From Ignatzschineria rhizosphaerae (GTDB lineage Bacteria; Pseudomonadota; Gammaproteobacteria; Cardiobacteriales; Wohlfahrtiimonadaceae): a DNA stretch of 64,000 bases. Position numbers and translations under genes: made by a program. The stretch is taken from positions 2,740,010 through 2,804,009 of the forward strand of contig NZ_CP093379.1 in the NCBI RefSeq assembly GCF_022655595.1. Reading direction: 5' to 3'. Of this stretch, positions 1-64,000 are shown piece after piece. How positions within the stretch are numbered: position 1 is the first letter of the stretch; each line of letters opens with the position of its first letter. A model generated the notes under the pieces. The model was not told where the DNA came from, made no database searches, and saw nothing but the letters and a program-made list of their open reading frames with translations.

Positions 1-274
1 TTTTTCGAAAAATAGAAGCCTCTTGGGGAAGGTAGCCAATACCCAGTTTTGCTCTTTCGTGCATTGGGCTTTGCGTGATATCTCTATTTTCTAGGAAGAC
101 TTCCCCTTCATCGGGGGTGATTAAGCCAACGGTCATATAGAAACTTGTTGTTTTTCCGGCACCATTAGGGCCAAGTAGTCCCACAATCTCCCCTTGATTG
201 ACATGAAAAGAGGCACCGTTAACGACCGTTCGATTTTTAAAGCGCTTAATAAGATTTTGAGTCGTCAGACGCAT
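1..274 (-). CDS. lptB: LPS export ABC transporter ATP-binding protein LptB (5' part only)
   Basis: ATPase of the LptBFGC complex that powers lipopolysaccharide extraction from the inner membrane. The visible N-terminal ~91 residues begin [12 protein letters not shown] and carry the Walker A motif [10 protein letters not shown], then the Q-loop region with YLPQEASIF, as expected for LptB. The gene runs leftward off the window, so the signature and Walker B motifs are not seen. The start ATG lies 2 bp beyond the lptA stop, so lptC-lptA-lptB look like one transcript. Confidence 0.93.
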
Positions 275-276
275 AA

Positions 277-795
277 TTACTCTCTTCCTTCCATTTGGAT
301 CGTAAAATGAACTCGATTTTTGCTACTTCTTTCAGCATTAATTTTTCGAGTATCGAGATTGTAGGTAATTTTATTTGCTGAAACAGAATCATTACTCTGT
401 TTAATTTTTGCATTATTTTCAAGCGCTAACATCTGCTGTTGAGGATAGAAGCTAAGAGAGCCTCCTTCACCAAAGACCCAGCCTTCATTAGCTTGTGGTA
501 GATCTTTAATCTTTACAGGATTGCCGGTGGCAATAATATATTCAAGCTCCCCATCTTTTAACTGAAAGATCGCTTCATCGGCCGTGATTTGAAGATTACC
601 TTGTGTTAAAACAACATTGCCTCGATAGATGCCGGTTGGGGTTCCACCGCTAAATTCAGACCAATCGGCATTGATATCAAGCGGTAATTTTCGATCTTCA
701 GGTAGTGCTGCTGCAATATTAATGCTTCCCCCAATAAGAATGAGAGAAACGCTTTTTATAAGTAATGACGTTAAAGAAAGCAAAGGTCTATTCAT
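277..795 (-). CDS. lptA: LPS transport periplasmic protein LptA
   Basis: Periplasmic bridge protein that carries LPS from LptC to LptD. It is 172 aa, close to the usual ~180. A hydrophobic signal peptide covers residues ~8-30 and ends near AAALPED. The OstA/LptA-type beta-jellyroll follows, with the typical early stretch [14 protein letters not shown] and [21 protein letters not shown]. Its start overlaps the end of lptC by 8 bp, and lptB follows after 2 bp, giving the standard lptCAB operon. Identification rests on domain pattern and operon context. Confidence 0.93.
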
Positions 796-1411
796 GGGAA
801 GATTCCTGGTTAGTCATGAAGGTGGAGTGAACATCACGAAGAATGGTAAATTGCTCTTTATCAGGGAAGCCCTCAACCCCCACTCCTGAAATAGTGCGAG
901 AAGGGGAGGCGATTTTCACAAAGATATCTGAGGTGATCTTATCGCCACGATCATGAATATAGAGGCGATCTGTTGTTAAGGTCACGGTATTTTGTGGGTT
1001 TTCTTCATTAGGTTTTTGTAAGACCACATCTTTAAGAAGAGTGACAAGATTTTTATCTTGTGAAATGGTTGCTGTGAGGCTTTCTGCTTGCCAATCAATA
1101 ACTGGCGTACTTTTTTCATCGGCATCACTCTTAAGCAATGAGGGCTGTACATAATGGAGGATTTTAGGGTTTGTTAACTCACTTCCCCTCTCATTATCGT
1201 AATGCACAAGATAATCTCCTTCAAGAGAGTACTCTATATCTCCCGCTTGGTTATAGCGAATAATCTCATATTCGCTTAATTCAATTTGGGGATCTGTTGA
1301 GACGATCTCAGGGAACTCTCGGCTATCACGATAAATAATCCAAGAAAAATAAACGAGTACCCCTGCAATAAAGAGAAGTAGAAAGCGTTTAAAAATCTCA
1401 GATATATTCAT
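788..1411 (-). CDS. lptC: LPS export system protein LptC
   Basis: Bitopic inner-membrane protein that passes LPS to LptA. It has one N-terminal transmembrane segment (residues ~9-26, FKRFLLLFIAGVLVYFSW) followed by a periplasmic jellyroll; total length 207 aa is normal for the family. It lies between rpiA (18 bp upstream) and lptA (8-bp overlap) in the same direction. LptC diverges quickly, so the call depends on topology, size and position. Confidence 0.9.
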   Translation of the reverse strand: MNISEIFKRFLLLFIAGVLVYFSWIIYRDSREFPEIVSTDPQIELSEYEIIRYNQAGDIEYSLEGDYLVHYDNERGSELTNPKILHYVQPSLLKSDADEKSTPVIDWQAESLTATISQDKNLVTLLKDVVLQKPNEENPQNTVTLTTDRLYIHDRGDKITSDIFVKIASPSRTISGVGVEGFPDKEQFTILRDVHSTFMTNQESSHE

Positions 1412-1429
1412 AGGGATATTTCCAATAGT

Positions 1430-2095
1430 CTATTTTTTTGTGATGGTACGAATATTCAGGGCTTGATCTGCCATTAAGAGGACATCTGCGCCGCGTGCTG
1501 CAAAAAGACCGTTTGTCACAACCCCCGTAATCTGATTAATAGAGGCTTCAAGTTGAATAGGGCTTGTGATTTTTAAGCCTTCTACATCGACAATGAGGTT
1601 ATGGTTATCGGTAATAAACCCTTCTCGAATTTTCGCTTTTGCCCCCATCTGTTCCATTTTTCGAATGACAAAATGAGCCGCCATAGGAATGACTTCAATC
1701 GGAAGAGGGAAAGCACCTAAAGTTTCCACAAGTTTTGACTCATCGGCAATACAGACAAATTGCTCGGCATGGGCAGCAACAATTTTTTCACGTGTTAAAG
1801 CGCCACCACCGCCTTTAATCATGGCCAGATGATGATTGATCTCATCAGCACCATCGATATAGGTATCAATCACCGTAATATCTTTTAGATCAACGACAGG
1901 GATTCCCAAAGCTTCTACCTGTTTTGAGGTGCGCTCTGAGCTTGATGCAATCCCTTTTATTTTAAAAGGAAGCGTTGGCAGGAGCGCGATTAGGCAGTCA
2001 ACTGTTGACCCTGTTCCTAGACCTAAAATCTTATCTTCAGGGATATATTTTAATGCTGCTTTAGCAACGGCTTCTTTTTGTTGTTGTGCGTTCAT
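1430..2095 (-). CDS. rpiA: Ribose-5-phosphate isomerase A
   Basis: Interconverts ribose 5-phosphate and ribulose 5-phosphate in the non-oxidative pentose phosphate pathway. It is 221 aa, near the usual ~219. Family motifs are clear: GLGTGSTVD for phosphate binding, YIDGADEI with the catalytic Asp/Glu region, and KGGGGALTREK. It is the first gene of the leftward run rpiA-lptC-lptA-lptB. The intergenic stretch 2096-2239 holds the divergent promoters of rpiA and the FKBP gene. Confidence 0.96.
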   Translation of the reverse strand: MNAQQQKEAVAKAALKYIPEDKILGLGTGSTVDCLIALLPTLPFKIKGIASSSERTSKQVEALGIPVVDLKDITVIDTYIDGADEINHHLAMIKGGGGALTREKIVAAHAEQFVCIADESKLVETLGAFPLPIEVIPMAAHFVIRKMEQMGAKAKIREGFITDNHNLIVDVEGLKITSPIQLEASINQITGVVTNGLFAARGADVLLMADQALNIRTITKK

Positions 2096-2239
2096 ATTTA
2101 GTTACAATTTTGTGAGTGAATCGAGAAAAGATGTTGCGCGTGCTCAAATTATGAGGATTTAATCATTTATCTAGCGCTGAGATTAATGTATAGTGTTAAG
2201 CCATAATTATACTCGTAAAATTGATAAAGGGAACATTCA

Positions 2240-2722
2240 ATGACAGTAGCAAAAGATAAAGTAGTTGGCGTTATTTACACATTAACAGACGATCAAGGTA
2301 ATGTGGTTGACACTAACAAAGGCCAAGAAGCATTAGAATTTATCCAAGGTCATGGAATGATGATCCCAGGATTTGAAAAAGCATTAGAAGGTGCAATAGA
2401 AGGCCAAACGCTTGCATTTAGCGTATCTCCAGCAGAAGGTTATGGTGAGTCAAATGAAGATTTCATCATCGAAGTACCACGTAGCGCATTCCCAGAAGAT
2501 GAAGAAGTGCAAGTGGGCTGGCAGGTAACTGGTACAACACCAGATGGCCAAATGCAGGCATTTAGAGTACTTGAAGTTTCTGATGAAAAGATCAAATTAG
2601 ATGCAAACCATCCTTTAGCTGGTCAAAATTTAAACTTTGAAGTTGAAGTTGTAGCATTACGTGATGCAACAGAGCAAGAGCTTTCACACGGTCATGTTCA
2701 TGCTGATGGTCACGATCATTAA
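2240..2722 (+). CDS. slyD: SlyD-type FKBP peptidyl-prolyl cis-trans isomerase
   Basis: Cytosolic FKBP-type proline isomerase and chaperone. It is 160 aa. The FKBP fold begins with VVGVIYTLTDDQGNVVDT, is interrupted by the SlyD insert-in-flap domain (residues ~75-120), and ends in a short histidine-rich tail (HGHVHADGHDH) typical of metal-binding SlyD proteins. A ribosome-binding AAAGGGA precedes the ATG. The tail is shorter than in E. coli SlyD, so metal capacity may be reduced. Confidence 0.88.
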   Translation: MTVAKDKVVGVIYTLTDDQGNVVDTNKGQEALEFIQGHGMMIPGFEKALEGAIEGQTLAFSVSPAEGYGESNEDFIIEVPRSAFPEDEEVQVGWQVTGTTPDGQMQAFRVLEVSDEKIKLDANHPLAGQNLNFEVEVVALRDATEQELSHGHVHADGHDH

Positions 2723-2746
2723 TTAATAACGATTATTTAGTGACAT

Positions 2747-3538
2747 ATGACACAGAATAAAATATTTCAAATTAAGGGAGAACTGTCAGCGATGATGGTT
2801 CTTTATCTTAAGGGGATAGATTTAAAAGTATTAGAGGATGATTTATCAATACAAGTTGATAAATCCCCTCAGCTTTTTAAAGGTGTTCCTTTTATCGTGG
2901 ATCTTTCGGCAATTGAGGCAGGTAATAATCTTGACCTTAACTGGCTTAAAAATCTTTTAACATCACGAGATTTGATTCCTGTTGGATTGCGTAATGTGAA
3001 TGCCGATTTAGAAGGGAAAGCAAAAGCGGCCGGTTGGGCGATTTTAGCGGATACCGGGATGAAATCTAAAGCTCATCACGCTAAAGAATCCGCCATTGTT
3101 GAAGAAGCGCCAATCATGGAAGCTACTAAAACAACGGTTGCTAAAGCTGAGCTTGTTGAGGCTGAGTCTGTATTAACGCAAGATGAAGCGCCCGTGGCAA
3201 TGCCGGTAGAAACTACAATGCATGTCCAACAGATTCGCTCAGGACAACAATTGTCAGTGGTGAGTGGTGATTTAGTGGTTGTTAACTCTGTTAATGAAGG
3301 TGCTGAACTTTTAGTCGATGGCAATATCCATATTTATGGTGCCTTGCGTGGTCGAGCATTAGCAGGCATTCATGGGAATCGAGCGGCGAGAATTTTTTGC
3401 CAATCTCTAGAAGCAGAGTTGGTCTCCATCGCCGGCTTTTACAAGATGGAAGAAGATATTCCCGAAAGACTTCGTGGAAAGATGGTGCAGATCTACCTTG
3501 AAGCGGATGAAATCAAGATTGAAGCTTTAATTAAGTAA
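2747..3538 (+). CDS. minC: Septum site-determining protein MinC
   Basis: FtsZ assembly inhibitor that acts with MinD to block division at the poles. It is 263 aa: an N-terminal FtsZ-binding domain (~1-105), a variable Ala/Glu/Val-rich linker (~110-155), and a C-terminal beta-helix MinD-binding domain with GNIHIYGALRGRALAGIHG followed by ARIFCQSLEAELVSIAG. No strong Shine-Dalgarno is visible. It starts 24 bp after slyD, while minD starts about 360 bp further on, which is wider than in most minCDE operons. Confidence 0.95.
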   Translation: MTQNKIFQIKGELSAMMVLYLKGIDLKVLEDDLSIQVDKSPQLFKGVPFIVDLSAIEAGNNLDLNWLKNLLTSRDLIPVGLRNVNADLEGKAKAAGWAILADTGMKSKAHHAKESAIVEEAPIMEATKTTVAKAELVEAESVLTQDEAPVAMPVETTMHVQQIRSGQQLSVVSGDLVVVNSVNEGAELLVDGNIHIYGALRGRALAGIHGNRAARIFCQSLEAELVSIAGFYKMEEDIPERLRGKMVQIYLEADEIKIEALIK

Positions 3539-3902
3539 TTTTGCATAGTTTTATTTGAATAATTGTGTAAATCATTATATTAATGAAGTTTAAGTAACGT
3601 TTTATACTATAATAAAGCGTTTCATTGTCAGGATAGATAATAGATTCATTAACGTTAAGGTTTATCGTTTCGTTAAAAGAGATTAGATCGTTGACTCCTT
3701 GCGGATAAGCGATTAGTTATAGCGCGATTTATCTTATTTAATAATGAAGATTGTTTATAATGATAAAGAGAGTCATTGGATATTGATAAATTAGTGGAAA
3801 ATGATTATGAGATAGTCAAATTCATTAATTTAAAAAGACAATAAGATGTTTAACCATTGATGATTTTAAGCATCAATGCAGTTTATTATTTGGGGGCGAC
3901 GA
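3539..3902. other. AT-rich intergenic region between minC and minD
   Basis: A 364-bp gap with no convincing ORF. It is very AT-rich and includes TATACTATAAT-like sequence near 3604-3614 that could serve as a -10 element for a separate minDE promoter. No terminator hairpin was recognised after minC. The split implies minDE may be transcribed independently of minC. Confidence 0.4.
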
Positions 3903-4712
3903 GTGGCAAGAATCGTAGTTGTGACATCTGGAAAAGGTGGCGTAGGAAAAACAACGACTAGTGCGAGCATAGCGGCAGGGCTCGCAAAAAATGGTCATAA
4001 AACAGCCGTGATTGACTTTGATGTGGGGCTTCGTAACTTAGATCTTATTATGGGTTGTGAGCGTCGTGTTGTATATGACTTTGTCAATGTTGTGAATGAT
4101 GAAGCAACATTAGCACAAACCTTAATTAAAGATCGTCGCCTTGAAAATCTCTATATTCTCCCTGCATCACAAACTCGTGATAAAGATGCTTTAACGAAAG
4201 AGGGTGTTGAGAAAGTGATGCAAGAGCTCGATAAGCTGGGCTTTGAGTTTATTATTTGTGACTCTCCTGCAGGAATTGAGAAGGGGGCGCAGCTTGCAAT
4301 GTATTTTGCAGATGATGCGATCATCACGACAAATCCAGAAGTCTCTTCTGTAAGGGACTCAGACCGTATTTTAGGGATTCTTGCAAGCAAGACTAAAAAG
4401 GCGGAAGAGGGTAAAGAGGTTAATCAGCATTTAGTGATTAATCGCTATAATCCTAGTCGTGCGGAGAGTGGAGAGATGCTCTCTGTTACAGATATTTTAG
4501 ATATTTTAGGGATTCCTTTAGTGGGAGTTGTGCCTGAGTCTTCAGCGGTACTTCAATGTTCTAACTCAGGTGAGCCTGTGATTATGAATGAAGAGTCTGA
4601 TGCGGGGCAAGCATTTAATGATATTGTGGAGAGATTCCTTGGTAAAGATCTCCCTCACCGTTTTATTGAAGCGCCTAAGAAAGGATTCTTTGGACGTATG
4701 TTTGGAGGCTAG
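3903..4712 (+). CDS. minD: Septum site-determining ATPase MinD
   Basis: Membrane-associated ParA/MinD ATPase that oscillates with MinE and recruits MinC. I place the start at the GTG at 3903, preceded by a GGGGG-containing Shine-Dalgarno, giving the canonical N-terminus ARIVVVTSGKGGVGKTT; an upstream ATG would add nine atypical residues. It has the deviant Walker A GKGGVGKTT, switch motif DSPAGIEKGA and a C-terminal amphipathic membrane-targeting helix (KKGFFGRMFGG). About 269 aa. minE follows after 2 bp. Confidence 0.97.
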   Translation: MARIVVVTSGKGGVGKTTTSASIAAGLAKNGHKTAVIDFDVGLRNLDLIMGCERRVVYDFVNVVNDEATLAQTLIKDRRLENLYILPASQTRDKDALTKEGVEKVMQELDKLGFEFIICDSPAGIEKGAQLAMYFADDAIITTNPEVSSVRDSDRILGILASKTKKAEEGKEVNQHLVINRYNPSRAESGEMLSVTDILDILGIPLVGVVPESSAVLQCSNSGEPVIMNEESDAGQAFNDIVERFLGKDLPHRFIEAPKKGFFGRMFGG

Positions 4713-4714
4713 AG

Positions 4715-4990
4715 ATGTTTAAACTGTTATTTGGTAAACGCCAGAAATCAAATACGGCATCGATTGCTAAAGAGCGTTTGCAGATTATCGTTGCACATGA
4801 GCGTGTAAAGAATATGGAAGGTAATCCTGACTTTATGCAAGACCTTCAAAGAGATATCTTGGAAGTTGTGAAGCGTTATCTACCGGTAGATTCAGAGCAG
4901 ATTAATATCGCAATGGATCGAGAGGGTGATTGTGATGTTTTAGAGCTCAATATTGTCTTATCTGATGATGAGCCAAGCAAGGAATCGTAA
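4715..4990 (+). CDS. minE: Cell division topological specificity factor MinE
   Basis: Stimulates MinD ATPase and drives pole-to-pole oscillation. It is 91 aa. The N-terminal membrane/MinD-binding segment reads MFKLLFGKRQKSNTASIAK followed by ERLQIIVAHERV, then the topological specificity domain. It lies 2 bp after minD and is followed by a strong terminator at 5039-5064. Confidence 0.97.
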   Translation: MFKLLFGKRQKSNTASIAKERLQIIVAHERVKNMEGNPDFMQDLQRDILEVVKRYLPVDSEQINIAMDREGDCDVLELNIVLSDDEPSKES

Positions 4991-5038
4991 AAGATAATGA
5001 TTCTCTCTCAAGATGCCAAAATAGATAGTTAAAAGATG

Positions 5039-5064
5039 ATAGCCGTATTTATACGGCTATTTTT
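5039..5064 (+). terminator. Rho-independent terminator of minDE
   Basis: Stem ATAGCCGTA/TACGGCTAT with a 4-nt loop, followed by TTTTTAT. It lies 50 bp after the minE stop. Confidence 0.85.
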
Positions 5065-5124
5065 ATGTTAAAGCTTGCAATTTTTTTTTCGATCTAATAT
5101 AACAAAATAGAGTGAGGAGTGCTT

Positions 5125-5499
5125 ATGCGTTTAGATAAGTGGTTATGGGCAGCCCGATTTTATAAAACACGTCGTCTTGCTACAGATGAGGTGAATAAAG
5201 GGCGCGTGAAAGTCAACGGTGTTGAAGCAAAGCCTGCTAGAAACCTGGTTGTAGGTGATTTAGTGACGATTCGTAAGTTGCAAATTGTCTACGAGGTTGA
5301 AGTGTGCTTGCTCATCGAGCAGAGAGGTCCTGCATCTGTGGCGATGACGATGTACCAAGAAACACAAGAGAGTATAGAAAGAAGAGAACACGAACGTGAA
5401 ATCCGACGATTATCCCCTCAGCCCCACTCAGAAAATGTTACAAGTCGGGATAAGAAGCGTTTAAGAGACGTAAAACAAGGAAAATATTTTAATTCGTAA
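5125..5499 (+). CDS. hslR: Hsp15-type ribosome-associated RNA-binding protein (S4 domain)
   Basis: Small heat-shock S4-domain protein that, in E. coli, rescues free 50S subunits carrying nascent chains. The S4 fold is at the N-terminus ([19 protein letters not shown], then [19 protein letters not shown]), with a basic C-terminal tail ([13 protein letters not shown]). I prefer ATG 5125 over the GTG at 5119 because GTGAGGAG gives correct spacing to it. 124 aa. aspA begins 16 bp after its stop. Confidence 0.9.
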
Positions 5500-5515
5500 A
5501 GTGGAGAACAAGAAA

Positions 5516-6919
5516 ATGGGTTACCGGTTAGAAGTTGATTTGTTAGGGGAATTATCAGTGCCAAGCGATGCTTACTACGGCATTCACACCCAAAGAGCAA
5601 TCAATAACTTCACCATTTCAACCCAAAAGAACCGAGATAATCCACAATTTATTTATGGTTTAGCAGCCGTTAAAAAAGCCGCAGTTAAAGCGAATATGGA
5701 TTTAGGTACGATCAAGCCTGAAGTAGGGAATGCAATCATTACAGCTTGTGATCTCTTGTTAAAGGATGATACATACTATATTCATTTTCCAATTGATGCA
5801 TTTCAAGGGGGCGCTGGAACTTCACTTAACATGAATGTGAATGAAGTGATCGCAAACCTTGCGCTTGAGAGTTTAGGTTATGAGAAAGGGCGTTACGATA
5901 TTATCAACCCCAATGATCATGTCAATGAATCTCAATCGACTAATGATGCTTATCCAACAGGGATGAGAGTGGCTTTTTACCAAGTTTCTGAAGCCTTAAT
6001 TGAAGCAGCTGATTATCTATATCAAGGGTTGAAACAGAAAGAGCAAGAATTTGCAGATGTTTTAAAGATGGGCAGAACCCAGCTACAAGACGCAGTTCCA
6101 ATGACGTTAGGAATGGAGTTTGGGGCTTTTGCTTTTCAAATTAAAACAGGCATTGATTACCTAAAAATGGCTCGAAAGACGCTACTTGCAACCAATCTAG
6201 GTGGAACAGCGATTGGTACAGGTATTAATACCCCTAAAGGTTATCCAGAAATTGCGGCAAAGTATCTCTCTGAGATTACAGGTTTTGAATTTGTGCCTTC
6301 AGAAAACTTAATTGCTGCGACATCAGATTTAGCAGATTTCGTTTATTTCCATAGTGCATTGAAAGGTTTAGCCGTAAAGCTATCAAAGCTATCTAATGAC
6401 CTTCGTCTGCTCTCATCAGGACCTCGTACAGGCTTAAAAGAGATTAACCTTCCTGAGTTGCAGGCAGGAAGCTCGATTATGCCGGCAAAAGTTAACCCTG
6501 TATTGCCAGAGGCTGTTAACAATGCATGTTTTAAAGTGTTTGGAAATGATACAGCTGTTTTAACGGCGGCAGAGGCAGGGCAATTGCAATTAAATGCAAT
6601 GGAGCCTGTGGTGGCGCAATCAACATTTGAATCAATGATGCTTTTAACAAATGCCTGCCGCTCATTGCAAGATCGTTGTATCTCTGGAATTACGGCAAAT
6701 GAATCATATTGTCTTAACTATATCCTTAATTCAATTGGGATTATTACTTACCTTAACCCAATTATTGGTCATGGTGAGGGAGACATTGTGGGACGTATTT
6801 GTGCTAAAACAGGAAAGAGCGTTCGAGATGTTATTTTAGAGCGTGGCTTAATGGAAGCAGATAAGTTTGATGAGATGTTCTCGATTGAGCATTTACGTAG
6901 AACCTTAGGTCTACAGTAG
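5516..6919 (+). CDS. aspA: Aspartate ammonia-lyase
   Basis: Deaminates L-aspartate to fumarate and ammonia. The ATG at 5516 is preferred over the GTG at 5501 because it gives the family-typical [22 protein letters not shown] start and leaves GTGGAG as ribosome-binding site; 467 aa. The fumarase/aspartase signature [10 protein letters not shown] is present, as are [12 protein letters not shown] and [12 protein letters not shown]. xerC follows after 20 bp. Confidence 0.95.
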
Positions 6920-6939
6920 GAATTAAAGAGATCTTATTA

Positions 6940-7920
6940 ATGATAGAACTACAATCGCCTCTGGTAACAGAGGCGAATCTATTTTTAGAGACTTATAGTC
7001 TAACATTTGAGGCGCATAGCGTTCGTGTGAAACAAACTGCATTAACACAACTTATTCAATACTTAATGCAGCAACAAATAGATGATTGGGCGTTGTGTGA
7101 TGATAAGGTGCTTCGAGGTTATATTATCTTTCGGGCTAAAAAGCCCATGGATAGTGGCAAGCGAAAACTCAATAGCGCTAGTATTGAAACGCAACTCGCC
7201 TCTATTCGCATTTTTTATCAATTTTTATTCGAAAAAGCGCTCATTACTTACAATTATGCACGGTTAATTTCTCCCCCAAAAAAAGAGCGCCGCCTACCTA
7301 AAGTTGTTGAGGCAGATCTTTTAAATCAGATTTTAGATCGTCCGCCAGAAAATGATCTAGAAGTAAGAGACTTGGCAGTTTTAGAGCTGCTTTATTCAAG
7401 TGGGCTTCGTTTAGCTGAGATTGCTGCGTTAAAAATTCCTCATATCAACTTTCAAGAGCAGATGTTAAGAGTGATCGATGGTAAAGGAGGAAAGGATCGT
7501 GTTGTACCGATGGGGGATAAAGCGCTGCAAGCCCTTCAAAAATGGCTTACAGTAAGAGAGATGTGGTTACAGGCTGATAATGGTTTAGATGATCACTTAT
7601 CGCTCTTTATCTCCAAAAAAGGCGATGCCTTGTCAGATCGGCAAATTAGTCGCCGGGTTAAAGCTTATGCGGAGAAAAGTGGCGTGAATATTAATTTGCA
7701 TCCCCATCTACTTCGGCATTCAATGGCAACGCATGTGCTTGAATCAAGTCAAGATATTCGTTTAGTGCAAGAGTTGTTAGGTCATGCAGATATTGCAACA
7801 ACTCAAGTTTATACACACTTAAATTTTAATCATTTAGCAAAGGTATTTGATGCAGCGCACCCTCGGGCGAAGCGATCACGTTTAAGTAAAAAACGAAAAG
7901 AGGAAGATTCAAAGTCGTAA
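6940..7920 (+). CDS. xerC: Tyrosine recombinase XerC
   Basis: Chromosome dimer resolution recombinase acting with XerD at dif. It has an N-terminal SAM-like core-binding domain (~1-110) and a C-terminal catalytic domain with Arg in SSGLRLAEIAAL, Lys in GKGGKDRVVPMG, the HLLRHSMATH motif, LLGHADIATTQ and the nucleophile Tyr in VYTHLNF. It is 326 aa; the ending VFDAAHPRAKRS favours XerC over XerD. A lysine/arginine-rich tail of about 15 residues follows the XerC core. Confidence 0.93.
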   Translation: MIELQSPLVTEANLFLETYSLTFEAHSVRVKQTALTQLIQYLMQQQIDDWALCDDKVLRGYIIFRAKKPMDSGKRKLNSASIETQLASIRIFYQFLFEKALITYNYARLISPPKKERRLPKVVEADLLNQILDRPPENDLEVRDLAVLELLYSSGLRLAEIAALKIPHINFQEQMLRVIDGKGGKDRVVPMGDKALQALQKWLTVREMWLQADNGLDDHLSLFISKKGDALSDRQISRRVKAYAEKSGVNINLHPHLLRHSMATHVLESSQDIRLVQELLGHADIATTQVYTHLNFNHLAKVFDAAHPRAKRSRLSKKRKEEDSKS

Positions 7921-7923
7921 GTT

Positions 7924-8598
7924 TTAGTGTTCATGCAAGGCGGTCTCTTTGACAGTTGCTGTTAATATCTGTTGCACACCTTCATCTGATAATAAAATAG
8001 ATATTTCAAAATCTTGCTCATGAAAATAGCTCGTAAACAACTCTCGAAGATCGCAGCTTGATTGTGCATCCCAAACCTCTATTTCTAAATTGGCTTGAAA
8101 TATTAGTGAAAAATCAGATACTGCCTCATTATTGATATCATCTGTTTTTCCTGTTAACGAAATTTGGAAAAGACCATTAGATAGATGCGTAAAACCGGCT
8201 TTTAAGGCGGTTATATAATCACCGCTAGGGTGGATTTGTTGTGTGGTGATAACGCCTATGATATCAGAGGTGGTAGTTAGCATCGGGTGGGGGGTGAGTG
8301 CCCAGTTTTGTTCATAATCGATGATAATCGCTTGCAGTGATCTGAAGTCCTTCTGTTTAATGTCGGAGAGGGGGATTTGTAAGTGCTCGATAAAAAGCGC
8401 AATAGTATCAATATAATCTGTATTACCTATATCAGGATCCTGATAGCTGACTAACTGCTTTTCACTAATAGCCACTATTTCTATAGTCGCTCTTTGGGAA
8501 TGTCGATCAGATATTTGTAATTTAAAACTTTGCTGATGGAGTTTTAAATCATAAGATTTACCATGATAGGTTACTTGAAATTGTGTTTTATTGATCAT
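7924..8598 (-). CDS. Hypothetical protein, convergent with xerC
   Basis: I do not recognise this 224-aa protein. It has no signal peptide, membrane segment or catalytic motif that I can see. The N-terminus (MINKTQFQVTYHGKSYDL) looks beta-rich, as do the later stretches. It is convergent with xerC, separated by only 3 bp, with no terminator between them. Codon use resembles the surrounding core genes, so it is probably a resident gene of a narrow lineage. Confidence 0.7.
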   Translation of the reverse strand: MINKTQFQVTYHGKSYDLKLHQQSFKLQISDRHSQRATIEIVAISEKQLVSYQDPDIGNTDYIDTIALFIEHLQIPLSDIKQKDFRSLQAIIIDYEQNWALTPHPMLTTTSDIIGVITTQQIHPSGDYITALKAGFTHLSNGLFQISLTGKTDDINNEAVSDFSLIFQANLEIEVWDAQSSCDLRELFTSYFHEQDFEISILLSDEGVQQILTATVKETALHEH

Positions 8599-9007
8599 GG
8601 CTTAGTAGGCTTTTTTAGTTAGGGTAGCTTCTTAGCTTAGCATGTTTGAGTGATATGCTATGTGAGATATATCGTGAGAGTCAATTTGATTTAAGAAGTA
8701 CTATCTTAAAAGGGGAGCAGTACTAGGTGTGTATCAAATACGCTTGCACGATACTGGATAGAACCGTTTTTTCATTTCCCGTAATCGATGGTACCGGCAA
8801 TCTAGTTCAGTCTGTTTTGAGCCTATAGCTATTCCGCATTAAATTCCGATACGAGCCGAAAAGGCTTAAAACTGCTGGCACGTAATTTCAAAAAATATGC
8901 AAGCATTCGACCCAGCTACTCATCAACCTATTTTAGAAGGATGACTAACTAATAAATTTTGACTTCTGATTTTATTTGGAAATCACTATATTTCGCTATA
9001 GGTTAAT
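8599..9007. other. Intergenic region with possible structured RNA
   Basis: About 400 bp without a convincing ORF. Segments around 8742-8748 (GCTTGCA) and 8898-8904 (TGCAAGC) are complementary and could close a ~160-nt RNA. Inside are an AGCC-GAAAA-GGCT hairpin at ~8854-8866 and the string CTTAAAACTGC, which resembles a piece of enterobacterial 6S RNA, with TGAGCC upstream. The resemblance is short and spacing differs from 6S, so no RNA family is claimed. Confidence 0.2.
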
Positions 9008-9040
9008 AAAAAAGCCTTTTGGATTTCTCCAAAAGGCTTT
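9008..9040 (-). terminator. Terminator of the peroxiredoxin gene
   Basis: On the minus strand the stem AAAGCCTTTTGG/CCAAAAGGCTTT (loop AGAAAT) is followed by a T-rich tract. It lies just downstream of the peroxiredoxin stop. Confidence 0.85.
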
Positions 9041-9072
9041 GATGTTTTTACCCGTTTTAATTCAAAGAAGAA

Positions 9073-9654
9073 TTAAAGTGTTGCGCCACCTACTGGGCGG
9101 TTACATGGGCATAATTCGTCAGTTTGAAGCGCATCAAGGATACGTAAAACTTCAGGAACGTTACGGCCAACGCTGTCTGGGTTTACAGATACGTGTTGGA
9201 TAATGTTATGTGGGTCAACGATGAATGTTGCACGTAAGCAAACGCCTGATTCAACATCACGAACACCAAGCATGTCTACTAATTCACCTGCTGGGTCAGC
9301 AAATGAGTAGTGGCCTAATTTATCCAAATCTGGATGGTCACGTCTCCATGCTAATTTACAGAATTCGTTGTCTGTTGAACCGCCCATAAGAACAGCATCA
9401 CGGTCTTCAAATTCTTTCGCAATTTTGTCAAACTCAACGATTTCAGTTGGGCAAACAAATGTGAAATCTTTTGGATAGAAGTAAATGATTTTCCATTTAC
9501 CTTCGAATGATTTCTCAGTGATTGTTTCAAATGCTGAAACGCCGTTTTCTTCAGGAAGGTTAAAACCTGGTTTTGCTGCAACAACTTCAAACGCGTCTAA
9601 AGTATCACCAACAGTTTTAGGGATACGGTAAGTAAAGTCTGTATCAAAAGTCAT
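9073..9654 (-). CDS. ahpC: AhpC-type 2-Cys peroxiredoxin
   Basis: Thiol peroxidase reducing hydrogen peroxide and organic hydroperoxides. It is 193 aa. The peroxidatic Cys is C68 in DFTFVCPTE, and the resolving region at the C-terminus has C182 and C184 in DELCPCNRPVGG, resembling actinobacterial-type AhpC rather than enterobacterial AhpC. AAGGAG lies at good spacing before the ATG. It is monocistronic, with a terminator downstream and a large hairpin between it and rne upstream. No ahpF or ahpD is next to it, so the reductant is unknown. Confidence 0.93.
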   Translation of the reverse strand: MTFDTDFTYRIPKTVGDTLDAFEVVAAKPGFNLPEENGVSAFETITEKSFEGKWKIIYFYPKDFTFVCPTEIVEFDKIAKEFEDRDAVLMGGSTDNEFCKLAWRRDHPDLDKLGHYSFADPAGELVDMLGVRDVESGVCLRATFIVDPHNIIQHVSVNPDSVGRNVPEVLRILDALQTDELCPCNRPVGGATL

Positions 9655-9723
9655 TGAAAACTCCTTAGTTTACAAAGTGATTCGGAAATTGTTTGAGCGG
9701 GGTTTAACTCCCGTTCTCTTGAC

Positions 9724-9801
9724 AATATCTATAATAGGAGCTTTCTCTCGATAATTCAATGAAAAGGCTTATTGAATTATCGAAAGGCTCTTATAGATAT
9801 T
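9724..9801. repeat. Long inverted repeat between rne and ahpC
   Basis: The arms at 9724-9760 and 9771-9801 pair extensively: perfect outer AATATCTATAA, an imperfect middle, and a perfect inner CGATAATTCAAT, closed by a 10-nt loop. No T tract follows the rne-side arm on the minus strand, so it may be an RNA-processing or bidirectional structure rather than a simple terminator. Confidence 0.75.
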
Positions 9802-9814
9802 CTTAATCAGAAAA

Positions 9815-12800
9815 TTACTGTTGAGGAGTGCTGTTTTTTACAGGTTCTTCGGCATTTTCTGGTGCAGCTTTAGTCACATTTTCTGTATTTTCTACTATGG
9901 CTTCACCTTTAGCAGTCGCTTGAGGCGCTGTTACCTGCTCTGAAGTTGTATCTACTTTGACGCTTTTAGATTCATGAGTCTCAACGTGAATTGATTCTGT
10001 TTGAACCGATTTTGTATCATTAGATTTCGCTTCAGTAACCTTAGCTTCTACAGCTTCGTGAGCGATGTTAATTTCCGTATTTTCTTTAACCTCAACTGCT
10101 TTGTCAGAAATCTCTTCTACCTCTGCTAAAGCTTCTTTTTCAGCTGGTTGGATAACAGAATCAGGAATCATTGCATTGATATCTAGCTCTGTTGTGGTTT
10201 CACTATTAGCTTCTGAAATTGCTTCGCTCTTCGCAGTTTCAGCTTTAGTTGGGGCTTCTTTTGCTTGTGCCGTAGGCTCCTCTGATCCTGAAACATTTAC
10301 CGCCTCTTTTGTTGGGATGTTTTTTTCTGTTTCAGTATGATCACTCACGACTTTTTTCTCAGTTGTCGTTTGAGTATTTTCATTGGTTTCAGCGGCTACT
10401 CTTGGGCGTCTTTCGCGAGGTTTTCTTGGTTCGCGTGGCGTGCGAGGCTTCTCATTTTTAGGTGTTTCTACCTGGCTTTCTGAAGTATTTGCATCGCTAT
10501 CTGAAGTTTGGGCGTTATTAACTGCTTGATCTTCGGTAACTTCAGCTTTTGCAACACGAGGGCGGCCTTTGCGAATAGTTCTTTCGCGGGTCTCTTCACC
10601 GACTTTGACTTCGATAATCTCTTCGCCTTTATCATTGGTTACAACCGGTGTTTCAACCTTGCGATTATTGCGGCGATTACGTTGTTGGCGCGGCGCTCTC
10701 TCTTCTGTTTCAATTACTTCACTATTTTTTGAGGTTTCCTCTTCTACAGCTGGGTTATTGTCTTGGGATTTGCGAGCATTACGATTTCTTTCACGTTGCT
10801 GTTCGCGTTGATCTTGGTTTTCACCTTGATTTTCACGATCATTGCCGCGGTTACGACGATCATTTTGACGTTGGTTATCACGTTGATGATTATCGCGAGT
10901 TTCACGTTCTTGGGTCACCTCTTTGCCTTTTTGCTCACGAGCTTGAGAATCTTGTCCATTTTCTTGGGCTTGATTGGCATTTTGGCGTTGATTGCGGCGC
11001 TGATTTTGATTATTTCTTTCATCACGGTTTTGGTTATTATTGCGACGATTATGACGTTGCTGACCTTGTTGCTCCGTTTGAGATCCATTTTCTTGATTAA
11101 ATGCCGCATTACTATCAACTTCACGCTCGATAGTCTCAATAGTATTGCGACTAGGATGATTGTGACGTTGATTACGTTGACGCTGATTATTATTGCGAGG
11201 ACGTTGGTTTTGGCTGTTTTTAGAACGATTGTTATTACGGCGCTGATCTTTTGATGAGCGTTTTTTATCTTTTTGCTTCTCGTTATTATCGGACGCGTTA
11301 TTGCCCAATAAGTTTTTGAAGAAGGTGATGAGTGAAGTAAAAATACCTTCTGATTTTTCAGCTTCTTTGACCTCTACCTTTTCAGCCGTTTTAGGTGGCG
11401 GAGCGATAGGAGAAATTCCTGATACAGCCGGTTTTTCCATTAGCTTTTTATTCTGAATGACAGCTTGGTTACGAATATCATCAATAGTTAGTTCTTCTTT
11501 GATGATATGGTTTTCACTATCTAAACCCGTCTCTTCATCATTGACACGATAACGAGTGATATGGAAATGCGGGGTTTCAAAGTTTGAATCAGGAATGACA
11601 ATCACGCGAACTTTAAGGCGAGTTTCAATATCTTCCACATCTGAGCGTTTTTCATTAAGAAGATAGACAGCCACATTAACAGGTACTTGAATCACTAATT
11701 CTGAAGTACGCTCTTTTAAGCACTCTTCTTCAATAATGCGTAAAATGCCAAGTGCGAGTGATTTTGTATCACGAATTGTTCCTTGACCTTCGCATCGAGG
11801 ACAAACAATATGCGAGGTTTCATCAAGAGAAGGGCGAAGACGCTGACGTGACATCTCAAGAAGACCAAATCGAGAGATCTGTCCCACTTGAATACGAGCA
11901 CGGTCTGATGCTAGGGCGTCATGAAGTGCACCTTCTACTTTACGTTGGTTTTTGCTATCGAGCATGTCGATAAAGTCGATTACGATGAGGCCACCAAGGT
12001 CTCTTAATTTTAGTTGGCGTGCAATCTCTTCAGCGGCTTCAATATTTGTATTAAGCGCTGTATCTTCAATATCCGCCCCTTTTGTTGAGCGGCCTGAGTT
12101 AATATCAATTGAGACTAATGCTTCTGTATGGTCAAATACAAGCGCCCCGCCAGAGGGTAATCTGACGTTACGCTCATAAGCTGTTTGAATTTGTGACTCT
12201 ACTTGGAAACGTGTAAAGAGCGGGATTTGATCATCATAGAGTTTAATCTTATCGCCAATTTGCGGCATGATGTTATTAATGAATACTTCCGCTTCTTTAA
12301 AGACCGTTTCATCATCAATAAGAATTTCGCCAATATCACTACGATAATAATCACGAAGTGCCCGAATAATGATATTGCTCTCTTGGAAGATTAAGAGCGG
12401 CGCTGGGCGTTTACCGGCATCAATAATGGCTTCCCAAAGCATGATGAGATAGTCAAGATCCCACTGGAGCTCTTCTGCCGTGCGGCCCATCCCTGCGGTG
12501 CGAACAATAAGTCCCATCTCATCTGGAACCGTTAATGCCGCCATCGCATCACGTATTTCAGCACGGTTTTTGCCGGAGATACGGCGGGAAACTCCACCTG
12601 CTCTTGGGTTATTTGGCATTAAAACGAGATAACGGCCAGCAAGAGAGATAAAGGTTGTTAAAGCTGCACCCTTATTGCCACGCTCTTCACGTTCAACTTG
12701 GATAATGAGCTCTAAGCCCTCTTCTAGTTGGTCTTTAATCGCGATTGAGTGATCACCACTATTTTTGAAATACTCTCTAGAGATCTCTTTAAATGGTAAG

Positions 12801-13000
12801 AACCCGTGACGCTCTGAACCATAATCAACAAAGCAAGCTTCGAGAGATGGTTCAATACGGGTAATTTTCCCTTTATAAATATTCGCTTTTTTCTGTTTAG
12901 TTGCGACATTTTCAATGTCTAAATCATATAAATGTTGTCCATCGACAAGGGCAACTCGCATTTCTTCTTGCTGAGTTGCGTTAATTAGCATCCGCTTCAT
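9815..13000 (-). CDS. rne: Ribonuclease E
   Basis: Essential endoribonuclease for mRNA decay and rRNA/tRNA maturation and scaffold of the degradosome. It is 1061 aa. It has an N-terminal S1 domain ([20 protein letters not shown]), the RNase E/G catalytic core with the DNase I-like segment [14 protein letters not shown] and VIDFIDML for Mg2+ binding, and a zinc-link CPRCEGQG (~residue 405). A long disordered C-terminal half is rich in Arg, Asn, Gln and Glu (~560-860) with a further acidic/Thr-rich tail. The length separates it from RNase G. A 200-bp leader upstream could be autoregulatory as in enterics. Confidence 0.96.
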
Positions 13001-13126
13001 TGTTTCTCCGATAGAGAAATAGAGATATTAAAAGCGATAGGCTCTTATATGTGTAGTCGTTAAGAGTCGTATCTGAAGATCTCTATTGCTCAAAAGTTAT
13101 TATTTATTATTTACAAATGCAGATGA

Positions 13127-13160
13127 AGCCCAAGAGACAATTGTCCGGTGGGCTAGATCA
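13127..13160. other. Hairpin in the rne upstream region
   Basis: GCCCA and TGGGC flank an inner palindrome GACAATTGTC at about 13130-13154. It lies between the TPR lipoprotein gene and rne, on the likely rne leader side. No U tract follows on the minus strand, so it could be leader structure or a weak terminator. Confidence 0.3.
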
Positions 13161-13207
13161 AGCTTACGTTTTAAATTAATTAAAATTATTAAATTATCAT
13201 ACGCGAT

Positions 13208-13906
13208 CTAGTTGCCAGCTGATCGGGCGCTCTGTGCCGCGGTGATAATTTGACGGTTTCGCTTAATGAGATCTTCGTTTTTCGTAAAGCTAATAGATTT
13301 ATTGGCCATTTGTTCTGCAGCGGCATAATTCTTCTGGTGAAGACGAATTTGTGCTAAATCGTACCAAATACTCGCATTTCTAGGCTCTAAGCGCACTGCT
13401 CTTTCAAGAGAGCTAGCAGCTTTATCTAGGCGATTTTCTTGTACGGCTTTGCGGGCGTCATCAAGAAGAACTTTGACTGCATTTCCGCCACTAGGTGCCG
13501 GAGGGGGAGTTTGCGTTCCAGTTGCTGCTTGAGTAGGAGGAGTTGCTGTCGCTACGTCATATCCTCGGGGTGCTGGTGAATGATTATTCACAGCCGCAGG
13601 AGTGTGTGCTTGCTGTGCATTATTATTCACCGCAGGCCATTGCTCATTTGCCGAGTTTGTAGGGAAGACAGGGTTTCCACCTGGATTTTGTTGGGGTTGA
13701 TTTCCCAAAAATCCTACCTCATTACTTTGAGGTGCTTGAACAGGAGGGGTATCTTGTAACGCATAAGCTTTTGTAGCACCTTCATTAGAAAATGAAGGAT
13801 GATATGGTTGGCCATCTACAGGGCGAACACGAGCACCTTGTGGCGCAGTGCTAGCACATGCAGTTAATACTAAAAGGCTTATTAAAAAAATGGTATTTCT
13901 TTTCAC
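13208..13906 (-). CDS. TPR-repeat lipoprotein
   Basis: Predicted lipoprotein of about 232 aa. I prefer the GTG start at 13906, which has AAGGA eight bases upstream and yields a clean signal VKRNTIFLISLLVLTAC with a lipobox Cys; an upstream ATG at 13936 would add ten residues. A Pro/Gln/Asn-rich linker (~25-140) precedes two TPR-like helices pairs (VLLDDARKAVQENRLDKAA then RNASIWYDLAQIRLHQKNY). It lies just downstream of the PBP1b gene in the same direction, suggesting an envelope role with it, which is inference. Confidence 0.8.
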   Translation of the reverse strand: MKRNTIFLISLLVLTACASTAPQGARVRPVDGQPYHPSFSNEGATKAYALQDTPPVQAPQSNEVGFLGNQPQQNPGGNPVFPTNSANEQWPAVNNNAQQAHTPAAVNNHSPAPRGYDVATATPPTQAATGTQTPPPAPSGGNAVKVLLDDARKAVQENRLDKAASSLERAVRLEPRNASIWYDLAQIRLHQKNYAAAEQMANKSISFTKNEDLIKRNRQIITAAQSARSAGN

Positions 13907-14014
13907 GAAAATATCCTTAAACAAATTCTGTTGCATGATGATTAGTTATGCATAAATAGAAGCTCTAATTTATCATAGATTAATGGAGTAATACAGTAGG
14001 AGTTATTACTCATG

Positions 14015-16369
14015 CTATTCAAAAATAAAGCCTCCTGAGTCTGGGGTTGCTGGCAAGTAATAACATTCACTTGTATAGCTAGGTTGATACCCTCTAATAA
14101 AGGGTAGGGTACGAATCTTTGTATCGGCACATTTCTCTCTTGGTGGAAGCAGCCCTGTAGAGAGATCTACAGCAACATCAATAATATCGCCTGGCTTTTC
14201 TAACGAGATACTCTCAAGATGTAGGTTTTTCATTGCATTTGCCCAAATTGGGAGCGCTCCGCGAGTACCTGTTAATCGGTTAATAGGTTTGTTGTCATCA
14301 CGACCAACCCAAGTAACGGCGGTGTAGTTGCCGGTAAATCCAGCAAACCAGCTATCGCGATAGTCATTGGTTGTTCCTGTTTTCGCAGCCATACGAATGT
14401 TACCTACGCTATGGCGAACAGAACCAGCGGTTCCTTGGTTCACAACATCGATCATCGCTTGAGTAATGAGATAGTTTGGCGCAGGTTCTACCGCTTGAAT
14501 AGGATCAACTTCTGCTTGTGCTAAAAGATTGCTATTGCTGTCAGTTACTTCTCTAATAGCTCTTAAGGGTGTGTAATAACCGGCATTTGCAATCGTTGAG
14601 TAGATTTGGGCAACTTCTAATGGTGGTAAATCTACAGATCCTAAAAGGGATGCAGGAACTGCCGGCAAGTTATATTGCACAGGGTTTACGCCAAGACGGT
14701 AAAGTGTGTCGATCACATTTTCTAAACCAATATCCATCCCTACTCTAATCACCGGTAGGTTATATGATTTAGCAAGGGCAGTAATTAGTGGTACCCAGCC
14801 GTGAAGGCGTCTATCGTAGTTATTGGGCTCCCATTTTTTGCCGCCAATAGATAAACTGACCTTTTGCGCATCATCTAAAGGCGTTGCCAGTGAGTAGCGG
14901 CTCGGCTCTTCTAAGGCTCTTAAATAGATAAAAGGTTTTACTAAAGATCCGATAGGACGATTGGTATTGAGCGCACGATTAAATCCTGCCATACGAACGT
15001 TTCTATCACCCACAATAGCGGCGATTTCACCGGTATTATTCTTGGCGATAACAATCGCACCCTGGAGAATTGGTTCGCGCATTCCACGATCTTTCTCAAT
15101 TTGTGCTAGTGATTCCATCACTGATTTCTCTGCATAATCTTGTGCGATCGGGTCTAGCGTTGTAAAGATGCGTAGCCCCCCAGAGTTTAGTTGATCTGCA
15201 CTATATTGCGTTCTAAGTTGCTTATGAACAAGTTCAATAAATGCTGGGAATTTTGTATTCGCTGGTGGTGGGTTTTCTAAAATACGAAGTGGCTCTGCTT
15301 TAACGAGCGCTGCATCTTCAGCGCCTAATAGATTTTGTTCAACTAACACATCGATAATTAGATTACGGCGTTTAATCGCAATTTCAGGATTACGGCGTGG
15401 ATTGTAGCGGCTTGGGCTTGGAATGACGGCAACAAGTGTTGCAATTTCACCAATAGAGAGCTCGTTGACAGGTTTTCCAAAGAAGAACTCAGATGCTAAA
15501 CCAAAACCGTGAATCGCACGATCACCATCTTGTGAAAGATAGATTTCATTGACGTATGCTTCAAGAATTTCATCTTTTTCAAAACGCCAATCTAAAACGA
15601 TGGAGTAAAACATCTCTTGGATTTTACGTTTAATCGTTTTATCAGGAGTTAAGAAGTAGTTCTTAGTGAGTTGCTGCGTTAAGGTTGATCCTCCTTGAAC
15701 GTTACCACCGGCTCTAAAGTTGGTAATAATTGCTCGTATAATCCCCTTGGGATTGATTCCAAAGTGTTGATAGTAAGCACGATCTTCCATTGCTAATAAT
15801 GTATCTATCAGCATGGGGGGAATCTCTTCTCGTTTTAGAAGGATTCTATCTTCATTATGTGAAGGATAGATCGATGCGATTAAGAGCGGCTCAATACGTG
15901 TTAAAGAGATCTCTTCATCAGAACTTAGATCTTTGATGTTCGTAATTTTATTTTTGTTAAAACTAATTCTAAAAGTCTTAGGTGTTTCTATACCATCGCT
16001 ATAGGTAAATGGTCTTGTATGCACGCCAATAGTATTATTGGTCGTGTCATGATAGTAAGTTCCAGGTTGAGATAGCGATTTAGAGGGGCGATAGATAATC
16101 CACTCTAATTCTTGAACCATATCTTTAGGTTTTAAATCTTGACCTACAAATAACTCAAGAGGTCTTGCGTAAACTCTAGCAGGAAGCGACCATTGACGAT
16201 TGGTAAATTCAGGGGTGACTTCTTGGTCTGCTTTAATAATAAAGTAACCAAAGATCGGCAATGTAATGAGCGCAACAATCACAATCACTGAGATTACAAG
16301 TCGCATTAAGTATGCGATCGCGCGATTGACTCGTTCACCTGTGGTGAGATGTTTCTTTTTTTCTTTCAT
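14015..16369 (-). CDS. mrcB: Bifunctional penicillin-binding protein 1B
   Basis: Class A PBP that polymerises glycan strands and cross-links peptides. It is 784 aa. One transmembrane helix (~22-45) is followed by a UB2H-like region. The glycosyltransferase domain has EDRAYYQHFGINPKG and GGSTLTQQLTKNYFL. The transpeptidase domain has SLVK (nucleophile Ser), SYN and KTGTTN. The UB2H-like region and overall length favour PBP1B over PBP1A or 1C. The TPR lipoprotein gene follows after 108 bp. Confidence 0.93.
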   Translation of the reverse strand: MKEKKKHLTTGERVNRAIAYLMRLVISVIVIVALITLPIFGYFIIKADQEVTPEFTNRQWSLPARVYARPLELFVGQDLKPKDMVQELEWIIYRPSKSLSQPGTYYHDTTNNTIGVHTRPFTYSDGIETPKTFRISFNKNKITNIKDLSSDEEISLTRIEPLLIASIYPSHNEDRILLKREEIPPMLIDTLLAMEDRAYYQHFGINPKGIIRAIITNFRAGGNVQGGSTLTQQLTKNYFLTPDKTIKRKIQEMFYSIVLDWRFEKDEILEAYVNEIYLSQDGDRAIHGFGLASEFFFGKPVNELSIGEIATLVAVIPSPSRYNPRRNPEIAIKRRNLIIDVLVEQNLLGAEDAALVKAEPLRILENPPPANTKFPAFIELVHKQLRTQYSADQLNSGGLRIFTTLDPIAQDYAEKSVMESLAQIEKDRGMREPILQGAIVIAKNNTGEIAAIVGDRNVRMAGFNRALNTNRPIGSLVKPFIYLRALEEPSRYSLATPLDDAQKVSLSIGGKKWEPNNYDRRLHGWVPLITALAKSYNLPVIRVGMDIGLENVIDTLYRLGVNPVQYNLPAVPASLLGSVDLPPLEVAQIYSTIANAGYYTPLRAIREVTDSNSNLLAQAEVDPIQAVEPAPNYLITQAMIDVVNQGTAGSVRHSVGNIRMAAKTGTTNDYRDSWFAGFTGNYTAVTWVGRDDNKPINRLTGTRGALPIWANAMKNLHLESISLEKPGDIIDVAVDLSTGLLPPREKCADTKIRTLPFIRGYQPSYTSECYYLPATPDSGGFIFE

Positions 16370-16644
16370 AGGGATAGATACAACCAGCTGAAAAGTGAAG
16401 AGTGGTAGAAGCTATGATAAAAATCAATTTTTTCTACGCTCTTATATGTTAGGAGAAACCTTAAATTTTCGTTGTCAGACATTAATATTCTGATGCAAGA
16501 TCGCATTATATAAGATAGTTACCTCAATGAAAAATATAGTTTCCATTGCTTTCAGTTGTAGCATTTTTAAAAAGATCGGGTTAATCTAGAGCAATAAATG
16601 AGCCTATCACAGTATATTGATCCATTAGAGGTAATATTAAAGCA
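16370..16644. promoter_or_regulatory. Divergent promoter region mrcB / corC
   Basis: A 275-bp AT-rich gap between divergent genes must carry both promoters. No ORF or strong operator repeat is seen. Confidence 0.4.
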
Positions 16645-17478
16645 ATGGCTGAAGAAGGAAGTAGGAAAGGCGAGTCTTGGTTGCAACGACTAGGATTCGA
16701 TAAAAATAGAGATATAAGTGTTGAGAGATTAATTCAAGATTGTGAAGCAGCAAGGGTTGAAGGATTAATCAGTGATGATGCGGCAGAAATGGTTCGGGCA
16801 ATTATTGCCGGATCTGACCAAATTGTCAGAGATATCATGGTCCCTCGTGCAAAGATGATTACAATTGCGATTGATGATCAGCCAGAAGAGATTCTAAAAC
16901 GAATCATTGAGTCTGGGCATTCACGTTTCCCTGTGTTATCTGAAAATCATGAAGAGATTATGGGCGTTTTATTATCAAAAGATTTGCTGCCTTATGTGGG
17001 GGCAAAGACGTTAGATATTAAATCATTGATCCGCCCAGTAGAGTATGTGCCTGAAGGGAAGTTTGTGACAGCGCTGATTAATGATTTTCGAAATAAACGC
17101 ACACATCTTGCATTAGTAGTTGATGAGTATGGTTCTGTCTCAGGGCTTATTACGATTGAAGATCTATTAGAGCAGATTGTTGGCGATATAGATGATGAGC
17201 ATGATCGTGCGGAAGAACCAAAAGAGCTGGTAAAAGTGGTGGGCGAAAATCTTTTTGTGATTAATGCCTTAATTCCCTTAGAGGAGTTTAATACCTATTT
17301 TAAACGAGATTTTGATGAAGAAGATGTGGAGACTTTAAGTGGTCTGATCATGAAAAATGCCGGTAGTTTACCTGCAGAAAATGATGTGGTAGAGATTGAG
17401 GATATGTGCTTTAAGATTCTTCCCTTTACCGGTAATTACATCAATAGCGTTGAATTATCATTTAAAGAGGTCGCTTAA
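16645..17478 (+). CDS. corC: CorC/HlyC family CBS-domain protein
   Basis: Cytosolic CBS-pair protein related to E. coli CorC/YbeX, linked to magnesium/cobalt efflux. It is 277 aa. It begins with the family motif VRDIMVPRAKMITI at the start of the CBS pair, has VDEYGSVSGLITIEDLLEQIVG at the end of the second CBS, and finishes with a CorC/HlyC transporter-associated domain (~200-275). In many gammaproteobacteria it sits with ybeY; here it is followed by an unrelated Imm51-like gene. Confidence 0.88.
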   Translation: MAEEGSRKGESWLQRLGFDKNRDISVERLIQDCEAARVEGLISDDAAEMVRAIIAGSDQIVRDIMVPRAKMITIAIDDQPEEILKRIIESGHSRFPVLSENHEEIMGVLLSKDLLPYVGAKTLDIKSLIRPVEYVPEGKFVTALINDFRNKRTHLALVVDEYGSVSGLITIEDLLEQIVGDIDDEHDRAEEPKELVKVVGENLFVINALIPLEEFNTYFKRDFDEEDVETLSGLIMKNAGSLPAENDVVEIEDMCFKILPFTGNYINSVELSFKEVA

Positions 17479-17515
17479 ATTAAGCGATTATAAAGTATTA
17501 ATTAGGATTAAAAAA

Positions 17516-17866
17516 ATGGGTATGTCAGAGTCATTGAAGCCATTTCACATATTGCAGCATGATATGGGAAAGTCATCTTTTTTCTTTATGGCAGATGCTT
17601 TTTATAATGAGCCTGTGATGGATCTATTAGCTAAAAAGTGTGGCATTGAGAAAGATGACTTTAATGGTTATGCTTGGAAACGTATTGTAGAAAGTTTTGT
17701 AACTCAGGAGCTTCCGGCAGAGATAGATAAGCTATAATTTGATCCAGAGGCGGAGATGTTCTCAATGATTGCGGAAGATCGTGCGCTTTTAATAAATATC
17801 GCGCGTCACTTTCGGGAATTTCTACAAGATGATTTGCGTATTAAGGCGCTTTTTTCAAAAGCGTAA
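17516..17866 (+). pseudogene. Imm51-like immunity protein, interrupted by an in-frame stop
   Basis: Two segments in the same frame, 17516-17737 and 17738-17866, are separated only by a TAA. Read through, they give a ~115-aa protein with the Imm51 layout: a central NGYAWKRIVESF helix and the conserved FDPEAEMFSM motif directly after the stop. The residue before FDPEA is often acidic in this family, so TAA could derive from GAA by one substitution. The ATG at 17516 follows AGGATT. No polymorphic toxin gene is nearby, so it may be an orphan immunity gene that has decayed. Family call is from memory of the motif. Confidence 0.65.
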
Positions 17867-17908
17867 TTCGTATTATTGGTTAAAAGTTTATCAAATGGTG
17901 ATATCAGT

Positions 17909-17937
17909 TTGACAGATCTATAATCTTCGCTTAATAT
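17909..17937 (+). promoter_or_regulatory. Sigma-70 promoter of tRNA-Asn
   Basis: Consensus -35 TTGACA (17909-17914) and -10 TAATAT (17932-17937), with an ideal 17-bp spacer, 13 bp before the mature tRNA. Confidence 0.85.
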
Positions 17938-17950
17938 AGCAATCCTTAAT

Positions 17951-18027
17951 TCCTCGATAGCTCAGTTGGTAGTAGCACTTGACTGTTAATCAAGGGGTCC
18001 CTGGTTCGAGCCCAGGTCGAGGAGCCA
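17951..18027 (+). tRNA. tRNA-Asn (anticodon GTT)
   Basis: 77 nt including encoded CCA. Acceptor stem TCCTCGA/TCGAGGA, anticodon stem CTTGA/TCAAG with loop CTGTTAA, T arm CCTGG/CCAGG with TTCGAGC loop, and discriminator G. The D arm is odd: GCTC is followed by a nine-base loop and TAGC instead of the expected GAGC, leaving a C-T mismatch or a bulged T. A terminator follows. Confidence 0.96.
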
Positions 18028-18035
18028 AATTAAGA

Positions 18036-18068
18036 AGCCTGAATCTCACAAAGATTCGGGCTTTTTGT
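18036..18068 (+). terminator. Terminator after tRNA-Asn
   Basis: Stem AGCCTGAATCT/AGATTCGGGCT followed by TTTTTG. Confidence 0.88.
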
Positions 18069-18136
18069 TTTTAAGGTTCTTGTTTGAAGTCTTGAGGGAT
18101 CGATAGCTGTAGATAAATATCGAATTTAGGTAGTTT

Positions 18137-19087
18137 ATGAAAAAATATCTCCAATTGCTCTGTTTCACCGCTCTATTCGTCATGCTATTACCGGTATTTG
18201 CGAATGATAAACGTGAGATTAAGATATTAAGGCAGACACCATCGGCATTAGATCGGGCGATTAGTGATCATCTATGCGTAAGCTATGAAGTGATTCACCC
18301 TTATCATCGCTGTAAAGAAGCCTATTTTGAACCAGGAAAGCTCACTCGAAAAGAGCGTGCAGAGTATGATTTTATTATTACCTCCGAGCAATTTTTTAAT
18401 GAAAAACTGAAACGAGATTTTCAATTAGTGCTGCCGTTATACCATCAAGCATTTACGGTGGTAACACGAGGGATTGATGAAGTTAGTCTTTTTAAACCGG
18501 GGATGAAATATGGCGTTTTACAACAAAAAGCGCAGGAAAATGTGCTCTCGGAAGTATTGAAAGCCATGAGTGTGGATGAGCGAAAATTATCGGTAGAGCA
18601 TCTAGAATCTCAGGATTTAGTCGATCGTTTTTGTAGTTTTGATTTGAATGTTGCGTTTGTTATTGGTGCACATCCTAATAAGATTGTCCGCCAATTAAAT
18701 ACGCTCTGTGATGGTGAGCCTATTTCTATTGTGCAAGAACTTCCTAAAAACTTTTTCCAAAGGCATCGTTATTTTTATCAAACCCATGTTCCTAAAGAGC
18801 TCTATTGGCGTCTACCTAACGATATTGAAACATTGAGTGTCCGTTATCTATTAGCGGTGAATAAATCGATGGATGAAGCAGATCTAGATGAGTTAATGGA
18901 TAGTTTTATTAATGAGCTTGAATATAATAGTAGTTTGCCAATCACAGAGGCTTCAATTTTATTAAATTACAATAATCTTCAAACGCCTTTACATGAAGTG
19001 GGTGATGAATTAATGGAAGAATTGCAAGAAGAACAGGCATCAAAGCAAGCTGATTTAGAAGAGAAACAAAATGAAGGTATGTTATAA
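18137..19087 (+). CDS. Periplasmic substrate-binding-like protein
   Basis: 316-aa exported protein. A signal peptide (residues ~1-22) ends at VFAND. The mature part resembles TAXI/NMT1-like solute-binding folds: a beta-alpha start (REIKILRQTPSALDRAI), paired cysteines in HLCVSYEVIHPYHRC, and a C-terminal acidic coiled tail (EELQEEQASKQADLEEK). No permease is adjacent. The ligand is unknown and a non-transport role is possible. Confidence 0.6.
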   Translation: MKKYLQLLCFTALFVMLLPVFANDKREIKILRQTPSALDRAISDHLCVSYEVIHPYHRCKEAYFEPGKLTRKERAEYDFIITSEQFFNEKLKRDFQLVLPLYHQAFTVVTRGIDEVSLFKPGMKYGVLQQKAQENVLSEVLKAMSVDERKLSVEHLESQDLVDRFCSFDLNVAFVIGAHPNKIVRQLNTLCDGEPISIVQELPKNFFQRHRYFYQTHVPKELYWRLPNDIETLSVRYLLAVNKSMDEADLDELMDSFINELEYNSSLPITEASILLNYNNLQTPLHEVGDELMEELQEEQASKQADLEEKQNEGML

Positions 19088-19094
19088 GCTGATG

Positions 19095-20036
19095 TCATGA
19101 TTGTTTTGCTAAAAAATCATTGACTGTAGAAAGAACATTTTGGGCATAACTAGGTGCTCCGACATCAAAAGTTGTGAGATTCTCCTCGCGGCGTAACCAA
19201 GTTCTTTGTCTTTTGGCGTATTGTCTAGTTGCAATAATTGCAAGCTCTATGGCTTCTTCTAATGTGGTTTCTTCTTCAAGATAGTTCCAGATTTGACGAT
19301 ACCCTACGGCGCGCATTGATGGATAATCAAGGTTCAGCTCAGGATAGTGTTTCCGTAGATTAAATACTTCTTCAACTAGCCCTGATTTGATCATACTTTG
19401 ATAGCGATTGGCGATCTGTGTATTGCGTTTTTTCTCATTGTTATTAGCAAGTGCAAGTTTGATAAAAGGATAATCTAAGCCTGATTTTTTAGGTAGAGAC
19501 CAAAAGTAGGTTAGTGGCTGTCCTGTTTCATGAAAAACACTTAATGCGCGTAATACACGTTGAGAATCATTAGGATTGAGTCGTGCGCCGCTTTCAGGGT
19601 CCACTGTGAGGAGTTCTTGATGAAGTGAAGCAGAGCCTTCCTTTATTAAGCGTTCATTTAAGGTTGCTAAGACAGGCTCACTAACAGAAGGGATTGGGGA
19701 AATACCCTCGAGTAAAGATTGGAAATAGAGGAATGTTCCACCGACAAGGAGTGGTGTTTTACCGGCATCAAAGCTCTCCTTTATTGCAAGAGTTGCATCT
19801 CTTCTAAATTCTGCTGTAGAGTATCGCTCTGTTGGTTCGCAGATGTTAATTAGTTTGTGAGGGTATTTTGCTAATGTTTCGCTATCGGGTTTGGCGGTGC
19901 CAAGATCCATGTGGCGATAAATCATCGCAGAATCAACGGAGATAATTTGGACAGGAAGCTCATCTGCTATGCGCATTGCCATTTCAGTTTTTCCGGTGGC
20001 AGTTGGGCCCATTAAACAAATTACTCTCTTATTCAT
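19095..20036 (-). CDS. miaA: tRNA dimethylallyltransferase MiaA
   Basis: Adds a dimethylallyl group to A37 of tRNAs that read codons starting with U. The ATG at 20036 has AAGGGA at good spacing and gives the canonical MNKRVICLMGPTATGKT start, 313 aa; the upstream candidate adds nine atypical residues. P-loop GPTATGKT, DSAMIYRHMDLGTAKP and the RRWLRR-like segment RQYAKRQRTWLRREE are present. It is divergent from the KamA-family gene. Confidence 0.95.
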   Translation of the reverse strand: MNKRVICLMGPTATGKTEMAMRIADELPVQIISVDSAMIYRHMDLGTAKPDSETLAKYPHKLINICEPTERYSTAEFRRDATLAIKESFDAGKTPLLVGGTFLYFQSLLEGISPIPSVSEPVLATLNERLIKEGSASLHQELLTVDPESGARLNPNDSQRVLRALSVFHETGQPLTYFWSLPKKSGLDYPFIKLALANNNEKKRNTQIANRYQSMIKSGLVEEVFNLRKHYPELNLDYPSMRAVGYRQIWNYLEEETTLEEAIELAIIATRQYAKRQRTWLRREENLTTFDVGAPSYAQNVLSTVNDFLAKQS

Positions 20037-20089
20037 GTAAAATCCCTTATGATGACGACACAAATTTTATTAAAAGGTAGTATAACGCA

Positions 20090-21058
20090 ATGAGCCGATA
20101 TTGGACGAGTCTCGAGGATCTTTATTCTGAAAATTTATTAACCGAAAGTTCAGAGATTGAAACGGTTGCTAGAGAATTTCAAATTAAAGTCAGTCCAACA
20201 ATGCAAGCGCAGATGGCAGACTCTAAGGGGGGTGATTATGATGCTTTAGTGCGTCAGTTTGTTCCATCTAAAGAAGAAGCGAATATCCTACCAAGTGAAT
20301 TAGATGATCCTATTGGTGATCGCCGTTTCTCGCCGGCTCCTGGAGTTGTACATCGTTATGAGGATCGTGCACTTTTAAAGATTACTCAGCTTTGCGAGGT
20401 TTATTGCCGATTTTGTTTTCGTAAAGAGATGATCGGGCAAAAAGGGGAAACGTTATCAAAACCAGATCTGGCTTTAGCCATGGAGTATTTCAGGGCCCAT
20501 AAAGAGCTATGGGAAGTCATTTTGACGGGTGGAGATCCGCTTGTACTTTCTGCGAGGCGCTTGGCAGAGGCTTTAGATGCGCTTGTAGAAATCGATCATA
20601 TAAAAAGTATTCGAATTCATACGAGAATCCCTGTGATTTCGCCAGAGAAAATCACAGATGAATTATTAAATCTTTTAGAGAGTATAGTAGATCGCGGTAA
20701 AGCATTAACAATTGTATTGCATGCCAATCATGCATCTGAATTCTCTTTATCTGCGCGAAAAGCATTATTAGCGCTTCGTAAGCGTGGTGTATTATTGATC
20801 TCTCAATCAGTGCTATTAAAGGGAGTGAATGATTCTTTGCCGGTATTAACCGATCTCATGCGAACGTTAATTGAAAATGGCGTGAAACCTTATTATCTGC
20901 ATCAAATGGATTTAGCGCGGGGGACAAGTCATTTTGTGGTAGAAAATGAGCGAGGGATTGCGCTTGTCAATGCGCTTCGGGAATCTGTTTCCGGCATTTG
21001 TGTCCCTCGTTTGATTATAGAAATTCCTGAAGGGGAAGGTAAGCGCGTTTTAGCCTAG
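20090..21058 (+). CDS. KamA-family radical SAM lysine 2,3-aminomutase-like protein
   Basis: Radical SAM, PLP-dependent aminomutase family. The cluster motif is C-EVY-C-RF-C (about residue 102-109), followed by LTGGDPLVLS. 322 aa. It may be EpmB, which makes (R)-beta-lysine for elongation factor P modification, or a KamA-type lysine 2,3-aminomutase; DPIGDRRFSPAPGVVHRYEDRALLK looks more KamA-like. No epmA or efp lies in the window, so I do not choose. Its original downstream terminator has been split by an IS3 insertion. Confidence 0.85.
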   Translation: MSRYWTSLEDLYSENLLTESSEIETVAREFQIKVSPTMQAQMADSKGGDYDALVRQFVPSKEEANILPSELDDPIGDRRFSPAPGVVHRYEDRALLKITQLCEVYCRFCFRKEMIGQKGETLSKPDLALAMEYFRAHKELWEVILTGGDPLVLSARRLAEALDALVEIDHIKSIRIHTRIPVISPEKITDELLNLLESIVDRGKALTIVLHANHASEFSLSARKALLALRKRGVLLISQSVLLKGVNDSLPVLTDLMRTLIENGVKPYYLHQMDLARGTSHFVVENERGIALVNALRESVSGICVPRLIIEIPEGEGKRVLA

Positions 21059-21090
21059 GTTATTCTAGATTATTTATTCTAGCTTATAGA

Positions 21091-21107
21091 TAAAAAACCA
21101 CTCATTA
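21091..21107. terminator. Left half of a split bidirectional terminator
   Basis: The arm AAAAAACCACTCA here and TGAGTGGCTTTTTT at 23430-23443 rebuild a perfect hairpin with a TTAT loop and flanking A/T tracts once the IS3 element and one 4-bp duplicate are removed. It would have served the convergent KamA-family gene and hflD. Confidence 0.7.
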
Positions 21108-21140
21108 TGAAGTGACCCCATAAAGTTGGACAGTTTAAAA

Positions 21141-21941
21141 TTATAAAGACAAGGACTGAGTTCGATATTCTATTGGGCTTAGTCCTTTTAATTTAAGATT
21201 AATTCGTTTGTGATTGTAATAATCAATATATTTGTGTAGCTCTGTTTGAAGATGATCTACTGATTCAAACCGTTGTGTGTAAAAAAATTCTGATTTTAAT
21301 ATCCCAAAAAAGTTCTCTATGACAGCATTATCATAGCAATTACCTTTACGGGACATACTCTGTTTAATATTGTTTTTCTTTAGGTTTTGTTGATACTGAG
21401 CTATTTGATATTGCCAACCTTGATCTGAATGAAGGATCAGCTTTTCTCGACCTCTCTTACTACTTTGTAAGTATATTAAGGCTTTCTCCAACATCCGTTC
21501 GACTAATTCATATTTTGGTCTTTTTGTAATTTCATAACTAATAACTTCTTGATTATAGAGATCTAGAATCGGAGATAAATAGAGTTTCTCCCCATTGACT
21601 TTGAACTCTGTAACATCTGTTACCCATTTTTGGTTAGGCTTGCTTGCTGTAAATTGACGTTGTAAAAGATTCTTAGCAACTCTTCCAATCTGGCCTTTAT
21701 AAGAACGATATTTCTTTGGACGAATCAAAGATTTTAGGTTCAACTGTTTCATTAGCCTCTGGACTTTCTTATGGTTAATGATGAACTCTCGCCTTAGTAT
21801 TGCTGTAATTCTGCGATAGCCATAACGCCCCTTGTTCTCATGATAAATTGACAATATTTTCGCTTTAAGATCACTTTCCGGATCAGCAGAGAAGAGTGAC
21901 TTTCGATGATAATAATAACTACTTCTCGCAAGATGGGTCAC
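21141..21941 (-). CDS. IS3-family transposase OrfB (DDE domain)
   Basis: Integrase-core transposase. It has an HTH_21-like segment (RYGYRRITAILRREF) and a DDE triad in WVTDVTEFKV, LHSDQGWQYQ and AVIENFFGILKSE. The annotated ATG gives 266 aa, but the open frame continues upstream into the orfA overlap (ELKEKHPLTLLLKV), as expected for an OrfAB fusion made by -1 frameshifting. With orfA disrupted, the fusion cannot be made from this copy. Confidence 0.9.
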   Translation of the reverse strand: MTHLARSSYYYHRKSLFSADPESDLKAKILSIYHENKGRYGYRRITAILRREFIINHKKVQRLMKQLNLKSLIRPKKYRSYKGQIGRVAKNLLQRQFTASKPNQKWVTDVTEFKVNGEKLYLSPILDLYNQEVISYEITKRPKYELVERMLEKALIYLQSSKRGREKLILHSDQGWQYQIAQYQQNLKKNNIKQSMSRKGNCYDNAVIENFFGILKSEFFYTQRFESVDHLQTELHKYIDYYNHKRINLKLKGLSPIEYRTQSLSL

Positions 21942-21973
21942 TTTAAGTAGGAGTGTTAAAGGATGCTTCTCTT

Positions 21974-22497
21974 TTAACTCCTCGATTGTTTCAGTTTGAG
22001 CCTTCGCTGTTCCTCCCTCTCTTCCAACTCTTGATACTTTTTTAAGACATCATTCTCCGCGCGGAGATAGAGAAGCTCAGCGGTTAATGCATCAATCAGC
22101 TTTTCCTGCTCTGTTCTATTATCTGGCTTTTTGGGACGTTTCATTATATTAGGTCGACCTTTCTGGCGTGGTTTAAGCGAATCTAAACCACCCATTTTAA
22201 AGAGAGATTTCCATTCTAATATAGAAGTAAATGCAGGAATATTAAAATATGCAGCAGTCTCTCGGATAGAAAGGTTATTTAATGTCATGTAAGTTACAAC
22301 ATGTAGCTTAAATTCAGCCGTATAGTTAAGTTTAGAAGTTCTGGGTTTTATACCTTCAGCTCCATGATACTGATAAGCTTTCACCCACTTACGGACAGTT
22401 GTGCATTCTACATTAAAGTAGCGAGCAGTCGCTTGATAACCATGATTATCAAGATAAAACTGAATTACTTGTAATTTAAAATCAAAAGAATATTTAG
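21974..22497 (-). pseudogene. IS3-family OrfA, split by a nested IS481-type copy
   Basis: Two helix-turn-helix repeats (YQATARYFNVECTTVRKWV and SIRETAAYFNIPAFTSILEW) and a C-terminal leucine-zipper region. The first codons lie on the other side of the nested element: ATG at 23377-23379 gives MAK, then the 7-bp duplicated TATTTAG joins to YSFDFKLQVIQ here. Removing the nested element restores one open frame of about 175 aa. Broken in its present form. Confidence 0.88.
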
Positions 22498-23368
22498 TGT
22501 TAGAAATCGACGGGTTGTTTACACTTCAGTGTTAAAATAATTTTCTAAAACTTCATAAGGCGTTAAACCATTAATACCCTTATGAGGTTTTACTGTGTTG
22601 TAATAGTTCAAAAATCGTTTTAGCTTTTTTTCCGATCATCTGAACTGATAAACTCTTCCTGATTATGCCACATTTCCATGAGTGTTCGAATGACTCTTTC
22701 TGCTTTTCCATTCGTTTGAGGGCAAGCTGGCTTTGTAAACTTTTGATTAATCTTATGTGTTAGACACATTTCGACAAAGGCATGTTCTGATGTACCTTTA
22801 TACTCACGACCATTATCCGAATAAGTGCATTCTACAGTATAGGGACACTGTTCTAACAGATCCCATCGAAGAAATTCAGCAGCACTAAACTGTGATTTAT
22901 CAGGATAAATACCGGCATAAAGTTCTCTTGAAAAATCATCAATTCCTACAAATAAATACTCTCTAGTGCGATTTTTAAGATCTCCTTTTAAAAGAGGGAG
23001 CCGTTTAGTATCCACATGGACCATCTCGCCAGGATAGTTTTTGTTATAACGTTTAGCCCTCTTTTTAAGTTTCTCTTCAATAGATTTTTCAATCTTTGCA
23101 AGACGTTTAATGCCATACTTAATTGTTCTATAACGTTCATTTTTACTAGCTAATGGCACAAACAAGTTCAATCTACCTTGTTTTAGTACTTTATAGATCG
23201 TAGGTCTGCTTACCATAAAACGCTCAGCTAGATAGGTTACGGTAAATTTTTCTTGATGATGTAATCGCCAAATCTCTTCTCGATGAAACGGCGTTAATTT
23301 TGTTTTTCGATGGATATTCATAACAGTATTTTCTCCTAATACTGTAAACAACGCGATAAAATCCTACA
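22498..23368 (-). mobile_element. IS481-type element copy 1 (871 bp, nested in IS3)
   Basis: Ends TGTTAGAAATCGACGGGTTG and (complement) TGTAGGATTTTATCGCGTTG both run into TTTACA. Flanked by 7-bp direct repeats TATTTAG (22491-22497 and 23369-23375). It is one base shorter than the 872-bp consensus of the family in this window. Confidence 0.92.
22528..23351 (-). pseudogene. IS481-type transposase copy 1, frameshifted
   Basis: Same protein as the 277-aa intact copies up to ISSDDRKK, then a 1-base deletion (GCTTTTTTT where intact copies read GCTTCTTTTT, about 22626-22633) puts a stop at 22620. The missing C-terminus (LKRFLNYYNTVKPHKG) is still encoded in another frame down to 22528. DDE residues precede the lesion but the family C-terminal motif is lost. 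Confidence 0.9.
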
Positions 23369-23450
23369 TATTTAGCCATATAAAAACACCCCAAAGTTGT
23401 GTCCAACTTTTGGGGTGCAGTTCAATTATTGAGTGGCTTTTTTAGTGGTA

Positions 23451-24053
23451 TTAAATTTCAAGAAGAATTTGATGCGCTGTTTCTGGTAATTTATTCCAAG
23501 GCCAGAGTAGTGAAAATTTAGTACCGCCATATTGGCGCCAGAGCATTGCTGAGCGAATTCCTGCTAATAAAAGTGTTCTAATTTCGTTTGTGATATGTGG
23601 CTGGCTTAAAACTGCTTGATCGCCCCTTACCATAATTCTAGGGGAGAGTTTACTTAATGTTTGCGTATAAAGATCGGCAATACCGGCAATGATATTTTCA
23701 TGGGTCATATCAAAGTGCTGTAAGCGTGTTGAGATTGATTCTAAGCCACTTGCTAGAATTGTTAATGTCTCTGAATCATTACTTAAACTTTTTTCTAGAG
23801 AGATTAGCGAATAGAAGTAAATTTTGGCTTGGCTAGGCACATTTTTTAATCCTTGCGCGAATCCTTGTAAGCCCGGCTTAATATTTTCAACACCATCGTA
23901 AACATCTTGGATATTTTCAGGTGTCATCGCAAATATGCTGTGAAGTAATGGATTACGCTCCTCGTTGGGGATGGAGCCAATTGTTGCTAATCGATTCACA
24001 AGTATTGCTGATTGTAAGATTGCCGAAAGTGCAATCACCTGATTTCTATCCAT
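23451..24053 (-). CDS. hflD: High frequency lysogenization protein HflD homolog
   Basis: 200 aa. HflD in E. coli is a peripheral membrane protein that sequesters phage lambda CII; its wider role is uncertain. Family features: an N-terminal helix with ALSAILQSAILVNRLA, a central LEKSL/LQHFDMTHENI segment and the C-terminal LLLAGIRSAMLWRQYGG. It is normally downstream of mnmA; here the upstream side is a MITE and an IS481-type copy, so that linkage is lost or was never present. Confidence 0.88.
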   Translation of the reverse strand: MDRNQVIALSAILQSAILVNRLATIGSIPNEERNPLLHSIFAMTPENIQDVYDGVENIKPGLQGFAQGLKNVPSQAKIYFYSLISLEKSLSNDSETLTILASGLESISTRLQHFDMTHENIIAGIADLYTQTLSKLSPRIMVRGDQAVLSQPHITNEIRTLLLAGIRSAMLWRQYGGTKFSLLWPWNKLPETAHQILLEI

Positions 24054-24181
24054 TTCTCTCTATCTCTATAAAAAAATTATAAACAATGTTATTGAGATGA
24101 TAGCAGACCCATTTTATTAGTGTCTTGGTAATTTAATCCTTTATAAGCACTCGTTGTAAAATTCTCTACTCTATTTACTAG

Positions 24182-24306
24182 GGCTTGTTGAACATTGGTC
24201 TATAACAAACTGTTTTTAAAAGAAATGATTTATTCTCTGAAAACTGCAATAGTCATCATGTTTTCAATAGGTTATTGTGATTAAATTTTGAATGTTCAAC
24301 AGACCC
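24182..24306. mobile_element. 125-bp MITE with IS5-type ends
   Basis: Terminal inverted repeats GGCTTGTTGAACATT and (complement) GGGTCTGTTGAACATT match the ends of the IS5-type element found three times in this window. The interior is non-coding and AT-rich. Flanks are TAG on the left and TAA on the right, an imperfect 3-bp duplication. Confidence 0.75.
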
Positions 24307-24336
24307 TAATAAATCCCAAAGCTTTATTGCTTTAGG

Positions 24337-25235
24337 TGTTAGAAATCGGCGGGTTGTTTACACTTCAGTGTTAAAATAATTTTCTAAAACTTCATAAGGC
24401 GTTAAACCATTAATACCCTTATGAGGTTTTACTGTGTTGTAATAGTTCAAAAATCGTTTTAGCTTCTTTTTCCGATCATCTGAACTGATAAACTCCTCCT
24501 GATTATGCCACATTTCCATGAGTGTTCGAATGACTCTTTCTGCTTTTCCATTCGTTTGAGGGCAAGCTGGCTTTGTAAACTTTTGATTAATCTTATGTGT
24601 TAGGCACATTTCGACAAAGGCATGTTCTGATGTACCTTTATACTCACGACCATTATCCGAATAGGTGCATTCTACAGTATAGGGACACTGTTCTGACAGA
24701 TCCCATCGAAGAAATTCAGCAGCACTAAACTGTGATTTATCAGGATAAATACCGGCATAAAGTTCTCTTGAAAAATCATCAATTCCTACAAATAAATACT
24801 CTCTAGTGCGATTTTTAAGATCCCCTTTTAAAAGAGGGAGCCGTTTAGTATCCACATGGACCATCTCGCCAGGATAGTTTTTGTTATAACGTTTAGCCCT
24901 CTTTTTAAGTTTCTCTTCAATAGATTTTTCAATCTTTGCAAGACGTTTAATGCCATACTTAATTGTTCTATAACGTTCATTTTTACTAGCTAATGGCACA
25001 AACAAGTTCAATCTACCTTGTTTTAGTACTTTATAGATCGTAGGTCTGCTTACCATAAAACGCTCAGCTAGATAGGTTACGGTAAATTTTTCTTGATGAT
25101 GTAATCGCCAAATCTCTTCTAGATGATGTAATCGCCAAATCTCTTCTAGATGAAACGGCGTTAATTTTGTTTTTCGATGGATATTCATAACAGTATTTTC
25201 TCCTAATACTGTAAACAACGCGATAAAATCCTACA
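24337..25235 (-). mobile_element. IS481-type element copy 2 (899 bp)
   Basis: Same ends as the other copies and perfect 7-bp target duplications CTTTAGG (24330-24336, 25236-25242). It is 27 bp longer than consensus because of an internal tandem duplication near the transposase N-terminus. Confidence 0.93.
24358..25218 (-). CDS. IS481-type transposase, copy 2 (286 aa, internal duplication)
   Basis: HTH plus DDE integrase-core transposase. DDE residues lie in HVDTKRLPLLKG, YSDNGREYKG and NGKAERVIRTL. The HTH segment (TVTYLAERFMVSRPTIYKV) is intact. A 27-bp tandem repeat duplicates nine residues (HLEEIWRLH) around position 23-38, in frame, so activity is possible but uncertain. The likely true start is the ATG for MNIHRKTKLT, ten codons inside. 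Confidence 0.9.
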   Translation of the reverse strand: MFTVLGENTVMNIHRKTKLTPFHLEEIWRLHHLEEIWRLHHQEKFTVTYLAERFMVSRPTIYKVLKQGRLNLFVPLASKNERYRTIKYGIKRLAKIEKSIEEKLKKRAKRYNKNYPGEMVHVDTKRLPLLKGDLKNRTREYLFVGIDDFSRELYAGIYPDKSQFSAAEFLRWDLSEQCPYTVECTYSDNGREYKGTSEHAFVEMCLTHKINQKFTKPACPQTNGKAERVIRTLMEMWHNQEEFISSDDRKKKLKRFLNYYNTVKPHKGINGLTPYEVLENYFNTEV

Positions 25236-25265
25236 CTTTAGGGTTTATATTGTACTGAGATTTTT

Positions 25266-25815
25266 TTAATCCCCTTCAATTTCTAAAAGGATTTGGGAAT
25301 TCCAAGCTCCGACTTTCACAGGGGATGTTCCATCTCTTTTCCATGTAAAACTAAATATCTTATCAATTTTCCTTGGGTTAGCTGTAACTCCGGTTGTTTG
25401 TTGTTGGAGTGTACCAAAATTAAATTTTGTTCCTAGCGTTAAATCAATAGCAGCATTATTACTTTTATCTCGAATTTCAATGCGGGTGTTATTATCTAGT
25501 CGCATTACACCTTGGGAAAAGGCAGCGCTAGCCCCTGAAATAAGCCCCTTTGTATCGGGATTAAAGGTCATGGTGATGTTTTGATTACGATCACAGGCTT
25601 CTCTTCTTCCAACTGAGAGTGTTAGCTCTCGCGTTACTGAGCGCCCATTATTAAGATCACTAGTTGACATCTGTCCAAAATTAATTCTCCCATCATCAGG
25701 TGTTAATCTTAATCCAATGCCACAGCTCATAGGGTCTGGTGGCGGAGGGTCTACAACGCCTGTATCGCCAGAGTTATCTCTAGAATAATAAACAACAAGA
25801 CTTTTTGTTTCACCT
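25266..25815 (-). pseudogene. Fimbrial adhesin, 3' fragment (pilin domain)
   Basis: An open frame from the IS481 copy 3 boundary (25815) to 25266 encodes about 182 residues with no start of its own. After a proline-rich linker (VVDPPPPDP) comes a fimbrial pilin-type domain starting MSCGIGLRLTPDDGRINFG and ending NSQILLEIEGD. This fits the C-terminal pilin domain of a two-domain tip adhesin. The 5' fragment with the signal peptide is at 26688-26985 across the IS. The flanks of copy 3 do not match, so the middle of the gene is missing. Confidence 0.75.
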
Positions 25816-26687
25816 TGTAGGATTTTATCGCGTTGTTTACAGTATTAGGAGAAAATACTGTTATGAATATCCATCGAAAAACAAAATTAACGCCGTTTCA
25901 TCGAGAAGAGATTTGGCGATTACATCATCAAGAAAAATTTACCGTAACCTATCTAGCTGAGCGTTTTATGGTAAGCAGACCTACGATCTATAAAGTACTA
26001 AAACAAGGTAGATTGAACTTGTTTGTGCCATTAGCTAGTAAAAATGAACGTTATAGAACAATTAAGTATGGCATTAAACGTCTTGCAAAGATTGAAAAAT
26101 CTATTGAAGAGAAACTTAAAAAGAGGGCTAAACGTTATAACAAAAACTATCCTGGCGAGATGGTCCATGTGGATACTAAACGGCTCCCTCTTTTAAAAGG
26201 GGATCTTAAAAATCGCACTAGAGAGTATTTATTTGTAGGAATTGATGATTTTTCAAGAGAACTTTATGCCGGTATTTATCCTGATAAATCACAGTTTAGT
26301 GCTGCTGAATTTCTTCGATGGGATCTGTCAGAACAGTGTCCCTATACTGTAGAATGCACCTATTCGGATAATGGTCGTGAGTATAAAGGTACATCAGAAC
26401 ATGCCTTTGTCGAAATGTGTCTAACACATAAGATTAATCAAAAGTTTACAAAGCCAGCTTGCCCTCAAACGAATGGAAAAGCAGAAAGAGTCATTCGAAC
26501 ACTCATGGAAATGTGGCATAATCAGGAAGAGTTTATCAGTTCAGATGATCGGAAAAAGAAGCTAAAACGATTTTTGAACTATTACAACACAGTAAAACCT
26601 CATAAGGGTATTAATGGTTTAACGCCTTATGAAGTTTTAGAAAATTATTTTAACACTGAAGTGTAAACAACCCGCCGATTTCTAACA
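25816..26687 (+). mobile_element. IS481-type element copy 3 (872 bp, no target duplication)
   Basis: Full-length with intact ends. Left flank TTCACCT and right flank TATTATA do not match, unlike copies 1, 2 and 5, pointing to a deletion between two directly repeated copies within the adhesin gene. Confidence 0.92.
25833..26666 (+). CDS. IS481-type transposase, copy 3 (intact)
   Basis: 277 aa, intact. N-terminal HTH (TVTYLAERFMVSRPTIYKVL) and DDE core with HVDTKRLPLLKG, YSDNGREYKG and NGKAERVIRTL; ends PYEVLENYFNTEV. The initial TTG-type start gives MFTVLGENTV; the ATG for MNIHRKTKLT, ten codons in, is the more likely start since the earlier codons overlap the terminal repeat. Nearly identical to copy 5. 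Confidence 0.93.
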   Translation: MFTVLGENTVMNIHRKTKLTPFHREEIWRLHHQEKFTVTYLAERFMVSRPTIYKVLKQGRLNLFVPLASKNERYRTIKYGIKRLAKIEKSIEEKLKKRAKRYNKNYPGEMVHVDTKRLPLLKGDLKNRTREYLFVGIDDFSRELYAGIYPDKSQFSAAEFLRWDLSEQCPYTVECTYSDNGREYKGTSEHAFVEMCLTHKINQKFTKPACPQTNGKAERVIRTLMEMWHNQEEFISSDDRKKKLKRFLNYYNTVKPHKGINGLTPYEVLENYFNTEV

Positions 26688-26985
26688 TATTATAGGTATT
26701 TAAAAAACGTCTAAAGCCATTATTAGCCGTCACTAAAGATGATGTAACGATATTTATTTGTGACCCCGCTCTGCAGTCCATTAATACTCCATAGTTAAAC
26801 TGAGCTTGACCGGCATTGCCTCCGCCACCTTGCGATGTCGCTAATGAGTAAGAAAAAATGTCATACGCTGAAGCAGCCCCGCTATTGGGGACTCTTGTGC
26901 ATTGGGCGTATGCTAAGGAGGCTGATGAGAATAATAATATTCCCGCTCCTATGCTCAATATTGATTTAGTAAATGGTTTCATCAT
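26688..26985 (-). pseudogene. Fimbrial adhesin, 5' fragment
   Basis: Starts with AGGAAA before ATG-ATG and encodes a signal peptide (SILSIGAGILLFSSASLAYAQ) plus about 70 residues of a mature N-terminal domain before running into IS481 copy 3. The annotated stop lies inside the IS. It is the N-terminal part of the adhesin whose pilin domain is at 25266-25815, or of a pilus subunit of similar type. Confidence 0.75.
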
Positions 26986-27065
26986 AAATTTTCCTATAGA
27001 TCTAACACGTACTATCGACTACGGATAGCATCTTGTACAGAGCATGTATTTTGGGCGCGCGATAC

Positions 27066-27722
27066 TTATAGTGAGTCCGTTCCGCCAAAGTCATTAATGG
27101 TTAATATTGCAAACTTATTAGATAAACTTACATTTACTGACTCTGAACTAAAAGGCTTTAAGACGATATCTCTTTCAATTATTTTTCTTGAATTGGCATT
27201 GGAAAATCTATAAATCACAACATGGTAGGCAGTTGGGTTATTGATGGTCATTGAATTTCCGGATTTATTCATTGTAAGTTCTTTCGCCCAACCATTGTTT
27301 TCATAAGGTGTTAGCCCATCTGGTCTATAAAATAATTTAATTTTAGTTTGAAGGGCTACACCAATGCTATTCACGTCGGCATTATTTGTAGAAGGAACGC
27401 CTAACACTGTTAAAAAGAGCATCGATTCTCTATCTGTTGGTAGCTCAGCTGCAGCATTACCAATAACTGATAACCTTACTTGCTTACTCTGTTTGGGGTT
27501 AATACGTTGTAAAATAGGAAGGGCTGCGATAGGGGTTGAAATTTTTTGACCCTTTTCATTTTCTACCCAAGCTTGTGCTAAGTAAGGTAGGCTTCCTTCG
27601 TTAGTGAGCTTTATAGATTGTGATTTAGTCGTACCTTGTAAAATTGCACGTGATCTATCTACTGAAACCTGTGCATTGACGATATTGATTAAGAGAAAAA
27701 TTGCAATGATTATCTTTTTCAT
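27066..27722 (-). CDS. Periplasmic fimbrial chaperone (PapD/FimC family)
   Basis: 218 aa, intact. Signal peptide (~1-17, ending INAQ), then a chaperone domain pair: VSVDRSRAILQGTTKSQSI, YLAQAWVENEKGQKI and NPKQSKQVRLSVIG with the beta-strand motif, then KIKLFYRPDGLTP at the domain border, which contains the conserved FYRP. It would donate a strand to pilin subunits. It is the only intact gene of the fimbrial operon, between a broken usher and a broken adhesin, so it is probably without function. Confidence 0.9.
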   Translation of the reverse strand: MKKIIIAIFLLINIVNAQVSVDRSRAILQGTTKSQSIKLTNEGSLPYLAQAWVENEKGQKISTPIAALPILQRINPKQSKQVRLSVIGNAAAELPTDRESMLFLTVLGVPSTNNADVNSIGVALQTKIKLFYRPDGLTPYENNGWAKELTMNKSGNSMTINNPTAYHVVIYRFSNANSRKIIERDIVLKPFSSESVNVSLSNKFAILTINDFGGTDSL

Positions 27723-27741
27723 AAATTAAAATTCCTTTTTA

Positions 27742-29192
27742 TTAATAGCATGTTAAGTTTTTAAGATCATCTGGGTTTAATGAAGGTATCTTCAAATCGC
27801 ATGAGCTAGATCCATTCCATTTCACTGTATACTTATGGTCTGGCTGTAATCCCATGATGTATGTCAGCCCACTTTCAGCAACAATTGCGACTTCCTTATT
27901 GTCTCCATTTTCTCTATATACCATTGCCCCAAAAGGAGGGTGTGATCCATCTCGTAAAGAAATTATTGATAATGCTGTTTCTCCACGAATTCCCCTAAAG
28001 AGAGGTAAGCGATTGCGCCGGTATCAACGGCTAAGTTAACGACACTGTCTGTAATTTGAACATCGTTAGGTAAATTATCATTATTTACGGAGTAACTGAC
28101 AAAGGAGTAAGGTGAAACACTTGGTACCCCAATTAGTCCAAAAGTATTACTCTTTAATTTACTACTATCATTTCCTAACTGTACGTTAGGTGCGCCCGCA
28201 TCTAATATTAATCGTGATGTTTCTGGTCCATAAGCAGCTCCATGAGTTGCTAGCCTATGTTGAGTTAATGTCATTGAGCCATTATACCCAGCTCTGACAG
28301 AATCATAATTTTTAGTATGGTTGAAACTTGTAGTAGCGGTACCATAGCGTGTATTTGTGTTGTAATATCCTGTTAATGAATAATCTATACTACCGCTGAA
28401 ATCTCTTTTATTATTCGTGTTAACATCAATTGAATAATCCCCACCTAAACCATGGTTATTATAACGAACCTGTTGATCAATCCTCTTACTAGAGCTTGAA
28501 TAGCCTCCGTTATAACTCAATGAGTCTCTGTCCTCTCCTAAAGGAATAGTGACAAATAGGGCTATTATTTTATCATTGTCTCCACCATCATATTTATCTT
28601 GAGATAGAGAAAGGTTAAGAGAGGTGTTTTCAAAAAGCCCAGGTGTTTTTATTGTTTTACCAATTAATATATTGTAACTTGAGTTATTACCTGGTCTATT
28701 CCAATATATTTCTGTTGAAATTGTTTTTGAAATATAGATGTCGGCAGGTTCTATATATTGAGAAACACTTACTGAAACTCGATTTTTTTCATAATAAGGT
28801 TGATGGCTAGTCATTCCAGAGTTTTCTGGTCGAATATGTTGTTTTAGACTAATATAATCACTTACACCTCTAAAACCACTACTTGAGAAGCGATATCCTG
28901 CGAAGTTTAAGGTTGTTCCGGCGCTAAATTTTTTTGCATAGTTAAAACGATAACTTTGACCTGTTCTGCGATCATTAAGCCCTTTAATATCACTTTTGGA
29001 GTGCGTAACATCAAATGATATAGCACCAAATTGGTGTAAGTTTAAACCTAAACCAAGGTTTACAGCCTGGAATTCACTATTAGTAGTATGCTGAATACCA
29101 CCAAAAACGGAGATATCACTCGTTAAACCATAAGAGATATCGCCTGAAAAAAATTTGTTCCTACTTTTGTTCCGACGAGAGGATATATACAA
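27742..29192 (-). pseudogene. Outer membrane fimbrial usher, truncated and frameshifted
   Basis: Only about 485 of the ~800 residues of a FimD/PapC usher remain: beta-barrel and C-terminal plug-side domains. The first frame (29192-27963) holds the barrel and reaches AVDTGAIAYLSL; a 1-base slip near 27995-28005 shifts the rest, RGIRGETALSIISLRDGSH followed by PPFGAMVYRENG down to NLTCY at 27742. No start or N-terminal domain is present; homology begins abruptly near 29185, where the sequence joins unrelated phage-like DNA. Confidence 0.85.
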
Positions 29193-29278
29193 TCATTAAA
29201 ACATATTAATGCAGCTTGCTTTTAGGTTTTTAAAAATAATTATACCGTAATTAATACCACTATTTATCTCAAATAAAG

Positions 29279-29303
29279 AAAAACGAGCCTCAGCTCGCTT
29301 TGT
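29279..29303 (-). terminator. Terminator after a broken phage-like gene
   Basis: On the minus strand, AGCGAGC-TGAG-GCTCGTT is followed by TTTC; it overlaps the last codons of the gene at 29290. Confidence 0.6.
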
Positions 29304-29448
29304 CTTTTTGCTCTACTGCTTTCAGTATATCGTTCACTAATTCTATACTCATATCGTTAGTCTCAGCAATGTATTTTTTAGACCACACTAAAAACTTTCC
29401 TCGCCTCTTTGGTTTTTCAATCTCACCAGAAGCGACCATTTGATCTAG
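29290..29448 (-). pseudogene. Phage-like gene, 3' fragment (split by IS5-type copy A)
   Basis: Encodes DQMVASGEIEKPKRRGKFL through ...LVNDILKAVEQKDKAS. Removing the IS5-type copy and one TAG joins it in frame with the fragment at 30299-30630 (ending DTINRL). I do not recognise the family. The apparent start inside the IS is an artefact. Confidence 0.7.
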
Positions 29449-30298
29449 GGTCTGTTGAACATTTGGAATAAAAAATAGAGAGTTGTAAAATGTAATCGTC
29501 AAAAAAACATTACAAACTCTCTATTCTATGCCCCAAACGTTACTGAATGACCAGCTTTGGTTGAAGCTAAAACCTATTCTCCTAGATTTAAATATTTATG
29601 ACAAACCAAATTTAAGAAATATTTTTACAGGCATTTTATTTCGCCTTAAAACAGGCTGCCAATGGCGCTATCTTCCCGAGTGCTTTGGAAAGCCTAATAC
29701 GGTTTTAAAGCTTTTAGGCGATGGTCCAAGCTTGATAAGTTTTCTAAAATATTCAAAATGTTAATTCAAGATCCTGATATGGAATGGCTATCCATCGATG
29801 CGACTCACATCAGAGCACACCAAAGTAGTGCTAGGTCTTCTAGCTTAGAATCTCAAGCAATTGCCAAAAGCGCTGGCGGTAATAGTACTAAAATCCATCT
29901 TATAGTGGATGCTCATGGTAACCCTCTCGACTTTATAATCAGCGATGGGGTAACTCATGATGTCAAAGTCGCCCCAGAGCTGATTGAAAAAGTTTATTTA
30001 AATGAAACAAAATTACTAAATGCCGATCGAGGATATATATCTGAAAAAGTAAGTGAATCCTTATCTCATCAAGGATGTTCACCCTAATATTCCCAATAAA
30101 AGAAACAGCTTATCTGGCAATATCCACATGGACTGGCATATTTATAAAGCTCGGCATGTTGTCGAGAATATGTTTGCAACTTTAAAGCATTTCAGAGGCA
30201 TAGCAACACGATATGATAAGTTGAAAAATAGCCATATCAGTAATGTTGCTTTAGCCTGTGCTTATATTTGGTTGAAATTATGAATGTTCAACAGACTC
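29449..30298 (+). mobile_element. IS5-type element copy A (850 bp)
   Basis: Ends GGTCTGTTGAACATT and (complement) GAGTCTGTTGAACATT. Flanked by TAG at 29446-29448 and 30299-30301 (CTAG on both sides). Two overlapping frames encode the transposase. Confidence 0.92.
29528..30283 (+). pseudogene. IS5-type transposase copy A, frameshifted in the second frame
   Basis: ORF1 (29528-29764, 78 aa, MPQTLLNDQLWLKLKP) and ORF2 (29758 on) are joined by a likely programmed -1 shift at T TTA AAG (29704-29710); the shifted reading gives KAFRRWSKLDKFSKIFKML then IQDPDMEW. DDE residues fall in LSIDATHIRAHQ, NADRGYISE and HVVENMFATLKHFRG. An extra T (GGATGTTC versus GGAGTTC in copy B, ~30075) breaks ORF2 after 109 residues, so this copy lacks its catalytic Glu in frame. 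Confidence 0.88.
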
Positions 30299-30630
30299 TA
30301 GTCTATTTATCGTATCTGCAATAGTTTCATCCTCCTGGCGATTAAGATTAACTACCTGAAATAAATGAACCCTCCTCATTCCTTTGGTACTAGATTCCTG
30401 CATCGATCTAAATACCAATATCGCTCTTCTTATATCAAGATTCCCTATTTCCACTCCATGAGGTATTTGAGATGCCGGCGATTCTGGCCGCATCTCCCCA
30501 AAACTTGCAATAGAACTTGCTGGAGGAAACCCATTAGTATCGAGCGCCCACTTAGGGAATTGAGTACCACCACGAGCAACTGGAAAAGCTACATCAAGTA
30601 GAAAAGCCTTTTCTAGTGAATGAGAAGACA
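30299..30630 (-). pseudogene. Phage-like gene, 5' part (split by IS5-type copy A)
   Basis: Open frame from about 30630 reading LEKAFLLDVAFPVARGG, TQFPKWALDTNGFPPASS, then MRPESPASQIPHGVEIGN and on to DETIADTINRL at the IS. The 3' part is at 29290-29448. There is no ATG at the beginning of the open region (a CTG follows an in-frame stop), so the 5' end may also be lost. Function unknown. Confidence 0.6.
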
Positions 30631-31046
30631 GTTATCACACTTAAACAGGCATAAAAAAGCCCATCCAATGGAGAGTGAATGGGCGAGATCTAGGGAGTGT
30701 TGTTGTTATTTTAAACGTAAATTTACTATTTTTCACAGAATAAAAACAACATAAACCGATAAATATTGACTTGAATCAATACTTAAAATTCAAAGACATA
30801 AAAAGCCCTTACTTCAGAAGATGTTAGGACTTAGAAGTGTAAGGGCTACAGGCAGATCGGAGTCTGAGCTAACTACCAATCATAATTTAAAGATTATCAC
30901 AATTACGACAATAAAATCAACCATATAAACATTATTTCAACCCCAAAGGCCTTTATTAAACAGTTGAGCCTCGAAGACGGACATCAACGAGGCTCGGGGA
31001 TCGGAATTATCTATTAGGGGATTTTTCCTATAAGGAGTATAACGCA
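30631..31046. other. Non-coding stretch with three hairpins
   Basis: No gene seen. Three hairpins: AGCCCATCC.../...GAATGGGC (30655-30685, T6 on the minus strand), AGCCCTTAC.../GTAAGGGCT (about 30803-30850, terminator-like on the minus strand), and GAGCCTCG/CGAGGCTC (30966-30997). The last is followed by AAGGAG and the start of the next gene. Confidence 0.5.
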
Positions 31047-31525
31047 ATGAGCAACAAAAAGGAGAATTTCGTTCACTATCGAACGCTTTCAAAGAGTAAG
31101 CATTTAGCATCAGATGATCTTATTGGTCTTGAGAGCTAACCCGTGACACTAAGACATCTTGGAATCTTGATAGCTTCCCTGCTTCAGTAGAAAGCGCCTT
31201 AGCTCAAACCAACGCCACAGATTACGAATGGCAAGGTCGAGGTTACATGATGCTTCTAAATGAGCATGGAATAGCGATAAAACGCCACAGTGTTGATTAT
31301 TGCTTAGTAGATACACCGCTTCATTTAATCAGCCCTTTTGATAATTCGCTTCACGAGTTTAGCCATTACCCTACTTCACTTCGCGTGACTTCGGTTGTTT
31401 ATGAGAGCTGTTTAGAGAAAGAAGCTCTCATCAAAGAGCGTTGCAAATTGGCTCAAATTTACTATGCAGAAGCCATTAATCGCATTTACCAAGATCACGG
31501 CATGAAGCCTTTTAAGGTCGCATAG
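31047..31525 (+). pseudogene. Phage-derived hypothetical gene with a 2-base frameshift
   Basis: ATG 31047 follows a good AAGGAG. The first 30 codons (MSNKKENFVHYRTLSKSKHL) end at TAA just after GAGAG; deleting two bases (AG) there continues into a long open frame (ELTRDTKTSWNLDSFPASVE) through the 92-aa segment at 31247-31525. Restored length is about 158 aa. Function unknown; neighbours suggest a phage early region. Confidence 0.7.
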
Positions 31526-31535
31526 GAGATACAGC

Positions 31536-31721
31536 ATGTTAAACAAATTCAAAATATGGCTTAACGAATATCTCGAAAGAAGATTCACAAAAGCTTTTCA
31601 TCATGAACTCGAAAATCTCAAACACTCGAAAATGATCGAAGAAGCAGAACATTTAGCAAGCAGGCCATCCATTAGCACAATCGCTAATGCTCCACGACAT
31701 GAAGTTAAAAAGGCGGCGTAG
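31536..31721 (+). CDS. Small phage-derived hypothetical protein
   Basis: 61 aa, MLNKFKIWLNEYLERRFTKA; basic and helical. Preceded by AGGAGATACAGC. It lies 10 bp after the preceding pseudogene in the same direction. No known family recognised. Confidence 0.6.
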   Translation: MLNKFKIWLNEYLERRFTKAFHHELENLKHSKMIEEAEHLASRPSISTIANAPRHEVKKAA

Positions 31722-31769
31722 ATTACGCCAAACAATCAGCAGTAATCATCTATATCAGGAGAAATAAAT

Positions 31770-32121
31770 ATGAAAACTAACGTACAGGAATTTTTAGGAA
31801 ACTTAGAAGGGGGCGTTTTGGAAGAGGCGCTCGGAAGCATCTTAAACGATATCGCATTTGCGGTCCGCAATACAGATAGCCGAGTAAAAGGATGAGTCAG
31901 TCTTGATTTCTCTTTTGAGAAGCTCAATGACGAACAAGTCATGATCACTCACAAAGTTGATTTTAAAAAGCCAACATCAAAAGGCTCTATCTCAGATAGA
32001 TAGCGTATCTCAAACTCCAATGTTTGTGAATAAAGGCGGCGAATTAACCCTATTCCGTAAAGACCACGAAGATCTATTTAGCCCTAAAGTCGTTCCGCTT
32101 CACAAAGAAGCTAATCAGTAG
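31770..32121 (+). pseudogene. Decayed phage gene (stop and frameshift)
   Basis: ATG 31770 after AGGAGAAATAAAT. It reads MKTNVQEFLGNLEGGVLEEA...DSRVKG, then TGA, continues in frame VSLDFSFEKLNDEQVMITH..., then a second frame change near 31995 gives SVSQTPMFVNKGGELTLFRK...HKEANQ to a TAG at 32119-32121. Two independent lesions in one ~115-aa gene. Confidence 0.7.
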
Positions 32122-32167
32122 CATCAATCAGCAGTTTTTAATCAACTCAAAATAGGAAAAATATAAA

Positions 32168-32746
32168 ATGGAAAACGTAACAACAATCATTGAAAACTCA
32201 GCTCTTAACTACGCAAATGAGATCGTTGAAAAAGATAAAGATATTATCTATTTAAGCGACAACTCAAGCGTTCATGACTTAGAAAAGTTCTCAAAAACTA
32301 AGCGTCGCATGAACAGCCAGTTTGGAACCACCTCTATCAAAGCATTAGCTCAATTTGCAGAATCAACTATCAATCAGTCATCAGAGGTTGATACGCCCAG
32401 CTGCTTCATTGGCGAAAATGGAAATGCTAAGTTAATCCACAATTTTGGAACAACCGAAACGCCTCTTCATCAAGACTTGAAAGCATCGGTGCAACTTGGT
32501 CAAACTCCAGTATTTAAAGCTATTAACAGATTGCGTGATGAACGTTTATCTCAACGTGATTTAGCTGAATTTATCGAAGATTTTCACACTTACGTTAAAG
32601 CTCTCGATAAAGACGGCAATGAAATCAATCAACCTGTAGCGATTGCTGCAATTCGCAATATGTCGATTGAATCTAACTCCTCAGTTAATCAAACAACTGA
32701 AGAGTACAAAGACACCTCAAAGATGGGACGATATCGAGCCAGTTAA
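32168..32746 (+). CDS. DUF2303-family phage protein, probably C-terminally truncated
   Basis: 192 aa. The order VHDLEKFSKTKRRMNSQFGTTSI and a later LSQRDLAEFIEDFHTYVKA fits DUF2303, a phage family found near single-strand annealing and exonuclease genes. Members are usually about 270 aa, and the C-terminal beta-rich part is missing here, the frame ending SKMGRYRAS. Ribosome site AGGAAAAATATAAAATG is plausible. Confidence 0.7.
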   Translation: MENVTTIIENSALNYANEIVEKDKDIIYLSDNSSVHDLEKFSKTKRRMNSQFGTTSIKALAQFAESTINQSSEVDTPSCFIGENGNAKLIHNFGTTETPLHQDLKASVQLGQTPVFKAINRLRDERLSQRDLAEFIEDFHTYVKALDKDGNEINQPVAIAAIRNMSIESNSSVNQTTEEYKDTSKMGRYRAS

Positions 32747-32751
32747 TGATT

Positions 32752-33066
32752 ATGAGTGATTCTATTCATCTTTTTGATAGAAATAAATCGCCAATATCAT
32801 TTACAGCAAAATCAGCAATTAAAGGCATCGACTTCATCAACTCCCTCGACACAGAAACATTCGTGATTGAGGGGGAGGAGGATATCCAAAAAGTCTTAGA
32901 GGGAGCAAATGTAAAGCTTGCTAATGGCAATAAAGATATTGTTCTACATAAAACAAATTATAAAGAGCAATCAATGATTCAGTTTTCAGAAAACAAGCAC
33001 TGGGGTGCTGTAGGTATATTTATCCTCAAAGGCGCAACAGTAACCCAGAAGAGAGGTGAGGTATGA
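32752..33066 (+). CDS. Phage-derived hypothetical protein
   Basis: About 104 aa from ATG 32752 (MSDSIHLFDRNKSPISFTAK). No family recognised. Its stop overlaps the next start by 4 bp (ATGA), a sign of a compact phage operon. Confidence 0.6.
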   Translation: MSDSIHLFDRNKSPISFTAKSAIKGIDFINSLDTETFVIEGEEDIQKVLEGANVKLANGNKDIVLHKTNYKEQSMIQFSENKHWGAVGIFILKGATVTQKRGEV

Positions 33067-33165
33067 CTATCGACTTAATAGAATTAACCAACACTGTAAC
33101 AAAAGATGATATTAGGCATATTATGGCTCACTATCCATTTGAGCCTTTATCAAGAACCACTGTAG
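33063..33165 (+). pseudogene. Small phage gene, 5' part, split by the composite transposon
   Basis: MTIDLIELTNTVTKDDIRHI then MAHYPFEPLSRTTV, cut by the IS5-type end at 33166. Removing 33166-37381 and one TAG rejoins it in frame to DKNIRIPTYSDALADFATRL, stop at 37455-37457, giving a 58-aa protein. Confidence 0.75.
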
Positions 33166-34014
33166 AGTCTGTTGAACATTCATAATTTCAACCAAATATA
33201 AGCACAGGCTAAAGCAACATTACTGATATGGCTATTTTTCAACTTATCATATCGTGTTGCTATGCCTCTGAAATGCTTTAAAGTTGCAAACATATTCTCG
33301 ACAACATGCCGAGCTTTATAAATATGCCAGTCCATGTGGGTATTGCCAGATAAGCTGTTTCTTTTATTAGGAATATTAGGGTGAACTCCTTGATGAGATA
33401 AGGATTCACTTACTTTTTCAGATATATATCCTCGATCGGCATTTAGTAATTTTGTTTCATTTAAATAAACTTTTTCAATCAGCTCTGGGGCAACTTTGAC
33501 ATCATGAGTTACCCCATCGCTGATTATAAAGTCGAGAGGGTTACCATGAGCATCCACTATAAGATGGATTTTAGTACTATTACCGCCAGCGCTTTTGGCA
33601 ATAGCTTGAGATTCTAGGCTAGAAGACCTAGCACTACTTTGGTGTGCTCTGATGTGAGTCGCATCGATGGATAGCCATTCCATATCAGGATCTTGAATTA
33701 ACATTTTGAATATTTTAGAAAACTTATCAAGCTTGGACCATCGCCTAAAAGCTTTAAAACCGTATTAGGCTTTCCAAAGCACTCGGAAAGATAGCGCCAT
33801 TGGCAGCCTGTTTTAAGGCGAAATAAAATGCCTGTAAAAATATTTCTTAAATTTGGTTTGTCATAAATATTTAAATCTAGGAGAATAGGTTTTAGCTTCA
33901 ACCAAAGCTGGTCATTCAGTAACGTTTGGGGCATAGAATAGAGAGTTTGTAATGTTTTTTTGACGATTACATTTTACAACTCTCTATTTTTTATTCCAAG
34001 TTTTCAATAGACTC
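33166..34014 (-). mobile_element. IS5-type element copy B (849 bp)
   Basis: Outer end AGTCTGTTGAACATT is intact. The inner end reads GAGTCTATTGAAAACTT instead of GGGTCTGTTGAACATTT. Confidence 0.9.
33180..33934 (-). CDS. IS5-type transposase copy B (intact two-frame gene)
   Basis: ORF1 (33934-33698, 78 aa) and an uninterrupted ORF2 (33704-33180, 174 aa), linked by the slippery T TTA AAG near the end of ORF1. Catalytic motifs LSIDATHIRAHQ, NADRGYISE and VVENMFATLKHFRGIA are all in ORF2. This is the only IS5-type copy here able to make a full fusion transposase, and could supply it in trans to copies A, C and the MITE. Confidence 0.88.
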
Positions 34015-34145
34015 TAAATTTATATATTTTTTATTGTATTTTATATACACGAATAAAATAAATTGTTATATATTTGTATATAGTTGTTTCTGGTGATGGA
34101 CATATCTATTGTTAATCGTTATTTTTATACTGAAGAGATATTAAA

Positions 34146-35117
34146 ATGGAACATATTTTACAAGCTGTTGCCGTAGTCACTCCGATTATCTTTGTACTGG
34201 CTTTTGGCTTCATGGCTGGAAAAATGAAAGCCTTTGGAACTGCCGCCAATCCCATTCCGATTATTAATGAGCTTGTATTAAAGTTTGCGTTACCGCCGGC
34301 ACTTTTTGTAGGCACAATTGTCGTAACGCGTGCGCAATTAGAAGAAGAGATGGTGCTCTTCTTTATTTTATTAGTGTCTCTCTTTTTAGCATATATGGCG
34401 GGATTTATCATTGCTAAGGGGCTTTTTAAGAGAAATATTGTTGAGTCCTCCATCGCGGGATTAGCAGTGAGTTTTTCCGCAGGTCCTTTTTATGGGCCGG
34501 CGCTTTTAGGGAGTATTTACGGGGCAGAAAGTGGTGTGGCCGTGAGTATGATCTCGTTAGTTATTAATGTGTTTATCGTGCCCCTTGCGACCATTATTAT
34601 TAAAATTAATTTAGCAAAAACAAGTGGGGAACATCACTCTCTTGTAAAAATGATGAGCCAGTCGATTTATGAAGCGATTTTTAAAACCCCTTTTGTATGG
34701 GCACCACTTTTAGCATTTATCTTGGTATTTATCGGCATTAAAACGCCTGATGTGGTGAATAACTCTTTAGGATTAATTGGTAAAGCAACCGCAGGGCTAG
34801 CCGTATTTGTGGCAGGGATGACGATTGCGGCCAACAAGTTTAAGTTTGATGGCGAAGTACTCTTTATTGCCTTATTAAAAAACATTGGATTACCGGCATT
34901 ATTTATCGGCATCGCGATCCTTTTTCATATGCCATCAGGAAGCGCAACTTATAATCAAGGGCTACTCTTAGCAGCACTCCCTTCAGGACCCATGATTGTT
35001 CTTTTAGCTACAAAATATCAACAATATCAACAGCAAGCTTCCTCCATTTTAGCGGTTTCAACCGTGGGAATGCTCATTACTGTTACCGCTTTAATTTATA
35101 TTTTAAACCCGTCTTAA
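34146..35117 (+). CDS. AEC-family (auxin efflux carrier/malonate-type) transporter
   Basis: 323 aa, about ten transmembrane segments in two five-helix halves, with the family's LVLKFALPPALFVGT early in the protein and the C-terminal LLLAALPSGPMIVLLATKYQ. AEC members such as MdcF carry dicarboxylates. It is 53 bp ahead of the MmgE/PrpD gene, so the pair probably takes up and metabolises a carboxylic acid; the substrate is not shown. Confidence 0.88.
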   Translation: MEHILQAVAVVTPIIFVLAFGFMAGKMKAFGTAANPIPIINELVLKFALPPALFVGTIVVTRAQLEEEMVLFFILLVSLFLAYMAGFIIAKGLFKRNIVESSIAGLAVSFSAGPFYGPALLGSIYGAESGVAVSMISLVINVFIVPLATIIIKINLAKTSGEHHSLVKMMSQSIYEAIFKTPFVWAPLLAFILVFIGIKTPDVVNNSLGLIGKATAGLAVFVAGMTIAANKFKFDGEVLFIALLKNIGLPALFIGIAILFHMPSGSATYNQGLLLAALPSGPMIVLLATKYQQYQQQASSILAVSTVGMLITVTALIYILNPS

Positions 35118-35170
35118 TGGATAGGACGCCGTAAGAATTTAGAGATTTATCTACTAGTGGAGAAAATATT

Positions 35171-36541
35171 ATGAGTACCAAAATAGAACGTATTGCAGAT
35201 TATGTTTGTCGCGCGAAATTTGAAGATCTATCGGCAGCTTCATTGCAGCAAATTCCGATTCATATGCTCGATTCTTTAGGCTGTCAAATTGCAGCGCTTG
35301 GCGCAGGACCTGTTAATACTTGTTATGAGCAGTTACAAGAGTTTGCGCCTAATGGTAGTGTTCCTTTGATTGGTGGTGGTACTTCTAACCCTGTTTTTGC
35401 GGCATTTTGGCACACGGTATTAGTGCGTTATGTGGATGCCATGGATAATATCTTAGCACCCACGGAAACTGCGCATACGGCGGATAACTTTGGGGGTGTT
35501 TTAACTGCGGCGATTATTAGTAATGCTTCTGGTAAAGATCTGATGTTAGGGATGGCATTAGGTTGGACGTTGCAAAGTCTCTTAGTAGAACATGGAAACT
35601 TTATGACGCGTGGGCTTGACCATACGGCGCAGCTCGCAATTTCAGTGCCGGGAGCTGCCGGAAAATTATTAGGGTTTGATCAAAAAACGATTGCCCATGC
35701 AATGGCGATGGCGGCTGCTAGTGATGCATCATTTGCCGGCATTCGTGCAAAACCCTTATCACAATGGAAAGGATTAGCTTCAGGGCAATCGGCTCTTGGC
35801 GCATTTAATGCCTTATATCTTGCGAAAAGAGGGGGTGAAGGGCCTTTAGCAATTATTGAAGGACCTAATGGTATTGAACATCTCTTAGGAAAACCGATCG
35901 ATGTTGATTGGGAACATGAGAATTACGAAGGCGTTACGACAGCCACAATCAAGAAGTTTGTCGCAATGATTCATACTCAATCTGCAATCGAATGCTTATT
36001 AGAGCTTCTTCAACAGACCGCTGTTGATGCAAAGAATGTGGTTTCTATCGAAGCGGATGTGCCGCAAATTACCTTTGATTTTTCAGGCGGAGGACTTTAC
36101 GGTGGGGCAATGGCAGAGATCACCTCAAAAGAGCAAGCGGATCACTCTTTGCCATATCTTTTAGCGGTTGCGTTATTAGATGGACAAGTGATGCAAGCAC
36201 AATTTACCCCAGATAGAATTGCGGCGAGCGACGTGCAAACTTTATTAAAGAAAGTGATTGTGAAGGCCGATTCTGAATTTACAAAGCGTTATCCTGAGGA
36301 GTTTTGTGCAAGAATTACGATTACCTTACAAGATGGGCGTAAAGTGACCCACGAAGTGAGTAATTACCCAGGAATGCCATCGCATCCTTTTACTTGGAAT
36401 GATGTAGAAGATAAGTTTGATCGTCTTACAAAAGGGAATATTGATACGGGACTTTCTGCTGAGTTAAAAGCGATTGTAAAGGATATTCAAAACCATAATA
36501 CGGCTGATTTAATGAAGGTTTTAACAGCAATTAGGGTCTGA
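35171..36541 (+). CDS. MmgE/PrpD family protein
   Basis: 456 aa, all-helical MmgE/PrpD fold typical of 2-methylcitrate dehydratase and relatives such as cis-aconitate decarboxylase and iminodisuccinate epimerase. Motifs: HMLDSLGCQIAALGAGP near the start, YVDAMDN, and the HTAD helix region. GGAG lies upstream of the ATG. The last codons (AIRV, stop TGA) come from the IS5-type copy C end, so the natural C-terminus may have been trimmed. No other prp genes are present, so methylcitrate activity is not assumed. Confidence 0.85.
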   Translation: MSTKIERIADYVCRAKFEDLSAASLQQIPIHMLDSLGCQIAALGAGPVNTCYEQLQEFAPNGSVPLIGGGTSNPVFAAFWHTVLVRYVDAMDNILAPTETAHTADNFGGVLTAAIISNASGKDLMLGMALGWTLQSLLVEHGNFMTRGLDHTAQLAISVPGAAGKLLGFDQKTIAHAMAMAAASDASFAGIRAKPLSQWKGLASGQSALGAFNALYLAKRGGEGPLAIIEGPNGIEHLLGKPIDVDWEHENYEGVTTATIKKFVAMIHTQSAIECLLELLQQTAVDAKNVVSIEADVPQITFDFSGGGLYGGAMAEITSKEQADHSLPYLLAVALLDGQVMQAQFTPDRIAASDVQTLLKKVIVKADSEFTKRYPEEFCARITITLQDGRKVTHEVSNYPGMPSHPFTWNDVEDKFDRLTKGNIDTGLSAELKAIVKDIQNHNTADLMKVLTAIRV

Positions 36542-37381
36542 ATATTCATAATTTTAACCAAATATAAGCACAGGCTAAAGCAACATTACTGATATAGCTA
36601 TTTTTCAACTTATCATATCGTGTTGCTAAGCCTCTGAAATGCTTTAAAGTTGCAAACATATTCTCGACAACATGCCGAGCTTTATAAATATGCCAGTCCA
36701 TGTGGATATTGCCAGATAAGCTGTTTCTTTTATTGGAAATATTAGGATGAACATCCTTGATGAGATAAGGATTCACTTACTTTTTCAGATATATATCCTC
36801 GATCGGCATTTAGTAATTTTGTTTCATTTAAATAAACTTTTTCAATCAGCTCTGGGGCGACTTTGACATCATGAGTTACCCCATCGCTGATTATAAAGTC
36901 GAGAGGGTTACCATGAGCATCCACTATAAGATGGATTTTAGTACTATTACCGCCAGCGCTTTTGGCAATTGCTTGAGATTCTAAGCTAGAAGACCTAGCA
37001 CTACTTTGGTGTGCTCTGATGTGAGTCGCATCGATGGATAGCCATTCCATATCAGGATCTTGAATTAACATTTTGAATATTTTAGAAAACTTATCAAGCT
37101 TGGACCATCGCCTAAAAGCTTTAAAACCGTATTAGGCTTTCCAAAGCACTCGGAAAGATAGCGCCATTGGCAGCCTGTTTTAAGGCGAAATAAAATGCCT
37201 GTAAAAATATTTCTTAAATTTGGTTTGTCATAAATATTTAAATCTAGGAGAATAGGTTTTAGCTTCAACCAAAGCTGGTCATTCAGTAACGTTTGGGGCA
37301 TAGAATAGAGAGTTTGTAATGTTTTTTTGACGATTACATTTTACAACTCTCTATTTTTTATTCCAAATGTTCAACAGACCC
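36535..37381 (-). mobile_element. IS5-type element copy C (847 bp)
   Basis: Outer (right) end is intact. The inner (left) end reads GGTCTGAATATTCATAA, having lost part of the TTGAACATT core. Confidence 0.9.
36546..37301 (-). pseudogene. IS5-type transposase copy C, frameshifted
   Basis: ORF1 (37301-37065) is intact; ORF2 (37071-36742) stops after 109 residues because of the same extra T as in copy A (GGATGTTC). The catalytic C-terminal part continues in another frame from 36776 to 36546. Confidence 0.88.
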
Positions 37382-37457
37382 TAGATAAGAATATCCGAAT
37401 ACCTACATATTCAGATGCTTTAGCAGACTTTGCAACAAGGCTTGAAATGATTATTTG
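37382..37457 (+). pseudogene. Small phage gene, 3' part beyond the composite transposon
   Basis: Encodes DKNIRIPTYSDALADFATRL plus EMII and a stop. It continues the frame of the fragment at 33063-33165. Confidence 0.7.
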
Positions 37458-37521
37458 AAAATATTTGCCTAGATACGTATCCAGTGATATGCTAATGTTG
37501 TAGATTCGGATTTTTGCGTAT

Positions 37522-37546
37522 AAGCTCTCTTAGGAGAGCTTTTTTG
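37522..37546 (+). terminator. Rho-independent terminator
   Basis: AGCTCTC-TTAG-GAGAGCT followed by TTTTTT; probably the end of the old phage operon. Confidence 0.8.
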
Positions 37547-37715
37547 TTGGATGAAATATAGATAAAAAAATAGCAAGGCATTGCTAGGGATGCACCTTGC
37601 TATAGTTAATTATTTATCAAAACTTAATATTAAGCTTTAATAAAATAACACTTTTATAATAATTTGTTAATGTTTATTTAATTGTAGTGTGTATATTATA
37701 CATAATATATATGTC

Positions 37716-37925
37716 TTACTGCTCAATAAATCTCTTAGAGTAAGTAATAAACATTTGCTCGGTAGTTTCTCTCATTCTATGTGAGTTACCTAGTTTGATG
37801 TTGTTGCCGCAAGTGCAAATAAAATTATTATGAAGGGCTGATAGTTTTTTGCTATGGGTAGTTTTGCAAATGCAACATTTAAGTTTGATATCAAAGTCAG
37901 GTAAGATTTCATCTAAATTGAACAT
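37716..37925 (-). CDS. Small zinc-ribbon-like hypothetical protein
   Basis: 69 aa. Four cysteines in two knuckles (KCCICKTTH and ICTCGN) suggest a zinc ribbon. No DNA- or RNA-binding family is assigned. It is isolated on the minus strand in a long AT-rich region. Confidence 0.55.
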   Translation of the reverse strand: MFNLDEILPDFDIKLKCCICKTTHSKKLSALHNNFICTCGNNIKLGNSHRMRETTEQMFITYSKRFIEQ

Positions 37926-38359
37926 AAAAATTCCATTTTTTATAAGTATATAAAAATAGCCACTGTATATAGATTGTGGGAATTTTATTTAGAGCATAGG
38001 CGTATAGAGCAATCTATCCGCGGATGATTCCACTGCATTAGCTTCTAACTGTATGGTTAGTGGCAATGATATGCGTGTGAGAAAGCGCTGAGGGTAAAAG
38101 CTGGGTTCGTGAATACGAGTAGTCGAAAGATTAGAATCCCATGCTCCGTGCGCTTATTTGTACGAGTTGCTAGCGTAACTAGCTACTGAATTTAAATAGC
38201 TCGCTTTGGAGTAACCATAAGTAAATGAAAATTTTATTCAATAATATTTCTATTTTGGAAATATAGAATTTCTATTTAAACATATTTAATTATATGATTA
38301 ATAAGTGTAATATTTGTTTTTTGTATGCTGTTTATAAACTAAAATAGGATGTTCATTGT
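37926..38359. other. Non-coding region with a more GC-rich, hairpin-rich core
   Basis: Within AT-rich flanks, about 37990-38215 is richer in G+C and contains CTAAC-TGTATG-GTTAG (~38046-38061), TTCGT-GAAT-ACGAG (~38106-38119) and GCTAG/CTAGC around 38170-38185. It has no ORF of note. It may encode a structured RNA upstream of the outer-membrane gene; I recognise no family. Confidence 0.3.
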
Positions 38360-39040
38360 ATGAAAAAGATTGCTTTATTTACTGTATTGGGAATTATATT
38401 TTTTAACGCACAGGCATTTGCTGAATCTAAAGAGGGGTATTATGTTTCAGGAAGGGCGGTGTATTCTGATCAAAAAGCAAAAAATATGGATACAAGCGCT
38501 CGGCCCGGGATTGGTAGTTTTGTAAAAGGAACAGATAGTAAAAAATATGGGATTGGCTCTGTTGCTTTAGGGTATCAATTTTCTTCTGATTGGAGAGTGG
38601 AAGGTGAGTTTACCTTTCCTAAAGAAAATGAGTTTACTAGCGGGTCGACAGCATTCCCTACGAGTTTAAATCATCATAAAATAAGAACTCAAAGATTAAT
38701 GTTAAATGTTTATAAGGACTTTTATTTAACAGATGAATTTGGATTATATGTAAATGCCGGATTAGGTGTGGCTGAACTTAAGTCTAAGGGATGGCAGGGG
38801 AATGAAGGTAGACAATACAACTCTAATAGTGATAGAAATATTGCTTATAGTTTAGGTGTTGGTGCTACTTATCGTCCTATTGAAAATGTAAATATTGATT
38901 TCGGGTATCGATACATCGATTCAGGAAAAACGGAAAGTGGATGGAATGCCTTTGGCAATGCTAGAGGCTTGCAAGATGAGCAGATGAAAGCAAAAATTGA
39001 GTCACAAGAGTTATATTTAGGTCTTAGATACGTATTTTAA
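38360..39040 (+). CDS. Small outer membrane beta-barrel protein
   Basis: 226 aa. Signal peptide (~1-21, ending AFAES), then alternating beta strands, a typical eight-stranded OmpA/Opa-like barrel, with the C-terminal strand ELYLGLRYVF ending in Phe as recognised by the BAM complex. Conserved GLYVNAGLGVAELKSKG and NIDFGYRYIDSG. A terminator follows. It could be an adhesin or resistance barrel; specificity cannot be read. Confidence 0.8.
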   Translation: MKKIALFTVLGIIFFNAQAFAESKEGYYVSGRAVYSDQKAKNMDTSARPGIGSFVKGTDSKKYGIGSVALGYQFSSDWRVEGEFTFPKENEFTSGSTAFPTSLNHHKIRTQRLMLNVYKDFYLTDEFGLYVNAGLGVAELKSKGWQGNEGRQYNSNSDRNIAYSLGVGATYRPIENVNIDFGYRYIDSGKTESGWNAFGNARGLQDEQMKAKIESQELYLGLRYVF

Positions 39041-39064
39041 AAAAATTATAGTATAAATTTTTCT

Positions 39065-39088
39065 AGCTCGCTTCGGCGGGCTTTTTTG
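39065..39088 (+). terminator. Terminator after the outer membrane protein
   Basis: AGCTCGC-TTCG-GCGGGCT followed by TTTTTT. Confidence 0.88.
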
Positions 39089-39151
39089 TTCCTGATCGTA
39101 AACTGCTATTATTAAATCTCGATAAATTACACTTTAACCGGAGGTGTAAAT

Positions 39152-39418
39152 ATGAGTAGTAATGGCATCACAGCAAAAGAGGCGAGAGAAGCTACAGAAA
39201 TTAGTGGTTTCAATGCAGTTGAAGAGGCTTTGGTTATTATTAATAACGTGATAAAAATTTCAACGCAACAAGGTAAGGATTTTGCAGAGCCCAGTGTTAG
39301 TAAGGAGGGTATAGATTCTAGCGGTTTGAGTTTCATCGTTTCAGATTTGCAGGGCCGCGGGTTTAAAGTGAAATCTTTTACAGGGGATGCTATATATCGA
39401 TTTAAAATTTCTTGGTAA
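39152..39418 (+). CDS. Small hypothetical protein, paralog 1
   Basis: 88 aa after GGAGGTGTAAAT. The C-terminal half (LSFIVSDLQGRGFKVKS then FKISW) matches the next gene (LNLMVADLEKRGFVVQK then LTLSW), so the two are tandem paralogs. Function unknown; probably phage-derived from the context. A UUCG hairpin terminator follows. Confidence 0.65.
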   Translation: MSSNGITAKEAREATEISGFNAVEEALVIINNVIKISTQQGKDFAEPSVSKEGIDSSGLSFIVSDLQGRGFKVKSFTGDAIYRFKISW

Positions 39419-39440
39419 AAATTGACTGTCAACAAGTACA

Positions 39441-39463
39441 AACTCGCTTCGGCGAGTTTTTTA
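39441..39463 (+). terminator. Terminator between the two small paralogs
   Basis: AACTCGC-TTCG-GCGAGTT followed by TTTT. Confidence 0.82.
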
Positions 39464-39487
39464 TTGCTTATTAAAAAGGGATTAATT

Positions 39488-39787
39488 ATGGATAAAGTTA
39501 AAGGTATTATGGCTAAACAGGCTAGATATAAGGCTAGATATAAGGCTAGATATAATTTTGATAATGCAGATGCTAGCGTTGAGGATATTCTTAAATCAGT
39601 TGATGAGGATATTCGTACTATGGCTGCTTCTGGGAGTTTTACTCTGACAGAAAGATTTTCTGCAAAATCATTAAGTGTTGATGATCTTAATTTGATGGTT
39701 GCTGATTTAGAGAAAAGAGGGTTTGTAGTTCAGAAGGAGTCTGATGAAAACGACCACACTTTAACGCTTAGCTGGGAATGTGAATAG
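39488..39787 (+). CDS. Small hypothetical protein, paralog 2, with KARY repeats
   Basis: 99 aa from ATG 39488, which has AAAAGGGA upstream; an earlier possible start would overlap the terminator. Residues 12-23 contain three tandem KARY/QARY units coded by a repeated GCTAGATATAAG. The rest is paralogous to the preceding gene. Confidence 0.65.
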   Translation: MDKVKGIMAKQARYKARYKARYNFDNADASVEDILKSVDEDIRTMAASGSFTLTERFSAKSLSVDDLNLMVADLEKRGFVVQKESDENDHTLTLSWECE

Positions 39788-39820
39788 CAGCTATAAAACC
39801 TATTATTACAACCTTCAGTT

Positions 39821-39841
39821 GCCCCGAAAGGCGCTTTTTTA
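39821..39841 (+). terminator. Weak hairpin before the endolysin-like gene
   Basis: GCC-CCGAAA-GGC followed by GCTTTTTT; short stem. Confidence 0.4.
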
Positions 39842-39854
39842 ATGGGAAAAATAA

Positions 39855-40409
39855 ATGAATACAGGAATAGTGGGCGGAGCTGTGAAAGCGGTATCCGACA
39901 ATCAATTAGATTTCCCGTGGATTAAATGGGGAATGAAAGAGCTTGGAGTTAAGCGTACTGGTATTGGTACCGGTAATCCTAGAATCCTCGAATACTGGCA
40001 AATGTTCAGAATGAGTGGCATTAAGAATGAAAAGGTTTCTTGGTGTTCGGCATTTGTAGGCACAGCGCTTGAAGCGGTTGGAATCAATACCAACTCACAA
40101 GATCGGTCGATCTATCAAAAGCGTACTAAAGACAGTTCACAATATTGGCTTCATTGGGACGGTGGCGAAAAAGTAGATCCTTGTTATGGGTGTATCGCGG
40201 TAATGACAAGATCAGGTGGCGGCCACGTTGGTTTTATTATTGGCGAAGATGGCGATAGCTGGGTTTTACTCGGTGGCAATCAAGGCTCAGCTATTTCAAT
40301 CGCTAAGTTCCCTAAATCTCGCTTTATTGGATATGTAATGCCAAAGGGATATAAGCCATTTAAGCCGATTCCGAATCTAAAAGCCCAGACAGAGGCGAAT
40401 ATACAGTAA
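39855..40409 (+). CDS. TIGR02594-type phage peptidoglycan hydrolase-like protein
   Basis: 184 aa. NlpC/P60-like (CHAP-related) fold with catalytic Cys in VSWCSAFVGTALEAVG and His in GGGHVGFIIGE, then VLLGGNQGSAISIAKFP, a strong match to the TIGR02594 family found in phage lysis regions. No signal peptide or holin is seen. Likely endolysin of the decayed prophage. Confidence 0.85.
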   Translation: MNTGIVGGAVKAVSDNQLDFPWIKWGMKELGVKRTGIGTGNPRILEYWQMFRMSGIKNEKVSWCSAFVGTALEAVGINTNSQDRSIYQKRTKDSSQYWLHWDGGEKVDPCYGCIAVMTRSGGGHVGFIIGEDGDSWVLLGGNQGSAISIAKFPKSRFIGYVMPKGYKPFKPIPNLKAQTEANIQ

Positions 40410-40759
40410 CTAAATTTATAATTTAATCAAACGCTTAAGAAGCTCATTGAGTGATCAGACACAGGATAAGTACACAGAGATATTCAGGATAAGTGCGGGA
40501 ACAAGTTGGACGTGACGGGAACAAACGGGAAAGTTATTGCAACAGTGTTGCAGGTTTGATTGTTCGTTAACTTAAGTGTAATATCTTTTCCAGAGGTGAA
40601 CATACTTGATATGTTTTCCGCTGATTCCAGAGCTCGGCATTTTAAGTCGGGTTTCTGTGCTTTTATGTCTGCACAAAATAAAAGCCCGAAAGGTTTGGCG
40701 CTACTTTTAATAAGGTTGTAGGCTTACTGCTATCGGGCATATCTAGGCTAATATTAAAT
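40410..40759. other. Intergenic region after the endolysin-like gene
   Basis: 350 bp with no supported gene. It contains a palindromic GCAACAGTGTTGCAG (40548-40562) and a short frame MSAQNKSPKGLALLL (from ~40664) that stops after 18 codons. It ends at the left end of IS481 copy 4, where the rest of the old lysis region is gone. Confidence 0.4.
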
Positions 40760-41632
40760 TGTAGGATTTTATCGCGTTGTTTACAGTATTAGGAGAAAAT
40801 ACTGTTATGAATATCCATCGAAAAACAAAATTAACGCCGTTTCATCGAGAAGAGATTTGGCGATCACATCATCAAGAAAAATTTACCGTAACCTATCTAG
40901 CTGAGCGTTTTATGGTAAGCAGACCTACGATCTATAAAGTACTAAAACAAGGTAGATTGAACTTGTTTGTGCCATTAGCTAGTAAAAATGAACGTTATAG
41001 AACAATTAAGTATGGCATTAAACGTCTTGCAAAGATTGAAAAATCTATTGAAGAGAAACTTAAAAAGAGGGCTAAACGTTTATAACAAAAACTATCCTGG
41101 CGAGATGGTCCATGTGGATACTAAACGGCTCCCTCTTTTAAAAGGGGATCTTAAAAATCGCACTAGAGAGTATTTATTTGTAGGAATTGATGATTTTTCA
41201 AGAGAACTTTATGCCGGTATTTATCCTGATAAATCACAGTTTAGTGCTGCTGAATTTCTTCGATGGGATCTGTTAGAACAGTGTCCCTATACTGTAGAAT
41301 GCACCTATTCGGATAATGGTCGTGAGTATAAAGGTACATCAGAACATGCCTTTGTCGAAATGTGTCTAACACATAAGATTAATCAAAAGTTCACAAAGCC
41401 AGCTTGCCCTCAAACGAATGGAAAAGCAGAAAGAGTCATTCGAACACTCATGGAAATGTGGCATAATCAGGAGGAGTTTATCAGTTCAGATGATCGGAAA
41501 AAGAAGCTAAAACGATTTTTGAACTATTACAACACAGTAAAACCTCATAAGGGTATTAATGGTTTAACGCCTTATGAAGTTTTAGAAAATTATTTTAACA
41601 CTGAAGTGTAAACAACCCGCCGATTTCTAACA
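40760..41632 (+). mobile_element. IS481-type element copy 4 (873 bp, no target duplication)
   Basis: Full ends. Flanks ATTAAAT (left) and CTTAGAA (right) do not match, so adjacent DNA was lost or rearranged after insertion. One base longer than consensus. Confidence 0.92.
40777..41611 (+). pseudogene. IS481-type transposase copy 4, frameshifted
   Basis: Identical to the intact copies except that ACGTTTATAAC replaces ACGTTATAAC (~41080), shifting the frame after 102 residues. The downstream part (YNKNYPGEMVHVDTKRLP to the end) is otherwise intact in the other frame. Confidence 0.9.
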
Positions 41633-41702
41633 CTTAGAATAAGTTAAAAATAGGATTTACACAAAATTTAGGACGGGCTCCGTTAAATTCGGGGTACACA
41701 TC

Positions 41703-42635
41703 TTACTTTTCTGAGTATTGTGTTGCTTGGATGATGTCTGCCCAATCTTTTTTGTACTCAATAGGAATAAAAGCTTGGCTACCACTACTTTTCATTTGAA
41801 TATTCTGAGAAAAATCGTAATTAAAAAAACAGCGTTTAATATCATTTTTGAGCGCAGGGTTAAGATTATGGGCATATGAGAATGCATCTGAGTTAAAAGA
41901 AGTGCTCTGAAATATAACTCTAAAATTCTGGTATTTAACTTCATGGTTAAATATCATTCTACTGAATATTTTTGAAGATATTGTTGCTGCATCATAAACT
42001 CCTCGATCTACCCCTAATATAGATTGTTCGTGTGACCCTGAGAATATTATTTTATAATCTCTATCTGGAATTAGTTTTTCTGGAGGGAATAATAAAAATG
42101 CTGCTAAATGACCAGTAAAAGAATATTTATCTGTATGAGCTATAATCTTATCTTTAAGGTCTGACAGTTTTGTATAAGGAGAGTTGCGATTCGTAATTAC
42201 GAACAATTTATTATCATAGGAAGAATCTGTATAACTTCTTGTAGCAAAAGGAATAACTCCAGATTGATTAACTGCAAACACGGTGCTACCTGTTGAAAAT
42301 CCAGCGATGTGAGCCCTATTGTTTTTCATAGCATAGATTGCTGCTCGGTTATTCGTCACCGGGTGAAATGCAACTCTGTGTTGCAAGCAGCTCTCTAGAT
42401 GCTCTACAAAAGGGATGAAGGTTGATTTGTAATCAGGCGCTCTTTCTGATTCTACATAAGTGAAAATAAGTATTTCTGGATTTATCCAGTCGTTCGGATT
42501 AATAGGGGGATCAGCTAGGAGATCAAAATCATTATCACAGTACTCAATAGTAAGAGAGCCCCTATTTAGGCAATCATATTCTTTTGCTATTGATAGGTTT
42601 AATAAAAATATTGTGATTATTATTAAAAATCTCAT
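41703..42635 (-). CDS. PhnD-like phosphate/phosphonate ABC transporter substrate-binding protein
   Basis: 310 aa. Signal peptide (~1-17, ending LSIAKEY), then a type-II periplasmic binding fold: ILIFTYVESERAPDYKSTFI, a later HIAGFSTGSTVFAVN, and KLSDLKDKIIAHTDKYSFTG typical of PhnD. The GSHEQSILGVDRGVYDAA segment also fits. No permease or ATPase genes are adjacent, so its role in transport is uncertain. Confidence 0.82.
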   Translation of the reverse strand: MRFLIIITIFLLNLSIAKEYDCLNRGSLTIEYCDNDFDLLADPPINPNDWINPEILIFTYVESERAPDYKSTFIPFVEHLESCLQHRVAFHPVTNNRAAIYAMKNNRAHIAGFSTGSTVFAVNQSGVIPFATRSYTDSSYDNKLFVITNRNSPYTKLSDLKDKIIAHTDKYSFTGHLAAFLLFPPEKLIPDRDYKIIFSGSHEQSILGVDRGVYDAATISSKIFSRMIFNHEVKYQNFRVIFQSTSFNSDAFSYAHNLNPALKNDIKRCFFNYDFSQNIQMKSSGSQAFIPIEYKKDWADIIQATQYSEK

Positions 42636-42785
42636 GGTAATATCCTAGATAATTGTAAAATAACAGTTGAATTTAGCGATTTTTGCTTGGAAAGCTATAA
42701 GTCAATATAAATTGTTGGTATTAATTCTCATTTCAAGTCGTAAAATCGGAAGGAATTTGACAGAATGGTGATTTTGCTCATTAAT

Positions 42786-43028
42786 TTAATTAACAGGGAA
42801 AAACTTAGGAATTCCGTCCAATAGCGAAACCTGCTTTATTCTCAAATTAGAGACTTCTTTAGATGTTTTCCAGCGAATAATGCTTTCAATTCCGTTTTGC
42901 TCAAGTTCGTGAAGCTTAAAGTAAACTTCAACTTCTTCATCATCGAGAATGAAACAAAGCTTCAATGCAGAATGCCCATTATTAAGCTCACGAAGATTGA
43001 GTCTATTTATGTCAAATTGCAAAGTCAT
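42786..43028 (-). CDS. Hypothetical protein, possibly phage-derived
   Basis: 80 aa, MTLQFDINRLNLRELNNGHS. Acidic, beta-rich, with no family recognised. A start with AGGATCTGCA upstream is plausible. Confidence 0.5.
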   Translation of the reverse strand: MTLQFDINRLNLRELNNGHSALKLCFILDDEEVEVYFKLHELEQNGIESIIRWKTSKEVSNLRIKQVSLLDGIPKFFPVN

Positions 43029-43139
43029 TGCAGATCCTTATTTTAATTGTTTTCACTACCTAAACAGCTACATCAATTTGATGCAGTGAAAGTGCGGTAG
43101 TAGATTATTGCTTGCTTCTCAGCAATTCTGGATTATATC

Positions 43140-43771
43140 AACGAAATCCCTGCCTCTTTTAAGGCTCTCTCATTATTCTCTTTAGTGTCGCATTTGTCTA
43201 TGAAGTCTGACCACCATTGAAGCATTGGTCTAATTTCTATATTCTGATTTCTGTTTTTGTCGAGCTTTCCATTGATAATAGGCTTGTCTTGAAAAACCTA
43301 AATAGTTACAGATCTTACTGATTGAGGCTGTTACTTTCCCTTCTCTTTTAGCCTCTGTGATAGCTTTTTGGGTAACTCGATTCCCATATCATTTTCCATA
43401 TAGCTAAAAAGTTCTTCAAAAAATTGGTTTTTATCTTGGCTGTCAGTTAACTTCTTCTCAAGCTCTTTGATTCTCTGTTCAGGTGTCTTTTCAATAGGTT
43501 TGTTCATGATATCGAGCCTTAATATATTGGGAGTTTCTGACTTCCAATTTAGCACGCCATATTTCCTCAACCAAACTAAAACCGTTGAACGACCTTGAAT
43601 ACCATAATGGTGTTGTGCTTGTTTATAAGTCATTGCACCAGCTTCAACCTCTGCAACTACGGCAAGTTTAAAAACCAAAGTGTAATCTTTTTGAGTTCGT
43701 TTAATGTACGTTGTCATTTAGTTTCTCCAAATTAAACCAGTAAAGTTGTCAACGTTATTTAGGACGGATCA
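43140..43771 (-). mobile_element. IS3-family remnant (orfA plus start of orfB)
   Basis: The right end (complement TGATCCGTCCTAAATAACG, 43771) is present. OrfA is intact at 43331-43717, but orfB is cut: the frame reads ASISKICNYLGFSRQAYYQW and ends about 35 residues in. A similar TTTAGGACGG string at about 41665-41674 may be a stray relative of this end. Confidence 0.7.
43331..43717 (-). CDS. IS3-family transposase OrfA
   Basis: 128 aa: HTH (MTYKQAQHHYGIQGRSTVLVW) then a coiled-coil (RIKELEKKLTDSQDKNQFFEEL). It starts MTTYIKRTQKDYTLVFKLAVV. Without its orfB it cannot transpose, though it might still bind the ends of relatives. Confidence 0.85.
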   Translation of the reverse strand: MTTYIKRTQKDYTLVFKLAVVAEVEAGAMTYKQAQHHYGIQGRSTVLVWLRKYGVLNWKSETPNILRLDIMNKPIEKTPEQRIKELEKKLTDSQDKNQFFEELFSYMENDMGIELPKKLSQRLKEKGK

Positions 43772-43782
43772 GATGTTAATAA

Positions 43783-43817
43783 AAAAGCTCACGAATTATT
43801 ATCCGTGAGCTTTTGAA
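43783..43817 (-). terminator. Terminator of the amino-acid permease
   Basis: On the minus strand, AAAAGCTCACGGAT... pairs with ...TTCGTGAGCTTTT and is followed by TTATT. Confidence 0.8.
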
Positions 43818-43843
43818 GTGTTATGTAATAACGTTATGAGGGG

Positions 43844-45220
43844 TTATTTTTTACCAATATTATATTTTTGAGCGATGATGCCCATTCCTACAATGATGAT
43901 TGCTAATAATGTTGTATAAAGGACCTCAGTTTGCTTACCAGCATTTTTATAGAGAATCATAGCCGCAACAGAAATCACAATAAAGGCAATGACGATATAG
44001 GTGAGCCAAGGGAAACACCACATTTTAAAGGTGAGCTCTTTACCTTCTGCTTGCATTTTACGTCTTAATTTTAGCTGTGTAACGGCAATTGCAAGATAAA
44101 CGTAGAGAGAAACGGTACCTGTTGCTGCCATTAACACATCATAGATATCGAGCTTATCAAGGGCTGATAAAATAGCAGCGATAATAGTAAAAATACAAGA
44201 AACTAAAACACCAACCCATGGACTACCTGATTTATTTAGTTTGCTCATAGAGCGATGCGCATCTCCCCTTTTAGAAAGAGAGAAGAGCATTCTTGAGCAA
44301 GTATATAGTGCTGAGTTAAAGCAGCTACAAACGGAAGTAAGAACGATAAAGTTGACGATCGTGCGAGCATAAGGAATTCCAAGCTGATCAAGCGTGACGC
44401 TATAAGTTCCCCATGTAGGGTCTGTCAGGCGAGGATCTGTATAGTTTACTAAGCAAACTGCGACAAACATGGAACCGACATAGAAGATAATAATACGGAT
44501 ACCCACGGAATTTGTGGCACGGCGAATAGCTTGCTCTGGAATTTTAGATTCAGCTGCGGCAATTGTGGCAATTTCAGCACCCATATAAGAGAACATAACG
44601 ATCAATATCGCAGTGACTACAGATGGTGTCCCGTTTGGCATAAAGCCGTGTTTTGTTAAGTTAGCAATGCCGCGAGTTGCGGTATCTCCCCAAGGCCAGA
44701 TATGAATGATTGCTAAGCTACAGACAATTAAGAAGATGACAATTGCTACAACCTTAATTAGCGCAAACCAGAATTCAAATTCGCCATAGTTTTTTACATT
44801 CATAAAATTGATCACGCCAAAAATGACGGTGACAGCAATCATGTAGAGCCATATTGGGATTTCTGGGAACCATCCATTGAGGATAACGCCGGCAACATAA
44901 GCTTCCCAGCCCATTAAAAGTGCCCAGAAATACCAATAGAGCCAGCCAATGGTAAAGCCTGCCCAGCGACCAATCCCTAAATCTGCATAAGTTGAGAAAG
45001 AGCCGCTATCGGGTTTCGCAATAGCCATCTCTCCAAGCATACGCATAATGAGTAATACAAGAATCCCACCTAGCATATAAGCTAAAATTGCTGCAGGACC
45101 GGCATTATAGATGACGTTTCCTGAGCCAACAAATAGGGCTCCACCTATAACGCCGGCAATAGATATCATGGTTAAATGGCGAGACTTCAGACCATTTTGT
45201 AATTCACCTTGGTTTGACAT
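43844..45220 (-). CDS. APC-superfamily amino acid permease (GabP/AroP-like)
   Basis: 458 aa with about 12 transmembrane segments. It has the AAT-family N-terminus LKSRHLTMISIAGVIGGALFVGSG, with the substrate-binding helix 1 GVIGGALFVG, and MFSYMGAEIATIAAAESK in helix 6, typical of GABA and aromatic amino-acid permeases. Substrate not resolved. It is monocistronic with its own terminator. Confidence 0.88.
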   Translation of the reverse strand: MSNQGELQNGLKSRHLTMISIAGVIGGALFVGSGNVIYNAGPAAILAYMLGGILVLLIMRMLGEMAIAKPDSGSFSTYADLGIGRWAGFTIGWLYWYFWALLMGWEAYVAGVILNGWFPEIPIWLYMIAVTVIFGVINFMNVKNYGEFEFWFALIKVVAIVIFLIVCSLAIIHIWPWGDTATRGIANLTKHGFMPNGTPSVVTAILIVMFSYMGAEIATIAAAESKIPEQAIRRATNSVGIRIIIFYVGSMFVAVCLVNYTDPRLTDPTWGTYSVTLDQLGIPYARTIVNFIVLTSVCSCFNSALYTCSRMLFSLSKRGDAHRSMSKLNKSGSPWVGVLVSCIFTIIAAILSALDKLDIYDVLMAATGTVSLYVYLAIAVTQLKLRRKMQAEGKELTFKMWCFPWLTYIVIAFIVISVAAMILYKNAGKQTEVLYTTLLAIIIVGMGIIAQKYNIGKK

Positions 45221-45452
45221 ACGTTTCCTTCAAATTCCAACTTTCAATGTTATTAACGTTGGCAGATTTATTCTCTTTATAAAAATATTCCGCATATTTT
45301 TTCTGCCAATTAGGAAAATTAGCAAATTTTAACAGGGATGGAAAGTACTATTTATCATAAGCTTGATGTTGAGTAAGAAGGATAGCGTGATTATGACTAT
45401 AAAAAAGGGAGTTTACAGAGAGATTTTAGTCATTGATTTATAAATGCTATTT

Positions 45453-46324
45453 TGTTAGAAATCGGCGGGTTGTTTACACTTCAGTGTTAAAATAATTTTC
45501 TAAAACTTCATAAGGCGTTAAACCATTAATACCCTTATGAGGTTTTACTGTGTTGTAATAGTTCAAAAATCGTTTTAGCTTCTTTTTCCGATCATCTGAA
45601 CTGATAAACTCCTCCTGATTATGCCACATTTCCATGAGTGTTCGAATGGCTCTTTCTGCTTTTCCATTCGTTTGAGGGCAAGCTGGCTTTGTAAACTTTT
45701 GATTAATCTTATGTGTTAGACACATTTCGACAAAGGCATGTTCTGATGTACCTTTATACTCACGACCATTATCCGAATAGGTGCATTCTACAGTATAGGG
45801 ACACTGTTCTAACAGATCCCATCGAAGAAATTCAGCAGCACTAAACTGTGATTTATCAGGATAAATACCGGCATAAAGTTCTCTTGAAAAATCATCAATT
45901 CCTACAAATAAATACTCTCTAGTGCGATTTTTAAGATCCCCTTTTAAAAGAGGGAGCCGTTTAGTATCCACATGGACCATCTCGCCAGGATAGTTTTTGT
46001 TATAACGTTTAGCCCTCTTTTTAAGTTTCTCTTCAATAGATTTTTCAATCTTTGCAAGACGTTTAATGCCATGCTTAATTGTTCTATAACGTTCATTTTT
46101 ACTAGCTAATGGCACAAACAAGTTCAATCTACCTTGTTTTAGTACTTTATAGATCGTAGGTCTGCTTACCATAAAACGCTCAGCTAGATAGGTTACGGTA
46201 AATTTTTCTTGATGATGTAATCGCCAAATCTCTTCTCGATGAAACGGCGTTAATTTTGTTTTTCGATGGATATTCATAACAGTATTTTCTCCTAATACTG
46301 TAAACAACGCGATAAAATCCTACA
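45453..46324 (-). mobile_element. IS481-type element copy 5 (872 bp)
   Basis: Intact ends and perfect 7-bp target duplications GCTATTT (45446-45452 and 46325-46331). Probably a recent insertion. Confidence 0.93.
45474..46307 (-). CDS. IS481-type transposase, copy 5 (intact)
   Basis: 277 aa, intact, differing from copy 3 by only a few residues (RTIKHGIKR, LLEQCPYT, KAERAIRT). Full HTH and DDE motifs. With copy 3 it is a candidate source of transposase for all copies. Confidence 0.93.
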   Translation of the reverse strand: MFTVLGENTVMNIHRKTKLTPFHREEIWRLHHQEKFTVTYLAERFMVSRPTIYKVLKQGRLNLFVPLASKNERYRTIKHGIKRLAKIEKSIEEKLKKRAKRYNKNYPGEMVHVDTKRLPLLKGDLKNRTREYLFVGIDDFSRELYAGIYPDKSQFSAAEFLRWDLLEQCPYTVECTYSDNGREYKGTSEHAFVEMCLTHKINQKFTKPACPQTNGKAERAIRTLMEMWHNQEEFISSDDRKKKLKRFLNYYNTVKPHKGINGLTPYEVLENYFNTEV

Positions 46325-46585
46325 GCTATTTCAATTTAAGAAAAATGAGAATTGTAGTTTTAGCACAAGATGTTGTTGTCAGAAGGGTGGAAATAGTGAC
46401 GATTTTTGCAGAGGTAAAATGGCGAGAAATCATTAATCTTTTTTATTGTAAGAAAGTTTTATTGAAACAATTTCTCATATAAAGAATAAGATGTTTATCT
46501 TTATGTATAGAGGGAATATCAGTGGTAATAAGAGGGAACTCATTTACGCCAAAATTCCCGCCAAGCAAAATTGAAGGCAACAAAA

Positions 46586-46605
46586 AGCCCGCTGTTTAGC
46601 GGGCT
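46586..46605 (-). terminator. Terminator beside the prophage boundary
   Basis: AGCCCGCT-AAAC-AGCGGGCT on the minus strand, followed by TTTTTG. It faces leftward, out of the prophage side. Confidence 0.75.
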
Positions 46606-46619
46606 CTTCGTTTTAATAA

Positions 46620-46644
46620 TGGTGCCTAGGGCCGCAATTCTATC
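46620..46644 (-). other. Putative attL (tRNA 3'-end-like sequence)
   Basis: On the minus strand this reads ...GCGGCCCTAGGCACCA, like the 3' end of a tRNA (acceptor strand, discriminator A, CCA), with a degraded T arm. It lies 140 bp before the integrase start, the usual position of attL for P2-like integrases. No 5' part of a tRNA is seen, so the intact gene would be at attR outside the window. Confidence 0.35.
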
Positions 46645-46786
46645 TATTTAGTTAAATTAGGGTTTCCGCCGGTATCTACGGTAATATGCCTATCATTGAG
46701 AAATATTAAAAAGGTGGAAAGGGGTCAGAAACGGTATGTAATGGTATCTGTTTTCGCCATTTTTTTCGCCAAGGATTAATAATAAA

Positions 46787-47875
46787 ATGGCATATGTAAA
46801 AAAACGAGGGAACCGTTGGCGAGTTGAAGTCAATGTAATGATTAACTATGAATGGTTTAGAGATTCTAAAACATTTGATACTAAAGCTGAAGCAACTCTT
46901 TGGGGGATTGAACGAGAAGCTGAAATGAAGCGGGGTCAGGTTGAGCGACCAGAAGATAAAACATTAAGAGATGCTTTGTTTCATTATTTAGAAACTGAAG
47001 TTCCAAAGAAGAGAACGCAGCGCTACATCGATAATGCGACTTATCGAATCAAATCATTTTTAGAATGCCCGGCATTGAATGTTGATACGAAGTTGCACTC
47101 ATTAGGCTATGAGGTTTTTGATAAGTATATTAATTATCGCCTGAATGTGAGTGGTGTTGTGACATCAACGGTTAATAAAGAATTAACATTTATGCGCTCT
47201 GCAATTCGCCTGGCTCAAAAGATGAAATGGCTGGATCATAATCCGTTTGAGCATGTGCAACAGTTAAAAGAGCCGCCACCAAGAAACCGTCGAATATCTG
47301 ATGATGAAATTAGTCGAATCCTTGAAGCATTAGACTACGATGAAGAAAAAGAATTAACACAAGTCCGGCACCGTGTTGCGGTAATGTTTTTGTTTGCCCT
47401 GGAAACAGGTATGCGGATCTCTGAAATATGCAATCTTGATTGGAATAATATATTCATTAAAGAGCGCTATCTTCGTATTCCTGAGAGTAAGAATGATGAT
47501 AGCCGCGATGTACCACTATCAATGCGAGCGATAGAATTATTAGAACGTATGAGATTTCACTCTAAAAATATTGAATATAATGTAGAGAAGCGAGATCAGT
47601 TTGGCCGGAAAATATCTTATCGTGCAAAGCCCGTTTTTTATAATAATTCAAATGGTAAAGCGCCTGGTAATGCTTCTAAGTTATTCTCAAAATATGTGGA
47701 TAAGATAGGGATTGTTGATCTAACGTTTCACGATACAAGACACGAAGCATGTACCAGATTGGCTAGAAAGATTGATGTTTTAGACTTGGCAAAGATGATA
47801 GGGCATCGAGATATTAAATCTTTGATGATTTACTATAATCCAACGGCCACTGAAATTGCTGGTCGTTTAGGATAG
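46787..47875 (+). CDS. int: Prophage tyrosine integrase
   Basis: 362 aa. N-terminal arm-type-site binding domain (KKRGNRWRVEVNVMINYEWF), SAM-like domain (~70-165) and catalytic domain with Arg in ALETGMRISEICNLDW, Lys in PESKNDDSRDVPLS, HDTRHEACTRL, IGHRDIKSLMIYYNP with nucleophile Tyr. It is similar to P2/phage integrases and lies beside the putative attL. A hairpin (AAGCCCTTA/TAAGGGCTT, 47879-47899) follows. Confidence 0.93.
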   Translation: MAYVKKRGNRWRVEVNVMINYEWFRDSKTFDTKAEATLWGIEREAEMKRGQVERPEDKTLRDALFHYLETEVPKKRTQRYIDNATYRIKSFLECPALNVDTKLHSLGYEVFDKYINYRLNVSGVVTSTVNKELTFMRSAIRLAQKMKWLDHNPFEHVQQLKEPPPRNRRISDDEISRILEALDYDEEKELTQVRHRVAVMFLFALETGMRISEICNLDWNNIFIKERYLRIPESKNDDSRDVPLSMRAIELLERMRFHSKNIEYNVEKRDQFGRKISYRAKPVFYNNSNGKAPGNASKLFSKYVDKIGIVDLTFHDTRHEACTRLARKIDVLDLAKMIGHRDIKSLMIYYNPTATEIAGRLG

Positions 47876-48062
47876 AAAAAGCCCTTAATCTAAGGGCTTA
47901 CAGTCGTTTTAAAATTTGTTGCAAATAGAGCAATATCGTTGAAATTCTTGAAAATTATACTCCAAAATCAGCAGGATACTCTTTGATCACTACAAACTTG
48001 CTTAGCACGTAGTTCGGGCTATAGTGTGACTATATTTAAAAAACGTCACGGAGACAGCAAAA

Positions 48063-48383
48063 ATGAGAGTAATCAAAGAAATAGTAAAGCTTGAAAATGT
48101 AAAATTTGCACACTTAAGCAAAGCGGAAAACCTTAAAGAGTACATTAAAGAGTGCGATAAAAATAATTATAATTTAGAGAGCATTACATCAATCAGATCG
48201 CTTTATTTTACCGATAAATCAGCTTATCAAGATTTTACTAATAATTTATTACTTGATAGAGATTGCCTTGAAAACATCGGAGGTTTTGACGAAGCAGCGA
48301 TTGTATATTTCAACAATGAACCACAATTTGTAATTGTTACAGAAGGTTATTCATACGCTAGATATATAGGCTTAATCAACTAA
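48063..48383 (+). CDS. Hypothetical prophage protein
   Basis: 106 aa, MRVIKEIVKLENVKFAHLSK. It has its own upstream region with a possible -10 TATACT, and a shared bidirectional terminator downstream at 48403-48431. Placed next to int on the plus strand, away from the early operon, it looks like a cargo gene expressed in the lysogen. No family recognised. Confidence 0.65.
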   Translation: MRVIKEIVKLENVKFAHLSKAENLKEYIKECDKNNYNLESITSIRSLYFTDKSAYQDFTNNLLLDRDCLENIGGFDEAAIVYFNNEPQFVIVTEGYSYARYIGLIN

Positions 48384-48402
48384 GATAAGCCCCTGGATAT
48401 TA

Positions 48403-48431
48403 AAAAAGAGCTGTTTTTACAGCTCTTTTAC
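48403..48431. terminator. Bidirectional terminator
   Basis: AAAAGAGCTG-TTTTTA-CAGCTCTTTT with A and T tracts on both sides, between the plus-strand gene and the methylase gene that converges on it. Confidence 0.85.
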
Positions 48432-48438
48432 TCTTTGG

Positions 48439-49230
48439 TTATATTATATAAAGAAGTTCCGTATATCGCCTGTTTGAGCCTGTACTTGCTTCATATTCGA
48501 TACGCTCAATCTTATCGCTGTCAAAGTAAAGCTCTAACAAGTCATCTGTCTCCGATTTTGTACTTGAAAAGAAAAGCGCTTTTTTAAATCTTAAAGCCTC
48601 GATAAGTTGAAGCGTATCTTTTAATTTAAAGTGTTTATTCTTCTTAGACTTATATCCCGTCTGATCCGTCATAATGTATGGTGGATCACAGATATAGATA
48701 ACATCATCATGATCTTTATATTCTTCTAATAACACTCTAAAATCACATTGTACTCGCTCCACATCTTGTAAGTAATTAATCGAATTGAGGGGGGTTCGTG
48801 TTACTCGTACATAGAATGTTCGCTTGATAAGATCATGATAATCATGTGCGTAATTGCCACTAAATAAAATCCAACTTGATATCGTGATCCAATCAGCACG
48901 TTGATATTTTTCTAAATGTTGATCGATCAATTGAATGATCTGCGTTTTAGTTTCTAAATCCGCTTTTTGATTACTCTTGGGATATTTAATAAGATTTTTC
49001 CGTAGTTCTTCAGACTCTTCGATCATTTCTAATCGTGCTTGATAATTATCAAAGTCATTCCAGATCACTTTCGCACTTGGGTTGTTGCGCTTAATCTCAT
49101 GCGAAAGCAGACCGCTGCCACCGAATAGATCAATGACTACCTTGTTACTAAAATCTAAATTATTAACGTATCTAAGCCAGTTGCGCTTTTGTCCTTGAAA
49201 AGGGAGTGGAGCTTTTACAAATTTAGTCAT
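48439..49230 (-). CDS. Phage DNA N6-adenine methyltransferase (D12 class)
   Basis: About 263 aa from ATG 49230, which has AGAGG upstream; an upstream start adds seven residues. SAM-binding motif VIDLFGGSGLLSHEIKR and catalytic DPPY (YICDPPYIMTDQTGY). Typical of solitary phage adenine methylases that protect against host restriction. No restriction partner is adjacent. It is preceded by a Com-like gene, as in phage Mu com-mom. Confidence 0.88.
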   Translation of the reverse strand: MTKFVKAPLPFQGQKRNWLRYVNNLDFSNKVVIDLFGGSGLLSHEIKRNNPSAKVIWNDFDNYQARLEMIEESEELRKNLIKYPKSNQKADLETKTQIIQLIDQHLEKYQRADWITISSWILFSGNYAHDYHDLIKRTFYVRVTRTPLNSINYLQDVERVQCDFRVLLEEYKDHDDVIYICDPPYIMTDQTGYKSKKNKHFKLKDTLQLIEALRFKKALFFSSTKSETDDLLELYFDSDKIERIEYEASTGSNRRYTELLYII

Positions 49231-49293
49231 ACGAACCTCTAAAACTGGCACTCAAGGTACTCTGATTAGAAGCTCGTTGGCTTTCATGAAAAA

Positions 49294-49434
49294 TCATTTA
49301 CTAAAGGAACAAATCGTTTTACAACGAGGGCATTTAATTTCTACCAGTCGATATATTCCCATCCCTAGTTTCTTATTACAAGCCTGACAACGAATTTCTT
49401 CTTTTATGTCTAATTTTATTGCTTTATTCTTCAT
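49294..49434 (-). CDS. Com-like zinc-ribbon translational regulator
   Basis: About 46 aa from ATG 49434 (AAAGG upstream); an upstream start would add 16 residues. EEIRCQACNKKLGMGIYRL followed by IKCPRCKT has the C-x2-C...C-x2-C pattern and order of Mu Com, which activates translation of the following modification gene. The methylase gene starts 63 bp downstream; the gap has a direct repeat GAGTACC/GAGTGCC near its Shine-Dalgarno. Confidence 0.8.
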   Translation of the reverse strand: MKNKAIKLDIKEEIRCQACNKKLGMGIYRLVEIKCPRCKTICSFSK

Positions 49435-49557
49435 GTTAACCTTTGTTATAGTCTTATTCTCTCGCGAGAGTCGGTCTTGCATGTATGTGCAATGAGTTAA
49501 CAGCTTATACCTGTTGATTGGCTGTAACGTTAGTCCAATAACGTTACAGTCGCCGTT

Positions 49558-49728
49558 TTAACGTATCAAATGGAATAATACGAAAAGTAATATAATTCCG
49601 GCACAAAGTCCAAAGATGGCCAACAGACCTAGAAGTAGTTCTTTGAAGTATTTCCAATCTAGAATAATAGGTTCATCTTCTTGATCATAGTTGTTTGGCC
49701 AGCCGAAAAGATCATCATTTTGGTTCAC
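49558..49728 (-). CDS. Tiny prophage membrane protein (56 aa)
   Basis: GTG start at 49728, its codons overlapping the stop of the preceding gene (GTGA). It reads VNQNDDLFGWPNNYDQEDEP then a transmembrane segment LLLGLLAIFGLCAGIILLFV and a short basic end HLIR. Too short for many gene callers. Probably a single-pass inner membrane protein. No family recognised. Confidence 0.65.
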   Translation of the reverse strand: MNQNDDLFGWPNNYDQEDEPIILDWKYFKELLLGLLAIFGLCAGIILLFVLFHLIR

Positions 49729-49922
49729 TGAAGGCCTCTTTTCTTGAGAATGTATTTTTCTATATCTTCAAAATCTAGCTGATCTAAAATTCTATCTGTG
49801 GTGGTAATATAATTTGTTGATTTGAGATTCTCAGAAACATAGGGCTTACTGCCAGCAATTCTGTAATCATTAATGTAAATACATCTATCATCAATCACAT
49901 CAATTTCAACTCTCTTACTCAT
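49725..49922 (-). CDS. Hypothetical prophage early protein
   Basis: 65 aa, MSKRVEIDVIDDRCIYIND. Overlaps its upstream neighbour by 8 bp and downstream neighbour by 4 bp, as is usual in this operon. No family recognised. Confidence 0.6.
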   Translation of the reverse strand: MSKRVEIDVIDDRCIYINDYRIAGSKPYVSENLKSTNYITTTDRILDQLDFEDIEKYILKKRGLQ

Positions 49923-50268
49923 ATTGACCTCTCATTGATAAATACTCTTTAAGCTCTGACTTCCAGACTTTGTGATAACTCATCACAACTTCAATTTGGC
50001 GGCCTTCAGCAAACTGCTCTTTAGCTCGCTTCAAGGCATATTCACGGGCTAGCTTTTCGTCTTTTTCTAAAAAATGCTTGTCAAATAAATGAGTTCCACC
50101 TACCCCAATTAATAAAACCTTTTCGCTTCCTCTTTGCTGATCTATCTCTTCGGATACTCTTCTTTTAAGCCACTCAAGCTCATGCATCGGCATGTCTTTG
50201 ATATCGAGATCACCTCTCTGCAAAGCATCAATAATCATCTTTTTTAGTGGCTTTTCTTGATTACTCAT
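49915..50268 (-). CDS. Hypothetical prophage early protein
   Basis: About 117 aa from the second ATG, at 50268 (MSNQEKPLKKMIIDALQRGD), with GGGGAAGG upstream. Helical N-terminal half and a beta-rich C-terminal half. No family recognised. Confidence 0.6.
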   Translation of the reverse strand: MSNQEKPLKKMIIDALQRGDLDIKDMPMHELEWLKRRVSEEIDQQRGSEKVLLIGVGGTHLFDKHFLEKDEKLAREYALKRAKEQFAEGRQIEVVMSYHKVWKSELKEYLSMRGQYE

Positions 50269-50437
50269 CATCCTTCCCCTCACTAATCTTTACGCACTCA
50301 AAAATCTCTTTTCCTACATAAAATTTCCCAAGTGTTTTGCATTCATGAGCCACCGTCATGTGAGCTACAACCCATCCCCGATAAAAAACGTAAATAAGCA
50401 CCAGTACAAAAATGATCCCAAAAATAAAATATTTCAC
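50261..50437 (-). CDS. Tiny prophage membrane protein (58 aa)
   Basis: GTG start at 50437 with AAGGAGG about ten bases upstream. It reads VKYFIFGIIFVLVLIYVFYR (transmembrane) followed by a cytoplasmic or periplasmic GWVVAHMTVAHECKTLGKFY tail with two cysteines overall. It overlaps the next gene start by 8 bp. Membrane location is by hydrophobicity only. Confidence 0.65.
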   Translation of the reverse strand: MKYFIFGIIFVLVLIYVFYRGWVVAHMTVAHECKTLGKFYVGKEIFECVKISEGKDDE

Positions 50438-50438
50438 C

Positions 50439-50696
50439 CTAAGCCTCCTTTCTAAGCCCTAAAATAAATTCATCAATCTCATGTTCATAAAACTTTAAGA
50501 ATCCCCTATTTTTAAATCGAACAGGTTTTGGGAAACTTTTAAGATGCATGATCTCTTTGGTGAGGTAGTCCACTGAAACGTCAAGCTTCTCTGCGACTGC
50601 AGCGGTTGATAATAATTTTGGGCCATCATTTTTAGCTGCCATCTCTTCTCGGATCATTTGCCGGAAAAATTCTATAAATTGTTTGTCTTCCATCAT
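50439..50696 (-). CDS. AlpA/excisionase-like helix-turn-helix protein
   Basis: About 85 aa. ATG at 50696 overlaps the primase stop as ATGA. The segment LLSTAAVAEKLDVSVDYLTK then FPKPVRFKNRGFLKFYEHEI fits the MerR-like HTH_17/AlpA fold. In P2-like phages such proteins regulate excision or early genes; role here is inference. Confidence 0.75.
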   Translation of the reverse strand: MMEDKQFIEFFRQMIREEMAAKNDGPKLLSTAAVAEKLDVSVDYLTKEIMHLKSFPKPVRFKNRGFLKFYEHEIDEFILGLRKEA

Positions 50697-53311
50697 TTCC
50701 ACTTCCCATTCCATTTAAAGACATAACAGCGTGTAGTTTTGCCGTTTATGCTTGATTTAACTGTTTTGTTTTCGATAAATTCAAAGGTTTTTGTTTTTGG
50801 TAAGAGCTTGCGTAAGAGCGTGACATCTATTGGCGGTAGATTGCGGTCTCGTGCCATTGTTGCGATGTGGTTCAAGTTAATAGCGAGCTCAAATTCTTTG
50901 TTGTTTGAGTGATTAATTAGTGAGTTTTGACGCATTGGATCTTCATCGCGTTGTAAGTCCTCAAGTAGATACCAAAACTCTTGCACTGGCTCTGGATCGT
51001 GATCTAGGTCTTTTTGGCGATCTTCAGCAATTCGCATAATGAGTTTGGCTGCCTTATCTCTGTTTTTATAATCAATGTTGTAGGTTTCTGTGAGTGCTTC
51101 CAAAATAGCGAGTAAGAGCTTATGAACATCACGAATACGGGAATGCACAACACGGTCACTATCAATAAAGATGTCTTTGATTTCTTCGTATTTATCGAAG
51201 ATGATTTTCAAGATCGATTTCTCTTGTAGAATCGTCTGCAGAAGAAAAGAAGAGACATCATCTATCTCTAATCGCATTAATTTCTCTGAGGCTCTTTTTC
51301 CTGCTGGCGTATGATGGTCGCTTGTCATGTGCAGGTAGATAAAGCGAGTAAGTGTCGCTTCATCTGCGTCGATCTTCACGTTTTGCGAGACAACAATCGA
51401 CCCGTAGAATGGGGATTCGTCAGTATCATTACCGTTGTTATTTTTCCCCTTTGTTCTCACTGAACGACCGTTAAACTGTGTTTTTGATTCGTAAAGCCAG
51501 TCGTCCTTTCCTTTCTTTGCATCTTTCGATTCTGATTGCCCCTCGATGTACGAAGTTGGCATATTTGAGAATTGATTCAGTGTGCGATAACGTCCTGCAG
51601 GTGTCGATGTCGTGGGGTTGATCCCTTCGTAGTTATCACGCCCCATCAGCTTCCACATAAATTCGAGTACTGCTGTTTTCCCTGATCCTGCTTCCCCAGT
51701 AAATTCTAGAAAAGGGAAGTAGCCAAGTTCGTGGCGTATTTGAGTCGCAAAGAGTGAGCCAAAGAAGTACGCTAGGACAATAAGGCCTCGATCGCCAAAA
51801 GCAGTGATATAGTCATCAAGCCATTGCACCGGCTTAATATTTGTTGATGGATTAAAGCTTCCAGGCGTGAATGTGTTTTTGATGTGATAGTTTTTGAAAG
51901 AGTAATAATCCTCTTTATTCGGTAAATGGATTTCGCCATCTTTTACCGCGAATTGTGGATAAACGTATCCCTTAGCTTCTGGGCAATATCCTACATAATC
52001 AATTGTATGTACCGTTTTTATGTAAGGTGCTTTAAGTTCATAAAGCTTTTCAATTTGATGAGCTTTACCAGAGAAGTTTGCCCCTGGTAATGTATCGATG
52101 ATTCGGCTACCAAATTCATTGGGAGATTTAAAATGTTTACCACTAAAGATGCCTTTGGCATTACCACGGGAGTTTTGGATATCAAGATAGAAGCGAGTTT
52201 CATCTGTTGCGATTGAGCGCTCAACATAAAGAAAATCAATTAAGCATGTGCCGATCTGTGTGAGTGAAAGCTCAGGCTCTTTATCTTCTTCCTCGTCTTC
52301 TTTGTCTTGGAGGCCAGAAGCGTTTTTAACTTCAGCCCAGTAAGTTTTGTAATCATGCTCAACAATGAAGGATTGCCATAAATTGCGCTTCCACATTAAC
52401 AGCGCTTTATTGTAGGCGCTTGTGGCAGTGAAAAGGTCACCATTGTAGTAATAGAGCTCGATATCTTCACGGGATAATTTATCCTGGATATGGCAATCAT
52501 TCCAATCCATTTTTGAGCGTGTGAGAGCCACTTGGATATTGATAAATCCTAGTTCTTCAACACGAGCAATCATTTTGGGGATTGCTTCATATCCTGCTTT
52601 ATTACTATCAAGTGCAATCACAATCGTGGTGAGTAGATCAAGATTTAATGCTTGAATAGTCTTTGCAGGGAAGTTGTGACAAGACATTGCAGAAATAGCA
52701 CGAATGCCGTGCTCTTGCAGTGCTAACGCATCAAAGATTCCCTCAACAATCCAAACATCACCACTACGCTGATTAAATTCGGGTGGCACCCAACCATAAT
52801 TTGAATAGCTTGTGCCATATTTGAAGTTGGCTTTAGCGCTGCCAATATCTTCAATGATTCTTTCCCAGTAGCATTCCTGCCCATTATCAACAGGGAAGGT
52901 ATAGCGAATTGTTGCAGAGCCTTTACCAGTCTTTCTGTTAAAAGCGGTTTCTTGCGTGAAGTTGCCGGCACGAGTTGGATTTAATTCACGTTCATCACTT
53001 AAATAGAATTTAGCGATGCCTTTGGGATCAGGCTTGTTATCCTGAATCATGAAAGATTCAGCACGTTCAGTGACTGATTTAAATAGCTCAGGGTGAAGTT
53101 CACGAATCAATCCTTTATAACCGCAATTATTAATACGGTTGCATTGGATTGACCACGGTTCATCACCAACTGCCCATAAATCCTTTTTCCCACAATCAGG
53201 GCAAACACCGCCGGCAAAGTTCTCACCAGATTGGCGCATCCCATATTTGGACGTTAAAACAGAGATAATGCTCTCTCTGAGAGCACTATCCATTTTTCTA
53301 TGATTCGACAT
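50693..53311 (-). CDS. Phage primase-helicase (zinc finger, TOPRIM and Walker ATPase)
   Basis: 872 aa replication protein. A CHC2-type zinc finger has C37, C40, C57 and C63 (VCPDCGKKDLW, NNCGYKG). A TOPRIM domain follows with VEGIFDALALQEHG (~189-202) and IALDSNKAG (~232-240). The helicase part has Walker A TGEAGSGKTAVLEF (~538-551). This combination resembles satellite-phage P4 alpha-type or bifunctional phage primases. It replaces gpA of P2, so the replication module is not P2-like. It dominates the early operon. Confidence 0.9.
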   Translation of the reverse strand: MSNHRKMDSALRESIISVLTSKYGMRQSGENFAGGVCPDCGKKDLWAVGDEPWSIQCNRINNCGYKGLIRELHPELFKSVTERAESFMIQDNKPDPKGIAKFYLSDERELNPTRAGNFTQETAFNRKTGKGSATIRYTFPVDNGQECYWERIIEDIGSAKANFKYGTSYSNYGWVPPEFNQRSGDVWIVEGIFDALALQEHGIRAISAMSCHNFPAKTIQALNLDLLTTIVIALDSNKAGYEAIPKMIARVEELGFINIQVALTRSKMDWNDCHIQDKLSREDIELYYYNGDLFTATSAYNKALLMWKRNLWQSFIVEHDYKTYWAEVKNASGLQDKEDEEEDKEPELSLTQIGTCLIDFLYVERSIATDETRFYLDIQNSRGNAKGIFSGKHFKSPNEFGSRIIDTLPGANFSGKAHQIEKLYELKAPYIKTVHTIDYVGYCPEAKGYVYPQFAVKDGEIHLPNKEDYYSFKNYHIKNTFTPGSFNPSTNIKPVQWLDDYITAFGDRGLIVLAYFFGSLFATQIRHELGYFPFLEFTGEAGSGKTAVLEFMWKLMGRDNYEGINPTTSTPAGRYRTLNQFSNMPTSYIEGQSESKDAKKGKDDWLYESKTQFNGRSVRTKGKNNNGNDTDESPFYGSIVVSQNVKIDADEATLTRFIYLHMTSDHHTPAGKRASEKLMRLEIDDVSSFLLQTILQEKSILKIIFDKYEEIKDIFIDSDRVVHSRIRDVHKLLLAILEALTETYNIDYKNRDKAAKLIMRIAEDRQKDLDHDPEPVQEFWYLLEDLQRDEDPMRQNSLINHSNNKEFELAINLNHIATMARDRNLPPIDVTLLRKLLPKTKTFEFIENKTVKSSINGKTTRCYVFKWNGKWK

Positions 53312-53312
53312 A

Positions 53313-53600
53313 TTAAGCCGCCTTTTTCAAATCGGCTTGATTGAGAACTTCAACGGTTTTTTTAGAAACAGCACGACGTAGCTTTTTAAGCTCACTGCGA
53401 AGAGATCTTAATTCTAATCGAATTAATAAACTTGGCTTTAAGCTCATTCGCTCCCGAATCTCATTTTGGTAAGCCCTGATTTTTCGATTTATTTGAATTA
53501 CAGTACAAAACTCTGTTGCCGCGTTTGTTAATTCAGTCAGTAAGAAGATGTTTTTACGCATATTCTTAGAGAAATCAATTGTGTTTAATAGCTTTTGCAT
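53313..53600 (-). CDS. Hypothetical prophage early protein
   Basis: 95 aa, basic and helical (MQKLLNTIDFSKNMRKNIFL, then LELRSLRSELKKLRRAVSKK). AAGGAAGCACC lies before the ATG. Ends 1 bp before the primase start. No family recognised. Confidence 0.6.
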   Translation of the reverse strand: MQKLLNTIDFSKNMRKNIFLLTELTNAATEFCTVIQINRKIRAYQNEIRERMSLKPSLLIRLELRSLRSELKKLRRAVSKKTVEVLNQADLKKAA

Positions 53601-53672
53601 GGTGCTTCCTTTATAATGAATTTGATGTTTGCGTGTGGCAGTACTTGGTCGTGCAGTGCCACACAGTGAATT

Positions 53673-53702
53673 GAGCCACTTCGTAAGAAGTGGTTTTTTA
53701 TT
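53673..53702 (+). terminator. Hairpin with T run on the plus strand inside the early operon
   Basis: CCACTTC-GTAA-GAAGTGG followed by TTTTTTATTG on the plus strand. In the operon's direction the hairpin has an A run before it and no T run after it. It may stop antisense transcripts. Confidence 0.6.
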
Positions 53703-53708
53703 GCCTCT

Positions 53709-53939
53709 TCATGCGCTAATCCCTCTCTGTAAGTCTTTAATAATATTGGCTTGCTCTTTGATGATTCCCGCAAGCTTGCTCGCTTCTAAATTTGCTAAAT
53801 GGATCTGATATTCGCGTTCTGTTTCTAGCCATTTCACCGCTAAGGCGTAAGGAATAGGCATATCTGCGAGTGTTGATCTGTTATTTATTTCTATTTGCAT
53901 CTCTTTTCTTTTTTCTGTGAGTTCAAGTAGTTTCATCAT
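53709..53939 (-). CDS. Hypothetical prophage early protein (coiled coil)
   Basis: 76 aa, MMKLLELTEKRKEMQIEINN...LANLEASKLAGIIKEQANII; two helical segments around a short PMPIPYALAVKW stretch. No family recognised. Confidence 0.6.
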   Translation of the reverse strand: MMKLLELTEKRKEMQIEINNRSTLADMPIPYALAVKWLETEREYQIHLANLEASKLAGIIKEQANIIKDLQRGISA

Positions 53940-53945
53940 TTGCTC

Positions 53946-54191
53946 CTACGCCGCATCATCTGGCATGTTTTTCATCTTCCATTCACCTGCGGACATTCCA
54001 AGATTGCTCATGAATGTACGGCGATTCATATTGAGTTTTTGGCTTGCTTTATAAGCATTACCCTCAAACTTTAATAACGCTTGATGGGAGAACTCACGGC
54101 GAACAATTGTCATGAGTGAGATGTAGGGCATAGGACTGTGCTCAATCCTTTTTTGCTCGGTAATCAGTTTGTTAGCGATATTTATAATCAT
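53946..54191 (-). CDS. Fis-like helix-turn-helix prophage protein
   Basis: 81 aa. The middle segment ALLKFEGNAYKASQKLNMNR followed by RTFMSNLG matches the Fis-type HTH pattern. Preceded by AAAAAAGGAGTAACACC, a strong ribosome site. Likely DNA-binding regulator of the early region; target unknown. Confidence 0.65.
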   Translation of the reverse strand: MIINIANKLITEQKRIEHSPMPYISLMTIVRREFSHQALLKFEGNAYKASQKLNMNRRTFMSNLGMSAGEWKMKNMPDDAA

Positions 54192-54269
54192 GGTGTTACT
54201 CCTTTTTTAAGTTAAAAAAATCCCTGCCGACAAAATCGACATCAATAAAATGTGTGATGGATATAAAAA

Positions 54270-54452
54270 TTAGAGCAGTGGTTTAAACTCGGCTGTCTGA
54301 TATATCTCTTCGATAGATTTAAGGTTCATATTGCAATTTTGGCATTCATAAACACGAATACGGCTCTTTTCACTGACGGTTTCCGTGTACTTTACGAATA
54401 TCTTTTGCCCGCAATTGCTGCAGCTGAATCTATTTCGACGATCGTCTCGCAT
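54270..54452 (-). CDS. Ogr/Delta-like zinc-finger protein
   Basis: 60 aa. Cys pattern C-x2-C-x22-C-x2-C (SCSNCGQK ... YECQNCNMN), size and fold resemble P2 Ogr and P4 Delta, which activate late promoters. It is near the start of the early operon rather than beside gene D as in P2. It overlaps the upstream RHH gene by 23 bp. Confidence 0.7.
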   Translation of the reverse strand: MRDDRRNRFSCSNCGQKIFVKYTETVSEKSRIRVYECQNCNMNLKSIEEIYQTAEFKPLL

Positions 54453-54600
54453 CTAATAATCCACTCTCAATAAAAATCCGTGCTTGGGCTGATGCGCTTC
54501 TATGGTCATTTTTGGCAAGCTCTTTAAGCTCATTAACCTTTTCAGGCTCCATCATGACGGAAAAAGGCACGAGTTTATCGTTTGTGTCATTCTTTCCCAT
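54430..54600 (-). CDS. Ribbon-helix-helix (Arc/MetJ-like) protein (56 aa)
   Basis: ATG 54600, too short for many gene callers. It reads MGKNDTNDKLVPFSVMMEPE then KVNELKELAKNDHRSASAQA, ending ARRSSK. The strand-helix-helix pattern VPFSVMMEPEKVNELKELAK fits Arc/CopG-type repressors. First gene of the leftward early operon, so it may act with the rightward repressor as the cro-like partner. No toxin gene is adjacent. Confidence 0.65.
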   Translation of the reverse strand: MGKNDTNDKLVPFSVMMEPEKVNELKELAKNDHRSASAQARIFIESGLLDARRSSK

Positions 54601-54663
54601 TGGCTATGAAATCCTCTTATAGAGATGATTATTGTAAATGCACCCTATATAATGATTATTCGG

Positions 54664-54702
54664 GCTATGAGTTCTTAATTGTGGTGATGAATAACTCATA
54701 GC
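54664..54702. promoter_or_regulatory. Operator candidate 1 in the lysogeny control region
   Basis: Perfect 10-bp inverted repeat GCTATGAGTT/AACTCATAGC with a 19-bp spacer, between the divergent early operon and repressor gene. Confidence 0.55.
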
Positions 54703-54731
54703 ATAAATGTATAACTATGATTCAAATATTA

Positions 54732-54766
54732 ACAACTAAAAGTTAGGTGGTCAACTTTTAAGTTGT
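54732..54766. promoter_or_regulatory. Operator candidate 2 next to the repressor start
   Basis: ACAACT-AAAAGTT and AACTTTT-AAGTTGT form an inverted repeat just before the repressor gene; the arms differ by one base insertion. Suited to autoregulation. Confidence 0.55.
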
Positions 54767-54784
54767 TTTGGGGTTGTGAGATAT

Positions 54785-55210
54785 ATGAAGGAATTTTATC
54801 AAAGACTTATATTTACACGTCTTTCAATGAACCTTAATAAAAAAGAATTTGGTGCTTTAGGCGGTGTTAGCGATGTCTCACAAGGGCGTTATGAAGATGA
54901 AAACCCAGATAAAAGACAGAATCCAGGATTAGATTATTTATTAAATCTTAATAGAAACAATGTGGATATTTATTATCTACTTACTGGAGAAAGCTCTTCT
55001 AAGAACTTGAATACTGAAGAAAGCTTGCTATTAGAAATCTTCCGTAACAGTGATGATGAATCTAAAAAACTGATGTTAGATATTTGTCGCAAGTTCTCAG
55101 GATTGCCAGTATCACAAAATAACAATCGTCAAATTGAAGGTGTGGGGCAATATACTGAGAAAGAGATTATCAATCATAATCCTACTTTTGATCAGTCTAA
55201 AAAAAAATAG
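54785..55210 (+). CDS. Prophage repressor (HTH, XRE-like)
   Basis: About 141 aa from ATG 54785. An HTH segment (RLSMNLNKKEFGALGGVSDV) followed by YLLNLNRNNVDIYYLLTGES, typical of small P2-type C or CI-like repressors lacking a self-cleavage domain. Divergent from the early operon with two inverted repeats between. It heads a rightward operon: the next gene's GTG overlaps its stop by 1 bp. Confidence 0.82.
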   Translation: MKEFYQRLIFTRLSMNLNKKEFGALGGVSDVSQGRYEDENPDKRQNPGLDYLLNLNRNNVDIYYLLTGESSSKNLNTEESLLLEIFRNSDDESKKLMLDICRKFSGLPVSQNNNRQIEGVGQYTEKEIINHNPTFDQSKKK

Positions 55211-55602
55211 TGAACTATTTTATAGAACAAATGGATTTATATGATTCAGGAGAAATTGATCGTAATTCTTTGTTTTATACTTTTTTGGACGTTCAAAAGC
55301 AGTTAAAAAAAGAAGAATATTTGAAAGAGATAGCTATTAGGCAACATGCTGAAAAAATGGAGAGAAGAAGGAAGTTATATAGTATCGGGTGGCTTTTGCT
55401 AATCTTTTTTATTTGCTGTTTTATACTTATTAACGTGAAGTCAATACCTGCCACAAATGAGGCTGAGGCATTAGCCAATATATTGTTTATTCCTGTTATA
55501 TTTTTTTCTGGATTTTGGGTCTATCGAGACACTATGAAAGGTATCAAAAAACGATTAAAGGTAGAACATCAATGCTTTATTGATAAGACTAAGCTAAGTT
55601 AG
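55210..55602 (+). CDS. Lysogenic-operon membrane protein
   Basis: 130 aa; GTG start overlaps the repressor stop (TAGTG), implying translational coupling. Predicted: cytoplasmic helical N-terminus, then two transmembrane helices (WLLLIFFICCFILINVKSI, ALANILFIPVIFFSGFWVY) and a basic tail. No family recognised. Co-expression with the repressor suggests a lysogen function. Confidence 0.75.
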   Translation: MNYFIEQMDLYDSGEIDRNSLFYTFLDVQKQLKKEEYLKEIAIRQHAEKMERRRKLYSIGWLLLIFFICCFILINVKSIPATNEAEALANILFIPVIFFSGFWVYRDTMKGIKKRLKVEHQCFIDKTKLS

Positions 55603-55618
55603 CTGATATGGAGGAACT

Positions 55619-56134
55619 ATGGACGTTATATTAGGTTTAATATTTTGGGGCTTAGTGATCTATTATTTTGTTAGGCGTAGTAAAAGAAAGAAGCTTGAGA
55701 AACAGAAGTTACTGCAAGCCATTGAGAATAGTCGTCAAGAATCTCGTGCTCACGAGTCTTTGGATACTACGGATGCTGAAGCATATCTTCTAGCGCAAGA
55801 ATCCTTAAAATATGTGGATGAAAGAGAAGAGAAACAGTCCAAATATAGTGACAGGAAAAAATATTTTAATATATTTGATGACCCAAATATTGAAACTGCC
55901 GCTAAATCCCATAGAAATAGCCCAATAATTATTACTTTTATCTATGAGCGAGAAGATGAAGAAGGTAATGTTATTTCAAGCCAAGAAAGAGCTGTTCATC
56001 CCTACTATAGGGATGAAGATTACCTTGAAGGGTTTTGTTTAGATTATGAGGCAGAGCGAACCTTTAGAATAGATCGTATTGCTAGATTTACGGGAAATAG
56101 CAAGGCGATTTTTGATGCGTTAGATGCCAGTTAA
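55619..56134 (+). CDS. Membrane-anchored WYL-like domain protein
   Basis: 171 aa with GGAGG before the ATG. One N-terminal transmembrane helix (VILGLIFWGLVIYYFV), a charged helical linker, then a C-terminal region: IIITFIYEREDEEGNV, HPYYRDEDYLEGFCLDYEAE, FRIDRIARF. This last block looks like the WYL domain, which senses nucleotide or nucleic-acid ligands in defence and phage regulators. A WYL-like domain without HTH and tied to the membrane is unusual. The family call is by motif only. Confidence 0.65.
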   Translation: MDVILGLIFWGLVIYYFVRRSKRKKLEKQKLLQAIENSRQESRAHESLDTTDAEAYLLAQESLKYVDEREEKQSKYSDRKKYFNIFDDPNIETAAKSHRNSPIIITFIYEREDEEGNVISSQERAVHPYYRDEDYLEGFCLDYEAERTFRIDRIARFTGNSKAIFDALDAS

Positions 56135-56152
56135 TCATTAAAGGAGAGCATG

Positions 56153-56509
56153 ATGAAAAATATTTTATTAGGGGCTTTATTAGTTGTTGGTACTACTTCA
56201 TTTGCTACTTCGGCAGAGTGGTACGATGGTGGGACTTTACATCAATCGACAAGGGCAGAATGGGGTAAAGGTTCAGAAGCTAATAAGTTAGCTACTTGTG
56301 GGGATTGGGTTTCTGGCTTTTATAGTAATAAAAGACTTAATGCGAACCTAATGGCATTAATAGAAGTTAAAAAAATGAATGGTATTAAAGAGATATCAGA
56401 AGGGTGTGTGCAAATGCTTGATGCCGCAAATGGGCCTGAAACAGCAACCCAAAAATCTGCAGAGTTGTTTATTTTAGGTTCTATGATGGGCGGTTGGATT
56501 GAGTTATAG
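56153..56509 (+). CDS. Lysogenic-operon exported protein
   Basis: About 118 aa from the second ATG (56153), with AAGGAG at better spacing. Signal peptide MKNILLGALLVVGTTSFATS; mature part with two cysteines (TCGDWVSGFYS ... SEGCVQ) that could form a disulfide in the periplasm. It has a faint resemblance to small HdeA-like or Tai-type immunity proteins, not enough for a call. Confidence 0.65.
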   Translation: MKNILLGALLVVGTTSFATSAEWYDGGTLHQSTRAEWGKGSEANKLATCGDWVSGFYSNKRLNANLMALIEVKKMNGIKEISEGCVQMLDAANGPETATQKSAELFILGSMMGGWIEL

Positions 56510-56519
56510 GAAAGACGGT

Positions 56520-57347
56520 ATGTGGAAAAAAATAATTGTTGGTTTTCTTTTAACAGTTTCTCTTATATTTATTGGATTTTATGCAGAGCTCTCTTGGAAT
56601 TTAATTGAAGGTTATCCAGGGATATTTAAGGATTATCCTATGATCTTTGTAGGACTTGGAGCCGCAATAGCTGCTTTGGTTGGCGTTGTCATTAGCCAAG
56701 GTTGGCAGACGTATAACATTAAATTACAAAGTGCTTATGCACGAGAGTTAAAAGAACAAGAGTTAGCTTACAATAAAAATGTTTTGATTAGTGAAGAATC
56801 AGAAGCTATTAAAAAAGAGTTTATTATCAATACAATAAAAATAAAAAATCAATGTAAGCTATTAGTAGATAGTATACATGATCGTTACTATTTAGCAGTT
56901 TTAGAAAAAGAATCTATAGTTGAAGCCAAGCTTGATGGTGAAAATTCAATATTTGTTAAGGAAAATAAAGAGGATGTTAAAAAAATGTCTTATGATTGCT
57001 ATGAGAGATATAGAGAAACACTCATAGATTTTTATAATATTTCTTCATCTTTTCAATATACTTTGATTAAAAAAGGGGCGGAAAAATATTATCAAGAATA
57101 TATAGAGTTGAAAAAAGAGATGTTTAAGATGAAAGAAAAACTTTCAAATAAAACTTACCAAAGTATTAATAAATTAAATAGAATTAGAACTTTACCGGAT
57201 TTAAGAGAAGAGAGATATAGTTTCATAGATGAATATAATAATGACTCTCTATCTTTTTTGAATGACACTTTAAATCCTTTTTTTGATAACATTATTTCTG
57301 AAATATATTCTTCACCTTCCACTGAAAATCCGACACAAACCGGTTAG
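56520..57347 (+). CDS. Lysogenic-operon membrane protein with coiled-coil domain
   Basis: About 275 aa from ATG 56520 with AGGAAAGA upstream (a TTG at 56499 would add seven residues). Two transmembrane helices (IIVGFLLTVSLIFIGFYAEL, IFVGLGAAIAALVGVVIS), then a long Lys/Glu-rich helical cytoplasmic domain (~70-260). The layout resembles some phage exclusion or abortive-infection membrane proteins, as a topological analogy only. Confidence 0.68.
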   Translation: MWKKIIVGFLLTVSLIFIGFYAELSWNLIEGYPGIFKDYPMIFVGLGAAIAALVGVVISQGWQTYNIKLQSAYARELKEQELAYNKNVLISEESEAIKKEFIINTIKIKNQCKLLVDSIHDRYYLAVLEKESIVEAKLDGENSIFVKENKEDVKKMSYDCYERYRETLIDFYNISSSFQYTLIKKGAEKYYQEYIELKKEMFKMKEKLSNKTYQSINKLNRIRTLPDLREERYSFIDEYNNDSLSFLNDTLNPFFDNIISEIYSSPSTENPTQTG

Positions 57348-57404
57348 AAGTATTAACTCGTTGTGTAAATCTGGCATTACAATTAATGCTTTTTAGGTAA
57401 CAGC

Positions 57405-58484
57405 ATGACCTATTTTCAAATAGTTATATTAGCCCCATTTTGTTTACTTTTACTTATTGCACTTTCTTTATTTCTTTATGAAATATGTGGTCTGAAAAAA
57501 CTATTTAAATGGTGGTTAGGACTTGATTTTGATACAAAGATTATAGGTACAGCTCCATGTATATTGTTGATTATTTTGGTTCTTATATTTTTGGTTTCCG
57601 ATACTACTGAGGGGTATAAATCAATAGTATCAATGATGCTTCAAGTATCAGGAGTATCACTGGGGCTAGTTGCCGCAACTATAGCTTTCAGAAACTACCT
57701 TAGGAAGTCAGGGGATAAAATTTCATATATACCTATAAAAATGAATACTAATGAAGGGTATTCATTTTTATTGCACAATCAGAAAGATAAACAAGCCTTT
57801 GTTTTTGCAATAGATGCTGTTTTAGCCAAAAATAAGAAAAGAATTAGGTTGGTGGACTACTCGAAGCCTCCTATGGAACTAATAACAATTTCTCCGTTTG
57901 GAAGTCAACAGATAGATTTACCAAAAGCTGATAAATATGGGGATAGCGATCTACTTTCTTTTGATATTGAAGAAGTATCTCACTTAATATGTATTACTAC
58001 TAATGGTGAAATGAAGGTAGAAGAGCAAATTTTTAAAAGTTTATCAGATAAATATATTGAGCAAGAAAATATTATTCGTTCAAATTATATTATTAATAAA
58101 CCTTTAGAATATGATTTTGAAGTAAGCCCTAAAGCTAGGTATTGGGTGTTTTTTGACTATAGCTATAGTACTTCATACTCAGGTATTAGCAGTTCTAGAG
58201 CTATTTTAACAGCTTATATTGAAAATGGACAATTTTTAGTATGTGAATGTATGGATAATAAAATTAATGATAAGCGTTATTATTCTTATATTTTGGAAAA
58301 AGCTCATAAGAAAACTGTTGATGAATCAAATTATTGTTCTTACGGAGACAAAAAGGCGTCAGAAGGCACATATTTAGTTAATGGTCTGTTGGAACAGGAA
58401 TTACATATTGATTATATTCTGAAACCTGCAATTAAAATCATAAGTATTAATAAAATTTCTTATAGCAATATCCCTATGCTTTAA
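57405..58484 (+). CDS. Lysogenic-operon membrane protein with large soluble domain
   Basis: 359 aa. Three transmembrane helices (~5-28, 44-64, 77-95) and a ~260-residue soluble domain with no motif I recognise. Its 3' end overlaps the end of the tail gene D, on the opposite strand, by 11 bp. Last gene of the operon. Confidence 0.68.
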   Translation: MTYFQIVILAPFCLLLLIALSLFLYEICGLKKLFKWWLGLDFDTKIIGTAPCILLIILVLIFLVSDTTEGYKSIVSMMLQVSGVSLGLVAATIAFRNYLRKSGDKISYIPIKMNTNEGYSFLLHNQKDKQAFVFAIDAVLAKNKKRIRLVDYSKPPMELITISPFGSQQIDLPKADKYGDSDLLSFDIEEVSHLICITTNGEMKVEEQIFKSLSDKYIEQENIIRSNYIINKPLEYDFEVSPKARYWVFFDYSYSTSYSGISSSRAILTAYIENGQFLVCECMDNKINDKRYYSYILEKAHKKTVDESNYCSYGDKKASEGTYLVNGLLEQELHIDYILKPAIKIISINKISYSNIPML

Positions 58485-59463
58485 CCTCTCCCTGAAGCTC
58501 AGACACAAACCCATTAGAAGCATCAATTCGATGCGTGATAGTGGTCACTATCCAGTTATGATTATCCATTTCAGTCTTGAAGCCCACCAATTTGAGTGGG
58601 CTTTCTGCACTTAGTTCTGCATTGCCTCGTGCGAGATTAACGCTCACACTTGCTAAGCTGCGCTTTAGACGTTTGAATTGTTGATCCGCTGCGGTTTTAG
58701 CCTCCTTTTCATTGTTGTAAATCTTTCTAATCTTAAACGGCCGGCGATCTTCACCAACTATTAATGTTTGGCGTTTGGCTTTGTCTGAAAGCAGAAAACG
58801 CACCTCAACTCCTGTGTATTGGTCACGGTCAGAAACTGTGTAGTTATGTTGATCTCCATCTGATCGGTGGTGCGTGATCGTATCCAGGCTTTCCCCTGAA
58901 GCCGTTTTACCGGCACCCCGTTCTAAAAAGAGCAGTGTTCCATTTTTAATCGTCGCAATAGCGTCATACTCTTCAGCAATTCGAGTGAGAAGATTCGCAT
59001 CAGACTCGTTTGCTTGCGACTTCTCTTTGATTTTGATCTTTTGGTAAATCTCAGCAACCTTGGATTCTAGCTTATGTTTTTTGGCAATCGCTTCGACAAT
59101 CTCTTGAATCGTTTTATTCTCAAAGAGTAAGCTTTTACGCTCTAAGAGCTCTTTCTTAAAGTCTGCAGAGTGAGCTCCAATAGTAATAATATCGGGTGGG
59201 CCAGAGTGCATGACTGAATCAACGATGAACTTGCCTTTATTAATGAGATTGATACCAAAGCCAATGGCGATCTGGATCTCGGCATCACGATTTGGGAGTT
59301 CTATTAAACCGTCAGAATCATTAATCACAATCTGCAAGGTATCGGCATCAAAGCCTCTGTTTTCAATCAGAGAGATACTATTGATATTATTATTGAGTAA
59401 GATAGACGGCATCCCATTAATCGTGATGGCCACATTTGGTTGATTTTGATTTATTACTAACAT
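58474..59463 (-). CDS. D: P2-like tail protein gpD (late control D family)
   Basis: 329 aa baseplate/tail hub protein needed for tail completion in P2. It begins MLVINQNQPNVAITINGMPS, has the family's HHRSDGDQHNYTVSDRDQYT region and ends ...ASNGFVSELQGEVKA. Starts 1 bp after gene U. Convergent with the lysogenic operon and overlapping it by 11 bp. Confidence 0.9.
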   Translation of the reverse strand: MLVINQNQPNVAITINGMPSILLNNNINSISLIENRGFDADTLQIVINDSDGLIELPNRDAEIQIAIGFGINLINKGKFIVDSVMHSGPPDIITIGAHSADFKKELLERKSLLFENKTIQEIVEAIAKKHKLESKVAEIYQKIKIKEKSQANESDANLLTRIAEEYDAIATIKNGTLLFLERGAGKTASGESLDTITHHRSDGDQHNYTVSDRDQYTGVEVRFLLSDKAKRQTLIVGEDRRPFKIRKIYNNEKEAKTAADQQFKRLKRSLASVSVNLARGNAELSAESPLKLVGFKTEMDNHNWIVTTITHRIDASNGFVSELQGEVKA

Positions 59464-59901
59464 TTATAGCCCCAATGCACCTTTCATGCCGACAGCGATT
59501 TTTGAATAATCTAGGTTATCATCACCTTCACGTTTGAAATTGATCGTGTACTCAATCACCTTTGGCCGTCCGTCGGCGACTTGATGAGTTTCTGATGTTG
59601 TCATGCTCTCAATCACATAAAAACCATGCGTTGTGCCGTTCGATTCAATTAACGGGAATGCTAATCCTGATGCCGCTTGAATCTCAAATGTCTGCAGTGC
59701 TAAACGGCCACCTGTTACAAATGGCACTAATGTGCCAGTGATGGTAATTTTATCTTCACCTGGACCAAGATATTGCCGTGCATCTCTTGCCCCAATTCGT
59801 TTATTATATGCGTGGTTAAAGTTTTTCTCAGTACTCACTTGAGCGTAGGGCACATTACTTGCCGAAAACAGCGAGAAGCCCCAAATCATTTGCGGTAACA
59901 T
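59464..59901 (-). CDS. U: P2-like tail protein gpU
   Basis: 145 aa, MLPQMIWGFSLFSASNVPYA, with LGPGEDKITITGTLVP; typical gpU (tail terminator/connector). Overlaps gene T by 1 bp and leads into D. Confidence 0.9.
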   Translation of the reverse strand: MLPQMIWGFSLFSASNVPYAQVSTEKNFNHAYNKRIGARDARQYLGPGEDKITITGTLVPFVTGGRLALQTFEIQAASGLAFPLIESNGTTHGFYVIESMTTSETHQVADGRPKVIEYTINFKREGDDNLDYSKIAVGMKGALGL

Positions 59902-62606
59902 TAGTGTTCATCTCCTATAAATGCTTTGCTTTTGATAGCTCGTGCAACAGCGCCCCCAATTACGTCTGGGCTTGCGTTAGTGGTTGCATGAACCTCAACG
60001 TGTACTTCTTGATGATTAGTAGTAGTGATATTCTTAATAGGATTAGCAGGAGTAATGACTAATGCTGCAGTTCCTGCATTCGTTCTTTGCTTCGGTGTGC
60101 GTCCGAAAACCCCATCCAATTGCTCTCCTATTAAGTCACCGGTATAACTCAAGCTATTTGCAAAGTAATCGTAAGTATTACCGGCAACGTTGCCCGTTTT
60201 TTTCATCCAGTCAGGTGCTTCAAATGAGAAAAGCTCGCTAATTCCGGTGATCATCTGCTGAATTAAGTCTAGAACCCATTCAAACATATCAACAACGGGT
60301 TGTGTGGCACTCAGTATAAAATCCCACATAGAGCCAAACCAACCAGCAATTGTACTCCAGTTGTCACCAATCCATTCAAAGCCCTTGATTACTTCTTTAA
60401 TCGCTTGCATTAACCAAGCAAACGGTAATGTTGCAACATCATAGATGAAACTAAGTAATGGTCCGATATATGGAATCTCATAGATCAGATCGCTAACGCT
60501 ATTACGAAAGTCTAATAAGAAATCGAGTATCCCTCGGGATGTATTAAAAAAGTTGGTAAACCCACTCGTATCAATAGTAGGCGATACCCACATATTGCCA
60601 AGCCACTCAACCCCTTGGATTGCTTTTTCAATTAACCAGGATAATAGTAGAAATGGTGCGGTAGATAGCTCATAAATAAAGCTTAAAGCACTTCCTATAA
60701 CTGGGATTCTCTTTAGAATATCGCTAATGTTTTTACGAAGATTAAGTATGAAGTCAACACTTCCTCTTAGTAAGCCCGTAAACTTATTAGCGCCAGACAT
60801 ATCAAATGCTGGCATTATCCAAGCATTGCTAATCCAACTAATACCCTCGATTACTTTGTCGATCACCCATTTTAAGAGGAGAAAAGGTGCAGTAGAGAGT
60901 TCATAAATAAAGCTTAATACTCCTCCAATAATCGGGATTTTAGATAAGAACTCACTGATTCTTTTGCGTAATGTAACAAGAGATTCCAATCCCTTTTGGA
61001 TATAAGTTACTGGCGCATCAAAGAACGCCTGGAAGAACTCCCATATTTGATCTTTATAGTAAACAAGAGCGACAATGGCGGCGATTATCGCCGCTATCAC
61101 AAGTACAATAGGGTTCGCTAAAACAGCCATATTGAAAATAGCCATCGCAATAGATAGTGCTCCTAGCCCTCCTACAACTGCAACAATGCCGGCTGTTACT
61201 CTAAAGAGAGTGCCGGCAAGCTTGGGATTTTCTTTAATCCAGTCACTGATTTTACGAGTCATCTCTGTGATGGACTGAATGAGTGAACGAATACCGCCAG
61301 TTTCAAGCTCTGATACGTTTATTTGTACGGCTTCAATAGCGGATAAAAATCCAACCCAATCACCTTTAACGTTGTCAGACATTACGCCAGCAACTCTTGC
61401 GGCTTCTCCTTCAGCGTTATAAGCAGCTTCGATTATTTTGATAAATTCATCATAACCATTTTCATCTATGAAACCGGCAAATCCAGCGGCTGCCTCTTTA
61501 CCGGCAATATCAGTTAAGTATCCTAGCCTTTGGGCATCTCCCATTTTTTCGGTAGCTTTGATCATATCAATAATGATGTCAGGCATTCCTCGGAAGTTAC
61601 CTGCAGCATCTTTAGTTTTTATCTTCAAAGTATCAAGTGCTTTAGCCGCTCGACCTGTCGGAGCCGCTAAGTTTACTGCTAATGTTTTCAGGGATGTTCC
61701 TGCTTGTGAGCCTTGAATCCCGATATTTCCTAAAATACCTGCCATTGCGGCTGTTTCTTCTAGCGGGATATTGAGCTTGTTGGCAATAGGAGCAACGTAT
61801 TTCATCGTTTCACCGAGAGTCTCAATACTTGTATTAGTACGAGTAAATACGCTCACTAAAATATCTGAAACCTTATTCATTTCGCTTGGATCTAATCCAA
61901 AAGCAGAGAGAATATTAGAACCGATATCTGCAGCACGTCCAACATCAACACCACCTGCTTTCGCAAGATCAAGCGTTGAGGGCAGGGCATCCATAATTGC
62001 TTGGGGATCAAAGCCGGCCATTGCATAGAACCCTTGTGCATCCGCTGCTTGTGTTGCACTGGCCCACGTTGTTGCACCTAATTCTTTTGCTTGTTCACGG
62101 AGTTTTGCAAGCATAGGATCATCTGCGTTCATACGAGTTAAGGCTTGCACTTTACTCATTTGTTCATCAAAGTTGAAGCCTGGCATCATGAAGCGTGCGC
62201 CCACATATGTTGCTGCGGTAGCGGCTCCCGTCATTTTTACGCCACGACTCATTTGCTCTTTGCCACGATCCATTGCGGCTTGTCTGCGTCTAACTAATCC
62301 CATCTCCTTATCCATTTTTGCATTACGCATATCAATGGCTTTGTTGGTTTCATTAATGCGACTTAGTAGCTCTTTTTCTGATTGAATCAATTCATTAGAA
62401 ACCGGAGCTCCAATTTTAGCGAGTCGTTGTTGCTCGGCCTGAACATCTTTTAAAGCGCCTTTTGTGGATTTTAAGACACTATTATATTGTCCCATATCGG
62501 CTCTATAACCTTGGCTTAAGCGCTGTGACTGCTTTGCAATGCCACGAAGCGGGGCAGTGATCTTATCAATGGCCGCTATTTGGACTTTTAATTGTAGATT
62601 GCTCAT
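59901..62606 (-). CDS. T: P2-like tail tape measure protein gpT
   Basis: 901 aa; its length sets tail length. An N-terminal coiled region, the tape-measure domain (~140-470; MPGFNFDEQMSKVQALT, LGNIGIQGSQAGTSLKTLAV), hydrophobic helices (~465-515), then three ~78-residue repeats (~545-750) each containing P-x-IG...LSFIY. No Shine-Dalgarno lies directly before the ATG; AGGAGG is about 50 nt upstream, on the far side of a hairpin. Confidence 0.92.
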   Translation of the reverse strand: MSNLQLKVQIAAIDKITAPLRGIAKQSQRLSQGYRADMGQYNSVLKSTKGALKDVQAEQQRLAKIGAPVSNELIQSEKELLSRINETNKAIDMRNAKMDKEMGLVRRRQAAMDRGKEQMSRGVKMTGAATAATYVGARFMMPGFNFDEQMSKVQALTRMNADDPMLAKLREQAKELGATTWASATQAADAQGFYAMAGFDPQAIMDALPSTLDLAKAGGVDVGRAADIGSNILSAFGLDPSEMNKVSDILVSVFTRTNTSIETLGETMKYVAPIANKLNIPLEETAAMAGILGNIGIQGSQAGTSLKTLAVNLAAPTGRAAKALDTLKIKTKDAAGNFRGMPDIIIDMIKATEKMGDAQRLGYLTDIAGKEAAAGFAGFIDENGYDEFIKIIEAAYNAEGEAARVAGVMSDNVKGDWVGFLSAIEAVQINVSELETGGIRSLIQSITEMTRKISDWIKENPKLAGTLFRVTAGIVAVVGGLGALSIAMAIFNMAVLANPIVLVIAAIIAAIVALVYYKDQIWEFFQAFFDAPVTYIQKGLESLVTLRKRISEFLSKIPIIGGVLSFIYELSTAPFLLLKWVIDKVIEGISWISNAWIMPAFDMSGANKFTGLLRGSVDFILNLRKNISDILKRIPVIGSALSFIYELSTAPFLLLSWLIEKAIQGVEWLGNMWVSPTIDTSGFTNFFNTSRGILDFLLDFRNSVSDLIYEIPYIGPLLSFIYDVATLPFAWLMQAIKEVIKGFEWIGDNWSTIAGWFGSMWDFILSATQPVVDMFEWVLDLIQQMITGISELFSFEAPDWMKKTGNVAGNTYDYFANSLSYTGDLIGEQLDGVFGRTPKQRTNAGTAALVITPANPIKNITTTNHQEVHVEVHATTNASPDVIGGAVARAIKSKAFIGDEH
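60356..60974 (-). repeat. Triplicated ~78-codon repeat in the tape measure gene
   Basis: Units centred on PIIGGVLSFIYELSTAPF, PVIGSALSFIYELSTAPF and PYIGPLLSFIYDVATLPF, each followed by a hydrophobic helix and an aromatic WxxxxW-like end, repeat at about 78-residue spacing. Confidence 0.85.
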
Positions 62607-62612
62607 ATAAAA

Positions 62613-62660
62613 AAAGAGTCTGCGATCTTAGTGCGGGAATCTGCAGACTCTTTACCTCCT
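62613..62660 (-). promoter_or_regulatory. Hairpin bridging Shine-Dalgarno and start codon of gene T
   Basis: AGGAGG (62655-62660) overlaps the E' stop. It is followed by a 10-bp perfect stem (AAGAGTCTGC at 62643-62652 with GCAGACTCTT at 62614-62623, 19-nt loop) and then TTTTTAT-ATG. Folding leaves about 9 nt between AGGAGG and the ATG. It also has the form of a rho-independent terminator. Confidence 0.6.
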
Positions 62661-63191
62661 ATTTCTTTTGCTTCGATTCATCCATTGCGGTTTGTTGTCT
62701 ATCGTTTTCGAGTATTGCTTCACAGTTCCAGATCAGTAGGTCTGTGAGTGACATCTCGATCAAATCGCGATAAGTGAAGAATGGGAATGTTAATCCAATT
62801 CCTCTGATTAAATCCTCAACGTAGATGCCTACATCGCTTGTGTCGTTAGAAGCTGAATTTCTGCCCCTGATTCCTGCAAGCCTTTTACTAAATCGTTCAA
62901 GTTCTTTGGGAATAAAAACCCCAACACTAAGTTATTAATCATGTTGAAGTCACCAAGCCCTAAACGCTCAACTGATTGCAATGGCCAATCACTAACTGCA
63001 GAGACGAAGTTCATCACTTGCTGGGTATCACCGGATTGTAGCTGTGTGATTGAGATTCCTTTCATGTTGCCGGCGTATGGTTTTTTGAGTGTGATCTCGG
63101 TATATTCCTTCTCGCCGATCATTACTGGTTCATCAAGCTTGAGTGTTACGCCAGTGATAGTTTCTTTGATTTTTTCTTCTTTCTTACTCAT
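62659..63191 (-). CDS. E: P2-like tail assembly chaperones gpE and gpE+E' (-1 frameshift)
   Basis: Gene E runs from ATG 63191 (AGGAAA upstream) to TAG 62829, about 120 aa (MSKKEEKIKETITGVTLKLD...). The slippery heptamer C CCA AAG (62904-62910) is in the E frame; a -1 shift there opens a frame without stops (KELERFSKRLAGIRGRNSAS ... DVGIYVEDLIRGIGL ... MDESKQKK) to TAG 62659, giving an E+E' product of about 177 aa. This matches the conserved E/E' organisation of P2-like tails. Confidence 0.85.
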
Positions 63192-63253
63192 GACTGTTTT
63201 CCTATATTTCAATAAATTAATGGATTAAATTAATGCTTTAGGCAATGCCTGGC

Positions 63254-63760
63254 TTAATAGCCAAGCGCTGCGTTTTCTTCTGCTTTGAGGTCTACACCAT
63301 TAACGATGAGGACGTTATCGAGCACTCGCTCAACATAGATAACTTCGTTGTTCCAGATGTATTCTGCTGTGATTGCATTAAGTGTGACTTCACCACCTGA
63401 TAGATCACCTTTCTTCAATGATTCAGGATCATTTTCAAGGCTTCCCGTAAAGTTGGCCGTAAATGGAATTAAGTCACAAGTTGCTGGGTCTTCAATCGCC
63501 CCCTTAAACTGCAGACGAATATTCCCTAAACCGCAACCTTGTGGAATGAGTGTTTGAATATCAATGCCTTTCGTGGTGAACTTCACTTCCATTGAGCCTT
63601 CAAAACCTACTGGAATCTTGAGCGGTCTTGTCATGCCACCTGTTTTAATCTCTACATACTCTTTGGCCGTAGAGGGAAGGGTGACCTCTTCCACAGTGCG
63701 CCCGATCGGGTCTGCATTGAGAAAGAGTTCAAAGTTTTTTAATACGCCAGGTAATCTCAT
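63254..63760 (-). CDS. FII: P2-like major tail tube protein gpFII
   Basis: 168 aa, MRLPGVLKNFELFLNADPIG, with the beta-rich tube fold and LNAITAEYIWNNEVIYVERV near the end. Forms the inner tube of the contractile tail. Confidence 0.92.
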   Translation of the reverse strand: MRLPGVLKNFELFLNADPIGRTVEEVTLPSTAKEYVEIKTGGMTRPLKIPVGFEGSMEVKFTTKGIDIQTLIPQGCGLGNIRLQFKGAIEDPATCDLIPFTANFTGSLENDPESLKKGDLSGGEVTLNAITAEYIWNNEVIYVERVLDNVLIVNGVDLKAEENAALGY

Positions 63761-63762
63761 GT

Positions 63763-64000
63763 TTATACTCCCGCAATTTCGTTGATGAAATCACTTGTAA
63801 GCGTGACTTCAAGAGATGGATTTTCTGCAGGTGGAACAGGGGTAAATTTCAGTTCCCATGCAGGTTTACCATTCATCAGATCGTCCTTACCGTTCTTCTT
63901 AGGGTGGAGAATAATCTCACCACCAAGGATACGGCCAGCTCGTTTGTGATCAGATAAACGGTTGTTATAATTCAAGCGGAAATCTTCCATAATCGCTTTA
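63763..64000 (-). CDS. FI: P2-like tail sheath protein gpFI (C-terminal part)
   Basis: Open to the window edge; the start is not seen (P2 FI is about 396 aa). The visible C-terminus has LGGEIILHPKKNGKDDLMNG, KFTPVPPAENPSLEVTLTSD and ends FINEIAGV, as in gpFI sheaths. An internal Met at 63990 is not the true start. Confidence 0.85.
   Translation of the reverse strand, partial: KAIMEDFRLNYNNRLSDHKRAGRILGGEIILHPKKNGKDDLMNGKPAWELKFTPVPPAENPSLEVTLTSDFINEIAGV

Follow-up and report, generated by a model that had tools for sequence, protein, structure and literature searches.

The window, a stretch of 64,000 nucleotides from Ignatzschineria rhizosphaerae (NZ_CP093379.1), carries a prophage in which a repressor gene is followed closely by five open reading frames (ORF2 to ORF6) and then by a tail gene of the gpD type (Table 1). 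The prophage setting, which an earlier note on this DNA had described, is real: neighbouring genes match PHROG tail, primase, integrase and transcription-regulator families. On our reading, the names gpD, gpU and 'P2-like' rest on gene order and content. All five ORFs lie on the plus strand where the note had placed them, and their reading frames were confirmed. The membrane character attributed to four of them was likewise recovered by a simple hydropathy predictor, which gave 2, 1, 0, 2 and 3 transmembrane (TM) segments for ORF2 to ORF6, respectively.

Table 1. Features of the repressor-to-gpD region, in positions of the window.
Feature	Position	Strand	Description
Inverted repeat	54664..54702	.	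Operator candidate upstream of repressor; 16-nt arms, 88% complementary, 7 nt apart
Repressor	54785..55210	+	141 aa from ATG 54785 (144 aa from GTG 54776); helix-turn-helix (HTH) type without S24 peptidase
Nine-A run	55199..55207	+	At repressor gene end; possible slippage or frameshift site
ORF2	55210..55602	+	130 aa, two TM; putative equivalent of the fused repressor's membrane part
ORF3	55619..56134	+	171 aa; N-terminal TM segment and WYL domain (PF13280, 28.8 bits, cut-off 21.8)
ORF4	56150..56509	+	119 aa, probably exported; cargo
ORF5	56520..57347	+	275 aa from ATG 56520 (282 aa from TTG 56499); two TM; cargo
Degenerate copy of gpD 3' end	57311..57366	-	75%, 56 bp; spans ORF5 end; insertion scar
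ORF6	57405..58484	+	359 aa, three TM and soluble C-terminal part; cargo
gpD-type tail gene	58474..59463	-	PHROG 52 tail protein, E 8.8e-114; borders slot, convergent with cargo

The repressor matched PHROG 8 'transcriptional regulator' (E 1.8e-8) and no Pfam family, and neither a Pfam match nor a serine motif for an S24 peptidase was found in it. The genome carries a second P2-like prophage, whose repressor is a single ORF of 280 aa, in which an HTH part is joined to a C-terminal two-TM hairpin, and this fused gene is followed by a TM-WYL protein that is 52% identical to ORF3. The window repressor and the N-terminus of the fused protein share 40% identity over 98 aa, and the second prophage has a different inverted repeat at the place equivalent to that of the operator candidate (L010:2926-2972). 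Scans of viral contigs with the fused repressor found nothing, and searches of solved structures with it returned nothing usable.

On the basis of sequence comparison, ORF2 looks like the membrane part of the repressor, matching the two-TM piece of the fused protein. The similarity between the two is weak (BLASTP E 8e-4, 26% identity over 89 aa; phmmer E 0.03 in a small set). The alignment scored 60, a value matched in no free shuffle, in 3 hydropathy-keeping shuffles and in 30 block shuffles (3000 of each kind); of 57 other TM proteins compared with the fused C-terminus, the best scored 50. At two further loci, L087 and L088, a two-TM protein is encoded by a separate gene directly after the repressor stop. 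HTH and TM parts in one chain, as expected of a membrane-anchored repressor, are present in the second prophage and would exist in the window only if two reading frames were joined.

The repressor stop and the ORF2 start overlap (TAGTG, 55208-55212), which makes translational coupling plausible. ORF2 begins at the nine-A run, one frame back from the repressor, and has no ribosome-binding site. The window contains two A/T runs of at least 8 in all, and the nine-A run is the only one inside an ORF of at least 60 aa; nine is also the length at which, according to the relevant part of PMC1088944, selection against such runs appears in many bacterial genomes. In the one fused relative, no nine-A run was found at the junction, where the frame is continuous, and slippage therefore has no support from conservation. 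Only a weak stem follows the run (z -1.94), one equalled by 9 of 200 shuffles.

The WYL-like domain that the earlier note had seen in one of the membrane proteins scored above the Pfam cut-off in ORF3, in which no HTH family of Pfam was found. In PADLOC, ORF3 was the sole scorer among the five proteins, against CRISPR-associated WYL models (best E 6.5e-5); apart from it, no protein scored better than E 0.004. None of the five proteins had a sequence match to a named phage exclusion family in PHROG or PADLOC. A nine-protein WYL-like profile matched in 118 of 369 genomes of the class, and four of eight matches inspected were HTH-WYL regulators. Scans of viral contigs with ORF3 found nothing, as did scans with two-row WYL alignments, which make poor patterns. 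A hand-made WYL pattern picked up the remnant that another Ignatzschineria genome carries; the other stretches it found all fell short of the ORF3 profile's inclusion threshold. Against solved structures, the WYL alignment matched a Pif1-type AAA ATPase chain (E 0.0011).

We then surveyed the gpD loci of the order. A repressor was present on the available sequence at 15 of 18 gpD matches; those left out were L085, where the contig stops short of any repressor, L095, a gpD remnant with stops, and L079, a gpD fragment inside L088. The 15 loci include the near-identical pairs L082/L083 and L087/L088. A protein with a predicted TM segment follows the repressor, or is fused to it, at 11 of the 15 loci, compared with 30 of 159 background ORFs; this count was made by script and includes the signal-peptide-like start of the L024 protein, whereas hand-set flags gave 10 of 15. 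WYL-like proteins were found at nine loci, three of these calls (window, L017 and L090) being above the Pfam cut-off and four being marginal. A profile built from these three proteins and searched against 827 ORFs, copies in overlapping loci included, matched one of the two genes next after the repressor at six more loci (L082, E 2.5e-7; L083, 1.1e-5; L087, 0.005; L088, 0.008; L094, 0.013; L084, 0.014), with the next unrelated ORF at 0.044. At L024, L086, L089 and L091-L093, no WYL-like protein was found.

Half of the loci with an S24 repressor (4/8) also carry a WYL-like protein behind it. These proteins are therefore not a simple replacement for RecA-driven cleavage, and the idea that they merely substitute for S24 cleavage was discarded. 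Partners with at least two TM segments, following or fused, accompany five of seven non-S24 repressors versus one of eight S24 repressors, in a comparison made post hoc.

The genes behind the repressor end in an accessory slot, as the earlier note's view of them as accessory genes would have it. This slot is variable: related prophages carry other genes there, at least one of them defence-like, and cargo differs even between the near-identical modules of each pair. In the sister prophage of the same genome, the slot is occupied by a protein of 903 aa whose restriction-type HSDR_N domain scores above the Pfam cut-off. Remnants of gpD lie inside the slot both in the window and at L088. The degenerate copy in the window scored 45, compared with at most 19 in 260 control stretches, and was also found by blastn within the window (E 2e-5). 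It lies between ORF5 and ORF6 and points to separate acquisition.

ORF4, ORF5 and ORF6 were found together nowhere else. ORF4 begins, as we read the sequence, with a signal-peptide-like stretch and matches phrog_23065 (E 2.7e-16); relatives were found at L007 and on a Yersinia massiliensis plasmid, and viral contigs gave one weak piece only (27% over 55 residues). A likeness to HdeA was an impression that we did not adopt. For ORF5, no relatives were found in the 31 other genomes of the order, or in phages, plasmids and viral contigs. Counting its own genome, ORF6 has relatives in 4 of the 32 genomes of the order; none was seen next to prophage genes, and nothing was found in viral contigs. 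One, in the same genome, immediately precedes a defence pair of the RosmerTA type (PADLOC models RmrT and RmrA). Relatives of ORF4 and ORF6 sit among ordinary chromosomal genes. No PADLOC defence model matched ORF4, ORF5 or ORF6, searches of solved structures with ORF6 and ORF4 gave nothing usable, and single-sequence structure models had a mean pLDDT of 37 for ORF6 and 45 for ORF4.

The two sets of genes are probably carried on one transcript. ORF2 contains a weak terminator-like site (55461-55476), and an A+T-rich hairpin followed by five T, identified by eye, precedes ORF6 (57374-57394), so that ORF6 may not share that transcript. Promoter-like sites were no commoner than in shuffles (23 vs 19.8, sd 4.8).

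Taken together, the five genes look like two units, with ORF2 and ORF3 belonging to the immunity module and ORF4 to ORF6 being separately acquired cargo. We give a probability of about 0.55 to the reading that a membrane-linked immunity module, consisting of the repressor, ORF2 and ORF3, is followed by cargo gained separately. ORF2 would be made as a separate protein via translational coupling, or would be joined to the repressor by slippage or frameshifting on the nine A, and part of the repressor would thereby be held at the inner membrane. ORF3 could then act as a membrane-tethered WYL sensor that binds nucleic acid, perhaps single-stranded DNA by analogy with PafBC, and in its bound state it might change the state of the repressor or expression behind it. 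The cargo genes would have entered in separate steps between the immunity module and gpD. A more tentative proposal, which we consider rather unlikely as a whole, is that these parts form a switch, in which a non-S24 repressor, partly anchored in the inner membrane by fusion or by slippage on the nine A, and a membrane-tethered WYL sensor reading incoming or damaged DNA set the choice between lysis and lysogeny without cleavage.

Some of the same observations fit other explanations. The repressor and ORF2 may be one gene, if the run of nine A arose by a one-base mutation not long ago or if the assembly miscounts the homopolymer; the repressor would then be permanently membrane-bound, as in the second prophage. 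This explanation overlaps with the two-unit reading, differing in how ORF2 is made, and we regard it as quite possible but short of probable. In its favour are the fused relative, the missing ribosome-binding site of ORF2 and the proneness of long A runs to such changes; elsewhere in the window, a single-base indel splits the ORF in one of two 99%-identical IS copies. However, overlapping stop and start codons also occur as an ordinary signal for coupling, and the two-TM protein is separate at L087 and L088. We think it improbable that ORF2 and ORF3 are instead membrane superinfection exclusion proteins that are expressed with the repressor and do not regulate it. Both are membrane proteins, and as far as gene order tells they are expressed with the repressor; the earlier note's argument from the lysogeny promoter and the CRISPR-associated WYL models that ORF3 matched in PADLOC would also fit. 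Nevertheless, fusion of the two-TM part to the repressor in the second prophage is hard to explain in this way, and WYL is, in the portion of PMC11804915 that treats it, typically the ligand-sensing domain of regulators.

For the cargo, the strongest competitor, which falls only somewhat short of even odds, is that ORF4 to ORF6 are lysogenic conversion genes for a non-defence function, such as envelope or stress traits, or neutral cargo. The absence of matches to defence models, the lack of ORF5 relatives in our searches and the chromosomal settings of ORF4 and ORF6 relatives argue for it, while the HSDR_N protein in the sister slot and the RosmerTA pair beside the ORF6 relative argue against it. 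The earlier note had favoured one exclusion or defence system comprising all five genes. Their common orientation, short gaps, slot position and combination of membrane and exported proteins are compatible with that proposal; we nevertheless consider it very improbable, since our searches found no second place with the set, in the second prophage the repressor is accompanied by counterparts of ORF2 and ORF3 but not by ORF4-ORF6, and the gpD scar parts ORF5 from ORF6. The distribution of relatives thus gives no support to a conserved cassette, and the scattered homologs outside prophages that the note itself had named as evidence against its proposal were found for ORF4 and ORF6, as far as their contexts could be read. 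Under the two-unit reading, ORF4 to ORF6 probably give the lysogen some advantage, and this advantage is possibly the exclusion of other phages.

Stress sensing by phages whose repressor has no self-cleaving domain is understood only in part. A membrane-held repressor beside a WYL sensor, if true, would site phage immunity where incoming DNA arrives, and the presence of fused and split versions in one genome makes the model directly testable. Genes behind a repressor are not necessarily defence cargo. The repressor-to-gpD accessory slot, now mapped in Cardiobacteriales prophages, is a place to seek new defence genes.

CapW and BrxR, which we take to be WYL-domain regulators, share with ORF3 the WYL domain and a genetic link with phage conflict. 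The same is true of PafBC, as portrayed in the pertinent section of PMC11804915. In contrast to all three, ORF3 has an N-terminal TM segment and, by our reading, no HTH of its own, the DNA-binding part residing in the neighbouring repressor. The resemblance to RosmerTA is one of neighbourhood only, through the ORF6 relative upstream of the pair, as none of its genes lies in the window cassette. Nine-A slippage genes such as Thermus dnaX, in the account excerpted from PMC1088944, likewise have nine A at a frame junction; unlike theirs, the run in the window is not conserved in the sole fused relative. Like the anti-phage hotspots of P2-like prophages, as outlined in the corresponding part of Rousset et al. 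(2022, PMC9122126), the slot consists of some kilobases of variable genes between conserved prophage genes; across the 15 gpD loci of the order, two conserved phage genes enclose roughly 1-5 kb of genes with high turnover. Unlike them, it runs from the repressor module to gpD rather than occupying the cos site, flanked in E. coli P2 by gpA and gpQ, or the interval that separates cI from integrase, and its host belongs to the order Cardiobacteriales. The P2 exclusion genes old and tin, named in that part of PMC9122126, are also accessory genes of a P2-like prophage, and the window genes occupy a different place.

The five genes behind the repressor lie at one end of a P2-like prophage (gene names by reading), with the early genes and the repressor on one side and the gpD tail gene facing them from the other, in an Ignatzschineria genome (order Cardiobacteriales) of one 3.07-Mb contig. 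All five reading frames described in the earlier note were present, its division of the products into four membrane proteins and one exported protein agreed with the predicted transmembrane (TM) segments, and the WYL-like domain that it had claimed for one membrane protein was found in ORF3, above the Pfam cut-off. A two-part anatomy, consisting of a repressor module followed by a slot with variable cargo, is well supported. The intergenic gaps along the row are short, the single terminator-like site listed by the scan is a weak one on the plus strand within ORF2, and an A+T-rich hairpin with five T was seen by eye 5' of ORF6. Judging from the sequence, co-expression is likely for the first genes of the row and possible for ORF6.

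Coordinates of features in the window and, with L-prefix, in other loci
Feature	Position	Strand	Predicted TM segments	Anti-Shine-Dalgarno pairing (kcal/mol)
Insertion-sequence copies	40777-41611; 45474-46307
Repressor	54785-55210
Nine-A run	55199-55207
ORF2	55210-55602	+	2	-1.1
ORF3 (WYL-like)	55619-56134	+	1	-9.3
ORF4	56150-56509	+	exported-looking	-8.7
ORF5	56520-57347	+	2	-4.5
gpD remnant	57311-57366
ORF6	57405-58484	+	3	-3.8
gpD-type tail gene	58474-59463	-
Repressors with repeated motif	L086:5058-5975; L087:5455-5919; L090:2873-3463; L091:3250-3627
gpD remnant and further genes	L088:6041-8898
Nuclease-like proteins	L089:5856-6515; L091:2565-3353
ORF6 relative and RosmerTA	L018:5557-8497
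WYL-plus-BRCT-like protein	L121:1207-2678
Repressor relative and TM protein	L026:725-1791

In the second P2-like prophage of the same genome (L010/L017), the repressor position is occupied by a single 280-aa ORF, whose N-terminal part is 40% identical to the window repressor over 98 residues and whose C-terminus has two predicted TM segments. The next gene encodes a TM-WYL protein of 166 aa that shares 52% identity with ORF3, or 49% when the two are aligned in full. Gene order in the window is the same, but the repressor there ends directly after the nine-A run, where ORF2 begins in the -1 frame relative to the repressor. When ORF2 was paired with the C-terminal membrane portion of the fused protein, BLASTP gave an E value of 8e-4 (single pair). 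The score of 60 was reached in 0/3000 free, 3/3000 hydropathy-keeping and 30/3000 block shuffles, and the best of the 57 TM proteins tried as controls scored 50. We take this as moderate evidence that the two are alike, and their corresponding positions in the two prophages strengthen it.

Slippage on the nine-A run may join the repressor and ORF2. Of the two A/T runs of at least eight in the 64 kb, it is the sole one inside an ORF of at least 60 aa, and the start of ORF2 has poor anti-Shine-Dalgarno pairing. Baranov et al. (PMC1088944) describe selection against A/T runs that becomes apparent at length nine in a good part of bacterial genomes, as well as slippage on a run of nine A in the Thermus dnaX gene. 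Alternatively, ORF2 may be made as a separate protein by ordinary translational coupling; its start overlaps the repressor stop. It is also possible that one fused gene, such as that of the second prophage, was split by a one-base change or by a miscounted base. Whether by slippage, coupling or a split fusion, every route would provide the repressor with a membrane partner.

A search for gpD across the order gave 18 matches in 12 of 32 genomes, from which a census of 15 loci with a repressor was drawn (window, L017, L024, L082-L084 and L086-L094; L085, L095 and L079 were left out). A protein with a predicted TM segment lay behind the repressor or was fused to it in 11/15 loci (binomial P 7e-6, against a background of 30/159 ORFs of at least 80 aa outside slots). 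The count was 10/15 (P 7e-5) when the signal-peptide-like segment of L024, the third prophage of the genome, was not scored as TM, and 8/13 (P 8e-4) when near-identical pairs were also collapsed. Eight repressors have a Pfam S24 domain (L024, L082-L084, L089, L092-L094). The other seven lack it, as judged by Pfam scan (window, L010/L017, L086, L087, L090), by identity to the L087 sequence (L088) or by a missing serine motif (L091). In a comparison chosen after seeing the data, partners with at least two TM segments followed or were fused to 5/7 non-S24 repressors and followed 1/8 S24 repressors. Several non-S24 repressors end in a repeated glycine/asparagine-rich motif (GN-I-G-S-I-like), and in L086 the protein after the repressor starts with a similar motif. 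The motif is reminiscent of bacterial amyloid signalling motifs.

A WYL profile built from the three Pfam-positive proteins (window, L017, L090) was searched against 827 ORFs, with overlapping loci counted repeatedly. It matched one of the two genes that directly follow the repressor in L082 (2.5e-7) and L083 (1.1e-5) and, with marginal values of 0.005-0.014, in L087, L088, L094 and L084. An HTH-WYL regulator encoded in the chromosome came out at 1.8e-7, and the best remaining ORF at 0.044. WYL-like proteins thus counted occur in 9/15 slots (5/7 without and 4/8 with an S24 repressor). An alignment of all nine had matches in 118 of 369 genomes of the class, and, by reading, 4/8 inspected loci encode HTH-WYL regulators (L097, L098, L117, L122); therefore, the WYL domain assignment holds. 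The TM-WYL proteins of L082 and L087 had no match in phage records. In another Ignatzschineria genome (G007), a remnant preserves the C-terminal portion, with the WYL domain, of a protein related to ORF3; no repressor was found on that contig, and the sequence 5' of the remnant reads as similar to that preceding the repressor. In L121, from another family of the class, a phage-type HTH protein is followed, two genes on, by a WYL-plus-BRCT-like protein (BRCT by reading); similar proteins stand behind the S24 repressors of L084 and L094. L026, from another family of the class, has a repressor relative that precedes a protein for which two TM segments are predicted.

We infer a mechanism in which the repressor would keep the prophage silent while being held, in part or whole, at the membrane via ORF2. 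In PafBC, the WYL domain binds single-stranded DNA, which switches the factor on (PMC11804915). ORF3, a membrane protein with a domain of this kind, may sense a nucleic acid or nucleotide signal and modulate the repressor, as suggested by the identity of the domain, by gene linkage and by the homologue in which the parts are fused. ORF4-ORF6 would benefit the lysogen, possibly by phage exclusion, a role suggested by their place in the slot and not by their own sequences.

ORF4 belongs to the phrog_23065 family, confined within the order to the source genome (1/32). Its relatives include L007 elsewhere in the same chromosome (38%), around which no prophage genes were recognised, and a protein encoded by a plasmid of Yersinia massiliensis (33% over 77%). 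For ORF5, the source genome alone matched within the order (1/32), and phages, plasmids and viral contigs gave no relatives. ORF6 matched in 4/32 genomes, the source included; its relatives appear, by reading, to sit among chromosomal genes in L013/L019 and L015/L020, and one lies at a contig end (L014/L021). The own-genome relative (L016/L018), in an accessory-looking region at about 443-447 kb, stands immediately 5' of a RosmerTA pair (RmrT, E 1.4e-19; RmrA, 7e-119).

A degenerate 56-bp copy of the gpD 3' end (75%) lies across the end of ORF5; it scores 45, and none of 260 controls exceeded 19. The L088 slot has a larger remnant (233 bp, 82%). Thirteen gpD loci were examined; among the remaining 11, nine were without a match, L085 had one of 13 bp and L089 one of 21 bp outside its slot. 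The window and L088 remnants read as probable scars left as insertions followed one another at the border with gpD; on this reading, ORF4-ORF5 and ORF6 would have been acquired in separate steps, in either order. After the L088 remnant come further genes, PIN-like and HTH/peptidase-like by reading, as a second cargo layer. The slot of the second prophage encodes a protein of 903 aa in which HSDR_N scores 42 bits (cut-off 25.1) and P-loop families match without reaching their cut-offs. That of L024 encodes an exported-looking protein of 190 aa, which follows an S24 repressor. L024, at 2.22-2.24 Mb, is a third P2-like prophage whose gpD protein is 99% identical to that of the window but whose repressor and cargo differ, a case of module exchange inside a single genome. 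Two other prophages, L089 and L091, have similar nuclease-like proteins (by reading) behind the repressor. Two insertion-sequence copies in the window are 99% identical, and a single-base indel splits one.

P2-like prophages have accessory hotspots, one of which lies between cI and integrase in Vibrionaceae (PMC9122126). The Cardiobacteriales slot is of the same kind as the hotspots described there, but at another place in the prophage. A limited literature search on phage repressors held at the membrane and on prophage WYL proteins, which took in PMC9122126 and PMC9879122, turned up no account of the arrangement seen here. Cargo of this sort is usual in slots of the kind, and the proposed membrane repressor module is the surprising and testable part.
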